Positions 1 through 64,000 of a stretch of 64,000 bases of DNA are shown here, piece after piece (the first letter of the stretch is position 1; the number at the start of each line of letters is the position of its first letter). Source of the stretch: Papaver somniferum (Eukaryota; Streptophyta; Magnoliopsida; Ranunculales; Papaveraceae). Both the position numbers and the translations under genes were made by a program. The stretch lies in assembly GCF_003573695.1 (NCBI RefSeq), contig NC_039359.1, positions 121,589,849 to 121,653,848 of the forward strand. Direction: 5' to 3'. Below the pieces are notes generated by a model. It ran no database searches. It worked only from the letters and a program-made list of their open reading frames with translations, and had not been told where the DNA came from.

Positions 1-1250
1 GGTTAACTCTGGTAGTTTTGATGAAACCAAAAATGGTTTCATCATTCTTCCCCTTTTGGTTCTACCAAAATTGGTTCGGCAGTGTTAGTTTATTCTTGTT
101 TTGGCTACTAAAATCATTTTTGTTTTGCATGGAAAAGACGTGAAGATTCACTGAGAAATTTGTTTTGTAATTTCAGGGTAGATTGTAGCCTTCACGTTTG
201 CTATTACATGAAGAGCCTCTTGAAGGGAAACATGAAGTCTCATGAATATAATATTTTAGAAAAGGTGGAGAACAGGGGAGCAAGGTTGTGTTACAATATC
301 CTGATGGACAAGACACTAAAAGAATTATAAATGAAGACATAAAAATTAGTGTACTGTCAACTAGTTGTAAACTTAAACGCTTATAATAGTTTAGAAAAGG
401 TTTAAATGTTTTATGAATGGTTTCAGGTGGTGTACTGTCAACCAGTTGTAAACAATGTTTGTAATGGTTTCAATTATGTTTAACCCAAACCATATTGTCG
501 CGGAATGTTATGTCTGTTTTTTAATGAAACCAAAAAGGTTTCCAGCATATTTTGATTCCACTGTAGCAGTAAAATGATGAAACCAGAAAGGGTTCCAATA
601 TTGCAGGTGAATCACGGCTTGGTTTAAACTCAAAATTTTGATATATTTCAAGGCATGGAACATTTTCATGTTCTAGGGAAGAAATATAATTACAACAAAA
701 AGTATTAGACAATAGAAAGAAACACACCAAGGATCGCTTTTTGGGGATCAACATTCGACACAATGGTTACAAGTCATGGAAATAATTCATAACACCCCCA
801 TCAACTGCACCACCCCCATCGCCGCCACAACCACCACTACCATTACCTCCTCAACTAAAACTAGTTTCAACAAAAAACAATCCACCTGTGTCTCGCCATC
901 AAAAATTGGTTTCATAGAGATCAATATTCGACAAAATGAAAAAAATACGATGAAACCTAATTAGGTTTCATCATTTTTCCACATATTTCCATTTCACCAA
1001 CACAACTTCAATGATGAAACCAATACCGATAACTTCCAAGTTAGGCCAAAATAAACTAGGCAAAAATCAGGTGAAACCAAATTTTGGTTTCATCATAAAC
1101 TTAATTTTCATCATTAAAATCTTTGGTTTCATGATAGAAAATAGGCAAGTTTATGATGAAACCAAATTTGGTTTCATCATTAGTTTACTGTTTTCACCAA
1201 CCAAAACTGTCAGAATACGATGAAACCAATTTTGATTTCATCATAAATAT
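1..1250. repeat. Array of dispersed inverted GATGAAACC motifs
   Basis: The motif GATGAAACCAA and its reverse complement TTGGTTTCATC recur, usually as head-to-head pairs forming palindromes of about 24 bp with almost no loop. Clear pairs lie near 18-47, 949-975, 1070-1096, 1155-1181 and 1218-1245, and degenerate single copies near 526, 571 and 1012. No open frame here has recognisable protein content. The block is probably subterminal or internal to a DNA transposon whose other end lies outside the window; that is inference. Confidence 0.7.
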
Positions 1251-1299
1251 GTCATTTCCCCAACATAATATTGATTTCGACGACGAAGATGTAACATTA

Positions 1300-1990
1300 T
1301 TTGTTGGTGATGAAACATCGGAAGGTAGTGATGGTGGTGGTGACTGTAGAGGAATGAATGAGGAGACGGAGGTGTTGTTGGTAGCAGATCTGCAAGTACT
1401 GGTGTTGATTTTAGATGATAAAATGAGGAGGAGGTGTTGTTGGTGGCCGATTTGAAGGTATTGGTGGTGGTTTTAGATGATAGAAGGAGGAGGCAGAAAT
1501 AGTGTTGGTGGAGGATCTGACATGTGGTGGTGGGAAAAAACAAAAGTAAGAGGAGCGATGTTGTTGATGAAAAATCATGACGTAGAAAGAGAAGAAGGTG
1601 ATGATGGTGTTAATGGAGGAGACGGTGGTGATGTTGGTGGCGGATCTGGACATAGCAACTGTTTTAATGGTGGCGAAGCTACTGTTGGTGATAAATCTGA
1701 ACATACAAGTAGAAAAAAGAATAAGGAGGTGCTCGTGGAAGAGATGGAGGTGTTGTTGGTGACGGATATGGACATAACAACTGGTTTGGTGGTGGCGGAG
1801 CTACTGTTGGTGATAGATTTGAACATAAAAGTAGCAGAAAAATAAATGGAGGCTTCATGGAGGAGATGGAGGTGCTGCTGCTGGTGGTGACGGAGGTGTT
1901 GCTGTTGGTGTTCATGGGGATCTATCTTTGTTGTTGTTGGTGATGATGGTGGTGGAGATAAGGAGGCGGAAGAAAGAAGAAAGGAGAGAA
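1300..1990. repeat. G/T/A-rich low-complexity block with a 122-bp tandem duplication
   Basis: Purine-rich GGTGGTGAT/GGAGGA sequence. Two diverged copies of a unit start at 1633 and 1755 (period 122); both contain GGACATA, an ACTGTTGGTGATA core and end in GAGATGGAGGT. Open frames on either strand are by-products of the triplet-like composition. It sits directly after the GATGAAACC array and may belong to the same element. Confidence 0.6.
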
Positions 1991-1999
1991 GAAGAAGAA

Positions 2000-2340
2000 G
2001 AAATAAAGATAAAAAAGGTATGTTTGAGCTTTTGAAAAATAATAAAAACTAAATTTATTCATTATTATTTGATTTAGGGTTTTTGTGCCACTTTTTAATC
2101 AAATTGTTTTTATTCATTAAAAATAATATGGATGGATTTTTTGTATCACCAATTTGGTCACCTTGGTTTTTAGAGCTGATTATGATTAATTTATCGATAT
2201 GCACTTGTTGTACACGTTTAAATCATATTAAAGATGTCATTAGCTACACATCAATTGTAGATAAATATTTTGACATCGTCAATCAATCAGTTTCTCCAAA
2301 TTTTGATATTTGTTATTGAAAATCCTTTAAATTCTCTCAA
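2000..2340. other. AT-rich spacer, nothing recognised
   Basis: No gene, RNA or clear repeat was seen. It separates the G-rich block from the LINE relic. Confidence 0.4.
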
Positions 2341-2640
2341 TTTAGATAGCTCACCAAATGGTAAATGAGGTGATATCCCAAATTCTTCTTTCGATGTGTG
2401 AATTAGCTTTTTTATTTCATCTCCACTTCCAAATTCTACTTTTAACATGCTTTTGAAAAACCATTAAAGCTTATAACTATCCAGGAAAAGATTTCATATA
2501 TCTCTTGATGTTTCACAACGTAAGAAAATATGGTGATTTGATTCAGCTACCTTCTTACAAAATAACCACCCGTTAACTATAAGGGAATTCTTATATGTGT
2601 CTAAGGTTTGTGCAGCATTATAACATAAAGGCCATATAAA
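2340..2640 (-). pseudogene. LINE ORF2 C-terminal (zf-RVT) relic
   Basis: Read on the minus strand, about 2640 to 2500 translates as PLCYNAAQTLDTY, then NGWLFCKKVAESNHHIFLRC, then ETSRDI followed by a stop where the family normally has Trp. The C-x-x-...-ES-x-x-H-x-x-x-x-C spacing is the zinc-binding domain found downstream of the reverse transcriptase in plant L1-type LINEs. The rest of ORF2 is absent, so this is a small decayed fragment. No poly(A) tail or target duplication was found. Confidence 0.6.
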
Positions 2641-2654
2641 AAAGATTATTGATA

Positions 2655-3720
2655 GAGCATCGTTCGGTTAAACTCACATGTTTTGGTATATATCAAGATT
2701 GTTGTCAATTTTAGTTGATTAAGCCTATGTTTTTATTTCTAGTTTACTAAAATTTATTTCGAACTAAGAACATGGTAGTTGATTATCAGAATTTATTAAT
2801 CGACACTGAAGAACGACGACGTCAACGAAAACTTCACCAACAAAGATACGTGGAGACTGACTATCTTATTCGCTCATATTATCTACCATTCTATCTACTG
2901 AAACATTTCGTATGACTTTAGTATTATGATGAACATTGCAAAATATAATTCAAGCAATAAGGAGTAGTCAATTTAGTTCTTATATTCACAAACTAACTAA
3001 CTCAGTTCACGAGCTTGAACTTATAAAAATAAAAACTTAATGAATATATCTCGAATATCTCGAATAACTCGAATACACGAACTGATTTGCTCAGTTCGCA
3101 GACTTGTCAATTTTGAGATAGTCTTGGATATTGTTTCTTTCAATAATACACGAACTGATTTATGAAATTCGCGAACTGGTTGATTTTGAATATTTCCTGG
3201 ATACCTTTTTGTATTCAATTACACAAACTGTTTTGGAAAGTTCACGCAGTTGTCCAATACAAAAGATTTCTGAGTTACGAGGCGACTATTTGTTTCCAGA
3301 CTGTTTTGGACAGTTCATGAACTGATTTTGGACTTGTAATATTGTGCTCTAATTCAATATTGTCGGTTCCGGAACTACTTAACCATTGTTCCTTGGCAAA
3401 CTATTTGGTGCATAACGTATACTTATGGTTGCACATATCTTCTTTGTTATTCAAGGCAAACTTATCACATGCTTACATGTACAATCTATGTGGATAAGTT
3501 AAGCTTGCTTGGCTATAAATAAATTCGTAAACATAGAGACTAGTTCACGAATATAACTTTGATTGTAAGCTACCAAGCCTTGTTCATCAATATAAATAGA
3601 GGACTCTGTGGACATAAGAATCTCAATCCTGGCACTTCCGTATGTTAGTTTCCGAAATAGTCGTCCTGACAAATAAGTCGACACAAGCCGCAAGCGGATG
3701 AAGTTTCGTCGCGCAGTGAT
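2655..3720. repeat. Unresolved AT-rich repeat with CGAACTG/CAGTTCG motifs
   Basis: Between about 3000 and 3325 the octamers CGAACTG(A) and CAGTTCG/CAGTTCA occur at least eight times in both orientations, for example near 3003, 3076, 3090, 3150, 3170 and 3315. Downstream, 3585-3605 has a TATAAATAGAGG-like box. The block looks like a piece of an LTR or of a DNA transposon, but termini and target duplication were not found. Confidence 0.35.
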
Positions 3721-3879
3721 GGTGCGACCGCCAAAGGCTAGTTTTCCAACAACTACCTCCAGTGACTATTTATTTTTCTCCTTATAAATTAGCGACCATT
3801 CTCTTTCATAAAATCACAATTCTCTTTATGTGTATCAATTTTCTCTAGATTTCAGTCAATTTAATTTATTTTCTACCAT

Positions 3880-5240
3880 GATCGATTTGATTCTTATGAA
3901 GAGGATGCAAAAATTGATGAAACTCTGTACGAAGAAAAGAAGGAAATGTATTTAAAGATTTGCGTCAATCGGATGAAGTGTCAAATGAGGATAAAAGGCG
4001 GCAAAGACTTATGATGCAATTACATTTAGGAATGATACCTAAGCCTTTAGAGTCAAAATAAGTTTTCACTAGAAATATGGACGTGGCGAGAGCGACATAT
4101 TTACCATGACAAGATGATGCATAACTATTTTAATGACGGATACGTATGTATTCTGATCAAGATTTTCAGTGTTGGATCCTCATGGGTCGTAATTTGACTC
4201 AATTGATTATTGTTGAGCTTTGTTAGGTACAACCTTTATTTAGTTATCAGTATATGATACATGACATGTACGAGATTTTAGTCCCGACCAAAGATCATTG
4301 CATCCGTTCGAATATTATTTTATGGGGTACCAACAGACTCCACAGACGAGTGCATATGTATGGGAAAAACAACAACATTTAGGTATCTCAATTTTTTTAC
4401 GACACGGTAGCCGACCATTTTGTTCCAAATTTCCTACGAAAACCTACTCAGATAGATGAAGATAAAATTGTTTCCCAAAACACAACTAGGGGTTTCCGAG
4501 GAATGCTAAGTAGTCTTGATTGTATGCATTGGATGTGGCAGATATGTCTTGCTAAATGAGGAAGTCAGTATAAGAGTCATTACCCAAGACCATCGATTAT
4601 TTTGGAAGCTTCGACTACTTATGATTTTTGGATTTGACATGTTTGTTTTGGACTTCCAGGTTCACAAATGACATCAATACTTTGCATAAATCACCATTTT
4701 CTAAAAATCTTAAGTTGGGCTTGTGCCACACTGTAATTCTTCCATCATCGGTCATAACTACACTCAGAGGTATTATCTGTCATATGTGATCTATCCACAA
4801 TGGTATGCTTTAATTTAAATCTACAATTAGACCGGCTTGGGTCCGGCATCAAAGGATAAGAATTATTTTAAAACACAACAAATGGTTCTGACGAAGGACG
4901 TTGAACGCGTTTTTGGAATTTTGAAAAACAGGTTCGCCATCATTTGGGACCGTGTCGTTTTTTCGATATTCAATAAATGAACAAAATTATGTGCACATGC
5001 ATAATTCTGCAGAACATCTTCATTGAGAAAACCCCGCGTGATCCCACATGGACTAGTTAACCAGATGAAGATTTGAACCTTGCTCTTCAACTGTTCCATG
5101 ACCATCCTGCAAGAAAATATAGGCATGAAACTGATATAATTCAAAATCTGGACCTCTATAGACAACTCATAGAGGATCTGACTGTGCACCTTTGGTCTAG
5201 AAAAAGAGTTGCGCATCCTAGTCAAAACCGAGCCAATTGA
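3880..5240 (+). pseudogene. PIF/Harbinger transposase (DDE_Tnp_4) relic
   Basis: Three-frame reading recovers blocks typical of plant Harbinger/ALP1-like transposases. GMLSSLDCMHW near 4500-4535 carries the first catalytic Asp. A tyrosine-rich block with PSIILEAS and TTYDFWI follows near 4590-4640. GLPGS near 4650 lies where the second Asp (GSxNDIN) is expected. DVERVFGILKNRFAIIWD near 4897-4950 carries the catalytic Glu. In-frame stops and frameshifts interrupt it repeatedly, so it cannot make an enzyme. In the family this protein cuts and pastes elements with 3-bp TTA/TAA targets. It converges on the ORF1 relic at 5530-6535, matching the two-gene layout of PIF/Harbinger elements. TIRs were not found. 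Confidence 0.75.
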
Positions 5241-5529
5241 ATTTTGTTAGACTAGATGTTGTTATGTTTAAAGTATTTCAATGAGTTAATGTAATTTGGA
5301 AGAAAATTTATTGAAGTGGGACTACTTAAATGAAGTGATACACTAAAAGCTAATACATTATTTTGCATAAGGATTACATTAAGCTTACCTATTACATTTA
5401 AAACGAAAACTAAACTAGTAAATTTTAAATTAAAATAAAATTAGTGTATTCGACTTTATTTAAATTTCAACTAGCTAGTACATTCAGTTTTCAAACTTAA
5501 ATAGAACGTAACTACTGCATTGAAGCAGA
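5241..5529. other. Spacer between the two converging Harbinger ORFs
   Basis: AT-rich; contains no recognisable coding sequence. Probably the 3' untranslated spacer of the Harbinger relic. Confidence 0.4.
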
Positions 5530-6535
5530 GTCATTTAATCAACATGGTATTCTTCTTTTTCTGATTCTCTAGAGACATCGTCATCCTCATACTAAGAAGT
5601 TCGTGAGATTTGTTGTTCATTCAATTGTTCTTTCATCTTGTCCGCTTCCCTTTCCCATGACATATGTTGTCGCGAAATTCATTATTGAAGTGTTCATGAA
5701 AAGAATTTTGCTCTTGTTAAAATTCTTGTAATGTAGTTCTCGTGAAAGAAGACTTTTTCGAAATTGCCTTATCACCAAGCCCAGCTTTGCATTTATTCCT
5801 GATAGTCATTTTCCATGTACTCAGCATAATCAAACTCAGTTGTTGAACTAAATGCTGCTTTTTGTGTTTTTTTTTTATTTTGCTACTTTTACACTTTTTT
5901 GCCTCTTCCTTATTTTTCTTTTGGTATTGTTATAACATGGAGATTAGAATTGTGAAATTCCTGATTACTTAGAGATCCATTATTTGGTGGTGTTGAAGTT
6001 GTTTCTGGAGAGGAAAGTGGTATACCATTATGAAATTCCTGCAAAATAGGACCGTATGGGCATCTTGTTGACACTTGATTACCTTATAATATGTATGAGT
6101 TAAATTTGTTTAGCACTCTCAGAATGTTGAAAAAGTTCTCGTACTGGAATCCACTTTTTGGGTCCTTTGCCACTCTGCTCGACATTTTCATTCATGCAAT
6201 TTGGGAAAAGTAATTTAACTAAAAGAGTAAAAAAACTAAAATATTCATCAAAGTGAAATACAAATTTATTCTTAGAACATGTGGTTCATCATCACCACTT
6301 CTTTTGCATCAGTGCATTGATCAAAGCTAAATATTCACCAACTTACTTCGCTGATAGAATGAAAGCAACGAGACAACCCGTCCCCATAATGATGAAGGAT
6401 GTTACCGGTTTCTTCTTTAAATTTGTCAAAAAGTTTCTGATAAAATGTGGCTTGTTGAAAACTATTGATAATATCTTTTGTTAAGTATATATAATTCCTA
6501 CAAATAAATTCATCTTCATCCACCGGAAACTTCAT
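5530..6535 (-). pseudogene. PIF/Harbinger ORF1 (Myb/SANT-like) relic
   Basis: On the minus strand from 6535 the protein opens with MKFPVDEDEFICRNYI, then an Ile/Ser-rich helix, then QQATFYQKLFDKFKEE, and breaks at a stop after EVSW near 6335. Acidic residues followed by Cys/Trp helices and the Phe/Tyr-Trp pattern are those of the trihelix/SANT DNA-binding ORF1 that accompanies plant Harbinger transposases. Further downstream (about 6200-5540) only scattered coding-like sequence remains. In live elements ORF1 binds the termini and helps bring transposase to the nucleus. The assignment rests on pattern and on convergence with the transposase relic. Confidence 0.6.
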
Positions 6536-8640
6536 ACCACGATCCCTATTGGATATTTGTTGCGAAGCGCTACCGTTTTACACAATAGTTAGGATTTTAG
6601 GAAAGTTTTGGGAGAGATTAGAGAAATTTTGGAAAACTTATGATTTGGATTGGATAAAAAATGAAATATTTATAGGGAATTCAAATACAATCGTTGAATT
6701 AGTTCTTGGGCGACCTACCTAGAGTCACCCAAAAATATTATGTCGCCCATGTCTTTACTATGTCTTTACTTCAACCGTGTGCGCAACTTATGTCGCTGTT
6801 CGCGTCTTTACTTCAACCGCTCAACACAACTTATGTGCGATTTAAGAATGTGCATCTCTTCTTCTATAGCAAAGTGCAAATTCTTAATCGTTTTTCATAT
6901 TTGTTGAGTTCATATAGAAGAAAAATTGACGCATAGGAACTTCCCTGGAGGTACAAAAAATTTGTTCGAATACAGGTATGTTAAATGTGAAAACTACAGA
7001 CAAACCCATTTTTTAGATTTTTTCCACGGTGAAACCCATGCCCAAAATAACTCAGGCACGCACTCATTTTCTGTAAGAAAATTTCTCACACACCCAGAAT
7101 TTATAGAATTATGTTCCGGCCTTTTTCTTCTTTTGATATTATATTTTTCTCATCTCTTCTTTGTCTCGTTTTCTACTGTTCTTCTTGTCTCTTTGTCGAC
7201 CTCAATTCAAAGGAATTGAGCTTGATTTTGTGTGAGTAATCTCTAGGAAGTTTAGTAGCTTGATGAATTGAGGGAGAAGGTGATGGTGATGAAGTCGATT
7301 GAGCTCTGGAAGAAGAAGAAAAGGGTAAGCTAATTTAGGGTTTCGTTAATGATTGATATTTATGAAATCGATTTAAATCGATCAATTGTCGGTGGGTTTA
7401 TTTTTAATTGGAGTAAAAATGGTTGTGAGAGGTTTAATTTTGATTTTTTTAGGAAGTTGAATTTCACAGATAGGGTTTCAATGAATGGAAGATGAATATT
7501 AGGGTTACATGTGTATCGCCCCTATATCTAACAGAAAGGTCTGTTCAACCTGTTCATACATTCACAAAAAGAACACTTAATTGTGAAGAAAAAACAATAC
7601 GGAGTACTGAAACTGTATGACTGTGTTTGATAACCTTTTAATTCATTCTTTGGATTGGATATTGCTAACAAAGCAGTTTAATTACAATGTCTAAATTCAT
7701 CTCTAAAGAAGTCATCAGGGAACAACATCAAGTTGCGTCAAGGAAGAAATGGCAAACCTTAGCTGCAGATTTTCTTACAACTTCATTGTCCTGTTACACC
7801 TTCTATGTCTTCATGGAATTCTTGTTTGGTCTATCTATCTCAAGTTGCTTGTGCTTTAGCTGAGAAGGATGGGTTTGCTGATTCCGAGAAGAACCAGAAG
7901 TTGTTGCTGCTAGTTGTTGTGATTACAGAGAGGATGCAAGGTCCAGGAAATGAGATTTGGTGACCAGTTATGAGTTTAACGGAATCCGAGATGGTGATTA
8001 GTGAATTGAAGAATGGTGGTGATTCTGTAGTGGTCTTGGCTGTGGCAGTAGTGCCAGGGATAGAATCAAGCAGAGGAGTTGTTGTTTCTCTGAGCTGAAT
8101 GAGGAACAATTGATGGTTTATAGTGGTTATGATGTTGTGCAAGGGAGAGTTGCAGGTGTGAATGCCATGAGGAGGATGATGAGTTAGCTGGAGGTAGATG
8201 TGTTTGTTAGTTGTTGTTCTTGGTGGTCAAGAAGAACATGGAGAAATTGGTGCTCAAGATGTGACAGAGAGGACGGTGTTTGATGCAATGATGCTGTTGG
8301 AACTGAGTTACAGATGATCATGGTGGTGGTTACAGCTGAGATGCAGGCAGGGAGCAGTAGAATTAGCCATGATGAAAGAATGGTGAATGTACAAATGTCA
8401 AGAATTGGTTACAATGATGGGATTGAAGTGGCATTGATATAGGCAGTTGGCTTAAAGGTTGCTGTGTAGTTGCAGACTAGTGGTGGTGGTTGCGAGGAGA
8501 GCAATGACTATGATGCAGTTGAATGTATGAAGCAATTGTAGCAACTCATCCATCTATTGTTGGTGGATTGCATGGAAGATTTTCGAGTTGGGTTCGTAAT
8601 ATTCTCCCCAACAGGAAGAAGTAGATCAATGTCATTTTCA
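6536..8640. other. Non-coding region with G/T-rich transposon-like filler
   Basis: 6700-7220 has short open frames without recognisable domains. 7260-7470 resembles a plant 5' leader (TTAGGGTTTCG, then GT-rich). 7840-8640 is rich in GATG/GTTG triplets, similar in texture to 1300-1990. The block runs straight into the palindrome array at 8650 and may be the captured or internal part of the same element. No protein was recognised. Confidence 0.4.
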
Positions 8641-8649
8641 TATGCCTTA

Positions 8650-9380
8650 TAAGTAGATCAGAGGTCATGCAGACTCGATTGCATAACATGTAATGCAGCT
8701 GTGAAAATGGATGCATAGCCTGTTATGCATTTATAAAATTTGTTGGATAACTTGTTATGCACTCCAGAAAACGGTTGGATAACATGTTATGCAACAAATT
8801 TTTTGTTATTATTGAAACCAACAAAAACAAAGACTGCATAACTTGTCATGCACCTACAATAATATTTGCATAACATGTTATGCAGTCGTGAAAATAGATG
8901 TATAACCTGTTATGCATCCGAAAATATGATTGCATAATGCATTATGCATCGAGAAAATTGTTGCACAATCTTTTATGCATCGAGAAAATAGATGCATAAC
9001 CTGACATGCATCCGTAAATATGGATGCATAATGCATTATGCATCAATTTTTTATGTACGCACTAAAATCAACCAAAACAATGGCTTATAGATGCATAACT
9101 TTTTTATGTAGTCGAGAAAATGGTCGCATAATTCGTTATGCGTCTGTAGAATGTGTTATGCATCTTTTTTGGTGGCTATATAATAGATATGTATCAAGTT
9201 TTCGAAATTTTTTCTTAAAATGATTGATCACCTCCGATTTTTTTGTGGAAAACAAAAATTTGATATTCTTGTTTGTACTCATTGCGTAGATCTCTTAATA
9301 TCCAAGTTGCGTTGTCAATTATACCTCTGATGCATAACCCGTCATGCGGATGCATAATCCGCCATGCAGACATTCTTAAT
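8650..9380. repeat. Tandem-like array of TGCATAAC...GTTATGCA palindromes
   Basis: About 15 units of a roughly 18-20-bp palindrome (consensus TGCATAACNTGTTATGCA, or TGCATAATGCATTATGCA) are separated by diverged A-rich spacers of about 15-25 bp, often containing CGAGAAAAT. Good examples lie at 8867-8884, 8934-8950 and 9024-9041. Spacers are not unique or of fixed length. The array is plant nuclear repeat DNA, probably internal to a DNA transposon. Confidence 0.75.
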
Positions 9381-9589
9381 AATTTCATATAATTATGCGT
9401 GTCACGGAAATAATTATGGGTGTCACGGTACCTAAAATTAATTGTGGGCCTGACAATAAGAATATTATTTTTTTTTGGCCTGAACGATTTTTTGGGGACT
9501 ACTCAAAAAAGGTGGGGGACTACTTTGTGATAGAAATGTTCACCCTATACTTATAAGGGGTGTCCTAAAGTGTGGAACCAACCTACCCT

Positions 9590-9735
9590 TCACCTATATA
9601 TATAATAACCTCCTCCCATCACCACCTATATATATAACCACCTCCTCCCATCACCACCGCCGCTCAGCACCACCAACCACCACCGACCACCACCGGCCAC
9701 CACCACCACCACCACCGACCACCTCTATATATAGC
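9590..9735. repeat. ACC-rich microsatellite with tandem TATATATA-ACC units
   Basis: Two copies of a unit of about 40 bp (CACCTATATATATA followed by ACCTCCTCCCATCACC) run into (CCACCA)n. It lies just inside the left TIR of the 9482-10681 element. Confidence 0.65.
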
Positions 9736-9864
9736 TTAGTTTAAATCATTAACAAAATAAAAATCAAAATCAAAATTATAACAAACCCATTACTTTTCAT
9801 TCGTTTTCCGTTGAAATAATGAGAAGTAATCATCAAAATGAGTTGAAAATGGAAGTTACAGAGA

Positions 9865-10300
9865 AAAGTTCGGCTAGGAATTATGTGAAACAGTTTTTCG
9901 AGCTAGCCGAACTCAGCTTTAATGGAGTTTTTTCTTTCAGAGAAAAGTTCGGTTACCTCGCAAAAAAAAATTTCCAACCGAACTTTACGTCGCAACTTTT
10001 TTTCCTTTTTCTCCTAGCCGAACTTTTAGTTCGGTTATGTCGCAATTTTTTTCTCCTAACCGAACTTTTCTCTGAAAACCTATATATTTGAGTTCGGTAA
10101 CGTCAATTTTTTTCCCCAGCCGAACATTTGGTTCAGTTGCGTCGCCATTTTTTTTCTTTGCCGAACTTTTCTTTGAAAGCAAAAACTCCATTAAAGCTGA
10201 GTTCGGCTACATGTGTTTTCAGAACCATTAACCGAACTACACTTGCAGATGAGTTCGGTTACCTGTTCTTCAGATGTCCTAACCGAACTCTATTTCCATG
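9865..10300. repeat. GTTCGGTT/AACCGAAC inverted motif array
   Basis: The 8-10-mer AGTTCGGTTA and its complement TAACCGAACT occur at least 15 times, alternately oriented and often as near-palindromes, for example around 10018-10036, 10060-10102 and 10250-10285. Two longer inverted segments also match: AGCTTTAATGGAGTTTT near 9920 and its complement near 10185. The motif is confined to the element bounded by TIRs at 9482 and 10681. Confidence 0.7.
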
Positions 10301-10705
10301 GTCGAAATCAGTTTATAAATTTTTCATTTTTTCGAAAGATTTTGCCAATTCGAGCAACATTAACTAAATTTGAAGTATACCTAAGTACCCAAAACCCTCA
10401 TTTCAAAATCAATCATATTATAAAAAAAAAAAAAAAACCAAAACCCCCCTTCTTATCACAAAATTATTCTTTTAAAAACACCAACTAATCAACTTAACCC
10501 CACTGATTAATCATTATACTAACACTAATCAATCATTACACTAACTAATTTAATTGTCAAGGGCAAATTTGGTATTCAAAAAAACTTAGATAAGAGGTGA
10601 CTCATTTTTACTTCTAATATCCACCCCAAAAAGTGGAGAATAGTCCCCCACCATTTTTGAGTAGTCCCCAAAAAATGGTTCTTAAATTTGTTATCAGCTC
10701 TGTGA

Positions 10706-10905
10706 TTTATAGGCCCAACCAAGCTACAACCTCCATGACTCCATCTAAGGCCTAACATAAGGCTCTATGTTCATTCAACCTCGGCCTCATGGGTGCACGA
10801 GAGGTAAGAAAAGTTAAAAAATAGCCTGTCAAGCCACTATGTTTTTGCTAGGGGTGACCGGAGAAAGCAATTCCAAACTCTTGATTGATATACTGTAATC
10901 TCGAA
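10706..10905 (+). repeat. Direct repeat of about 200 bp, copy 1
   Basis: It starts TTTATAGGCCCAACCAAGC and ends near ATACTGTAATC. A diverged second copy lies at 11315-11510 in the same orientation, sharing AACATAAGGCTCT, CACTATGTTTTTGCT and GGGTGACCGGAGAAAG. No protein was recognised in either copy. Confidence 0.7.
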
Positions 10906-11314
10906 CCACGCGGCCCAACATATGCTGCACAGCTAATCTTCTGTCACTAGTTAACTATTCCGATAGTGGCAAAACAAGTTTGTTCATGCACGTGGCTCGA
11001 CAAATTTATTTATTTTTTCATAAAAATTGCCCATACGAGAAATTGTGGTTGTACAAACTTCTTCTGAAGCTGTTGACCATAATAAGGTCGACCAAGTGGT
11101 AGAACTTCCTTCTTGATGAATAAAACTTCTGTTCAACAGTTGACTACAGGTCAGTGAAGACTTGAAAACAACACTGATATTCCACATTAAAATGATCCAT
11201 TGTTATTAACATTCAAATGCATTTGGATAATTAAAGATATGAAAAGGTTTTGTTTAAATACAGGATTTGTAATCAATAATTTTTTTTGCTTGCACGAATC
11301 AGCTTTCTGTGACT

Positions 11315-11510
11315 ATTTAGGCCCAACGATACAACCTCTATGACCTTCTAGGACTAACATAAGGCTCTCTGTCTGTTCATTCAACTTAGTCTTCATGGGT
11401 GCATCGTGCATGAGAGGTAAAGTTAAAAAGTAGCCAGTCAAGACACTATGTTTTTGCTGGGGTGACCGGAGAAAGTAATTCCAAGCACTTGATTGAAGTA
11501 CTGTAGTGGC
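11315..11510 (+). repeat. Direct repeat of about 200 bp, copy 2
   Basis: Partner of 10706-10905, about 610 bp downstream. It shares CACTATGTTTTTGCT and GGGTGACCGGAGAAAG with copy 1, with scattered substitutions and small indels. Confidence 0.7.
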
Positions 11511-12815
11511 TTGGTTTGAAAGTTTCCTATACAATCAAGTACCATGTACTAGCTATTATCACTCCTACAAATTCAGAGCACTAGGTCTTTGAATTCCAAA
11601 CATAGTTTGAACGCAATCATTGTTATGAAAACAATCAGGGATCATCTGTTTACATTGCAACTCTTGCAATTATTGCTCAAAAAAGGAATCACTCATCACC
11701 GCCGGCAATCTGCATGATTTGCAAGTTAACGAACAAACATAATATACAACAACGACCCATCTTATAAGTGTTTCCTTATGAACTCACTGTGTACTTAACG
11801 TCATGATGATGTCTTCCACTCTTTGATAGTATATAATTTCATAATTATAAGAAGGGTTCTTGATATCTGTTCTGTCCAATTTTTATTTGATTGTAAACCA
11901 AAAAAAAAATCCACGTTCTGATCGAGAACTGCCATTTAGTAGAATCAGTGATGCTCAAACAAAAGCTAAACACACACTGATCAACATTAGCGATCTCGGC
12001 TGGTAACCCACTTGCGTTTTTTTTTTTTTTGTTATTCTGCTAAAAGTAATCGAAATTACAGTCTGGTGGAACTAAGATAAATTCGCACATGTTAATACTG
12101 GCTTGGCCCTTTTGGACCTTGTTTGAACTTGTGAACCAACGTTGAACACTCGATGTTAAAGATGATGACTTTCATAATTATGTCGAATCATTTTTAACAA
12201 AAAGGGCTAAATTTCTTTGTGAAAGTAGTTTTTCCGAGCAAAAGATTTCTTTGTAATTGTGCATGATCGCTCATATATTTACGCTAACAATCATATATAT
12301 ATTCACTAGTTCGATATTAAGTACAAATTTGGCTAATCTCGTGCATTTCTAACACAAGTAAAAACAATAAAGCCCTTAAACACACTGCACTTTTTGTTTC
12401 ACCTCGATAACCGCGCTCGATATCATCAGTACGGTGAATCGTTCTTTATCTGAAGCAAAGAACGAATCAGTTGGAATGACAGATAGGGAGTAGTCAATTA
12501 CTGTCCTAACTTCTTGATCCTTCAAATCATCAATATGCTTTAAGAGACGCACACACTCACACACCCATACCTTGAAGACGGGGACCGGCGACAAGATTTA
12601 GTGACGCGTTCTCCACAAAGGACTAAATGATTAGCTACGACTAAGACCCAAAAGTACATCCCGCGGGAGAAAAGAGGTGCCTCTCATCGGATGAACAGAA
12701 TCCAAAGGTGAGAGCTAGCATGATCGTGCTGCTTTCAAAAAGAGTAGCTTAGTAGCAATTATCATGTTGATTTAGGCGACCATTTTGTAGACCCGTCCCC
12801 AAATCTTCAAAGTAC
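11511..12815. other. Intergenic DNA, no gene recognised
   Basis: AT-rich with homopolymer tracts near 11901 and 12019. A 72-codon open frame on the minus strand (12376-12594) has a fairly protein-like composition, but I recognise no domain, start context or splice partners, so I do not call it a gene. Confidence 0.4.
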
Positions 12816-12914
12816 AAGTGAAACAAGGGTTAAATTCTATTCACACCACTTTGCTGGTGACATTTCAACTTTTTTCCGCATTCCCTTTCGTTTGGGTTAA
12901 ACTGTATTCACACC

Positions 12915-13250
12915 AAGGTAATTCTTCCACCAGCTTGAGATCCTTTTTATTTAGTTGGACTGCGGTTCATGGTAAGCTGAATACAGTTGATAGGCTCTAG
13001 GCTTCTAGGTAGATATTTTTTTGTACAATTCTTGCATACACTGTGATGATGAGGAAGGGTTCATTCATCACATCTTATTGCATTGTAAAGTACTAAAGTG
13101 GCCAGGAGGGGTATGGCAGACCTTAACTCCTAGGTGGGTTGGTCATGGGTTTTTTCGAAATCCATGCTTGATTTCACGTGTTACTGTAAGTCTAAAGTTT
13201 ATCAAACTTGGGACGTATGAATTGACCTCTCATTCTCGTAGCTGTTACAC
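12915..13250 (+). pseudogene. LINE ORF2 zf-RVT domain remnant
   Basis: The region covers the tail of a LINE reverse-transcriptase protein. The phrase FLFSWTAVHGKLNTVDRL matches the usual plant consensus FxWTAxxGKxxTxDxL. The Cys/His knuckle CIHCDDEEGFIHHILLHC follows after a stop and a frameshift. Everything N-terminal (endonuclease, RT core) was lost by 5' truncation at the insertion point. Confidence 0.75.
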
Positions 13251-13262
13251 CGGTTCTTTTGG

Positions 13263-13730
13263 GAGAAGGTAACAAACGTACTTCCGAGTTCCGACCAAGA
13301 GTATGCTTTTAAGATTTATAGTAACTTGAGCTCTGAGGCAAGATCCATGTTGCTAACTTGGGCAAAGGCAGGCCATTCTTTGCGTATAGACTTATCGTTT
13401 TCGGTGTAAGATTGAGATTCCATTTGCCTGTAACCTTTTCCCCCCTTATCTTTACCTCTAGTATATTCAGCAACTCTTGTATATGGGTTCATTTGAGAGA
13501 AGGTAACAAACGTACTTCCAACCAAGAGTATGCTTTTAAGACTGATAGTAAGTTGAGCTCTGAGGCAAGATCGGCTAACTTTGGCAAAGGCAGGCCATTC
13601 TTTGCGTATAGACTTATCGTTTTCGGTGTAAGATTGAGATTCCATTTGCCTGTAACCTTTTCCCCCCTTGTCTTTACCTCTAGTGTATTCAGTAACTCTT
13701 GTATATTCTTATGATGTTCTTTAATATCTT
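13263..13730 (+). repeat. 234-bp tandem duplication in the LINE 3' region
   Basis: GAGAAGGTAACAAACGTACT begins at 13263 and again at 13497, and both copies run through GGCAAAGGCAGGCCATTC to ACTCTTGTATAT. They differ by few substitutions and a short indel near 13285/13520. The second copy leads directly into the A-run that ends the element. Confidence 0.85.
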
Positions 13731-13766
13731 CCTTTCTATGAAAAAAAAATAAGTGAAACAAGGGTT

Positions 13767-15280
13767 CAGTTTACTGCAACTGTGCTAAAATATGTCGTAT
13801 GTATGTGGAGGACCACTTTATTTTACAGCGCCAGGTGCTGTCGGATAAAAATAAATAAATATATATATATATAGTTAATTAAATTTTAATTAAGAACAAA
13901 ATTTGAATCTTAGCATTTCCAATGCAATAGTTACATATCCAAATTGATTGTATACCAAATTACCATCAGGCTTCATTTCTTAATAAAATACGTTTTGGTG
14001 GTTAATTCTGTTCGTAGCTATGGAGAAGTGGGAGACCACGTGCACCACTGACGGACCTACAGTTGGGTTAATCCGGACTTTAGCCCAGATAGTCGTCACA
14101 GCCCAACAACCTAAAAATTGAAATGCTACACTGGACCAAGGCGATTAGCCCAGACTGAGAAAAAATTAAAACTTTTTGGGTCCATCACCGACGTGCACCG
14201 CGTTTTCTTTACGTCATTGCAAAATTTGTTACTTAAGTTGGAGGGTCATTTCGCGCAAATATAAGTACAATGAAGTTTTCACATTTACCCTTAAATTTGA
14301 GAAAGGTAAAATGAAAGGCCGGGCAGCCAATAAACACAAATAAACCCCTAGTTAAGTTACAATACACTCTTTGAACGCTGTCTTAGAATTTTTTACATAT
14401 TTTTTAATTGCAGTCTCCATCTTTTTCTTCTTTTACTGTAAACTCTATGTCTCTCAAAGCTCATTTGCTAGTATTTCCAAGCAATCTCACTTATTTACTT
14501 TTCAAGCCAAATTGTTTTTATTTTAATCTTAGTTTTCTAATCAACATTAAAGTCCAAACCTATTGATTTTAATCATTACAAACAAGAAAAGGGAGTAAGA
14601 TGGAGAGGCGGTTAACAGTAAAGAACCTACGGTAAAACATTTTTGTTGTAATGATAAGTTAATAATCTATAACCATCATTTGGTTTTTATGATCATGAAC
14701 TAATCCAATTCCGTAGTGTACTTGATTATAATTCACATATTGATGCGAATCCCATCCAATCCTGACCAGTCCTATCCCCCATATGCAATAATTACTAGTT
14801 ACCAAAAGAGAAACCGATAAGAAAGAAAAGAAGCTAATTTACAACAACAAAAGAAAAGATCAATTTGTTTATTCAAATGGTTAGAAATCACCGCAAGATT
14901 TAGGATATGATCATCTCTAGTAAATCAGTCGCCACTAGTAGATAATAAACTAAATTTACTTTTTTCCACATTTTCTTCTGACTATGAAATGAAAATCATC
15001 ATATGGTCCACTAATTTAAAAAAACATTAAACCCCTAATCTTGCTTTTGTGAATGTGAAAAAGTTGAGACAGATAAAGTGAATTATTAAGATCGTGTGTT
15101 GGGGAGGGGTTTTATATTTTTTTCACATTTTTTCTATCACGTCATATATGCATAATTAAGTAAAATTAACCTTTAACAATATTCGTATCTCATGGATCTT
15201 TCTTTGCTTATCTCTACTTATAGAGCTTAGCTTTTTTGATAATTTTTCAGCTGTGTAATATTCTTAAAATCTAAAAAGTA
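13767..15280. other. Intergenic and upstream region of MYB gene 1
   Basis: AT-rich, with a (TA)n tract at 13857-13873. No gene, RNA or transposon was recognised. The last several hundred bases should contain the promoter of the MYB gene at 15456. Confidence 0.45.
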
Positions 15281-15298
15281 CTATATATATATATATAG
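15281..15298 (+). promoter_or_regulatory. Probable TATA region of MYB gene 1
   Basis: An (AT)n-type TATA stretch ending in TATAGATG lies about 160 bp upstream of the ATG at 15456. Position and sequence suit a plant core promoter; the transcription start cannot be fixed from sequence. Confidence 0.45.
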
Positions 15299-15455
15299 AT
15301 GTGTCCTCCTTTGTCTTCATCGTAGAAGAACTATCATCATCCTCTTCACTCTAAGTGCTACCTCAATACTTCTTTTTTGAGTGAATTTTATCTTCTCCAA
15401 ACCAAAAAAATAGAAAATCCTCAAGGAATTAGCTAGTTCTAGATAGTAGAGAGTT

Positions 15456-16622
15456 ATGGAGAAACAAGAAAATATTTACAAGAAAGGAGAGAATGGAATT
15501 ATCAAGAAAGGTCAGTGGAAACCAGAAGAAGATATGATTCTTAAAAGATACATAGAAACTCATGGAGAAGGCAAATGGACTACTGTTTCTAAAAAATCAG
15601 GTATGTATATCACACACCCGACCGGAACATGAATTAATTAGAATTCTATCTATCTATATATGTGTATATTGACAGTTACTTAATTAAATGGTTGTCTCCG
15701 ATATACTGATTTGATATGTTCTTATTGAGCAGGGTTGATGAGGGGTGCAAAGAGTTGCAGGATGAGATGGAAGAATCATCTTAGACCCAATATCAAGCGA
15801 GGCCAGATATCAGAAGATGAAAAAGATCTTATCATCCGTATGCATAAGTTACTTGGCAATAGGTCAGTCACACCTTAATAACCTGCTGGCATGTTTCCTC
15901 TTAATCTGAATCTTTTTCTTTTTACATGTGCCCAAAAGTGTGGTACCACTGTTATATATATATAAATATCTTGAAACAAGATACTAAACTTTCTTACTTT
16001 GATTGTATGTTGAAGGTGGTCGCTGATAGCAGGCCGACTTCCCGGTCGAACAGACAATGAAGTCAAAAATTACTGGAACACCCATCTCAGTAGAAGAAAT
16101 CTAAACCAATATCAAGGACATACTGTAATTCCTAGTGCTATTAACTGTTCGAAGAGTAGGGGACTAATACAAATGGAAGATCCAGAGAAACCATTAAGGG
16201 GAATTACAAGCACCCACGAAAACTGTATTATGGACGGAATATTAGATGATCAAGGGAGATTGGATGCTGAGGCTGATGTACAAAGTGACAATACAACGAC
16301 GACGACGATCGAGACCCAACCATCATCTTCTGAGCAAAGATCTGATGATAACAATGGAAGTACGATACTTAGTGATCAGTCACTGGTATCAGGTGAAAGT
16401 GATGATACAGAAGGTTCTACTTTCCCAGACTTTCCGATGGTGGATTATAATATGATAAGTGAAGATGAAAACTTTTCACTGTGGTTATCAAACGAGACCA
16501 TATTTTATGATGTCCCTCTGTTGCCATCTTACGATTACTACTTCCCGGTTTCGTATGAGCCATTCGAACATAATTCAGATGACGACTACTGTGCTTGGGA
16601 CAAAAACCTAAGCTGGCTCTGA
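15456..16622 (+). CDS. R2R3-MYB transcription factor 1
   Basis: Three exons: 15456-15600, 15733-15862 and 16016-16622, all with GT-AG introns (132 and 153 bp); 293 residues. R2 (about residues 18-69) and R3 (about 70-120) form the DNA-binding domain, with Trp residues in [30 protein letters not shown] and NYWNTHL. R3 contains [20 protein letters not shown], an exact fit to the [DE]Lx2[RK]x3Lx6Lx3R signature of MYBs that pair with bHLH proteins. In R2 the usual RCGKSC reads RGAKSC, so the first of the two family cysteines is missing. The C-terminal half is acidic and ends with an [13 protein letters not shown] motif shared with the paralogue at 54449. Intron positions are the common R2R3 ones. 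A nuclear transcription activator in a MYB-bHLH complex (pigment, tannin or epidermal type) is inferred; the exact subgroup is not certain. Confidence 0.93.
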
Positions 16623-18137
16623 TCAGGATCAGTAATTTGGCGGCAACGTGCCATATGTAATATGTTAATATCTATAGTGTAATTGCTTAATTATTATTAT
16701 TTTTTTAATTATCCTATTGTTAACTATTAATCAAGTTATTTACAATAATTTTATGACAAGATTCCGACGAGGTCATTTTCACTAATGAATTGTGACAATA
16801 TTATGGGAACTGATTAAGATTTTTCTCGTACATGCTCATTATATCAATAATTTCCCTCTTAGATGATTCTGATAGGAATCACGTGGAGCTATATATGCAC
16901 TAATAACAATCCTCGGTTTTCTCGGTTTCTTTCTTTCTTGTTTTGTCCTTGCTAGATTTTCACTCTATTAGTGACAAAATTAGAACATTTAGTGACAAAA
17001 TTAGAACATTTTGTTGGTATCCGGTGAGAAAAGTCGGTTACCAACTATTGACTATCCCTATTTGTCCCTGTTCTTTTTTTACTAATTGATCAAATTTACC
17101 ACATCTATCCCTAAATCTTTGCAGTGTTATTTTTGTTTCTTTTTCATCATCATCAATTCATCATCTTTAACCAGACCTAAACTTTAGATATTGATTTAGT
17201 CCAGAAATGATTATTTCTTTAATTTTGGTAAAAGAAAAAAGAAAGTAAATATGTGAACCAAAGGTGAAAGGTCCATGTCAAGCCTTAGGCTCAAACAGAA
17301 CCCAGAGGAGCATAATTAATCATGACAAAATCCAGGATGACCTCTCGATTTAATTAATTTTGTTCATGAGTGAATGCATCCGCTACCTGGTTGCACAGTA
17401 AGAAAATTTACTTGATTTTTACACTAAAGAGAAACTGTCCCTTCTAAAATTAAAAAATTTCATGCCATGCCGTAGAAGTAAAACTCCCTTTCAAAGAGTT
17501 CATATAACTGCCAAGCTACTCCACTCTAGCTCCACCTTCTGTAGTTTTAATTCTTCTACCCACTTTATTGTTGCAGCTTTACTTTCTACTTCGTTTGGGT
17601 TCAAAGCTATTTCCATGACCGATCTTGAACCCCTGCAAGTACCAGAGAGTACCTGAGTAGTGACCCAACTTCTGCATGTTTAGTATCATTGTGAAAATCC
17701 GGCCCCAACAAAGTTTACTTTGAGTTGATGAACCCTTTCCCCACGGTGAGTGGAGTCCTTGTTGTAGTTTGGTTTAACACGTGAGGTCAATTCCTTGTAT
17801 CGAGAACGAGTGAAAGAAACATATGTTTATTTCAGCGATTTTTTATTTTTATTTTTCATCTTTAAAGAATTCAGGACATCATCTTTTGTCGGAGATTTGT
17901 TAAAATATTGTTCATGTTTATCTATGAAATACTGGGGGGTTCCATTATAATAACTAATACGTAGTTGAGTATGGCGTACAAGACACAAATGTAAATCCGC
18001 TCATATGTACATGCTCATTGTTTGTGGTATCTATTGTCAGTTAAAATCCAGAATCTACCTTAACTAATGTGTATATATTATTTTTACTTTCTTAAAATGA
18101 AAGCTTTCATATAAGATATTTTTTATTACCAGGCAGG
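16623..18137. other. Intergenic DNA between MYB gene 1 and retroelement A
   Basis: Contains the 3' flank of the MYB gene and a two-copy 21-bp tandem (AGTGACAAAATTAGAACATT) at 16970-17011. A short open frame at 17462-17656 has no recognised content. The last five bases (18133-18137, GCAGG) are the left target-site duplication of element A. Confidence 0.5.
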
Positions 18138-19656
18138 TGATGTGTTTTCAAAGTTGTTGTAAATAGTGATAAAAGGATTGTTTTAAGACTTGTGAAAGCA
18201 ATGAATTTTAAACTTAATAAAAATAAAGCAAATTAATTTTCAAAGAGTGATGTCAAGATTTAAAATGGACTAAGGCTCCGGATTCACTAATACTTCAAGT
18301 TGATTGGTTACAAAAATATTTCATAATTATTATCTAGCTCTTTTTCCATTAAATCACTTATTAATCTATAAGGTGTCCAAATATTAAATTGTAATCCTTA
18401 AGCATGATTTATCAAAGAATTAATTCTAAGCATAAAACATCAAACTGATTCACAACTAATTAAGAAAACCATTTTTATCTCTTTTTTTTATTGATCCAAG
18501 TGAATTAAATAAAATAAATAATTAAGAAATTATAAAAAGAATTTACCAATCAAACATGAGTGAATAGCTCCTCCGTCACCTCAGTCACCAGGTATTTTAG
18601 CCACTCATCATGTTGAAAAACCTCTCAAAATATTTCATTGATGCTCACAAGTGTTTTACAAATGATAAAAAGGAAAATAATTGAGTAAATCGGGTGTTTG
18701 CAACACTTATAATTGTTGCAGAACACTGTTACAGAAACAATAGAAATAAACTCCTGCTGACGTTAATTATAAGACCCTCACCTGTTAGTCGTTATCACTG
18801 TTGAAGAACGACTGCCCTGGTCTGTCCGTTCTTCGTGTTCTTCAATGGCAGCAGCACCAGCAGAAACTTTCCTGTAACTTGATTTTCTCGCTCTGTTAAT
18901 GCTCTATACTTCTCCCAAACTCTCCATCCCCTCTATGCTAACCCAAGAATTATATTTATACACCTTTGGACTAAGAATAACTTCTCATTAATCCAAAAAA
19001 TCTTCCCATTACTCGGCAATGAATGAAAATATTCCCAAGAAATTTTCTTTCCATGCACGCGTCTGCTGGCTTGTTTTAACCTCTCCAAAATCTTCATAGG
19101 ATGTACCCAAATCAAACACAATATCTTCTTACCCATCTGGTCACGTAACTTCCATAATTGGAACCAAACAGGACCCGAAATAACTCATGGCTCTGTTTTG
19201 CCGAGAACAAACTATCCAGCCCAATCTGCTTCGTGAAATCACTTGCACTAGCCATGTTTAACTTAATCACGTTCAGCCCAGCTGTTTCTAGCGATTGAAT
19301 CTCTTCAAATCTGCTCCAAAATTCGAGTCCAAAATTATCCAGTGAATATGCATGAAATAACCAGTTTTCCGCCCAAAATTCTGTTTTGAATTTGGTAAGA
19401 AAACTGACCTCCCCCTAATCCAGTTATGGTGTCCCTTTAGCACATGCCCCTCATGGGGTGCCCCTTATCCAAAGTGAGAGTCCGAATAACACTTGTCCTC
19501 CTGGGAGCTTTTACCAACTTTTCGAGCCGAATTTTCAAAAAAATGTTTATTTTCCAAAGGTGCCTACAAACAAATAAAACACCAAAATTAGTACAAACTC
19601 GAGTGCCAACAATATACAGTATTGAGATCAAATTAGACACAAAAATGTGTCTATCA
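18138..19656 (-). repeat. 3' LTR of element A (left end)
   Basis: It matches 36220-37735 almost throughout, from TGATGTGTTTTCAAAG to AAATGTGTCTATCA. The minus-strand polypurine tract abuts its inner edge, making it the 3' LTR. The short open frames in it are not genes. Confidence 0.92.
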
Positions 19657-21018
19657 AATACCCCCAAACTTATTATTTGCTAGTCCTCGAGCAAATCTAA
19701 CCTAGAAAGTAAAATGACTACACTTAACACGTGCAACAAGCCGTTAAACCACTAGGTGGCCCTAGTGGCGGAGTGTTGTCTCCGGAGGGTTTACCAGAGG
19801 TGTATCCACAAAACCTTTACTCCAGACCCTAGCTATCTACAACGAACCTTGGAAGCCACTAAAGAATCTCCTTGGTTGGCATACAATCATTGACTATAGG
19901 AGGAAGTACCCTGATGCGAAATTCCAATTGTTGTACACGAGTTTGCACTCAAGCATAATAAAATTCATATAAAGTGACAGAGCTCTACTCAGATAGTTGC
20001 ACTATGGACATCATATTCGGAGTCAAACTAATCATATGGATAGAAAAAAGGAGATGGAAATAGAAAAATGTAGATGGTTTTGATGTTAACCAAATGATCG
20101 ATGTTTCACATATCTGTCTGAAGGCCACTGCCAGAATGAACCTATCCTAATGGACTGAGATACCGGTCTGACTAATATCAACACAACTGGCATATACAAG
20201 GGAACTAGTGGTCAATAACTTAAATCTAGATCAACAAACTGGAAAATATAAGGGAACCAACAGTTGACTACACAGAACAATAACCTTTTTTTTTAGCTTA
20301 ACGGCATGAATAGATCTTTTTGATCTTGTCAGCTGATTACACGATAGTTCCCACGGGTCTTGCATTCCACGCTTACTTAGGCGACGGAAACAGGGAGAAC
20401 ATACGCATATTGCTATCCAAGTGTTAATACTTATTCCGATTGGTCTAACTGGTCCGGTCTTTATTTTTTTATTTTTTTTATTTTTAGTAACTCAGTCACT
20501 CTAATTCACCCTAGTAGTGGTAACAACTTGAATCATGTGCCCCACCTAATCACTTAGAGAAACATAGTTTAAAATGAAAAAAGAAAATAAAAAAAGAAAT
20601 GAAAAGGACTCAACGAGATATGGTGCAACTATCATGTTATTTCTAACACCTGAGCTCTGTGCTTTTATGAATAGACTCTATAGATGTTTCCATCTAATCA
20701 GATTGGTTCCTCAACTCCTACAACCAAGATGCTTCCATCCACTTAGATTAGTTAGTGCTATCCTGAATACGCATAAATTTCTAGGCTCTGGAGTTTATTT
20801 ATTGCAACTAAAAGCTAACAAAAAGTTTCTTCCCCACCCCAGACTTAAATCTAACATTGTCCTCAATATTTCTAATTAAAGAGCAGTACCAAAAGTAAAA
20901 TAACACGAGGAGAAGTTGGAAAGATAGTACATGGGTGAAGAAAATCAAAAACTAATATACAACATACAACTGCCTCGATGATCAATCAAGGGTAAACATG
21001 GTCCTCCAGAGGAACCTC
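19657..21018 (-). other. Element A 3' non-coding region with polypurine tract
   Basis: Read on the minus strand it ends in AAGTTTGGGGGTATT directly before the LTR (19657-19671). The same tract precedes the LTRs of B (26567-26581) and C (63535-63549). A block around 20600-20870 matches the B sequence at 25484-25760 inverted, including AACATTGAGGACAATGTT-like sequence near 20860. Position 21018/21019 is the junction with element B. Confidence 0.75.
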
Positions 21019-22557
21019 TGATAGACGCATTTATGTGTCTAATTTGTCCCAATTGTATATATTGTTAGTGCTCGATTTTGTACTTATTTGGTTATTTTAT
21101 GTCTTTGTAGGTGTTTTTGGAGAAATAAGCTTTTGCGGCGAAATTGGCTAAAATATGGCGTTTGGAGCTCCGTTGACAGTATACCGGAAGTACCCCAGAA
21201 ATACCCCGGAGGAAGCCCAAAAAAGTCCGGAAAACATCCCAGAAAAATTACTAAAGGCACCCAAGATTTGGTTATTTCCACCCCAGGAATTATATTTCAG
21301 CCCAACTTACTATTCGTACCCCTGAACTGGATAGGGGGAGGTCTTCTTCAAATTTCAAATAATGGTTTTTGGCGGGAAAAATGCATGCAGACACTGTTGA
21401 TTTTGGATTGAAGATTTGAACGAGTTTCATGGAGATTCAATAGCTAAATTTGGTTGGGCTTGTCTTCTTAAAGCTTAACAGGGTTTATGGGATTGTTTAG
21501 ATCCAACCAATTGGGCTGGACAAGTCGGAGGAAGCAATCAAAGTCCAAACAGAGTGCGTCCTCTTTCTGTTCATGTTCAAATATTTTGTGAGATTTTTTT
21601 GGAGAGTCTCACGCTGGATAGACGTCTATCTAGTATGGTTCAAGTCCTGGGAGAGTTTGGTGACAAGAAAATAGCTAGAAGACGCGTACAAAAATCAACA
21701 TGAGAGATTTTCTCTCAAACTGCAGGGAAGTTACGTAACTTGGCAGCAAGGAAAAAGAGAGAAGATTTTGCGGCATTTCTTGGGGTTGTGAAGTATATAA
21801 GAGGTGTCTAGAATTGAGATAAGGTTTATCAAGTGTTTGGGGTCGAGCAGGGACCAGAGAGAGACCGGAGGAGCGAAGAACAGGAGTTGCATGAAAAGTT
21901 TCCTGCTGTTGCTGCTGCTCGAGGAGGAAGAAGAAGACGAAGAACGGACCCTCCAGGGCCGTCGTTCTTCAACAGTGCTAGCAGCAGCAGACTTGCGTCG
22001 TTATTCAACAGCAGCGCTAAAGTATCGTTCTTCTCTGGACGCTTAAAGAGGGTCGTAGTTTCACTGTATTATATTTTTCACTCTTTTAATCATATTTTGA
22101 GCATCAAGTATGTATTTTGAGAACATGATTATTATGAGTAGCTAAACCCCAATACTGTATGATGTAGGAAACCATTCTTTATGCATGAGTAATTCTATTT
22201 AATTCTTTTATGACTATTTGCACTATTATAAGTTGATTTTTGATTTTTCTTGATAATTTGTGATTTTATCTGATGATGTATGCTTAGTCTAGGAACTCTT
22301 GATGCATCATGCTTATGATTTACATCTAATACTTTATAAAATCTATTTTTCGCAAAGAAAAGAGTCGATATTTGTTATCATTATAAGCTATAATTGTCTA
22401 GAATTAATAGTTGTTTCGCATGAGTATAAGAATTGGTGGAATCCTGAGACCTAGTATCTCTTGATCCTGTGACAAATTTTGTATATATTTTTGTTTTAAA
22501 AATCTTTTCAAGTCCGAGCAACGAATCCTTATTTACCGCAATCGAAATACTACAACA
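21019..22557 (+). repeat. LTR of element B, copy 1
   Basis: It begins TGATAGACGCATTTATGTG and ends ATACTACAACA; three bases later comes the primer site TGGCGCCGCCGACGC. The 21880-22050 part is rich in AAGAACG/CGTTCTTC inverted segments and CAG triplets, also seen in the LTRs of A and C. Short open frames are incidental. Confidence 0.88.
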
Positions 22558-22560
22558 AAA

Positions 22561-22581
22561 TGGCGCCGCCGACGCGGACTT
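22561..22581 (+). promoter_or_regulatory. Primer-binding site of element B (copy 1)
   Basis: TGGCGCCGCCGACGCGGACT follows the LTR end by three bases. The first eight bases fit the tRNA-Asp-type primer site known from Athila/Tat-like elements, but the rest differs, so the primer tRNA is uncertain. The same site recurs at 28128-28148, and at 36193-36213 on the minus strand. Confidence 0.7.
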
Positions 22582-23676
22582 ATATATAGATTTGTTTTTG
22601 GGTTTAATTTTTATTTTATTTATTATTATTTGTTCCTTTTTACGTTTCTTTTTGTGTCTTTGATTTACAGGTTCGAAGTGGAATAGTAAGGACTTGGGAA
22701 CAAAAAGCTTAAAGCTAAAAGCTAAAAGCTAAAAGAGAAGAAAGAAAAAAGACATAATTTTTTTTTTTAGGATTTAATTTTTATTATTTTTTTTTTTTGT
22801 ATATAGCTTTTATTTATTTATTTTTTAGAATTTGTAAATAGGCTTTATTTGTCATAATTTTTGTAAATTTTGGACTTTTTATTTGGACTTTATTCTGGAC
22901 TTTGGACAATTTATTTTAATTTTAAACCCTACGGAAGGGTTATATAAAATTTTTTTTAAATATAAACTGTTTGCAGGGAAGGACGACGATTACAATATCG
23001 TCTCGTCCCCTCGGGTTCGTACATGACATAGGAGTCTTGGCACGAGTCGACTTCAACGATTCATCCCCCGTCTGGTACGGGAGGTAAGTCCATCGAAACA
23101 CTCGCGAATCCCCTGTCAGCGGGTTTACTGTATTCCTTAAGGTGATTCATTTATTGAGGACGAATTTGGACTGTTTTTAAATTCCTAGTAAAGGGCAAGG
23201 CCTGGCCAATACAAGATAAGGGTTCGGATTTCATCACCGTCCCCTTCTTGCCCGCCTTAGGTAAACGAAACCTAACGCGAACCCAAGCTTAAAATTTGAT
23301 TAGAACGAGACCGATAGGGTAACGAGCTTGGTAGGAAAATCTTTCGAAAAATATTGGTTACTCTTTTAGCATACTTCGAAGTTCATGATGGTTTCTGTGA
23401 GTTGAATGCGTGACTGCGCCGCCTTGTGATAGCGGTGAGGCCTTGGGTATCAAAGCTCCACTGAGCTTCCCTCGCCTCGATTCAACTTACATTAGCTCGG
23501 ATTGATTCCAGAAGGGTGTGCTCAAATTGTAACGAATTCCTTTTCGAAGGAATAGAAGCTGGTCTAGAAAAGAATCTAAGTGGAGCCATCATGCTTTTTG
23601 TTTTCTAGATTCTGTAGGTTTGATTTGGTCGAGTCATCCTTGTTTGTGATTGTGTAGAATTCCCTTGCAATTAAGA
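22582..23676 (+). other. Element B leader (copy 1)
   Basis: Untranslated leader, poly(T)/poly(A)-rich at first, then a conserved stretch (22980-23560) that also occurs in copy 2 (28535-29110) and, inverted, in the leader of A (35230-35830). Shared phrases include CTCGCGAATCCCCTGTCAGC and GTGAGGCCTTGGGTATC. Such conservation between A and B suggests a packaging or expression function (inference). Confidence 0.7.
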
Positions 23677-25356
23677 ATGTCGAACTGGTATGACAGAAGC
23701 CAATACAATGAGTATCGATCTGAATTTGAATACGGACATCATCATTTTTATGACCATGTTGGGAATAGTGGTTGGGAACGCCATCCTTTGGAAGGATATG
23801 GGTCATACCCTGGTGAGCCCAATTACTATCCACACATGCATCAGTCTTACGAGAAAGAAGATTATAGTACTAGTTCTTCGTCTCTAGAAGATACAATCAA
23901 ACTATTGAAAAGTAGTCCTTTTTATGATCCTTCTGATAATTCCTCTTTACTAGAGTCAACACGTAAGTTAGCTGAGTCGACGCGTAAGTTAGCTGAGTCG
24001 ACGCATAAGTTAGCTGAGATGAATAATATAATTATAGACGAAAGAACAACAATAATGAGTGAACCTTCTTTAGAAGACCACCTCAAGCGGATAGCTGAGA
24101 CGAACGAAAGAATTGCTCGAAATTACTTGAATTGCCAATATAGTGTATCCAATAATATCCTTGAGAATGAAGATAGCTATTTACATAATCAAGATAACAA
24201 GGTTAGAATTGGTAGCACTACTTGTTTTGATGAGGTTCGATCTTTTTCATGTTATTATGATGAGGATAGTGTTGATGGAGAATCATACTTATGTAGGAAT
24301 AGTGATCAGGAAATGGATACTCCAATTGAGCTTTAAAATGATAATATTATTTCTATTTCAAATCCAAATAATTTTAATAATTATTCACCTATTCAAAAGG
24401 ACGAGGATTTGACTAGAGATACCCTCGTTTTATACGATGTAGTATTTCCTGTCTACGAAGTCGATGATAGTTTTGAGGAACGAGTTTATTCGGAGAATAT
24501 TGTTTTAGAGTCTAGAAATTTAGAAACATTAGACTTAGAAAAAGAAAATGAACTCGTAGAAATGAGTGAGGATGAACCCGACTTAGAAGAATCAATTGAC
24601 CATTTTCAGGAATCCGATGACCTAGAAATTAGGGAAGTTGTGACTAGTCTTTCTAGAGACACAGAAAACTCTAAGTTTGGGGGTGATTATCAGTCTCCGG
24701 GTTCTTTAACTCTTAGAAAGTTCCCCCGTGTAGGACTTGACATTTGTGCCTCAACCATCTTACAAGATTATCTTCGTACACTTTTACCTGAACCTAATGA
24801 TGTCCAGAGAGAAGCTCAGTTGTTAGAAACCCATCCTCTGGTTGATGTGGTTAACCCAGGCTATGATACCCAGATTGACTTTGTTTTCCCACCAAATAGT
24901 TTTCTTCCAACTGTGGGAACGTTTCAAATGAGTCGAATATTAAGTTCTGAGACTAAACCTAAATGCTTTAGGAAGTTAGAATCGACACATTTGCTTAAGA
25001 ATGACCACTACTCTCATTTTGGTCAATTATGTAAGTCAAATCTTATTGACTTAGAGGATCCTCAGTTATTTAGGTTATTATTGTGCGCTTCTAAGATCAT
25101 ATTTGAGTTTTTCCAGACTTTAGGACCTAATGATTCGGATCCCACCTATGAAGAAACGCAACCAATGAAAAATTTCTATTTAGACCCTTTCATAGAACCT
25201 GAACCACAATTAGATATAAATTTCTTAATCAGGAAACTAAGTAAGGGCATGCTAGTCTTGTTCACTTTCTTGGTTCATTGCAGTTTCCTTTGGTCAGATC
25301 TATTTAGTTTTGAAGATCCACAGTTATTTCGATTGTTATTTTATGGTTCAAGTTGA
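23677..25356 (+). pseudogene. Element B protein of unknown function (copy 1)
   Basis: The reading frame starts at an ATG in AAGAATGTCG and spans about 559 codons, broken once by TAA at 24334-24336 (copy 2 has TAC there). The N-terminus is rich in Tyr, His and Gly. Around residues 85-115 lies a 7-residue tandem, STRKLAE, three times (two in copy 2), followed by an IAETNERIARN helix; this is likely a coiled coil. The middle is very acidic (DLEESIDHFQESDDLEI) and the C-terminal third is Leu/Phe-rich. I see no zinc knuckle, protease, RT or integrase motif. Occupying the gag position, it may be a divergent or fused gag-like protein; that is inference. Confidence 0.75.
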
Positions 25357-26581
25357 CTAATCCTTTCCTAAGTCTGGCTGAAGACTTTAAACTTAGCACT
25401 TCTTGGGAGGTATCCCATGCTCCTGCAACACGGTAATATCTTTCCTTATCTCTTTTGCTTCATTGGTAACAGTTTCTCCTTGTTCATGATTTTAATTTCA
25501 TCTTTAGAACATTGAGGACAATGTTAGATTTAAGTTTGGGGGTATGGGAGAAACTTTTTAGTTGCAGTATGAATAAATAAACTCCAGAGCCTAGAAATTT
25601 ATGCGTATTTAGGATGGCACTAACCAATCTAAGTGGATGGAAGCATTTTGGTTGTAGGAGTTGAGGAACCAATCTGAATAGATGGAAACATCTAAAGAGT
25701 CTATTCATAAAAACACAGAGCTCAGGTGTTAGAAATAACATGATAGTTTCGCCATATCTCGTTGAGTCATTTTCACTTCTATTTTTATTTTATTGTATTT
25801 TGTGTTTTAAACCATGTTTCTCTAAGTGATAGGTGGGGCCCACGATTCAAGTTGTTACCAATGCTAGGATGAATTAAAGTGATTGAGTTACAAAAAAAAA
25901 ATTGAGACCAGACCATTCGACCAAAAGGAATAAATTCAATAAAGTCGACCACTGGTACCCTTGTATATGCCAGTTGTGTTGACCTAGAGTTAGGTTATCG
26001 ACCACTGGTACCCTTGTATATGCCAGTGTGTTGATATTAGTCAGACTAGTATCTCAATCCATTAAGATAGGATCATTTTGGCGGAGGCCTTCAGACAGAT
26101 ATGGGAAACGCCTTTCACTTAGTAAACATCAAAACCATCTATGTTTTTCTATATCCATCTCTTAATCTATCCATGTGATTAGTTTTGACTCCGGATATTG
26201 ATGTCCATAGTGCGACTATCTGAGTAGAGCTCTGTCACTTTATATGAATTTTAGTATGCTTGAGTGCAAACTCGTGTACATCAATTGGAATTTCGCATCA
26301 GGGTACTTCCTCTTGTAGTCAATAAGTATGCCAACCAAGGAGATTCTTTAGTGCCTTCCAAAGTTCGTTGTAGATAGCTAGGGTCTGGAGTATTAAGGTT
26401 TTGTGGGTATATCTCTAGTAAGCCCTCCCGAGACTATAACTCGGCCACTAGGGACACCTAGGGGTTTAAAGGCTTATTGCATACGCTAAATGCAAACGAC
26501 GATGCCTGCGACAGTGAGTTAGGATTTTATTTTGTAGTTTTGATTTGCTCGGGACTAGCAAATAATAAGTTTGGGGGTATT
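25357..26581 (+). other. Element B 3' non-coding region with polypurine tract
   Basis: It contains the inverted pair AACATTGAGGACAATGTT near 25508-25525, followed by AAGTTTGGGGGTAT, a second purine tract. The last 15 bases (26567-26581, AAGTTTGGGGGTATT) are the polypurine tract abutting the next LTR. Homologous sequence lies inverted at 19657-20880 (A) and 63535-64000 (C). Confidence 0.7.
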
Positions 26582-28124
26582 TGATAGACACATTTATGTG
26601 TCTAATTTGTCCCAATTGTATATATTGTTAGTGCTCGATTTTGTACTTATTTGGTTATTTTATGTCTTTGTAGGTGTTTTTGGAGAAATAAGCTTTTGCG
26701 GCGAAATTGGCTAAAATATGACGTTTGGAGCTCCGTTGATAGTATACCGGAAGTACCCCAGAAATACCCCGGAGGAAGCCCGAAAAAGTCCGGAAAACAT
26801 CCCATAAAAATTACTAAAGGCACCCAAGATTTGGTTATTTCCACCCCAGGAATTATATTTCAGCCCAACTTACTCTTCGTACCCCTGAACTGGATAGGGG
26901 GAGGTCTTCTTCAAATTTCAAATAATGGTTTTTGGCGGGAAAAATGCATGCAGACACTGTTGATTTTGGATTGAAGATTTGAACGAGTTTCATGGAGATT
27001 CAATAGCTAAATTTGGTTGGGCTTGTCTTCTTAGAGCTTAACAGGGTCTATGGGATTGTTTAGATCCAACCAATTGGGCTGGACAAGTCGGAGGAAGCAA
27101 TCAAAGTCCAAACAGAGTACGTCCTCTTTTTGTTCATGTTCAAATATTTTGTGAGATTTTTTGGGAGAGTCTCACGCTGGATAGACGTCTATCTGGAATG
27201 GTTCAAGTCCTGGGAGAGTTTGGTGACAAGAAAATAGCTAGAAGACGCGTACAAAAATCAACAGGAGAGATTTTCTCTCAAACTGCAGGGAAGTTACGTA
27301 ACTTGGTAGCAAGGAAAAAAAGAGAAGATTTTGCGGGATTTCTTGAGGTTGTGAAGTATATAAGAGGTGTTGAGAATTGAGATAAGGTTTATCAAGTGTT
27401 TGGGGTCGAGCAGGGACTAGAGAGAGACCGGAGGAGCGAAGAACAGGAGTTGCAGGAAAAGTTTCATGCTGTTGCTGCTGCTGCTCGAGGAGGAAGAAGA
27501 AGACGAAGAACGGACCCTCCAGGGCCGTCGTTCTTCAACAGTGCTAGCAGCAGCAGACTTGCGTCGTTATTCAACAGCAGCGCTAAAGTATCGTTCTTCT
27601 CTGGACGCTTAAAGAGGGTCGTAGTTTCACTGTATTATATTTTTCACTCTTTTAATCATATTTTGAGCATCAAGTATGTATTTTGAGAACATGATTATTA
27701 TGAGTAGCTAAACCCCAATACTGGTATGATGGAGGAAACCATTCTTTATGCATGAGTAATTCTATTTAATTCTTTTATGATTATTTGCACTATTATAAGT
27801 TGATTTTTGATTTATCTTGATAATTTGTGATTTTATCTGATGATGTATGCTTAGTATAGGAACTCTTGATGCATCATGCTTATGATTTACATCTAATACT
27901 TTATAAAATCTATTTTTCGCAAAGAAAAGAGTCGATATTTGTTATCATTATAAGCTATAATTGTCTAGAATTAATAGTTGTTTCTCATGAGTATAAGAAT
28001 TGGTGGAATCCTGAGTCCTAGTATCTCTTGATCCTGTGACAAATTTTGTATATATTTTTGTTTTAAAAATCTTTTCAAGTCCGAGCAACGAATCCTTATT
28101 TTCCGCAATCAAAATACTACAACA
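26582..28124 (+). repeat. LTR of element B, copy 2
   Basis: It matches 21019-22557 nearly base for base, with small indels, from TGATAGACACATTTATGTG to ATACTACAACA. It is followed by a second primer site (28128-28148) rather than by host sequence, so it also serves as the 5' LTR of the second internal copy. Confidence 0.88.
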
Positions 28125-29235
28125 AAATGGCGCCGCCGACGCGGACTTGTATATAGATTTGTTTTTGGGTTTAATTTTTTATTTATTTATTATTATTTGT
28201 TCCTTTTTACGTTTCTTTTTGTGTCTTTGATTTACAGGTTCGAAGTGGAATAGTAAGGACTTGGGAACAAAAAGCTTAAAGCTAAAAGCTAAAAGAGAAG
28301 AAAAAAAAAGACATAATTTTTTTTTAGGATTTAATTTTTATTATTTTTTTTTTGTATATATATTTTATTTATTTATTTTTTAGAATTTGTAAATAGGCTT
28401 TATTTGTCATAATTTTTGTAATTTTTGGACTTTTTATTTGGACTTTATTCTGGACTTTGGACAATTTATTTTAATTTTAAACCCTACGGAAGGGTTATAT
28501 AAAAAAAATTAAAATTAAATATAAACTGTTTGCAGGGAAGGACGACGATTACAATATCGTCTCGGTCCCTCGGGTTCGTACATGACATAGGAGTCGTGGC
28601 CCGAGTCGACTTCAACGGTTCATCCCCCGTCTGGTACGGGTGGTAAGTCCATCGAAACACTCGCGAATCCCCTGTCAGCGGGTTTACTGTATTCCTTAAG
28701 GTGATTCATTTATTGAGGACGAATTTGGACTGTTTTTAAATTCCTAGTAAAGGGCAAGGCCTGGCCAATACAAGATAAGGGTTCGGATTTCATCACCGTT
28801 CCCTTCTTGCCCGCCTTAGGTAAACGAAACCTAATGCGAACCCAAGCTTAAAATTTGATTAGAACGAGACCGATAGGGTAACGAGCTTGGTAGGAAAATC
28901 TTTCGAAAAATATTGGTTACTCTTTTAGCATACTTCGAAGTTCATGATGGTTTCTGTGAGTTGAATGCGTGACTGCGCCGCCTTGTGATAGCGGTGAGGC
29001 CTTGGGTATCAAAGCTCCACTGAGCTTCCCTCGCCTCGATTCAACTTACATTAGCTCGGATTGATTCCAGAGGGGTGTGCTCAAATTGTAACGAATTCCT
29101 TTTCGAAGGAATAGAAGCTGGTCTAGAAAACAACCTAAGTGGAGCCATCATGCTTTTTGTTTTCTAGATTCTGTAGGTTTGATTTGGTCGAGTCATCCTT
29201 GTTTGTGATTGTGTAGAATTCCCTTGCAATTAAGA
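28125..29235 (+). other. Element B primer site and leader (copy 2)
   Basis: It repeats 22558-23676 with minor differences in the poly(T)/poly(A) tracts and isolated substitutions. Primer site at 28128-28148. Confidence 0.75.
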
Positions 29236-30543
29236 ATGTCGAACTGGTATGACAGAAGCCAATACAATGAGTATCGATCTGAATTTGAATATGGACACCA
29301 TCATTTTTATGACCATGTTGGGAATAGTGGTTGGGAACGCCATCCTTTGGAAGGATATGGGTCATACCCTGGTGAGCCCAATTACTATCCACACATGCAT
29401 CAGTCTTACGAGCAAGAAGATTATAGTACTAGTTCTTCGTCTCTAGAGGATACAATCAAACTATTGAAAAGTAGTCCTTTTTATGATCCTTCCGATAATT
29501 CCTCTTTACTAGAGTCAACACGTAAGTTAGCTGAGTCGACGCGTAAGTTAGCTGAGATGAATAATATAATTATAGACGAAAGAACTACAATAATGAGTGA
29601 ACCTTATTTAGAAGACCACCTCAAGCGGATAGCTGAGACGAACGAAAGAATTGCTCGAAATTACTTGAATTGCCAATATAGTATATCCAATAATACCCTT
29701 GAGAATGAAGATAGTTATTTACATAATCAAGATAACAAGGTTAGAATTGGTAGAACTACTTGTTTTGATGAGGTTCGATCTTTTTCATGTTATTATGATG
29801 AGGATAGTGTTGATGGAGAATCATACTTGTGTAGGAATAGTGATCAGGAAATGGATACTCCAATTGAGCTTTACAATGATAATATTATTTCTATTTCAAA
29901 TCCAAATAATTATAATAATTATTCACCTATTCAAAAGAACGAGGATTTGACTAGAGATACCCTCGTTTTAGACGATGTAGTATTTCCTGTCTACGAAACC
30001 GATGATAGTTTTGAGGAACGAGTTTATTCGGAGAATATTATTTTAGAGTCTAGAAATTTAGAAACATTAGACTTAGAAAAATAAAATGAACTCGTAGAAA
30101 TGAGTGAGAATGAACCCGACTTAGAAGAATCAATTGACCATTTTCAGGAATCCGATGACCTAGAAATTAGGGAAGTTGTGAATAGTCTTTCTAGAGACAC
30201 AAAAAACTCTAAGTTTGGGGGTGATTATCAGTCTCCGGGTTCTTTAACTCTTAGAAAGTTCCCCCGTGTAGGACTTGACATTTGTGCCTCAACCATCTTA
30301 CAAGATTATCTTCGTACACTTTTACCTGAACCTAATGATATCCAAAGAGAAGCTCAGTTGTTAGAAACCCGTCCTCTGGTTGATGTGGTTAACCCAGGCT
30401 ATGATACCCAGATTGACTTTGTTTTCCCACCAAATAGTTTTCTTCCAAATGTGGGAACGTTTCAAATGAGTCGAATATTAAGTTCTGAGACTAAACCTAA
30501 ATGCTTTAGGAAGTTAGAATCGACACATTTGCTTAAGAATGAC
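29236..30543 (+). pseudogene. Element B protein of unknown function (copy 2, truncated)
   Basis: Second copy of the unknown B protein. It reads through the position of the copy 1 stop but has its own nonsense codon (TAA at 30082-30084, in LEK-stop, where copy 1 has GAA). It stays in frame afterwards to about 30540, where it is cut at the junction with element A after LLKNDH. Only two STRKLAE units are present. The last roughly 110 residues of copy 1 are missing. The fact that the two copies carry different single nonsense codons suggests a protein intact until recently. Confidence 0.75.
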
Positions 30544-30548
30544 CATAA

Positions 30549-33094
30549 GGAATCATTAAGCCTAGACGACCAGTCTTTCCGATTAGGATTAACTATTTTC
30601 TCTAATATACGTTTTATCTCCCTATTGGAAACCTCTACCTGACCACTAGTCTATGGATGATACGGGATAGCTATCTTATGTGTAATACCATATTTCTTCA
30701 TCAGAAGCTTAAAAGGCCCATTACAAAAGTGCGACCCTCCATCACTAATTATAGCTCGTGGTGTACCAAAACGTGTAAGTATATTATTTTTCAAGAACTC
30801 AATCAAAACTCTATGGTCATTGGTTTTACACGCAACCACCTCAATCCACTTAGAGACATAGTCTACGGCGACAAGGATGTATAGGTTACCAAAATAATTA
30901 GGAAACTGACCCATAAAGTCAATAACCCACACATCAAAGACCTCAACAATTAAAATAGGGTTCAAGGGCATCATGTTCCTATGGGAAATGGTTCCTAATT
31001 TCTGGCATCGTTCACAAGTAACGCAGTAACTGTGGGAGTCTTTAAACAACGAAGGCCAATAGAATCCACACTGCAATATCTTAGCAGCAGTTTTCTTAGC
31101 ACTAAAGTGACCCCCACAAGCATGATCATGACAAAAGGAAATAATACTGGACTGGTCACTCTCAGGTATACATCTCCTAATAATCTGGTCTGGACAATAC
31201 TTAAACAAAAAAGGATCATCCCAAAAGAAGTGCTTAACCTCAGCTAAAAATCTAGAACGATCTTGTTTACCCCAATGTTGGGGCATTCGACCAGTAACAA
31301 GATAGTTCACTATATTCGCATACCAAGGTAATTGGGTAACAAAGAACAATTGTTCATCAGGAAAGATATCCCTTATAGGAAGGGAATCATCTGGGGAACT
31401 AACAACTAGCCTAGACAAGTGATCTGCTACAACATTCTCGGCACCCTTTTTGTCTCTAATGTCTAGAGAAAACTCTTGCAACAACAGAATCCACCTAATC
31501 AATCTAGGTTTAATATCCTTCTTAGACAAAAGATATTTTAAAGCAGCATGATCAGTATATATGATGATCTTAGAACCTAATAGATAGGGTCTAAACTTGT
31601 CTAAGGAAAACACAATGGCTAATAGTTCCTTCTCGGTAGTGGTATAGTTCAACTGGGCATCATTCATAGTTTTGCTAGCATAGTAAATCACATGAAGTAA
31701 CTTATTTTCTCGCTGACCTAGCACAACACCAATAGCATAATCTGAAGCATCACACATGATCTCAAAGGGTAGGTTCCAGTTGGGCGCCTGGACTATGGGG
31801 GCGGTAGTGAGTAATGACTTAAGCTTCTCAAAAGCCTCTAAACAAGCATAATCAAAGACAAACTTAACATCAAGCTAAAATCCTTAATGAAACGACGATA
31901 AAAACCAGCATGCCCTAAGAATGACCTAATATCTCTTACGGTTTTTGGGACCGGTAAAGTTTTAATAAGGTCAACTTTGGCTCTATCTACCTCTATACCC
32001 TTTGAAGATACAATATGCCTTAGAACAATTCCTGAACGAACCATAAAGTGACATTTCTCCCAATTAAGCACTAAATTCTTTTCCTTACACCTAGTCAAAA
32101 CTAATGACAAATGATGCAAGCACTCATCGAAAGACGAACCAAACACTGAAAAATCATCCATAAAGACCTCTAAGAACCGTTCTACCATGTCAGAAAATAT
32201 GCTCATCATGCAACGCTGAAAATTCGCAGGGGCATTACATAGCCCGGAAGGCATGCGTCTATACGTAAAGGTACCAAAGGGACAGATAAAAGTGGTTTTC
32301 TCCTGGTCTTCTGGGGAAATAACGATCTGATTATATCCAGAGTAGCCATCTAAAAAGCAGTAGTGACTATGTTCAGCTAATCTCTCTAGCATCTGGTCGA
32401 TGAAGGGAAGGGGAAAGTGGTCCTTCCTAGTGACCTTGTTCAATTTCCTATAGTCAATACAAACACGCCAACCCGTGGTCACTCGGGTTGGGATTAACTC
32501 ATTGTTATCATTCTGGACTATAGTAATACCAGATTTCTTGGGAACAACCTGAACGGGGCTGACCCACTTACTGTCTGAAATAGGGTAGATAATGCCTGCA
32601 TCTAATAGCTTAAGAACCTCAGTTCGAACTACTTCTTTCATATTGGGGTTTAGTCGACGTTGCATCTCCCTAGAAGGTTTGGTGTCTTCCTCTAAATAGA
32701 TCTGATGCATACAAACAGTAGGACTTATACCCTTAATGTCTGTTATGGTCCACCCTAAAGCTTCCTTGTTGTTTTGAAGGACGGTTACTAGCCTACTTTC
32801 CTGATCTCTATCCAATTCGGAAGAAACAATCACAGGTAAAGTCTCAGACGGGCCTAAAAACACATACTTCAGGGTATCTGGCAATGGTTTTAGGTCCAAC
32901 TTATGAGGCTCTTCTAAAGAAGGAACTAGGGTAGACTTAGAAACTGGTAGTGGTTCGAACTTAGGTTTCCATCCATTACTAGTATCTAACAAAGAGGTTG
33001 AATCTAACAAATCATTCACCTCATTAATCACCTTATCATCATCAAAATAAATCCCAAAGTGAGCTAGGCATTTCTCTAATGGATCTTCTAACAA
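30549..33094 (-). pseudogene. Element A pol: reverse transcriptase, RNase H, integrase
   Basis: RT (33094-31838) includes the palm motifs GWRVCIDYRKLN, LPFIDQML and the catalytic VFMDDFSVF. A deletion near 31871, just after [10 protein letters not shown], removes about a dozen residues and shifts the frame. RNase H resumes with [13 protein letters not shown] and has YTDHAAL; its region ends around VVADHLSRL (about 31400). Integrase follows with its His/Cys zinc finger (H...H...CVTCERC) and core aspartates in VWVIDFMG and [10 protein letters not shown] stop replaces Gln after IAIPYHP (30648-30650), and translation can then be followed to LNDSL near 30549, where element B interrupts. The protein would copy and insert the element's DNA in a capsid, but here it is inactive. 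Confidence 0.9.
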
Positions 33095-33715
33095 AGTGTT
33101 TGATAATGACCCCTCGACTAATGTTCATATCATGTTCACCTCTTTTATATTCGAGTCATCTAGTTCAGAGGGTAGATTACTAATATTAAAAATGTTCATC
33201 TTAATAGTCATATTACCAAAAGACAAATTCATAATACAATTTCGACAGTTAATGATCGCATTGGATGTAGCTAAAAACGGGCGACCTAAAATCACTGGTA
33301 TTTGGTTTTCTGGGTCAGGGACAGGTTGGGTATCTAGGATAAGAAAATCCACCGGATATATAAACTTGTCGACCTCTATGAGAACATCCTCGATCACACC
33401 ACGAGGAATTTTAACGGACCTATCAGCTAACTGAAGTGTCATCTGTGTAGGTTTCATCTCACCAAGTCCTAGCTTAAGGTACACATGGTATGGAAGTAAG
33501 TTCACACTGGCTCCTAAGTCAAGCAACGCTTTTTCAACACGGTACTTACCTATTGTACAAGCAATGGTAGGGGACCCTGGGTCTTTATACTTAGGAGTAG
33601 TGGTATTCTGAATAATATAACTCACATGACTAGCTATGAAGGCTTTCTTCTGTACACTGAGCTTACGCTTTCGCGTACACAAGTCCTTAAGGAACTTGGC
33701 ATAAGAGCGAATCTG
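33095..33715 (-). pseudogene. Element A aspartic protease region
   Basis: The frame has the retroviral-type active site ALLDLGASVNLLP near residue 53 of the open segment starting 33682, and the flap-side VILGRPFLATSNA typical of gypsy proteases. Upstream the sequence YAKFLKDLCTRKRKL is the usual gag-protease linker of this family. A single in-frame TGA at 33125-33127 separates it from pol; the frame is otherwise continuous with RT. In working elements the protease cuts the gag-pol polyprotein. Confidence 0.85.
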
Positions 33716-35079
33716 CCTATATTTTTACTTTCTTCTATCCCTTGAGCAACCATTAGGTTGATCTTATCAGAGTTTTTAATAAACTAGGCTAGAGTGTCTT
33801 TTAAACTTGTGATCTTTTTATCCGAAGGGTTATAAAACTGGGGTTGACCTGAAGAGTTATTAGCATAACCAAAACCTGGGGGAGGCTGAGAATTACCAGA
33901 CTGACCTTGTTTCTGGCCCTTAGACCAATAAAAATTAGGATGGTTTCTCCAACCATGGTTGTAGGTTTCTGAGTATGGGTCAAACTTCTAACGGTTCTCA
34001 AACCTAGCGTTGTTATAGACATCATGGGCTTGTTCTTCACTAACATGACCTTCCCAAAAAGAGTTACTGGGCTCTACTCCACAACTAGAGACTTGAGCGG
34101 CTCTAATCCTATCATCAGGTTCAACAAGAGACCTTTAATTAGGCTGATTCAATTCCAAAGCTTCTAACCTTCTAGACAAAGCAGCAAACTTAGCATCTGA
34201 CTCGAAGCTTGTATCTACCACATTGGTGCTACTTCTATTGACCAAGAGTCTTTTAGGGGGTTCAACACAAGACTCCCACTGTTGGGATTTTTCAGAGATA
34301 ACTCCTAAGAAGGTAAAAGCATCATCAACATTTTTACTGGTGAACTCGCCAGCGCACATAGACTCGACCATGGCTTTGGTCGAATAGTCTAAACCATTAT
34401 AAATAATCTCAACAAGTTTCATTTTATCAAATCCATGGTGGGGACACTGAGATAGGAGATCATTGAATCTCTTTAAAAACCTATAAATAGACTCTCCCTC
34501 TTGTTGCACACTAACACTAATTTTCTGCCTAATAGCTGCAGTTTTATGCTTAGGGTAGAATTTCATATAGAAAACAACAACAAGTTCCTGCCATGTTTCA
34601 ATGGACTCAGGTGGTAGGTTGTTCAGCCAGGTTTCGGCTTTATCTCTCAAGGAAAAGGGAAACATCTTAAGTTTCAAAGCTTCATCAGTGAGGTCTTTTA
34701 TTTTAACTGTCCCACAGATTTCCTCAAAGTCCCTAATATGAAAATAAGGGTTCTCATCATCTTTTCCTAAGAACATAGGGATCATCTGAAGAATACTAGG
34801 TTTTATCTCGAAATTAGCCATACTGGCTGGAAATTTAATGCACGAAGCTCGGTTGGTCCTAGTTGGGAACATGTAATCTTTCGAAGTTGCCATCGCTGGC
34901 ACAGCTGAAGTACTAGGGGTACTTTCCTCACGAAGAGACAGATTCTCAAAACTAAATTTTCCAAAAACAGGGCTCTCAAAAGAAGAGTCTTCGAGCTCCC
35001 CGCTTTCACAAGAAGAACTTCTTGGCTCGTCACCAATCAAACGGCCAAAACTATTTCTTTTCCAAGCCCTTTCGGGCAT
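33716..35079 (-). pseudogene. Element A gag
   Basis: The open part, 35079-34135 (314 codons), begins MPERAWKRNSFG and contains a capsid-like retrotransposon gag domain: FEIKPSILQMI, then FPFSLRDKAETWLNNLPPES, then FYMKFYPKHKTAAIRQKI and ESIYRFLKRFNDLLSQCPHHG. After a stop the C-terminal part (34134-33790) continues in broken frames with the NHGWRNHPNFYWS and PPPGFGYANN phrases characteristic of these gags. The protein forms the cytoplasmic virus-like particle. Stops and frameshifts show decay. Confidence 0.88.
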
Positions 35080-36192
35080 ACACTAACAAAAGAAAAAGAA
35101 AAAAGTCCTAAAAGGAAGGGAAGTTCTATGCAAACACAAACAAGGCTGACTCCACCACAGCAAACCTACTGATTTCTAGCAAACAAAAAGCATGATGGCT
35201 CTAGTTAGATTGTTTCTAGACCAGCTTCTAATCCTTCGAAAGGGAATTCGTTACAATTTAAGCAAACCCCTCTGTAATCAATCCAAGTCAAAGTAAGTTG
35301 AATTGAGGCGAGGGAAGCTCGGTGGAGCTTTGATACCCAAGGCCTCACCGCTATCACAAGGCGGCGCAGTCACGCAATCAACTCACAGAAACCATCATGA
35401 ACTTCGAAGTATGCTAAAAGAGTAACCAATATTTTTCGAACGACTTTCCTACTAAGCTCGTTACCCTATAGGTCTCTTTCTATTCCAAATTTTAAAGCTT
35501 AGGTTCGCGTTTGGTTTCGTTTTCCTAAGGCGGGCAAGAAGAGAACGATGATGAAATCCGAACCCTTATCTTGTATGGCCAGTCCTTGCCCTTTACTAGG
35601 AATTTAAAACAACCGTTTTCGGTTTCTCAGCATATATGCAAACGAAGGAATACAGTAACTCGCTGACAGGGGATTCGCGAGTGTTTCGACAGACTTACCT
35701 CCCGTTCCAGACGGGGGATGAACCGTTGTCATCGACTCGGGACACAACTCCTATGTTGTGTAAGAACCCGAGGGGCCGAGGTGATACCGTAATCACCGTC
35801 CTTCTCTGCAAAAAGTTTAATATTTAATCTACCCTTCCGTAGGGTTTAAAAAAAAATTAATGTCCAATGTCCAAAGTCCAAAAGAAAGGTCCAAAAAATA
35901 AAGTGCAAAAAGAAAAATAAAAATACAAAATAAAAAGAATTCCTAATACAATCTAATAAAGTAACACTCTCTTTTTTTTTCTCTCTTTTTCTATATAAAC
36001 TTTTTTTTTCTTCTTTAGCTCCTTCGCTTTGCCTTTTACTTCAAGTCTTTAAATATTCGCCAAAAGATTTGGCAAAAATTTCTTTCGCTCCAAATTCCCA
36101 AAATCTGAAAGGAAAAGACAAAAACCCAAAAACGTAAAGAAGAACAAAAAAAACTAAAAAAAAAATAAATCTAAAAACTCTATCCTAAAGAC
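35080..36192 (-). other. Element A leader
   Basis: Untranslated leader, homologous to the B leaders in inverted orientation (35230-35830), with poly(A)/(T)-rich sequence next to the primer site. Confidence 0.7.
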
Positions 36193-36213
36193 AAGTCTGC
36201 GTCGGCGGCGCCA
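36193..36213 (-). promoter_or_regulatory. Primer-binding site of element A
   Basis: On the minus strand TGGCGCCGCCGACGCAGACT begins six bases inside the LTR end, matching the B primer sites except for one base. Confidence 0.7.
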
Positions 36214-36219
36214 AAAATT

Positions 36220-37735
36220 TGATGTGTTTTCAAAGTTGTTGTAGATAGTGATAAAAGGGTTGTTTTAAGACTTGTGAAGGCAATGAATTTTAGACTTAAT
36301 AAAAATAAAGAAAATTAATTTTCAAAGAGTGATGTCAAGATTTAAAATGGACTAAGCCTCCGGATTCACTATTACTTCAAGTTGATTGGTTAAAAAAATA
36401 TTTCATAATTATTATCTAGCTCTTTTTCCATAAAATCATTTATTAATCTATAAGGTGTCCAAATATTAAATTGTAATCCTTAAGTGATTTATCAAAGAAT
36501 TAATTCTAAGCATAAAACATCAAACTGATTCACAACTAATTAAGAAAATCATTTTTATCTCTTTTTTTATTGATCCAAGTGAATTAAATAAAATAAATAA
36601 TTAAGACATTATAAAAAGAATTTACGAATCAAACATGAGTGAATAGCTCCTCCGTCGCCTCAGTCACCAGGTATTTTAGCCACTCATCATGTTGAAAAAC
36701 CTCTCAAAATATTTCATTGATGCTCACAAGTGTTTTACAAATGATAAAAAGGAAAATAATTGAGTAAATCGGGTGTTTGCAACACTTATAATTGTTGCAG
36801 AACACTGTTACAGAAACGATAGAAATAAACTGCTGCTGACGGTAATTCTAAGACCCTCACATGTTAGTCGTTATCATTGTTGAAGAACGACTGCCCTGGT
36901 CTGTCCGTTCTTCGTGTTCTTCAATGGCAGCAGCAGCAGCAGAAATTTTCCTGTAACTTGATTTTCTCGCTCCGTTAATGCTCTATACTTCTCCCAAACT
37001 CTCCATCCCCTCTATGCTAACCCAAGAGTTATATTTATACACCTTTGGACCAAGAATAACTTCTCATTAATCCAAAAAATCTTCTCATTACTCGGCAGTG
37101 AATGAAAATATTCCCAAGAAATTTTCTTTCCATGCACGCGTCTGCTGGCTTGTTTTAACCTCTCCAAAATCTTCATAGGATGTACCCAAATCAAACAGAA
37201 TATCTTCTTACCCATCTGGTCACGTAACTTCCATAATTGGAACCAAACAGGACCCGTAATAACTCATGGCTCTGTTTTGCCGAGAATAAATTATCCATCC
37301 CAATCTGCTTCGTGAAATCACTTGCACTAGCCATGTTTAGCTTAATCACGTTCAGCCCAGCTGTTTCTAGCGATTGAACCTCTTCAAATCTGCTCCAAAA
37401 TTCGAGTCCAAAATTATCCAGTGAATATGCATGAAATAACCAGTTTTCCCGCCAAAATTCTGTTTTGAATTTGGTAAGAAAACTGACCTCCCCCTAATCC
37501 AGTTATGGTGTCCCTTTAGCACATGCCTCTCATGGGGTTCCCCTTATCCAAAGTGAGAGTCCGAATAACACTTGTCCTCCTGGGAGCTTTTACCTACTTT
37601 TCGAGCCGAATTTTCCCAAAAATGTTTATTTTCCAAAAGTGCCTACAAACAAATAAAACACCAAAATTAGTACAAACTCGAGTGCCAACAATATACAGTA
37701 TTGAGATCAAATTAGACACAAAAATGTGTCTATCA
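36220..37735 (-). repeat. 5' LTR of element A (right end)
   Basis: Nearly identical partner of 18138-19656. It is followed by GCAGG (37736-37740), the target duplication. On the minus strand the primer site follows its inner end, so this is the 5' LTR and should hold the element's promoter. Confidence 0.92.
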
Positions 37736-37740
37736 GCAGG

Positions 37741-37911
37741 CAGGGAAAGGATAAATGCTCTTCCAACATTGGGATTACAAAAGGTTAAATTGGGTCTTTT
37801 CGTTGAGATTTTTTATACAATTTTCTCTGGGCCAGTCCAGCACTTTCGCTATATTATTGCCTTTCCTATCGTTGAATAAATAATTAATTACAATCGTTAT
37901 GATTGGGGTGG
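37741..37911. other. Short spacer between element A and the Mutator-like element
   Basis: Host-type DNA; TAATTAATTA and a (T)n stretch; nothing recognised. Confidence 0.4.
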
Positions 37912-37920
37912 AATATTTAA

Positions 37921-37961
37921 CCTAGCTTAATTGGGGGCCATAACTTCCAATTGGAGGCCAT
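37921..37961 (+). repeat. Left TIR of the MULE
   Basis: It contains AATTGGGGGCCAT, then AACTTCC, then a second AATTGGAGGCCAT, so the TIR itself has an internal direct repeat of 13 bp with one mismatch. Confidence 0.85.
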
Positions 37962-38498
37962 GCACTACGGGACAAAAAAGGTCACCAATCCTAATTTGGG
38001 TCACCTCATAAAAAAATATTTTCTAAATGGCAAAACTGCCCTTATATGATTAGTATTAGGAATTAATTAGTTTGATTAGTGTGGTAAGTGTATTTAGATT
38101 AAAATGTGATTTTAGGAAAAAAATTATGGAAAATGTGTTTTATGTGTTGAGAAGAAGAGGAGGAGTTTTGAGAGGAAAACCTAGGGTTTTTACAAATGGG
38201 TGATTCAAGTGGAGGGAATGAGATTGGCGAAGCTTCAAATAACAACAATGATTGTGTTGATGGTAAGATTGTCTCAACTAATGATATGTGTTGGATGTTT
38301 GATGAGGAGATGTTGATAGAGGAAGGCTTGAACAATGGTTGGAATGAAGATCCCAGTGCTCAAGATGAAGGAACCAACACTCAAAATGAGGAACCCCAAG
38401 GCCAAAACAATCAGGTAAACTTCTTATACTCTTCAAATTGTCGGAATGGTGCTCCAAGTGGTCGAATCATCCACACTATGGAACAACTCAGAGAAAGG

Positions 38499-38830
38499 GT
38501 CGTCATAGTCGGGGGGTGTATACCCAAATGACTCTCTAAGGTCGTCAGTATATTGACACTACCAATAACGACTCAAACCTGCAACTTTTCCAGGTTATGA
38601 AAAATCGTTAGGATAGTGTGCTAAACATTGACGACCCTTTTTAACTAGGTCACTTAGAGTCGTTTTGTTGTTTTGTTTACACATTGACGACTCTAAAACC
38701 AAAACTCTCTGTAAAAAGTAACACTTAGGGTCGTCATACATGTAGTCATATGAAATGACGATCCTAGCTATCAATTACTAATTTCTTTTAGAGTCGTTAG
38801 TTTGATTAGTTATATAAAATAACGACCCTT
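38499..38830. repeat. RAGTCGTYA motif cluster 1
   Basis: At least eleven copies of GAGTCGT/GGTCGTCA or their complements (ACGACTC, TGACGACC), at intervals of 15-50 bp, in the first intron of the transposase relic. Examples: 38499, 38563, 38629, 38650, 38683, 38730, 38791 and 38820. Confidence 0.8.
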
Positions 38831-38956
38831 GCACTAGATTCTCATAATTTTTCATTTCATAGAATCATTTCATTGAATCGTAAAAGACATACATCTCGCA
38901 TAGCGTTGCATTGAAGGAAATGAAATACAATAGATAATAAAGGTGCACTGATACAC

Positions 38957-39420
38957 TTAATCATATATGGCGTAGTTATATATAGTGCCTTCCAAGATAA
39001 AGTAGCAATCGTGGAGCTCAAAATTTTCCCCACGAAGCTCCTCATAATAGAAATACGTCTTCCCCAACTGAAAATGCAAATATACTTAGTTAGTATCGAT
39101 CAAAGCTTTTTATAAGTTTTACCTCTTGTTCAAATACTTACTCTTACAACACTCAACGTATCCGGAAAGGCTTCCCTAACATCCTTAAGTTTTCTTTTCA
39201 AAATATCACACTCGAATTGTATCTTCTGGAAGCGTTCCTTGACTTGTTTCAAAGACCTTGAGTTGCAATTTCCGTCCAACGCCACAAAAACGATGAATAC
39301 GCGGTTCCACCAAGCATCCGATGTTTCATCAATGTCTTTGTCTAGACTTTCACAGTGGTTAGTGATTGTTTTCCAAGCACTTGTAATGGCACAATTCTCT
39401 TCATTAGTGAATGGAGTCAT
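38957..39420 (-). CDS. Small SANT/trihelix-like protein in the MULE
   Basis: Two exons, 39420-39142 and 39067-38957, joined by a 74-bp phase-0 intron (donor GTAAGT, acceptor TTTTCAG), give an uninterrupted 129-residue protein. It starts MTPFTNEENCAITSAWKTI, with further conserved-looking aromatic positions at DAWWNRVF, followed by a Lys/Arg-rich coiled segment (SLKQVKERFQKIQFEC). This spacing resembles the trihelix/SANT domains of plant transposon accessory proteins (Harbinger ORF1-like, NAM-like). It may bind DNA, perhaps the element's own repeats; that is inference. It is the only unbroken coding unit in the MULE. It lies within the first intron of the + strand transposase gene, on the other strand. 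Confidence 0.65.
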
Positions 39421-39639
39421 GATGTTTCTCTTTTTTTTGCTCTTAAATGGTAATTAAATGAGAAGGAGAAGAGGAGGTTTATAATTAGGGTTTTGATATG
39501 GAATAGGTGAGATATGGGCCTCTATATATAGAATGGAGCGACCAAACTGCCTCAACCACATTTGGTTGAGTTAAATTCAAAAATAAATGCAACCACTAAC
39601 ATGAATCGTTAATCCGTAAAGATTAAAACCAAACAACTC

Positions 39640-39900
39640 TTCATATGTACCAGAGAACGACTCGTAGAGTCGTTATTTTATATGTATACAAGGTGATGAT
39701 TCAAGGTGAAAACTGGGCAGAGTTGGTTATATCTATCAATGTAGAGTCGTCACTTTATAAAAAAGAGTCGTCATACATCGAGAAAAGAGTCGTTGGTCTA
39801 TAAAAAATCTGGGTGACGACTTAAAGAGTCGTTCACCTGTAAATTATGCTGACGACTGTCTGGGTCGTCATATTAACATCTTATAGAGTGACGACCCTAT
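39640..39900. repeat. RAGTCGTYA motif cluster 2
   Basis: About a dozen copies in both orientations, ending just before transposase exon 2. They include two close copies in AGAGTCGTCATACATCGAG and AAAGAGTCGTTGG near 39765-39795. Confidence 0.8.
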
Positions 39901-40999
39901 ACTGATTTTGTTGTTCTTTTTTTTTGTAGTTGGTTGTACGGGTGAGCTCTCAACCTGAACCCCTCGACACTGTCGGCCCGGATACCTCCCAAGCATATAT
40001 GACCGATTTGGTACGTTTTTATTGTTTGAGTCAATGTATATCCATACGAAAATTGTTTACTTAGTATTTTATAATGAACATGTTATTTGTTTAATGTAGA
40101 CGTGGAAAACAAAGGCTGAGGTCAAGGAATGGATTATTTCCAAGGCAAAAGAGAATATGTGCGTAATTGTTCCAAGCAAACACGTTGATTGTAAGCAAAT
40201 GGAGATGGTATGCGAGAGAGCGGGGGATAAGAAAGAAAGTCACAAAGGGAAGAACTACAAGTATGTGAAGAAGACGACGAGGGTCTACAAAACTTCGTCG
40301 AAGAAGATAAAATGCCCCTTCAGGATTGTTTTCAAAAGGCATCCCGAAACTCTACTATGGTGGATGTATAGTATTCCGGATGGTCGTCACAACCATCCTC
40401 CACCTAGTAATCTTTTAGGGCACCCAGCATATGCCTGATTGAAACCACATCAAATGGAAAAGGTTCGGCAGATGAAGCCATATAGGCCCCTTAAGATTCT
40501 AAATGCAATAAAGGCGGAAGATAAGTTAAACTTGTCTATTCTTTCCACAATCTACGCTGCCAAAGCAACGATCAAGAGAACTGAATGGGATGGTAGATTA
40601 ATTATGCAACAATCAGAGTGGTTGGCAGAAAAACATAACTATACCATGCAAACGAGGGTCGGTCTAGGCGACAAAGTGACTCATATTTTTCTTGCCCATC
40701 CTAGGATGATGGATTTGGCACAGTGCTTTTACCAGGTCTTGGATAAACGTTGGTTGCGGTCCTTTCCTTAATTCCCACGCGCATCTACGCTATGATTATG
40801 AACTGTCCCACATTCGTGATAGGACAAATTATGAGATTGTGCAACAAGTACAAAGAGTTTATCGTGAGGCATAAAGGCGATAGACGTGTGGCCCAAAAAG
40901 AATATACCAAATGGAGAGGAGAGCAGTTTCATCACATCGAAGCCGCAATGGTAGTTAAATCTCACACCGGAAAGAACAATAACATGTAATGTTTTCATA

Positions 41000-41095
41000 A
41001 AGAGTCGTTATCAGTTTTAGTAAAAGAGTGATGACTCTGGTTATCACCAGAGTCGTCATCTTGTGTAAAAACAAAACTAACGACCCTTATTTTGA
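41000..41095. repeat. RAGTCGTYA motif cluster 3
   Basis: Four to five copies, including a palindromic pair GATGACTCTGGTTATCACCAGAGTCGTCAT (two halves separated by a short loop) at about 41029-41060. Confidence 0.75.
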
Positions 41096-41399
41096 ATTTC
41101 AAAATAACAGACCGTTGGGATCTACTTCGCCATCCAAGAGCTCCTCTTAAGGAAAAAGTGAGTATTCCGTTAATATTTATACTTCTGTCATGCTTCAAAG
41201 TTATAACATTCCTCGTTTAATTTCAGCTGGAACGTTTCGATGGGTTATGGACAATACGTAATGGGGAAACTAAGTTTCATTCACCATAAAGAATATACAA
41301 CGTTTACGACCATTTGATGCATTAACTTCAAGAATACCCATGTTAACTCTTATGCAATACGAGATAGATGTAATGTTATTTTCCTAATGAAATCAAAAT

Positions 41400-41740
41400 C
41401 CTTTCTAGTTTCAAAATGAGAGTCGTCACAGGTATCCATAGCAGAGTAACGACTCCTAAATCCAACAAACAGTCGTCATTGACATGAAAAATCTAACGAC
41501 TCTAGCCAAATAAATTCAAACCTCCTGGATATATTTTGTTAACCAAGGGTCGTCATTTATTTCATTATAAACACTGACGACTCTATCCAGAAATATTCTT
41601 TCCATCTCCTGGATGTTTTGGGAAAAAAATGGTCGTTAGATCTCTATTTGAGGATATTAACGACTATGTGTGTTGAAGTGGTAAATACAATTAGGGTCGT
41701 CAAAGTACTATGAAATGAAGATGACGACCCTTGGTATGAG
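41400..41740. repeat. RAGTCGTYA motif cluster 4
   Basis: About twelve copies, alternately GAGTCGTCA and TAACGACT, in the spacer between the transposase relic and the minus-strand plant-mobile-domain gene. Confidence 0.8.
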
Positions 41741-41958
41741 GAAGGGAAATGTTGTCTGCATTGGAGTACTACATGGTTCTAACGAGCATACTTGAAAACA
41801 TAGTATTTGCAACAAACACAGGAGTTACCAAACATAAAAGTACTCGAAACAAAGACTTCAAACCAAACACATAAGTTGTTTCAACACACCCTTAAGTTCA
41901 ATTCATAAAGTAAAATTAGCATAAGTTGAAGTCGACCATCTCGACCTCGACCACCACC

Positions 41959-44900
41959 TTACTGCCTCCCTGACCTGCTAACTCTCCGGCTTTTCTTAGG
42001 AGGAGCACCCTCTGGGGAACCAACATCTTCTCTAGTAATTTCGTGTACCTCTGAGGGATGTTCATCATGATGTTGTCTACTTTGGCCATGCTCATCAACT
42101 TCTTGTGCTCTTTGGCTACGTGATTTCCGTCTCCTCTTACCTTCCTTAGCCAGCTCCTTGAACATCTTCTTTGCATTGGGATTTTCAATGTGCGTGCAGT
42201 AATCTGCGTACCGACATTGCTTCGCAGGATCCATCACTTCCCCTTTGTCAGCCGAGCAACAAAAAGCCTTGACAAGAAGCTTCATTCGCTCCCTCTATAT
42301 GCATTCAAAAACAATTTCACATTAACTCTCTTATATGTAGGTGAATAACAAAATTACAAAATTAAATACTCACCACTAGTGTCAGAATGGAAGTAGCATC
42401 TCTACTTTCGACTTGAGAAGAAGAATAGGTGGATGCTCTGTTGGTCCTCCTACCCGGAGTCGGATCTACCCATATCACCCTACCATGGGAGAAGCCTTCA
42501 TACCATTCGACGTAATCCGGTGTTGCCTCATGACCTTCATCCGCATGCACCCACCATGAGATGTCTACAAGCCTAGAGTGTCTATCATTCCAATGCTTGA
42601 CATCAACTTCAGGTTCATAAGCAACCTTTATACCCGCTTCGTCAGCCTCACACTTTTCCAACTTGTGCTTGAACGGAGGTACATAATCCTTATCGGGTGA
42701 ATCTTGAATAAACCAAGTTGACACATGATTCTTATCGGATTGTACATTGAAAAACCGTTAGGGTGAAACAAAGGTCCATGGTAATACAAGACATCTTCCA
42801 TTGCGCCAACTCTATTATTCTTTTACGGATTGAAGACTACCTCTTTAGCCGGGATGTTGTCAAGTTTTTGACGCATTTGTATCAACGCATCAGTTTGTTC
42901 CTTATCTTGAGAACCAGTGAACAAGTATTTGGTTCGCGTTGGACTACCTTTGCTTCATTGTGGGTTGAGTTCCACATCTTCATTATCTTTGATCAGTGAT
43001 GGGAAATGATCATAAATCCACACCTATAGCAACCAATGAAATAAACATAAATAATTCAATTTTTAAAATGTACAAAAATAAGAAAACTTTCATCAATCCA
43101 AATACCTGGATTAGAGCCAAATTCCCATTAATTTGAGAAGTTAGTTTGCGAGATCCCTGAGAAAGCTGACCATTCAGGTGTGCAATTATGGCAGTCCCCC
43201 AAGAGTACTTGCTCACATCTTCCAAGGGATCCAAAAGCTGAAGAAGGTTGGCGCTCACCCGTTACCTTTGCTGTCAGGAAATTAACCGACGCAAGGACAT
43301 ACAACAAATACCCAGCCGCCGCATAGCGACATTCCATATCAGAGAGACCTCCTTCTTTTTCCTTCTTTTCTGTCCCAGAAAACATGTTCCTAATATCTAC
43401 AAGTTTGAACTCTTTCTTCGGGTACTTAGGTCCCTTCTCGAAAAGCCCATTAGTCTTCTCGGAATCCCAGCCAAACAAGTTCTTGGTCCATGTATAGATG
43501 TCTTCCCAACTAGGCCTTCTCTTGAACTTCTCACCGGTTGATTTGCCTTCGACCTGCAACCCTAATATCTGTTCTGCGTCATCAGGAGTTATCGCCATCT
43601 CACCAAAAGGAAGTTGGAATGTGTCGACTTCAGCGTGATACCTTTCACAGAAACTAGATACTGCGACCTTGTCATACGCAATCACAGAGTTCAGAACGGC
43701 ATTGTACAAACCTGAGTTTTCAACCAAATCTCTAACTCTTGCACATTCACCTTCTAGCGGCCACAACTCCATTTTCTTGAAAGAAGATTGGTGCGGAAAA
43801 GACGTTCGGCATCCTTATGATCCTACAAAACATAAACAAACACGTATTTAAAAAACAAAACATAAACAAGTTAACACCAACTAATCAAATAGCAAGCAAA
43901 TTTGGGATTCTTACGATTGTCTCACTAATGCAATGAGCCCACGATCCAGGATATCCAAATAGAACTTTGCCCCCATCTCTAGGTTCTCCTCTAAGTTTAC
44001 CACCTCGAAGAGGAGGCAACATCAAATGAGTAGCGGGAACGTGTCTCGCACTGGGTGCAATATCTGTTCCATCCTTCTTAACCCTCATTACCGGCTTTTT
44101 CGCCTTTACATTTCATCCTCATCCTCAACAGTGGTTTTATCATCATCACCACCTTCATCCTTTTCATCATCATTACCTTCATTCTCTTCCTCCTCATCAT
44201 CATTATCATCACCGCCATTATTACCTTTATGTTGTTCCTCCTCATTACCATCATCCTCATCATCACCACTACCATTACCTTCACCCTCTTCCTCCTCTTC
44301 TTGATCTTCTTATTGTTCATCTTCTTCTTCTTGAATCTCTTCTTCTTGTATCTCATGTTCTACACCCTGTTCCTCCTCTACTTGCTCTTCTTCTTGTTCA
44401 TCTTCTTTTTCAGCACTAGTGTTAGCTGAAATAACAGGAGTGTCTGATTCTGACGAATCGGACAACTCATTACCTTTGTCTCTTGGTTCGGTGATAGAAA
44501 ATGATACCTCACTCGGCCTTCTTCCGCGCAATGGACCGGCAAGTAAGTATTTATCGTTGCGGGGAGGTTTCGAAGGAGGAGTTATCGTGATTTCAACCTT
44601 GTCTTTCGTTTTCTTGTCACTACATTCCAAACACGAATTTTTTTTTATAAGACATCAACTTTATCTCTATCAGTTAAAGAGTCGCCAATGATATGCTCTA
44701 ACAAAATAACGACTCTTCATTACAAAGTAACGACTGTAATTTATAAGGTAACGACTCTTTGCAAAAATTGGACACTGAGGATGATTTTGGTCCTTAAAGG
44801 GTCGTTAAAGATTAAACTTGAGTTGTCAAACAAGTAACTGCCCACCCTTTAAAAGAGATGACGACTCTAGGGATTATAGATTACTAACGACTCTAGTCTA

Positions 44901-45404
44901 GGGATTATATACTACTGACGACTCTATCGTTTTCTCCAACAGAAGGAAGTTCAAGTTCAACCCAGAGTCGTTATGCACTAATTTGGGGTCGTCAAACTAC
45001 AATCGTCATCTTCAACCTAATATGGCGACGACTCTATTCTAGGGCACAAAAGGTCGAAGTAGCAGAACAAGGGTCGTCATATTTACACTAACAGGTTAAC
45101 GATTTTTCATAGAAAAAGCATGCAATGTAAGAGTCGTTAGGGTATTATTTCTTCGATGCTAACGACTCTCACTCTGTAACTTTTATTTTTCAGTTACCAA
45201 TCTCGATTACACAATCAAAAAACAACCAAAACATCGAATAGGAGGTGGGTTTAAGTTCACGTACCCTCTAATTGGAGCCATTCCCTTTTTGGGTTTCGAT
45301 TTGCTTGCTTCAGGAGCTCTTCGCACGTACACCTTTGCATTCACCGTATCTACAAGGTTAGGAATTTGAAGTGCTTTGCGAGCGGTTTGCTTTGTTTTAG
45401 CCAT
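41959..45404 (-). pseudogene. MULE gene: H3-tail-like N-terminus, acidic region, plant mobile domain
   Basis: Exon 1 (45404-45265) starts MAKTKQTARKALQIPN; after Met removal AKTKQTARK matches the histone H3 tail ARTKQTARK in eight of nine positions. Donor GTACGT and acceptor ATGTAG join it in frame to exon 2 (from 44619), a Lys/Pro stretch then a Glu/Asp-rich run, broken by TAA at 44310-44312 with the acidic frame continuing to about 44110. Next come an exon near 44090-43917 (GYPGSWAHCISETI before GTAAGA) and the plant mobile domain, 43772-43020: MELWPLEGECARVRDLV, FQLPFGEMAITPDDAEQILG, then frameshifted KYSWGTAIIAHL and, spliced, VWIYDHFPSLIKD. Further exons include 42720-42375 (WWVHADEGHEATPDYVEWY) and a basic C-terminus 42291-41959. 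At least two frameshifts and three nonsense codons were seen. Plant mobile domains occur in MAIN/MAIL1 nuclear proteins and often in transposons. Its role here is unknown. Confidence 0.78.
44680..45180. repeat. RAGTCGTYA motif cluster 5
   Basis: The densest block, about 20-25 copies in 500 bp. It fills the first intron of the minus-strand gene, between its H3-like exon and its acidic exon. Confidence 0.8.
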
Positions 45405-45420
45405 ATTTGTAGAAGAAGTT

Positions 45421-45452
45421 AATCGTCGATTAAAGTTTTATCATCGACGATT
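45421..45452. promoter_or_regulatory. Inverted repeat just upstream of the H3-like gene
   Basis: AATCGTCGAT (45421-45430) and its exact complement ATCGACGATT (45443-45452) flank a 12-base loop, 17 bp upstream of the minus-strand ATG. It could be a leader hairpin or protein-binding site. Confidence 0.5.
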
Positions 45453-45714
45453 ACGCGATGAATCGGTTCGAAAAATTTTCCTCGGTGGAGGTGGAGTCGT
45501 TAATGGTGGAGGTGGAGAAGAGAAAGGGAGGAGAGGAACATGAAGATAAAAGAGAAACTGATTTTGTCTTTGATTTAATTAGGGTGTATAGATTATGGGC
45601 CTTAATAAGGGTAGTTAATTAGTGAAAATGATTTTCAATTAGTGAAGGGTAAAATAGTATATTCATATTGCTATATTTACACCCCTGAAAATTTTGGGGG
45701 GCAAACAAAATTCC

Positions 45715-45754
45715 ATGGCCCCCAATTGGAAGTTATGGCCCCCAATTAAACTAG
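45715..45754 (-). repeat. Right TIR of the MULE
   Basis: Inverted match of 37921-37961 with two or three differences; followed directly by the AATATTTAA target duplication. Confidence 0.85.
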
Positions 45755-45763
45755 AATATTTAA

Positions 45764-46020
45764 TTGTGCTTTTAAATAATTAATTTGTGCGCTTTAAAGA
45801 GGAAAAACCAATTACGCTTAATTTTTTTTGTAACTACAGAATAAAAATTTATATAAAAAGCTTCGAGAGTGGACAAAGAAAAAACAATTACACGGATGTG
45901 TGAACAACTGCATTCCAATTTCAAATAAGAGAGGACAAAGAACAAACCTCCAAATCAGAGTTAATACACCAATTAATAATAAACACTTAGGTGCCAAAAT
46001 AATTTGCTTGTAACTCCTAA
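45764..46020. other. Host flank of the MULE, no gene
   Basis: AT-rich; begins with the 3' flank of the AATATTTAA duplication. Nothing recognised. Confidence 0.4.
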
Positions 46021-46335
46021 TTTTTTTTTGTTGTACAATGTTTCATTTCTTTATTTATACAAACTTCACCAGATTGCAAAATGCAACAAGCTCCGGATTC
46101 TTTTAACTCTTGGAGCTCTTCTTAGGTTTTCATTTTCATAAATTAGCCTTTAACTTGTTAGCAAGGACCCAATTCATACCAAAACTTAAAAATAAATAAA
46201 ATAGGTCTAAACTTTAAAAATGGTGTTATAGAGCGAGAATAAGTGCTCATTAGTTTCAAGTTGAGCATTACAGAATAAGCAAGTATGGTGTGATCTTTCT
46301 AGCATTATAAAGAAACATATTACCCCCTCCCTTGT
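46021..46335 (-). pseudogene. LINE 3' end relic (zf-RVT)
   Basis: On the minus strand, SHHTCLFCNAQLETNEHLFS is readable near 46300-46240, a C-x2-C...E-x-x-EHLF zinc-binding signature of plant LINE ORF2. Downstream the frame decays, and the segment ends in a T-run on the + strand (46021-46029), the expected poly(A) tail. No target duplication was recognised. Confidence 0.6.
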
Positions 46336-49300
46336 AAGTTTAATTACTTGATCATCGCTTAAATATGTATGACCATCATGTCCTAATTTAATTTCATAAA
46401 ATATGATAGTTCTTAGACCGATGTAAATACCATCCCATCATATGTAATTTCTAGTTAGCAAAAGAGGGTCGGTTAAGAAAGAAACGCATAAATAATATAG
46501 ACTTGGCAACATAACGATGCTTGCACAACACAAAAGAAAACTACATCAACTAGCTTGCAAATTCTTCACAAAGGCATTGCCAACCTCCATATTAAAGAAA
46601 TTATCTCATTGAATATCGACTTAAATATGTGTAGGCCATGCCTGATTTGGTTGAAGTCCACGTCCGGTGGAACGTCGTCATTAGAGGTGCATTTGCTGGA
46701 CTTATCTGCACTCTTTGTCCATAATAAAATCAAATTAGCGCATAAGCATCCACATTGTTTCAAATTTTTACATACTTATACATTTCAGGTTTCACATTTC
46801 TGAGTTCTCTTGTTATATTTATGATGACTTAGACGTAGTGGTCATTAGCAAGGAGTTTATAAACATATTTTGAGACTTAAATATATATAGTTCTGCACAT
46901 ATATTATTATGAATATATGTCTCTTTTTTTCGAGATGTTCGCTTCTTTAATTACTTGATTATTTTCACAATAAAATCAAATCGTTTTCACAATTTTATTC
47001 CGGACATAATCAAGATATGAAAAAAATAGGGCGAGAGACAAATTAATTTACATGAAAGAGGGTTGATAACAATGATAAATTGATTGGGTGAGATAGATAG
47101 AGAATTTCACGGATAAAAAAAGAGAGGATTGGAAGAACATGGAGTGTCAAGGAAAAACTAAAAGAAAAGAAAAAAAGAAAAGGAAAGGAAATCCATCCGT
47201 GACAAAAAATCCGTGTACCACAGTACTAAAAGTTGCAGGTGGCCGTGGCTACACCCACACAATCTTTAAACGGGGTTCTACCGATCAAATATATATAAGA
47301 AAGCCATCTTTCCATTTCCAGGGACGAAAGCTAATTTGCGGAATGAGCTGAACTTTTCCATCAAAAAAATTAAAGGAAAAAAGAAAAGAAAAAAAAGAGA
47401 ATGCAAAACTTTATTTATATTTTATATTTCTTTAATCTTTCCCTCCAAAGTAGAAAAACAATCTTTTGAATATCCAAACGAGTAGAGGTTAAATCATGAA
47501 ATCTTTGTCTTTTTAGAAAACAAAGCAATTCACTGTCATAATTAAAGGGCCAAAATGAAAACTACCACACTGTTGAGCAATAATCATAATGGACCCAATT
47601 TAAGCAACTAGGTCACTTAAACAAACTATTAGCGTTGTTTTGCACAGTACACAACTGCTTCAAACCTTTGATACGTTCAAACTTAGAAGATGAAATGATC
47701 AACCTTTAACACTTAACCAATCACTCAACCAATCACCTATTTGTGGATATCATGTTCACGTGTGGGGTTCCATGATTTTTTTTGCTGATTGATAGAGTTC
47801 TTTTTTATCTCTATTTCATGGTAGTGCGGTTTCGTTTAGTGTAGGGGCAGGGCTGTTCATAGTACCGAAACGTGTGCTTCAAATATTTTTTTGATGGATA
47901 CCACCACAGTCGGACAGTATCCCAGTTCCTCGAGTGGGATTTCATCACATGCAGAGAGAGGTGCGGGAAGGTTGTGGCCGCTCATTCCATATGCAATCAC
48001 ATGGCAATTGTGCAGAAAGAAAGAAATTTAAGTGCATAAGGTGCAGTAGAAGTAGATCAAGAGATATGGATGAAACTACAGTATAAACTTTGATGTTATG
48101 GTGTATTAAAAATGAACGTAACTTAATGAATTTAACTGCTTTGTAAGTTTCTCCTAGTGTTTTCTTTTCTGCGAGCCAGTGGAAAATTCTGCAATTACTT
48201 TTCCAGGTTATAAATAGTATAACTTTTCTTTCCTCGTAAAAAAAAAAAAAGAACATCAACGACTTAAACGAGGAAAAATAAACTAGTACTAGATGCGTAA
48301 GGTAAGCGTACTTAAATTGTTTTTATAAAATAAGTTGGTATAACGTATAACTGTAATAGTTTTTTAGGGAAGAGATGAACGTCGGTTATAGATAGCTTTC
48401 GGCAAACTCAAAATAAGAATCATCTATTTTACTATTTTGTCAGTTCGAGCATGGGAAGAACGGAGAGGTAATTATTCTCTACAGATAAATTTCTGTTTCC
48501 TAATTACGAGATGATATGCATGATGAGCAACAGTTAAGATTCCAATAAGATATTGCTAGTGACTTAGCGTCTCCCATTCACTTTAAAGCTAGTTAGCCTC
48601 ACATCAATCTTTACCGAGGAAGATGTATATATGTGAACCGACCAGGTTGTATGCAGTTAGTATGATCACCACTATATTTAGGCCTTCAATCAAAACCATG
48701 CCCAATGTTCAGAGAACCTAAGAGTTAGCTAGGGCCATGCCATGCCCAATGTTCAAAGAACCTGCTAGAGTTCCTTGCATGCACTCAAATGGAGATGGCA
48801 ATATCTTTTTTTTGCTTGATTGAAGATGGCAATAATTTCAGTCGTATGTAGCAGATCAAGATTTGGCTTCAGAATCTGTCCTGTAATTGGCCCCATATAT
48901 GGTGCCCCTCATGCTGGGGTTACGTCCATGATTAAAGTTTTGCAAAACTGAAATTTGAATATTTATATATGTAATTGGTAATTACGTACAAAAGATGTTT
49001 TTCCAGAATAAAATAAATAATGTTGTTGCCTAGAATTGTAGACGTGAAACACATGCAAAAAGAGGGAATCCGCATAAAAGATACCCGAGTCTTGATCAAG
49101 TAATAGTTCCTGCAATAGTGCGATCATGTGGGCTAAAAATAACCATTTCCTAATTGAACTGTTGCAAGTTGCAACATTTTTTTTGCTAAACACGTCTCAA
49201 TCTATTGCACAAGTAAGTACATACCTATATGTCCTGCAAAAAGAAGTAGAGGAGGAGGAGATCGTTAATTTTGACAATAGTAAAATTTTCCTTCCCCGGT

Positions 49301-49698
49301 AAGTCACATGATTTCACTTTCAGGTTTTTTTTATTGGAACTTCACTTTCAGGTTGTTAATGCCTTGTGCCTAGTTGTTGTGTATGTAAATCTGTTGTTTT
49401 TGGTGTGTTTGTATAATTTAAAGGGTGATTTGCATTACATCTCTTGGCAAAATAGTTAATCCACATTACCTGATCCACAACTTTGTGCATATACCGTGTT
49501 GCTCCATAACTAAAAATCGATAACCGACAGACAACACGCAACAGCCACAACATGTCAACATAAAGGAAGTTTTTCAATACCATATGGGACTTTTCCTTGA
49601 ATAATTAGAATTATACTGTTTCATATAAATGAAGATATACAGTGAACAATATGGATAATTAATTATCAAATGTGCTTCAAAAATAATAATAATAAACC
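46336..49698. other. Long intergenic stretch, no gene recognised
   Basis: AT-rich DNA with scattered A- and T-runs (for example 48239-48252 after a possible retroposon end). Open frames are short and show no domain. 48710-48780 contains a small direct repeat (CCATGCCCAATGTTCA twice, 48699 and 48740). Confidence 0.45.
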
Positions 49699-50145
49699 AT
49701 CTTTATGCTCCTAATGTCCTGGGGCATCCAGATAATACATACTTGATAATCCGATGTCCACTCCAGCTCATATTGTTCCTGAATGATATTTCCTACCAGT
49801 CTATGCAATCCTTCATAGTATTCCTGATAAAGCAGGAGGTGTAGCCGCAATAGCACTCGTTTCCATTTTCCTGTTAACTCTACCTTTTCTGAAGAGTCTC
49901 TATGTGTGTAGTTCAAGTTTTCGCCCTATCAGAGACTTTTTTGGTTGCTTTTGGCAGATCGTTGCTTGCTAGGTTGGATCGGATGTCAGCCAGTGGAGCC
50001 ACCATTCGTGACATTTGGGCAAATCTCACATCTTTTTTTCTTCTTGTTCTTTGTGATTCTTCCTCTTTTAGAACTTGTTGGCAGAGGAATTCCTTATTCT
50101 TACACGGATGAGCCAGTTGCTGAAAAGGAACCGACCAATGTGTGA
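49699..50145 (+). pseudogene. cob: Nuclear copy of mitochondrial cob (C-terminal third)
   Basis: Frames along this segment spell the end of plant cytochrome b: YAPNVLGHPDN (about 49704), AHIVPE-stop-YFLP (Trp changed to TGA), GGVAAIALVSIFLL, SSSFRP, then after a frameshift [20 protein letters not shown] and [12 protein letters not shown], ending [11 protein letters not shown]. Multiple frameshifts and stops show it is not functional. In mitochondria the protein is the cytochrome b subunit of complex III. It is joined to an rrn26 fragment, so the pair entered the nucleus as mitochondrial DNA. Confidence 0.85.
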
Positions 50146-50230
50146 CACTAACACTCCACATTTTTGAGAGTGAGTCTAACACCCTGCATTAACAAGCCAT
50201 GACTTTCTTGACTTTGCTTATTGCATTTCT
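50146..50230. other. Joint between cob and rrn26 in the mitochondrial insert
   Basis: Short sequence between the two mitochondrial segments. It may be the original mitochondrial spacer or an end-joining filler. Confidence 0.4.
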
Positions 50231-50828
50231 TTTCTTTTTCTTTCGTTTAGTACGAGATGGCTGAACACCTCTCGATGCTTACACCTCTCGCCTATCGAAG
50301 TTCTATTCTAAAACCTTGTACGAGAACTTGTATTGAGAAGGATTTCCCGCAAGCTGCAGTTCTTCCATACCAACTTAGCTTCCCGACGATGATATTGACA
50401 TAACAACCGGTACACCATAGGTTGTCCCAACCCAGTCCTCTCGTACTAGGGTTGGCTCCTCTCAGTTCTCCCTTTAACACCAACGATAGATAGGAATCGA
50501 ACTGTCTCACGACGTTCTAAACCCAACTCAGGTACCACTTGAATAGGCGAACAACCGACCCTTGGGACCTTCTTCAACCCCAGGATGTGATGAGTCGACA
50601 TCTAGGTGCCAAATGACTCCTTCGGTAAGAGCTCTTGGGAGTCATCAGCCTGTTATCCCCGACATACCTTTGATCTGTTGAGCGAGAGCCCTTCCACACA
50701 GGACTCCCGGATTACTATGGCCGACTTTCGTCTCTGTTCGACTAGTAAGTCTCACATTCAGGAAGACTTATACCATTACGCTCACGAGCAGAATCAAAAC
50801 TTGATCCTACCTTCGCACACCTCCATTA
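50230..50828 (-). pseudogene. rrn26: Nuclear copy of mitochondrial 26S rRNA gene (3' portion)
   Basis: Complement of the 3' region of the plant mitochondrial large rRNA. Recognisable + strand phrases are GAGCTCTTGGGAGTCATCAG, CCTGTTATCCCCGACATACC, GAGCGAGAGCCCTTCCACAC, TATGGCCGACTTTCGTCTC and TACCATTACGCTCACGAGCA. These match the mitochondrial rather than the chloroplast form, as I recall the two. Many differences are C-to-T or G-to-A, the pattern of methylation decay in nuclear DNA. Only about 600 of more than 3000 bases are present. Confidence 0.85.
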
Positions 50829-50869
50829 ACGGGTACCTTCTGACTAAACCTATGCATTCTGCTGTTAAC

Positions 50870-51210
50870 GGGTACCTAGCTCAGCTGGTCATCCCCGTTC
50901 CCCAAAGTTTCATGCGTTTCAGGAGGTCCCAGGTTCGAGCCCCCAATGGCGTAATATTGCAGAAATTAACATGGAAGGTAGAGTTAGTTTACCCTCCTTG
51001 TGACACAATCTCACCCCCCCCCCCCACCCATTCGCTTCGGCTCCCTTGGATAGGTTACCCATGCGGCTCGCTGGTAGGCTAGCACAACAACCTGTTCAAT
51101 TAATGTAGTAGTATGTTGTTGGAACATAGCTTGTTACGCTTCCAACTAGTTAATGTAATACTCTTTAAATTAAAGAAAAAGTAAAATTAAAAAATAATAA
51201 TAATAATAAA
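50870..51210 (+). mobile_element. tRNA-derived SINE, copy 1
   Basis: The head begins GGGTACCTAGCTCAGCTGGT, with pol III A box TAGCTCAGCTGGT (50877-50889) and B box GGTTCGAGCCC (50932-50942). The body ends with a TTAATGTAATA motif and an (A/TAA)n tail. It follows the rrn26 fragment directly. A C-run at 51017-51026 differs from copy 2. Non-autonomous; normally moved by LINE proteins. Confidence 0.85.
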
Positions 51211-51214
51211 ATAC

Positions 51215-51530
51215 GGGTACTTAGCTCAGCTGGTCATCCCCGTTTCCCAAAGTTTCATGCGTTCTAGGAGGTCACAGGTTCGATCCCTCAGTGGCGTAAT
51301 ATTGCAGGAATTAACATGGAAGGTAGAGCTAATTTTCCCCCTTGTGACACAATCCCCCACCCCCACCCCGATCCGCTTCGGCTCTCTTGGCTAGGTTACC
51401 CATGAGGCTCACTAGTAGGCTAGCACAACAACCTGTTCAATTAATGTAGTAGTATGTTGTTGGAACTTAGCTTGTTAGGGTTCCAATTAGTTAATGTAAT
51501 ACGCTTTATCCAATAATAATAATAAATATA
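51215..51530 (+). mobile_element. tRNA-derived SINE, copy 2
   Basis: Starts GGGTACTTAGCTCAGCTGGT, with A box 51222-51234 and B box GGTTCGATCCC (51277-51287). The body is very similar to copy 1, and it also ends in (TAA)n. It lies tail-to-head with copy 1, separated only by that copy's tail. Confidence 0.85.
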
Positions 51531-51540
51531 TAATAATAAT

Positions 51541-52090
51541 AATTATTAAATGATTATGTATAAGACATGTAGTTTTTTTGAAGAAGAAGACGAAACAAGC
51601 ACTCACTTGTTTTACGAGTGTTGGAGAATTAAAAGAATTTAGACTTATTTTGTTGAAAGTTGTGATTTCCGTTGGAGCTAAATGATCATATTTCCACAAC
51701 GATTCAAACTTGGATTTATGATTGGGGTGATAAGCGGCCTAACCGTATATGGAACAATCTTCCGGCCGCAATATGGTGGTGCATTTGGAAGGAAAGAAAT
51801 GAAAGGATCTTCAACAACAACAACAAAAGGAAAAATTTAACAAGTATAATTTGAGATGTCAAGAATCAAGCTTTCTTTTGGGCGGAATCAAATACCAAAA
51901 TGCGAGGATTAACGGCTAATATGGTACTAGTTTGTTTGTGGGATTCGTATTTCTATTGTACCATTTGTGAGGGACCAAATCGGTTTCCTTTTTTTTCGGT
52001 TGTTTTTATTGGGTTTAGGTACCCTTCTTAAATACCTCTTATTCAATGAAATTTATTTTAACCGATCAAAAAGAAAAGAAAAAAAAAACT
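51541..52090 (+). pseudogene. LINE ORF2 C-terminus and 3' tail
   Basis: Readable protein: CSFFEEEDETSTHLFYECW (zf-RVT knuckle, 51568-51623) and, one frameshift later, WNNLPAAIWWCIWKERNERI (51747-51806), the hallmark near-terminal block of plant L1 LINEs. AFFWAESNTKMRG follows. The segment ends in an A-rich tail at 52066-52089. 5' truncated, with stops; inactive. It follows the SINE pair and may belong to the kind of LINE that mobilises such SINEs (speculative). Confidence 0.75.
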
Positions 52091-53392
52091 GCCGAAACAA
52101 GTTTTAAGCTTCCATATCATGCTCTAACTCTGTGATAGGGTGGAGACAAAAGGTTAATTTGATTGGGTACGACACCAGAATATAGTTAGTTTAAAAAAAA
52201 TTTGCAACGAATAAACATAAGGTTGCATTTTAACTCAGTAATCAAAATTCAATTTTACATAAAAGGAGTCGGAGCAGCATTATTCAAATCCTTCATGCTC
52301 CTCATAACCCATCAGAACTCCGCAATTAAGTGTGTTTGGGTGAAAGTAGTTTTAAGATGGATGGCCTTTATGGAAGTCCTCGTGTTGATTGCCTAAAAAT
52401 TGAACCCTTCCTGCTCCTCATATATGAATGTCGACCTTTTTCCATTGAACTAAGTTGTTATTTGTTGATAATGTTGAACTTTGTTTCGATTTATACCATA
52501 TACTAAGAGATTTTTATCAACCAGTGTATGTAATTTAGTGTTAAGTATGCACAAGCACACTACAATAAAGAGTTTTAGAAATTAACCATAAATCTTCGAT
52601 TCATGATTTAACATACACATCGATTATTAAAAACGAGAAACAAATCACGATCCATTGTACGATTTAAAACTCTTATCAGTAAAATGTTCATAATTGCAAA
52701 TTTAAAATCTTAAGATTTTGGGTGGATCCACACAAGACTCTCCACTTTCATTTAGATACTATGTATATTATTGGTACAGTAAGTTAGGAAAGTCATAAAG
52801 ATTATTCGACAGAATAGAGGCAACTCCAAAAACAAATATAGATGGGCCTGTTGGGCCAAAGGCCTTCAGGCCCCATAAGATTTTTAAAATATATTATTTC
52901 CTCTATGTTGTCTGATACGTGTAGGTCTAGAATTAAAATAGCCCCTGCAAAAAAAATATCTTAAAAATTAGACGATTCGATATATTTTCTACTTAGCTTA
53001 AGACTAAACCTACCTTACCTCTTCGAGAAAAAAAAAATTTGCCTAAAGATTAAGGATTGTATATATTGATCCCTAATTTAACAAAAAAAAAAAAAGGAAA
53101 TAGATTCTTAAATTTCTTATTTATCTTTCAAAGTTTAGGATTATACTACTTCTTGATGCTCTAGCTAATTCTTCCATGCATTACTGCAAGTTTTTTTTTC
53201 CCTAATTAGTGTACCAGATATAACTTTATTTTGCATTCCCCGCTACCAAATACCGACTCGACCTCAAAATATATAATGTAGCTCTGGAGCAAAGAAAAAA
53301 AACAATTTACAAAGATTATGAAAAAGATATATATATATATATATATAATATAATATATATATATACTAACTAGCAAATATAGTACAAAAAGT
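52091..53392. other. Intergenic stretch with AT microsatellite
   Basis: No gene was recognised. A (TA)n tract of about 40 bp lies at 53324-53363. Confidence 0.45.
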
Positions 53393-53760
53393 TTATAATT
53401 TCTTTGTTATCAAAAATGTTAGAACAAATGTTAGATTTCTGAATTTTTTGTTAAGTTTAGTAGACATATGCCGAAGACTTTTTACTCTTGCTTCTTTAAC
53501 TATGTAGTTCGCTGCTGAATTGTGCTTTCTAATTATAAACTCTACCTGAGCTTGAGGAATATCTTTCAAAATTGTCTTGGTTTCCTGCAAATTGTTTTAT
53601 GCTGTCTAACGGAGATCTGTGCTTACCTTGTTAATATTGTCTGCCAGGACTTTTCAATCGGTCACTAATGAAACACTTGACGAGACATTCTCTTTTAACC
53701 ACGTAACAGTCTTTAACAATAGAAGGATGTTAAATGGTCATTTTTTTTTTACTTTTTTTT
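53393..53760 (-). pseudogene. LINE-type RNase H (RVT_3) relic
   Basis: The minus strand reads ILKDIPQAQVEFIIRKHNSA then ANYIVKEAR, the I-x-D-I...V-x-F-I-x-R-x-x-N-x-A-A-x-x-x-A-K-x-A-R pattern of the RNase H-like domain at the C-terminus of plant LINE ORF2. Upstream SSVSLVTD-stop-KVLAD fits the V-x-x-x-TDS strand of the same domain. Stops show decay. Confidence 0.7.
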
Positions 53761-54340
53761 TTTTTTAGAATATACTATAGAAAGCACAATGTAGATCCGG
53801 GCAACCTCACATACTGTAGCTTTTGGGCAAAGAAAAAAGATACAAAACAATTTACAATGAAGCTAACATAGGTACTTGTTATGGTGATTGAAAACTTACA
53901 TAGTTCTGAAAACTATAAACAATCATGCAAGTAGGTTGGGGTCCAAATCAGTAATCAACAAGGAGCCATCATTCATTCTATGATAAAATATTGTACATCA
54001 TTATAATGTGATGCTTATAAATCACCTACCAGTTTGCGATGAAATTAGTCCTTAAAGTACAAGATTCCACTACTCTCTGTTAGTGATTCGCTTTAGCCAA
54101 CAAATTAATCAAAGTTATATGGCCCATCACTAGCTAAATCATACGTCGAATATTTCTGTGTAGACAAAATGCACTTTTGGTGGGCAAAAGGAGATAAATA
54201 TTTTATAAGAAAAAAATAAAGCAGTTAACATCAAATATATTTATATTCATCGCCATGATGTAACAGATATTATAAACATGTATACTCTATTATTACGAGG
54301 CAGCAAAGATTAATTAAAACCCACGTTCACATTAAGTTTT
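53761..54340. other. Upstream region of MYB gene 2
   Basis: AT-rich; nothing recognised apart from homopolymer T-runs near 53740-53770. Confidence 0.4.
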
Positions 54341-54348
54341 TGCTTGTC

Positions 54349-54356
54349 TATTTAAG
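54349..54356 (+). promoter_or_regulatory. Probable TATA box of MYB gene 2
   Basis: TATTTAAG lies about 93 bp upstream of the ATG at 54449, a usual plant spacing. Confidence 0.45.
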
Positions 54357-54448
54357 CAAACACTTTGTTCCTTTCCACTTCGTCGTTAATAAACTAGTTC
54401 TACTTTCAGTGTACTTTTACTTAGACAGAAAGAGAGATTCTTAGAATT

Positions 54449-55425
54449 ATGAAGAAACAAGTATGTACTAATGAAGAATTCAAGAGAGGTGCATGGAAAC
54501 CAGAAGAAGATTTGATTCTGAAAAGATATATTGAAGCTAATGGAGAAGGGAAATGGACTACGGTTTCTAAGAAATCAGGTAACTCATTGTGCATTTTTAT
54601 TTGAGTATCACTCTTTAAAGGATGAAGGTGTTTATGTTTCTTTTGAATTTGCAGGGTTAATGAGAAGTGCAAAGAGTTGTAGAATGAGATGGAAGAATCA
54701 TTTGAGACCCAATATCAAACATGGGCAGATATCAGAAGACGAAGAAGATCTCATCATTCGAATGCATAAACTACTCGGAAACCGGTAATTATTAACATTC
54801 CCTTAGCAACTACATGTTTGTCATTGATTATATATATATATCAGTGTGGAACTAATTTATAATTCTCTCGTATGTCAAATGAAGGTGGTCGTTGATTGCT
54901 GGGCGAATTCCTGGTCGAACCGACAATGAAGTAAAGAACTATTGGAATACCCACCTTAGCAAAAGAAACCTAAATCATCAAGGTCAATCAATGAATAGTG
55001 TCACTTTTAACTGTAAGAAAAGGAGGAGTATGGTCTCAGATACGAATGATACTCAGCAGACAATATCCATTGTAAGCACTAAACAGCAGGATGAAAGCAA
55101 TATTTTCAATGGATCAGATGAAAGAGTTGATGCACAGTTAAGTAATCCCAGCAGTACTACTAGTACATCCAGTGGAGCTGAAGAAGTTAATGCTGTACAA
55201 CGATATGCTACTAGCACCACTCTGGACAATTCAGCGGCTGGTGATATTGCGAAGATCATTAGTGAAGAGGAAATTTATTCATGTTGGTTGTCAGACGAGC
55301 CGACGTTTTATGTCCCATTTGTGCCATCTCTTGACTACTCCATCCTTCCGTTTGATTCGCTGGATAACAACTACGAAGACTGCTGGACTAATAAACTGAG
55401 ATTGCATGACTTGGAGGAGGACTAA
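54449..55425 (+). CDS. R2R3-MYB transcription factor 2
   Basis: Three exons: 54449-54578, 54655-54784 and 54885-55425, with GT-AG introns of 76 and 100 bp; 266 residues. The exon phases match MYB gene 1 exactly, and the DNA-binding domain is nearly the same: [44 protein letters not shown], then R3 with [20 protein letters not shown] (bHLH-interaction signature) and [10 protein letters not shown]. As in gene 1, the first R2 cysteine is absent (RSAKSC). The C-terminus is Ser/Thr-rich then acidic, with [16 protein letters not shown] corresponding to the gene 1 [10 protein letters not shown] block. A nuclear transcription factor pairing with bHLH proteins is inferred. The two genes are same-strand paralogues about 38 kb apart. 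Confidence 0.94.
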
Positions 55426-55814
55426 GTATCCTGCTGGTCACTGCTCGCATACAAGGCTTGATATGTTAAATTTTCCGTGTTTAGTAGATTTCGTGCTTAG
55501 CTGCTTTATAGTTCAAACTTAAATTTAGGTCATGCATGCTTGGTTGGCCAAAATTCTGGGATGGTGTTGTTTCTGGCTAGTACTTGCGCAGCTACGCTTA
55601 TATGCTATCTAAATCAATGTTAGGCACTTAGGCCCTCAATAAGGAATTAAGTGGGAAGAAAATAACATATCAACTTGTACCCGTTTTGGTGTTGGTTGTC
55701 GGTAATTGTCATTAATAAAAATCCAAATTTATAGTTGTCTTTACAAATGGTATAGGGTTTTTTCTTTTCTTTTGATTTTTTAAATAAAAAAATCGAAAAG
55801 GTTAACTTTTTTTT
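55426..55814. other. 3' flank of MYB gene 2
   Basis: AT-rich, no feature recognised beyond the likely untranslated region. Confidence 0.4.
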
Positions 55815-56145
55815 CATGGAAGAAAAGTTTAAATTACATGGTTAAAATCGTTTACGTGAAAAGTTAATTAGGGCGAGCTTTTTTTAAGCAAAAAAGGCTT
55901 AGGCAACTTTAATTTATCAAGAAGACCAACTAAATGTTTCAAGCTTTACATCTTTGTACCAGGGAAAGACCATTTTGATAGAAGAAAAGGTTAAATAACT
56001 TGGTTTAAAGAGTTAAAATTGTTTAAGCAATTCTTTTCAAAAGAGAATAGCGAGTTTTGAAGCAAAAAGATAACTTTAGTTTATCAGGAAGACAAACTAT
56101 ATATATCTTTAAACTTTACATCTTTGAAGCAGGGAAAGACCACCT
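55815..56145 (+). repeat. Imperfect tandem duplication of about 165 bp
   Basis: Copy 1 (about 55815-55978) and copy 2 (about 55979-56145) share AGAAAAGGTTAAAT-like starts, AAGCAAAAA, CTTTA(A/G)TTTATCA(A/G)GAAGAC and TTTACATCTTTG-(T/A)A-(C/G)CAGGGAAAGACCA. They are diverged by substitutions and indels. No protein recognised. Confidence 0.65.
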
Positions 56146-56518
56146 ATATAAGTTAATAACATTTCCCAAGATTTCTATAATATCTAAAAGATAATAACTA
56201 AACAGTTAAATTTAGTAGATCATGACAAAGTCATAAAACCACTCACTCTATTAATCAATATCTACTCTAACGGCATATCTAAAAGAGCGTGAATTTTTTT
56301 TATTTTCGATGACATGTAGGAATTTAGACCCCCAATTAATATAAATCCATCTCCATTGGTTGGCTCCTACAATCTAGAAGGGATTGGAAAATGAATATGA
56401 AGGTGTTAAAGAAAGTCTTATTTACACCTTCAGTGCACCTCCACGTTATATTTTTAATTATCCTATTTTTTTTAAAATTAGTTAAAGTAATAGTAAGCGG
56501 TTAAGATCTTAACATATA

Positions 56519-56598
56519 CTCCCTCCGTTTCTAAATAATAGGCTTGTTTGTGTGTAAATTTGCACACAAACCTGACTATTTTTTAGAAACAGAGGGAG
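56519..56598. mobile_element. Stowaway-like (Tc1/Mariner) MITE
   Basis: An 80-bp element with TIRs CTCCCTCCGTTTCTAAA and, at the other end, complement CTCCCTCTGTTTCTAAA (one mismatch in 17), flanked by TA on both sides. The inner part is also nearly palindromic (GTGTGTAAATTTGCACACAA). Sequence and TA target are those of Stowaway MITEs. Confidence 0.9.
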
Positions 56599-58089
56599 TA
56601 AAATATTCTAAGGATTAAACCCTTCACTATTGGAGATACTTTTTAACCATGTGGTCCTATATTTACTATATATATGTGTAAAATCTCCTAAATAGAAGTC
56701 TTAATTAGATTTCCATGTAGGATTCTTTACACCCACCGTTGAAGATGCTCTAATAACATTATCCAAAAATGATGGACTTACCGGAGAGTTCACATCGGTT
56801 TATCCAAAGTGAAAAATGCTATAACCCCCTTACTATATGGGTTCAATATATAGAAGCCCCACAAAATGGATCCTTCTTATGAACTCCATTCTTTCATATT
56901 TTGATATTTCTAGGTCCAAAAATTTAGAATTCATGGCTTGGTAATAAAGTATTCGGTTAGGGGAAATTAGTAATACCATGAATGCCCTTTACTATATATA
57001 CCTAATGAAATAGGCTATAGGTTTCATTTCCAGATTCATTTCCTTTTTCACTTTCTCTCTCTCGGCTAAAGAATTCTAGGGTTTTCAGAGCTCCATCGAT
57101 CTCTGGTTCCATAGCTAGTGATGATGTTTATGGATCTCCACTCGAATTTGAGTAAGATTTGGTTTCTTTTTATCATTTCCAGTCAAACGAAACAGTGAAG
57201 AGCAAATCTGAAGCAGAATCATATCAGGGTAAATTGTTATCATCGATGGTGACAAAAGAGATCACAAATCCACCACCAGGAGAAGGAGGATTATCAGTTT
57301 CAGTAGAAAAAAATGATTCCAAGAAACAGATTTGAATTAATAGATCCGCAGATTCAACTATGAATTCATTAGCAAGCTAAGTATAAGTATCATCTTCTAT
57401 TAAAAATAATGATTCGATTGAATTTTTAAGCTTGTAAGTTCTAGATCAGGCTTGATTTGTGAGGAGTTGTTGATTTAATTTCAGATTCGTAATACGATGT
57501 TAATCTTTATTTCTGATTTCAGATTTGTAAACAACTTTGATTAGAAATATTTCTACAATTTCAACTGATATTCCTAGATGAACTCGTAATCGGAGTTTAG
57601 ATCTGTTATAGTTTGCTCTTTGCATTGGTTTTTAGATGAAAATCTGGAAAAAATATTACAAACATTTGCTAGGTTTCTTTATTGAGGATCAATATCGTTA
57701 TCTTAACTCTCGATTGAAATTCTGTTTTCAGATTCGATATCAACGAATTGTCATCTCTATTACCCATCTATTTTTTACGAATTTCATATACTTTGACTGA
57801 ATTGCTCAATTTTGTGTACTTTACTTCTGAAACTATGTAGTTTGATATATATTTGTCAATAAAATTGAATTTAATTGTTACATAGTATTTTTTTTGTTGG
57901 AAATTAGTGGTGGTGATATGGTTGGTTGTGGATTTGAAATTGCAGGTTGATTTTTGAACTAAATTGTTGGAGCTAAAATAAGGAAATGTGATGTTGTTGA
58001 TGGAATTTGTTGAAGAAAGGAGTGGAAGATGTATGTTGTTCATACAAGATACATCTGTGTAGCCGAGGAGTCGTAAAAATGGGAGTTTA

Positions 58090-58182
58090 GGTGGAGAAAA
58101 AGTTGTTGAACACCGTGAAGCAATCACATTTACTGACGTTGTGGGAGTAGATGAGGCTAAAGAATAGTTGGAAGATATTGTG
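58090..58182 (+). pseudogene. FtsH-type metalloprotease exon fragment
   Basis: The frame reads VVEHREAITFTDVVGVDEAK, then E, a stop (TAG at 58165-58167), then LEDIV. The start of the AAA domain in plastid/mitochondrial FtsH proteases reads close to ITFADVAGVDEAKEELEEIV, so about 17 of 21 positions agree as I recall the family. No flanking exon was recognised. It is probably a captured gene piece rather than a decayed full gene. Confidence 0.65.
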
Positions 58183-58562
58183 GTATACGTAAGAACTTTC
58201 TTTATGGGTTTTTGCTTGCGTTTTATAGAAATTATGCATGGCCAATAATAAGAAGCTAACATTTATATGATAATACTTTTATGTTTGGACATTGTTTTTT
58301 CTTAGCTAATTTAAAAGTCTTATACCTATTGTAATTGTTGTTTACAGTCTTATTCACTTCATGCAGCTAGCACAAGAACAACAAATATGGATAACAATAA
58401 TTCAGGTGCTCATGTTGGCGGAGTAGAAAGGGAATAGACTTCGAAGAAGCTGCAATGATTTAGAACAAGAACAAGATATCGAGGAAGTAAAGAAGAAAGC
58501 AATGATAATGTGAGTATCTTACACATTCTTAATCTTGATTTGTCACATAGTATATCATAGCA

Positions 58563-58705
58563 AAGATAACTCTCAGTTTCACAAGTCATACGCATGTGTA
58601 ACTCTCAGTTACACAAATCATATGCATGTGTAGCTCTCAGTTACACTAGTCATATGCATGTGTAACTCATACTTACACTAGTTAAATGCATGTGTAACTC
58701 CAACT
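58563..58705 (+). repeat. Tandem TGTAACT...AGTTACA palindromes, cluster 1
   Basis: Four units of about 40 bp: palindrome TGTAACTCTCAGTTACA followed by a spacer containing CATATGCATG, itself palindromic. Units lie near 58565, 58597, 58636 and 58673. Confidence 0.8.
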
Positions 58706-59279
58706 TACAATGATATTTTATTTTCTCCGTCTTTCTCATTTTCTTCTACATTAGGTATATTTATCTTCATAATAATTTGATATTCAGTCATTGTTGTGTA
58801 ACTATATTATTGTATGTCTAAAAAGATTCCACATTTGTTTGGTTAAATAGTACTTTAGTTGATCAATTTCCATTCAATAGATAACTTTCATGCATATAAT
58901 GATTATACCGGATGTTGTTTAGTTTGTTCTTTTTCTTTTTTGTTTGAATTAGATTTGTAAGAAATCACATGAGTTAGTGGTCTGAGGATCCAAATGTATG
59001 TGCAGGCACCTATTCTATGATTCAAAGGTCTCTCTGATGAAAAAATATTATTTGATTGGTGTATTTTGATTTATATTTGTTATATAGAGTTTGATGTTAA
59101 ACCTTAAAATACTTAGTTGTTTTGCTTTGTCTGTGGTCTTGCTGATTTGGGGTTGTGTGTGATTTCTATGCTCCAGGAACTATGGAGGGTTTCGTATTAA
59201 GTTTTTTCTGAGGATTGTTGAGCCTCATCCAGATGGTATGAAAGTTACAACTCAGAATTTCACTGTTTTTGTAAATGTA

Positions 59280-59398
59280 TTTCAGTAGTTATAAGGATGT
59301 GTAACTAGTTGTTACACAAGCTATATGGATCTGTAACCACTAGTTACACAAGCTATATGGATCTGTAACTGCTAGTTACACATGCTGGTAAAAGTTTG
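59280..59398 (+). repeat. Tandem TGTAACT...AGTTACA palindromes, cluster 2
   Basis: Three units of about 37 bp, such as TGTAACCACTAGTTACACA, separated by AGCTATATGGATC spacers. Same palindrome core as cluster 1, with different spacers. Confidence 0.8.
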
Positions 59399-60136
59399 AG
59401 TAAACCTGAAATGATACCTTATTCAGTTTATTAGTTGCATATATTCCTGAACTAGTTACGTATGCTAATTATATGGTTTTGGAACTGAAATTGCAGGTTG
59501 ATTTTTGAACTAAATTGTTGGAGCTGAAACAAGGAGGTGTGATATTGATGGAATTCGTAGAAGAGAAGAATGGAAATGTGTTGGTGACTGAGATGTAAAT
59601 GCAGGCTAGCATTGGATGCGAATGGCTATGTTTGTCTGAGTTATAGATGGAGATGTGGTGGTGCTATTGTGGATTGGAAGCAATTTTTCAGGTAAAGAGA
59701 AGATAGCTGCAGTTGAGTTTTTTAATCAATGATTGCAGTTAATAGGTAAAGAGGAGTGTTGAGGGGTGAATTCAGGTTTGAGGTTCTACCCGTCCTAGCT
59801 AGCCAAATGACCTCACTTTTCTAAGAATAGTAAGAAAGAGAGTTGTCTTTCCATTGTACCTTATCCTTTCTTATATAGACTTTCCAAAAAGCCCCTTCTT
59901 TTATGACATCATGCCATGTGTCCTAGACCTCCTTAATTACTCCTAATGCCATTTATTAAGATAACCTTCTTCTTATTTACTAATCCCTTCCCTGTCCTTC
60001 CCTTTTAGTGGATACTTTCTTTGGACTTGGGCTTAGTCCCCAAGTCCCCATGCTTTTACCTTGTTTAGCTACTTCTTCAGGAACACCCTAAACCCATTAA
60101 GGGGTGTTATTTTTCATGTATCAACATTAGTCCCCT

Positions 60137-60171
60137 GACTATTGGGTCAATTGTTTAATGACCCAATAGTC
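60137..60171. other. Perfect 13-bp inverted repeat with 9-base loop
   Basis: GACTATTGGGTCA (60137-60149) and TGACCCAATAGTC (60159-60171). It lies about 190 bp upstream of the TATA box of the 60435 gene; it could be a protein-binding palindrome or RNA hairpin. Confidence 0.6.
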
Positions 60172-60355
60172 AAAGAACCCTCTTTGAGCACCCTCCTTTA
60201 TAGTCCATTAACAAGGTGGGTCTTTCCCCTTTGCTGAACTTACGTTTGTGGGCGACGTTTCGACTCCTCATCGTGCAAAACCGCTTCTCCTTCTGGTACT
60301 CTGACAGTTACTTTTCTCCCGTACATAACTGACACGTTCGATCTTTAGGGATTTC

Positions 60356-60363
60356 TATATATA
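60356..60363 (+). promoter_or_regulatory. TATA box of the 60435 gene
   Basis: TATATATA, followed 79 bp later by the ATG at 60435. Typical plant promoter geometry. Confidence 0.5.
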
Positions 60364-60434
60364 GAGTTGTCAATTCATTTTCCTTTCAACTTTTCTTCTT
60401 CTTTGCTTCTTCCAAACGCACCCATACACTCTCT

Positions 60435-61509
60435 ATGTCTAGTAGTTCTTCTAGTACGTAGTTCTTCGTCCGAGGAGTCTAGCGAATCTGAGCAACCTAG
60501 GCATGAGGACTCCGAGGAAGCCGAGTATTCTGATCAGGATGAGATCGTCCTACCCACCCCAACAGATGGCAGGTTGTATACTATTGTTGAGTTCACAAGC
60601 GGCCCTGCCTTAAAATGCGCCTTGAGGTTAAGAGAACTCCGTGAAGGTAAACGCGTTTTCCCTATGGATGATATCCTAACCTCTCGTCTTTTAAATCCGC
60701 CCGTGCTTTCTTACCCTTCTGATCCTGCATGGCTTATGTGCCCCGAGTCAGAAACCATGGACACTTTCGCGTTCAAGACCATGCCGCGGATGGACATCCA
60801 TCGTGGAGATTATAACCTCCCTGTTATCGACATCCGATTTAAATCGAAAACTCCCCCGGTGTGGCCTCATTGGGCATCTTATATACGCTCCAACTCCATC
60901 CATGCTGCTGCTCTCCGGAAGGCGGGTATTAATGAAGCCATAGACTCGTCTCTTAAACGGGAGGTAAATAGGTGCATTCGTGATGTGATACGGATTTACT
61001 GCCGCCGGGTTCCTCCCGGTCACACCCTTCTCACAGCATGGGGGAAGCCACTATCTCTAGAGGACATGGTCGCTCTTACAGGGTTACTGATTCATGACAG
61101 TCATTCATATGATGAGGCAGTCGTCTTGGAGGCGCTAAATGACGAGGACAAGGAACTGTGTACTTATTTGTTGAAGTGCAAAGATGACTGCCGTCGTGAA
61201 CTAGTACATAATAGCCAGACGCCATCAGGGAGAGGTAAGGACAAGGGAGTTGCTGACTCAGATAAGAAATGGGCATATTCATCCACTCATAAGGGGAAGG
61301 CTAAGTGGGTAAAAGAGATGGAAGCTCCTCCCAGGTACCCTCCTGGAGATCGCCTGTTATCCGACTCCATCCGCGCCTATGAGTCGATCCATGGTTCATC
61401 AGACCCGACAGAAGCTGATTATGAATGGGTCATTAAAGTTAATCGACGCGTTTCTTTTCCCCTTTGGCTGAAATATTGGGCTCCTCAGATGATTGGCGAT
61501 AAGGTGTGA
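60435..61509 (+). pseudogene. Plant mobile domain protein, probably damaged at both ends
   Basis: A long open frame (to TGA at 61507-61509) encodes an acidic Ser/Glu-rich start (SSSSEESSESEQ), then a mobile-domain-like region: WASYIRSNSIHAAALRKAGI, ALKREVN-like helices and LLTAWGKPLSLEDMVALTGL, which fits the WGE-x-x-x-TLEDV-x-x-L-x-G-L pattern of the family. The ATG at 60435 starts a poly-Ser frame that hits TAG after eight codons; one base shift joins it to the long frame, so a small frameshift is likely. The C-terminus stops where a different repeat starts (about 61505), suggesting truncation by insertion. Such proteins are nuclear and transposon-associated; function unknown. It is not closely similar to the mobile domain at 43000. 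Confidence 0.65.
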
Positions 61510-62078
61510 AAAAGCGGGGGTCTAACAACAACACCCAATATTTCGCTTAGCAATCTGTATGGACAAACTCTAATATACTTTTTATGATAATCAACTAGAC
61601 AGTTAGACTCAATCAATAAAAAGATATATCAAAGAGTTTATATCTCAATCTCTCGATTTGATCTTTACTCAAGCAAATGGAAATCTGCGAGTCTTTATCA
61701 AAGAGATATAACTTGGACGGTACCAAAGACCAATGTCCAAGGATCAATTAATATCAATAAACAACCAAAGGTTGGATTTCCAATTGATGATCTTTAACGC
61801 ACAACCTGTATTATTTCAATTATATAAAAAAATATAATGCGGAAAAGAAATAACACAGACACCACAAGTTTTGTTAACGAGGAAACCGCAAATGCAGAAA
61901 AATCCCAGGACCTAGTCCAGATTGAATACACACGGTATTAAGCCACTACAGACACTAGCCTACTCCAAGCTAACTTCGGACTGGACTATAGTTGAACCCC
62001 AATCAGTCTCCCACTAATTCAAGGTACAGTTGTACTCCTACGTCTTTGATCCCAGCAGGATATTGCGCACTTGATTCC
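61505..62078. repeat. Unresolved high-copy-type repeat cut by element C
   Basis: It begins TGTGAAAAAGCGGGGGTCTA and contains phrases I recall as common in poppy repeats (GTTAACGAGGAAACCGCAAA, GGACCTAGTCCAGATTGAA). No protein frame. Possibly part of a Copia LTR element; its right part would lie beyond element C. Confidence 0.4.
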
Positions 62079-63534
62079 TGTTATAGTATTTTTTCAGAGG
62101 TAAGTAAAAGTTCGTTGCTCGGACTTGAATAGACTTTAAAACGAAAATATATGTACAAATTTGTCACAAGATGTTCGAGAGGTATTGAGACTAAGGACTT
62201 GGCCAATTCTTCATGCATGTGGTATATTTTATTTATTCTTAACAATTACTGCTCAAAACATAAATATATGGACTCTTATTTTGCCAAAATAGATTCTCAG
62301 AATATTAGTTATAAATCGTAAGCATGGGACATCAAACATTTAAGCAAGCATGCCGCATCAAATAAAATGATAACTAATTAATTAAAATCATTTTTCAATT
62401 TTTAATCAGTGCAAAAGTCATAAAAAGAATAAATTAAATTTACCACAATGACGAAAATAGACTCCCTCCGTCGTCCCAATGTTGGGTTTAGCTCCTCATA
62501 TTAATCATAATCTCAAAATGTTTTATTATTGCTCCAAAGTTGATTACAATTGAGTAAACAATGCAACAGAGAAATCGCAACAGCAGTTCCTGTTGCGAAG
62601 ACGATGTTGGACTGTTACAGAGAAACAAATGGTGACGGAAAATTAAATGCTGTGGTTTACTTCTCTGTTGCAAAATATGATGAAGAAACTGTTGCGATGA
62701 AGATAAACGTTGCAGAGCAGTTGAAGAAACAGTTGCAAATGGATGAAGGAACCGTGGCCGATTCCTTGTTCTTCACGGGCAGCAGCAGCAGCAGCAACAG
62801 AGTTCTGAAAACTCTGATTTCTGCTCCTCTGGCCCTCCTTTCAACTCCCAACTCTCGACAGACCTTCCCTGTGATAGTAGAAACCTATTTATACACCTAA
62901 TCCTCATTGAATCTCGCCATAACTCCTCAAAAATCTTCACAATGAAGAAAAATATTTTTGAGAATAATTTCTTATTTCTTCCTCTGTGTACGTTAATTGT
63001 CTTGGAAATCTTCATAAACTGATTTATACGCATCCTAGGAGAATATATGGGCTTAACTACACAAACATGCAAATCTTTTACGTGATTTTCTTTCCAAAAA
63101 TGAGACGATATTCTTTTCTCTGTTTTGATTGGGAATTGATTTTCTGGACAAATTTGATCGATCCCAACCACCATAATATCTTCATATACTCATATCACAT
63201 ATACCCATTAAGTCTCAGCTCTTTAATCTCGTTAAAACACCTTCAAATGTCGAATTGAAAATCTGCCAGTAAAGGAAAGAATTTTCCCGCCAAAACAAAT
63301 TTTGAATTTTGAAAGAAGGTCGCCCCTTATCCAGTGGTCGCCCCTTATCCAAAAGCGAGAGTCCGAATAACACTTGTCCTCCGGGTGCCAAAATCAACTT
63401 TTCGAGCCGAATTTTCTTAAAATATTTATTTCCAAAAAATACCTACAAATACATAAAATAACAAAATTAGTACAAAATCGAGTGCCAACAATACGGACAT
63501 TGAGGACAAATTAGACACAAAAATGTGTCTATCA
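62079..63534 (-). repeat. LTR of element C (3' LTR)
   Basis: A diverged relative of the A and B LTRs in minus orientation. + strand start TGTTATAGTATTTTTTC with GTTCGTTGCTCGGACTTGAA nearby (complement of the B LTR end), + strand end AAAATGTGTCTATCA. It is followed inward by the polypurine tract (63535-63549), so this is the 3' LTR and the body extends past the window. Confidence 0.85.
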
Positions 63535-64000
63535 AATACCCCCAAACTTATTATTTGCTAGTCCTCGAGCAAAATTTATTCTTGAAAAGTGACCGAGTTA
63601 ATCTCGGGTGGGTTTATCAGAGGTGTACCCACAAAAACCAATACTCCAGACCCTAGCTATCTACGAAAAATCTTGGAAAGCACTAAAGAACCTCCTTGGT
63701 TGGCATACTTATTAATTACAGGAGGAAGTACCCTGACGCGAAATTCCAATTGCTGTATACGAGTTTGCACTCAAGCATACTAAAATTCATATAAGTGACA
63801 GAGCTCTACTAAGAGTTTCACGATGGACATCACTCGGAGTCAGACTAATCACATGAAAAGATTAAGAAGATGGAAAAAGAAAAATGTAGATGGTTGAAAA
63901 GCGAACGGTGTTTCCCATATCTGTCTGAAGGCCTCTGCCAAGATGAACCTAACCTAAATGACTGAGATACCGGTCTGACTAATATTAACACACTGGCATA
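63535..64000 (-). mobile_element. Element C 3' non-coding region (runs off the window)
   Basis: Starts with the complement of AAGTTTGGGGGTATT and continues collinear with 19657-20170 of element A and the complement of 26100-26581 of element B (shared CATATCTGTCTGAAGGCC and CCAGACCCTAGCTATCTAC). No coding sequence within the window. Confidence 0.8.

Follow-up and report, generated by a model that had tools for sequence, protein, structure and literature searches.

Element-encoded anti-silencing has been described for few systems, those named in the available part of PMC10398659 being VANC and MURA, and the same source presents the non-coding DNA of VANDAL elements as a target of both VANC and RdDM. 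VANC21 binds YAGTATTAY in the non-coding parts of VANDAL21, and DUF1985 is a domain of VANC proteins (Hosaka et al., PMC5735166). For the plant mobile domain (PMD), Ikeda et al. (2017) offered the tempting speculation that PMDs captured by Mutator-like elements (MULEs) serve anti-silencing (PMC5418596). On the side of the silencing machinery, SHH1, a protein that binds H3K9me2 together with H3K4me0, recruits Pol IV to some of its targets (PMC9699677). The accessible part of a review of molecular mimicry by plant transposons covers RNA, DNA and protein-complex mimicry and describes no H3-tail copy (PMC12085086), and the accessible text of another review (PMC13317346) has 0 occurrences of 'histone' and of 'plant mobile domain'. 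An H3-tail start on a transposon protein appears in no title among the matches listed for histone mimicry with transposons or plants and for PMD with MULEs.

We analysed 64,000 nucleotides of the Papaver somniferum genome (hereafter the window; NC_039359.1, positions 121,589,849 to 121,653,848, forward strand), in which a MULE carries a PMD gene whose product starts much like histone H3. As in the VANDAL/VANC system of Arabidopsis, a MULE bears an extra nuclear-type gene, a short motif is dense in introns and intergenic DNA, and the poppy protein is weakly DUF1985-like; unlike in that system, the PMD is the main domain, the N-terminus is H3-like, and the motifs are of mixed orientation and mostly not tandem (PMC5735166, PMC10398659). 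The MULE-captured PMD-C genes also have a PMD carried by a Mutator-like element; however, they are described as transposase fusions in several grasses and Amborella, whereas the poppy PMD is encoded on the minus strand by a gene of its own that opens with an H3-like exon (PMC5418596). MAIN and MAIL1 share the PMD, and several poppy proteins are named MAIN-like in databases, but these two host proteins act with PP7L in silencing, and the available part of the source mentions no H3-like tail for them (PMC7156037).

The element spans 7.8 kb (37922..45754) and is non-autonomous by appearance. It shows the hallmarks of a MULE: terminal inverted repeats of 41 nt (left, 37922..37962, plus strand; right, 45714..45754, minus strand) that are 95% complementary to each other, whereas the terminal repeats of VANDAL are described as degenerate in the parts of the sources available, and a 9-bp target-site duplication, AATATTTAA, on either side (37912..37920 and 45755..45763). 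These structures flank the gene and establish it as transposon-borne, as the original prediction had proposed. The only trace of a transposase in the window element is a gene remnant on the plus strand (40157..40438) with a weak FAR1-type DNA-binding domain (PF03101, E 0.005, below the curated cut-off), and the ORF that follows it (40439-40771) gave no Pfam match to the MULE domain. Translation further suggests a possible first exon of a plus-strand gene (MGDSSGGNEIGE...) at 38196..38412. A third small ORF on the minus strand (MTPFTNEENCAITSAWKTI...; 39130..39420), possibly spliced, may be a standard component of the family, as another locus, L063, has a relative of it, itself without a Pfam match above a cut-off. 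The PMD gene is the second, non-transposase gene of this poppy MULE family.

That gene has five exons on the minus strand of the element, running from an H3-like exon through an acidic exon to the PMD, with GT...AG ends at all four introns of the model. Exon 1 (45265..45404) translates as MAKTKQTARKALQIPNLVDTVNAKVYVRRAPEASKSKPKKGMAPIR, in which the H3-tail-like MAKTKQTARK is followed by a conserved QIPNLVD and a basic stretch, and the same exon is present in the annotated poppy protein P0002. Intron 1 (44620..45264; 645 nt, GTACGT...TAG, with 12 RGTCGTYW copies) has its GTACGT donor from 45264 and its acceptor end at 44620, and the 45265/44619 junction is in frame (...MAPIRG joined to DKKTKDK...) and common to the annotated proteins P0002, P0005, P0008 and P0013. 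Exon 2 (43915..44619) encodes the acidic region, exon 3 (43106..43822) the first part of the PMD (PF10536, E 2.6e-8, 33.9 bits, just under the curated cut-off of 34.9 for this exon alone), exon 4 (42374..43023; drawn from splice sites and matched to P0002 by eye) the second part of the PMD protein, and exon 5 (41959..42294; from its ORF and splice sites) a C-terminal basic region. The PMD assignment is clear in P0002 (E 2.3e-21, 76.8 bits vs. the 34.9 cut-off), and a PMD match at E <= 1 occurs in 16/16 homologues (best 3.6e-41). DUF1985 matches, much weaker than those to the PMD, occur in 11 of these 16 (best E 0.001), and DUF287 is absent among the nine families listed for them. Neither exon 1 nor the family profile matched a solved structure, and structure prediction for P0002, with 15 homologues as input, gave a mean pLDDT of 33 and was left unused. 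One further annotated protein, P0014 (C5167_024132), has pentatricopeptide-type domains and also matches the PMD gene product at 75% identity along one stretch (14% of the query); its gene model is possibly mis-joined.

The window copy itself is broken: a TAA follows ...EEEDEQ in exon 2, frameshifts come after it in exons 2 and 4, and this copy therefore cannot make the full protein. Together with the finding that only 8 of the 29 loci tested from its clade (clade 1K) are open through exon 2, one of the eight (L010) with a broken donor, and with the different join in annotated P0004, where the same exon 1 is spliced to a later point (...MTPIRG joined to PSEVSF...), this would fit an annotation artefact in which the H3-like exon lies outside any expressed gene. 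We consider such an artefact very improbable, however, given the identical exon joins of four annotated poppy proteins, the canonical splice sites, and the four clades, in which the 5' leader is almost unchanged and exon 1 closes with a PIR-type block. The in-frame splice from the H3-like exon to an acidic exon and on to a PMD, which had been proposed from the GTACGT donor, is thus upheld by four annotated relatives.

Set against residues 1-9 of H3 (ARTKQTARK), the window exon agrees at 8/9 positions in register, K4 and K9 included, with R2K as the mismatch; translation of the minus strand bears out the H3-like start as first described. The match sits at the very start of the protein, a position from which it would be exposed. 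Some viral and host proteins are histone-tail mimics, and like them the poppy protein is a non-histone protein with a short linear copy of a histone tail; unlike theirs, the poppy copy stands at the N-terminus itself, as in H3, and belongs to a DNA transposon.

The H3-like exon recurs many times in the poppy genome. A search with the exon DNA found 425 candidates and 40/40 of those scored match; a search with the exon protein found 336 places and 150/150 of those scored match, so other copies of the family do have the exon. Along most of 2 kb, the window copy and the clade-1K loci share 94-97% identity, and MAKTKQTARK is kept in 28 of the 30 best protein matches (L009-L038), a sample biased to conservation. 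Among 20 copies retrieved from the 24 lowest-scoring of the 150 are some that read MARTKQTARK (clade 1R), alongside MARTKQTARE, MAHTKQTARK, MACTKQTARK and MAKTKQTTRK and some with the start lost. A 30-nt degenerate pattern for H3-like starts matched the genome 189 times, true H3 genes included, and its reversed control matched 0 times (~0.0006 expected at an assumed 64% A+T); this control and the copy number rule out a chance match. The 20 loci examined among 100 of the 189 comprise 5 H3 genes (one, L075, with a stop), 14 element copies and 1 Gag-looking locus (L070; G000:C2:172024902, plus strand), which starts MAKTKQTARK (MAKTKQTARKTTSTG) and gave no Pfam match to Gag families. In its relatives L138 and L139 the start is MSKIKQTSRQETSTD or similar, and of the 4 matches in all two are MSKIKQTSRQ-like and one has other residues; we therefore rejected a Gag family with H3 starts and regard L070 as a lone convergence, in an element that looks unrelated. 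All homologues found are from P. somniferum, and protein searches that need shared 5-residue words, one of which scored the 7992 top word-sharing candidates, found none outside poppy, a result that falls short of showing absence.

We also searched without the H3-like residues, using residues 12-49 of a clade-2 line (150 scored of 295 candidates), and sampled 30 loci plus 20 of the 60 intermediate matches; 4/50 (L108, L121, L123 and L132, with starts shifted, frame-broken or missing) were left out of the counts. The exact form prevailed in clade 2 even so, 11/33 copies keeping all ten residues (A1 26, R2 32, T3 31, K4 33, Q5 24, T6 32, A7 21, R8 31 and K9 32 of 33); R2 and T6 vary as little as K9 does, and A7 and Q5 vary most. 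The majority N-terminus is MARTKQTARKANQIPNLVD in clade 2, MARTKTTARLANQIPNLVD (MARTKTTARL) in clade 3 and MARTNEYKGKFANPKLVE (MARTNEYKGK) in clade 4, which comprises three loci (L134-L136). Ungapped identity to H3 1-9 is thus 8 in clade 1K, 9 in clades 1R and 2, 7 in clade 3, 4 in clade 4 and 0 in the outgroup protein P0018. MARTKQTARK, identical to H3 1-9, is the form of the older clades and the majority form in 1R and 2; Q5 and K9 are lost in clade 3, a sister clade that multiplied, and clade 4 retains just MART and K9 of the H3 residues (4/9). With the same leader and motif array and a different start, clade 4 offers a natural comparison for the H3-like residues. The H3-like start characterises the whole family, is exact in the older clades, and sits on an element laid out in a VANC-like way.

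A tree of the PMD grouped the clades as ((2,3),(4,1)), rooted between the two pairs (support 96/97 for (2,3), 93/95 for (4,1), 100/100 for clade 1 and 93/97 for the ingroup), the rooting, by P0016-P0018, resting on long outgroup branches. P0011, a sequence match to the downstream part of L108, stood for clade 2; clade 3 was covered by P0012 (start MARTKRTKRLAS), next to which lie P0010 and P0015, and clade 4 by P0007. Site-wise parsimony by hand on this tree gave MARTKQTARK as the start of the common ancestor of the four clades. Between clades 1R and 2, codons 2-10 show 0 nonsynonymous and 2 synonymous changes, whereas 16/36 residues differ from residue 11 to the end of the exon (Fisher p 0.017 against residues 2-10); in the other nine of ten clade comparisons, residues 2-10 were not significantly better conserved than the rest of exon 1, and clades 2 and 3 differ by 4.2 nonsynonymous and 4.8 synonymous changes in codons 2-10. 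Within clade 2 (29 copies) nearly all changes are terminal and neutral-looking (terminal dN/dS 1.03 for codons 2-10), with 2 nonsynonymous changes, both A7V, on internal branches. Codons 11-20 (QIPNLVD), which adjoin the H3-like stretch, are kept about as well and, with the nine null comparisons, mean that the constraint is not H3-specific. By these patterns the N-terminal block up to QIPNLVD is constrained between clades, and the evidence for selection on exactly the H3-like residues is modest and short of proof; selection that keeps the matching residues is favoured by the comparison of 1R with 2, and clades 3 and 4 and the neutral drift within clade 2 speak against it.

The same comparisons bear on a rival view: the N-terminus, either left over from the captured start of an H3 gene or a basic peptide that arose by chance, would now act purely in nuclear localisation or nucleic-acid contact, and its resemblance to H3 would be useless. 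Codons 2-10 of 1R and of 2 match a host H3 gene at 7/9 codons (P 0.014-0.019 in simulations across five H3 loci, among them L075 with its in-frame stop), a weak hint that the exon start may have been captured from an H3 gene, and MULEs do capture gene pieces (PMC5418596); exon 1 is basic throughout, and clades 3 and 4 lost H3 residues without extinction. Against this stand the exact retention in 1R and 2, where differences are synonymous only, and K4, unchanged in 33/33 clade-2 copies. We regard a useless remnant as quite possible, if short of probable.

Conservation of the 5' end at the nucleotide level was considered as a cause of the retained start. The leader is indeed conserved, bases -30 to -1 of the majority sequences being identical at 30/30 positions among clades 1R, 3 and 4, at 29/30 in 1K and at 24/30 in clade 2; yet codons 2-10 carry several synonymous differences between clades, and we rejected this cause. 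The leader (45405-45452, minus strand) contains a hairpin with a 10-bp stem and a 12-nt loop, 16 nt before the ATG (45421..45452, minus strand; AATCGTCGAT...ATCGACGATT; z -2.3, 6/200 shuffles folding as well).

The non-coding DNA of the element is marked by 43 dispersed RGTCGTYW motifs (extended form AGRGTCGTYA; 38498..45502), vs. a shuffle mean of 1.6 (maximum 7 of 200 shuffles) and 6 in the other 56 kb of the window. PMD-gene exons contain 0, and 42/43 lie outside the mapped coding pieces, the remaining one being inside the plus-strand gene piece; the motif thus resembles that of VANC systems in being short, dense and restricted to non-coding parts. It is absent from the terminal repeats and occurs once upstream of the ATG, filling instead the introns and the more internal intergenic DNA, and is found next to the plus-strand gene too. 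The single orientation and tandem growth of VANC-type motifs were not found: 23 motifs are plus and 20 minus, in mixed order and mostly not in tandem, with tandem repeats as two short arrays in intron 1 and the other six rows in the acidic exon. Over the first 560 nt of intron 1, we counted 21.6 motifs per kb for clade 1K (29 loci), 17.6 for other clade-1 loci (16 loci), 9.9 for clade 2 (29 loci) and 17.3 for clade 4 (3 loci); the same stretch gave 8.0 per kb in 11 clade-2 loci from the pattern search, 4/11 already among the 29, and the five H3-gene loci had 0 motifs in 6.0 kb.

Motifs in both orientations, also beside the plus-strand gene, and a FAR1-like piece encoded in the element would suit a PMD protein that assists transposition or transcription of the element as a co-factor, with the motifs as sites for a FAR1-type transposase or for the PMD protein and with silencing not the target; TnpA of En/Spm, which binds short motifs in both orientations, is a parallel. 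The motifs, however, are absent from the terminal repeats and fill introns and intergenic DNA well inside the element, a layout closer to VANDAL than to subterminal arrays, and we hold this role to be unlikely.

Taken as a whole, the observations are best explained, at a probability of roughly 40%, by a PMD protein that would act as a VANC-like, sequence-targeted anti-silencing factor with an H3-tail N-terminus. We favour this reading because H3 1-9 is exact in the majority sequences of both 1R and 2 and 8/9 in the window clade, because codons 2-10 of 1R and 2 differ only synonymously while the rest of the exon has diverged, because K4 (33/33) and K9 (32/33) persist in clade-2 copies found without those residues, and because the ancestor is reconstructed as MARTKQTARK. 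The motif array, enriched, outside the PMD-gene exons and dense in intron 1 of 1K, 1R, 2 and 4, argues in the same direction, as do the weak DUF1985 matches (11/16) to a VANC-protein domain and the speculation of Ikeda et al. on MULE-captured PMDs (PMC5418596). Against it, clade 3 multiplied after losing Q5 and K9, and clade 4 keeps 4/9; clade-2 copies drift neutrally, and the constraint is not H3-specific; the effect of the host PMD proteins MAIN and MAIL1 on transposons is silencing, not activation (PMC7156037, PMC5418596); and the motifs, unlike those of VANC21, lie in both orientations.

Mechanistically, the PMD protein, or an element-encoded partner, would bind the AGRGTCGTYA motifs across the non-coding DNA of the element. 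Removal of Met would leave a free N-terminus, A-R/K-T-K-Q-T-A-R-K. With its K4 and K9 it could pass for an H3 tail and, on the element, tie up silencing factors that read or write such tails, SHH1 for example. In its full form, a two-part anti-silencing device in which the array marks the element's own DNA and the copy of H3 1-9 captures K4/K9-reading machinery (SHH1/Pol IV, SUVH enzymes), keeping the element unsilenced, is rather doubtful. The sequences directly show the element, the gene model, the exon joins shared with annotated relatives, the N-terminus, the many copies and clades and the motif array; expression of the gene, DNA binding by the PMD protein, its anti-silencing role and H3-tail mimicry at the protein level are inferred. 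As for the original prediction of an H3 mimic, a transposon-borne PMD protein with an H3-tail-like exon in many copies stands, and the exact H3 1-9 match of the older clades and the motif array strengthen that interpretation; a simple K4/K9 decoy is disfavoured, because clade 3 lost K9 and Q5, clade 4 has only MART and K9, just 11/33 clade-2 copies keep all ten residues, and changes in that clade look neutral in rate.

If the favoured reading is true, motif-targeted anti-silencing would extend beyond VANDAL, and PMD proteins would gain a testable chromatin role. Both halves lend themselves to direct tests, one as a nine-residue peptide and the other as a ten-base motif, and the poppy family could show a DNA transposon mimicking a histone tail.
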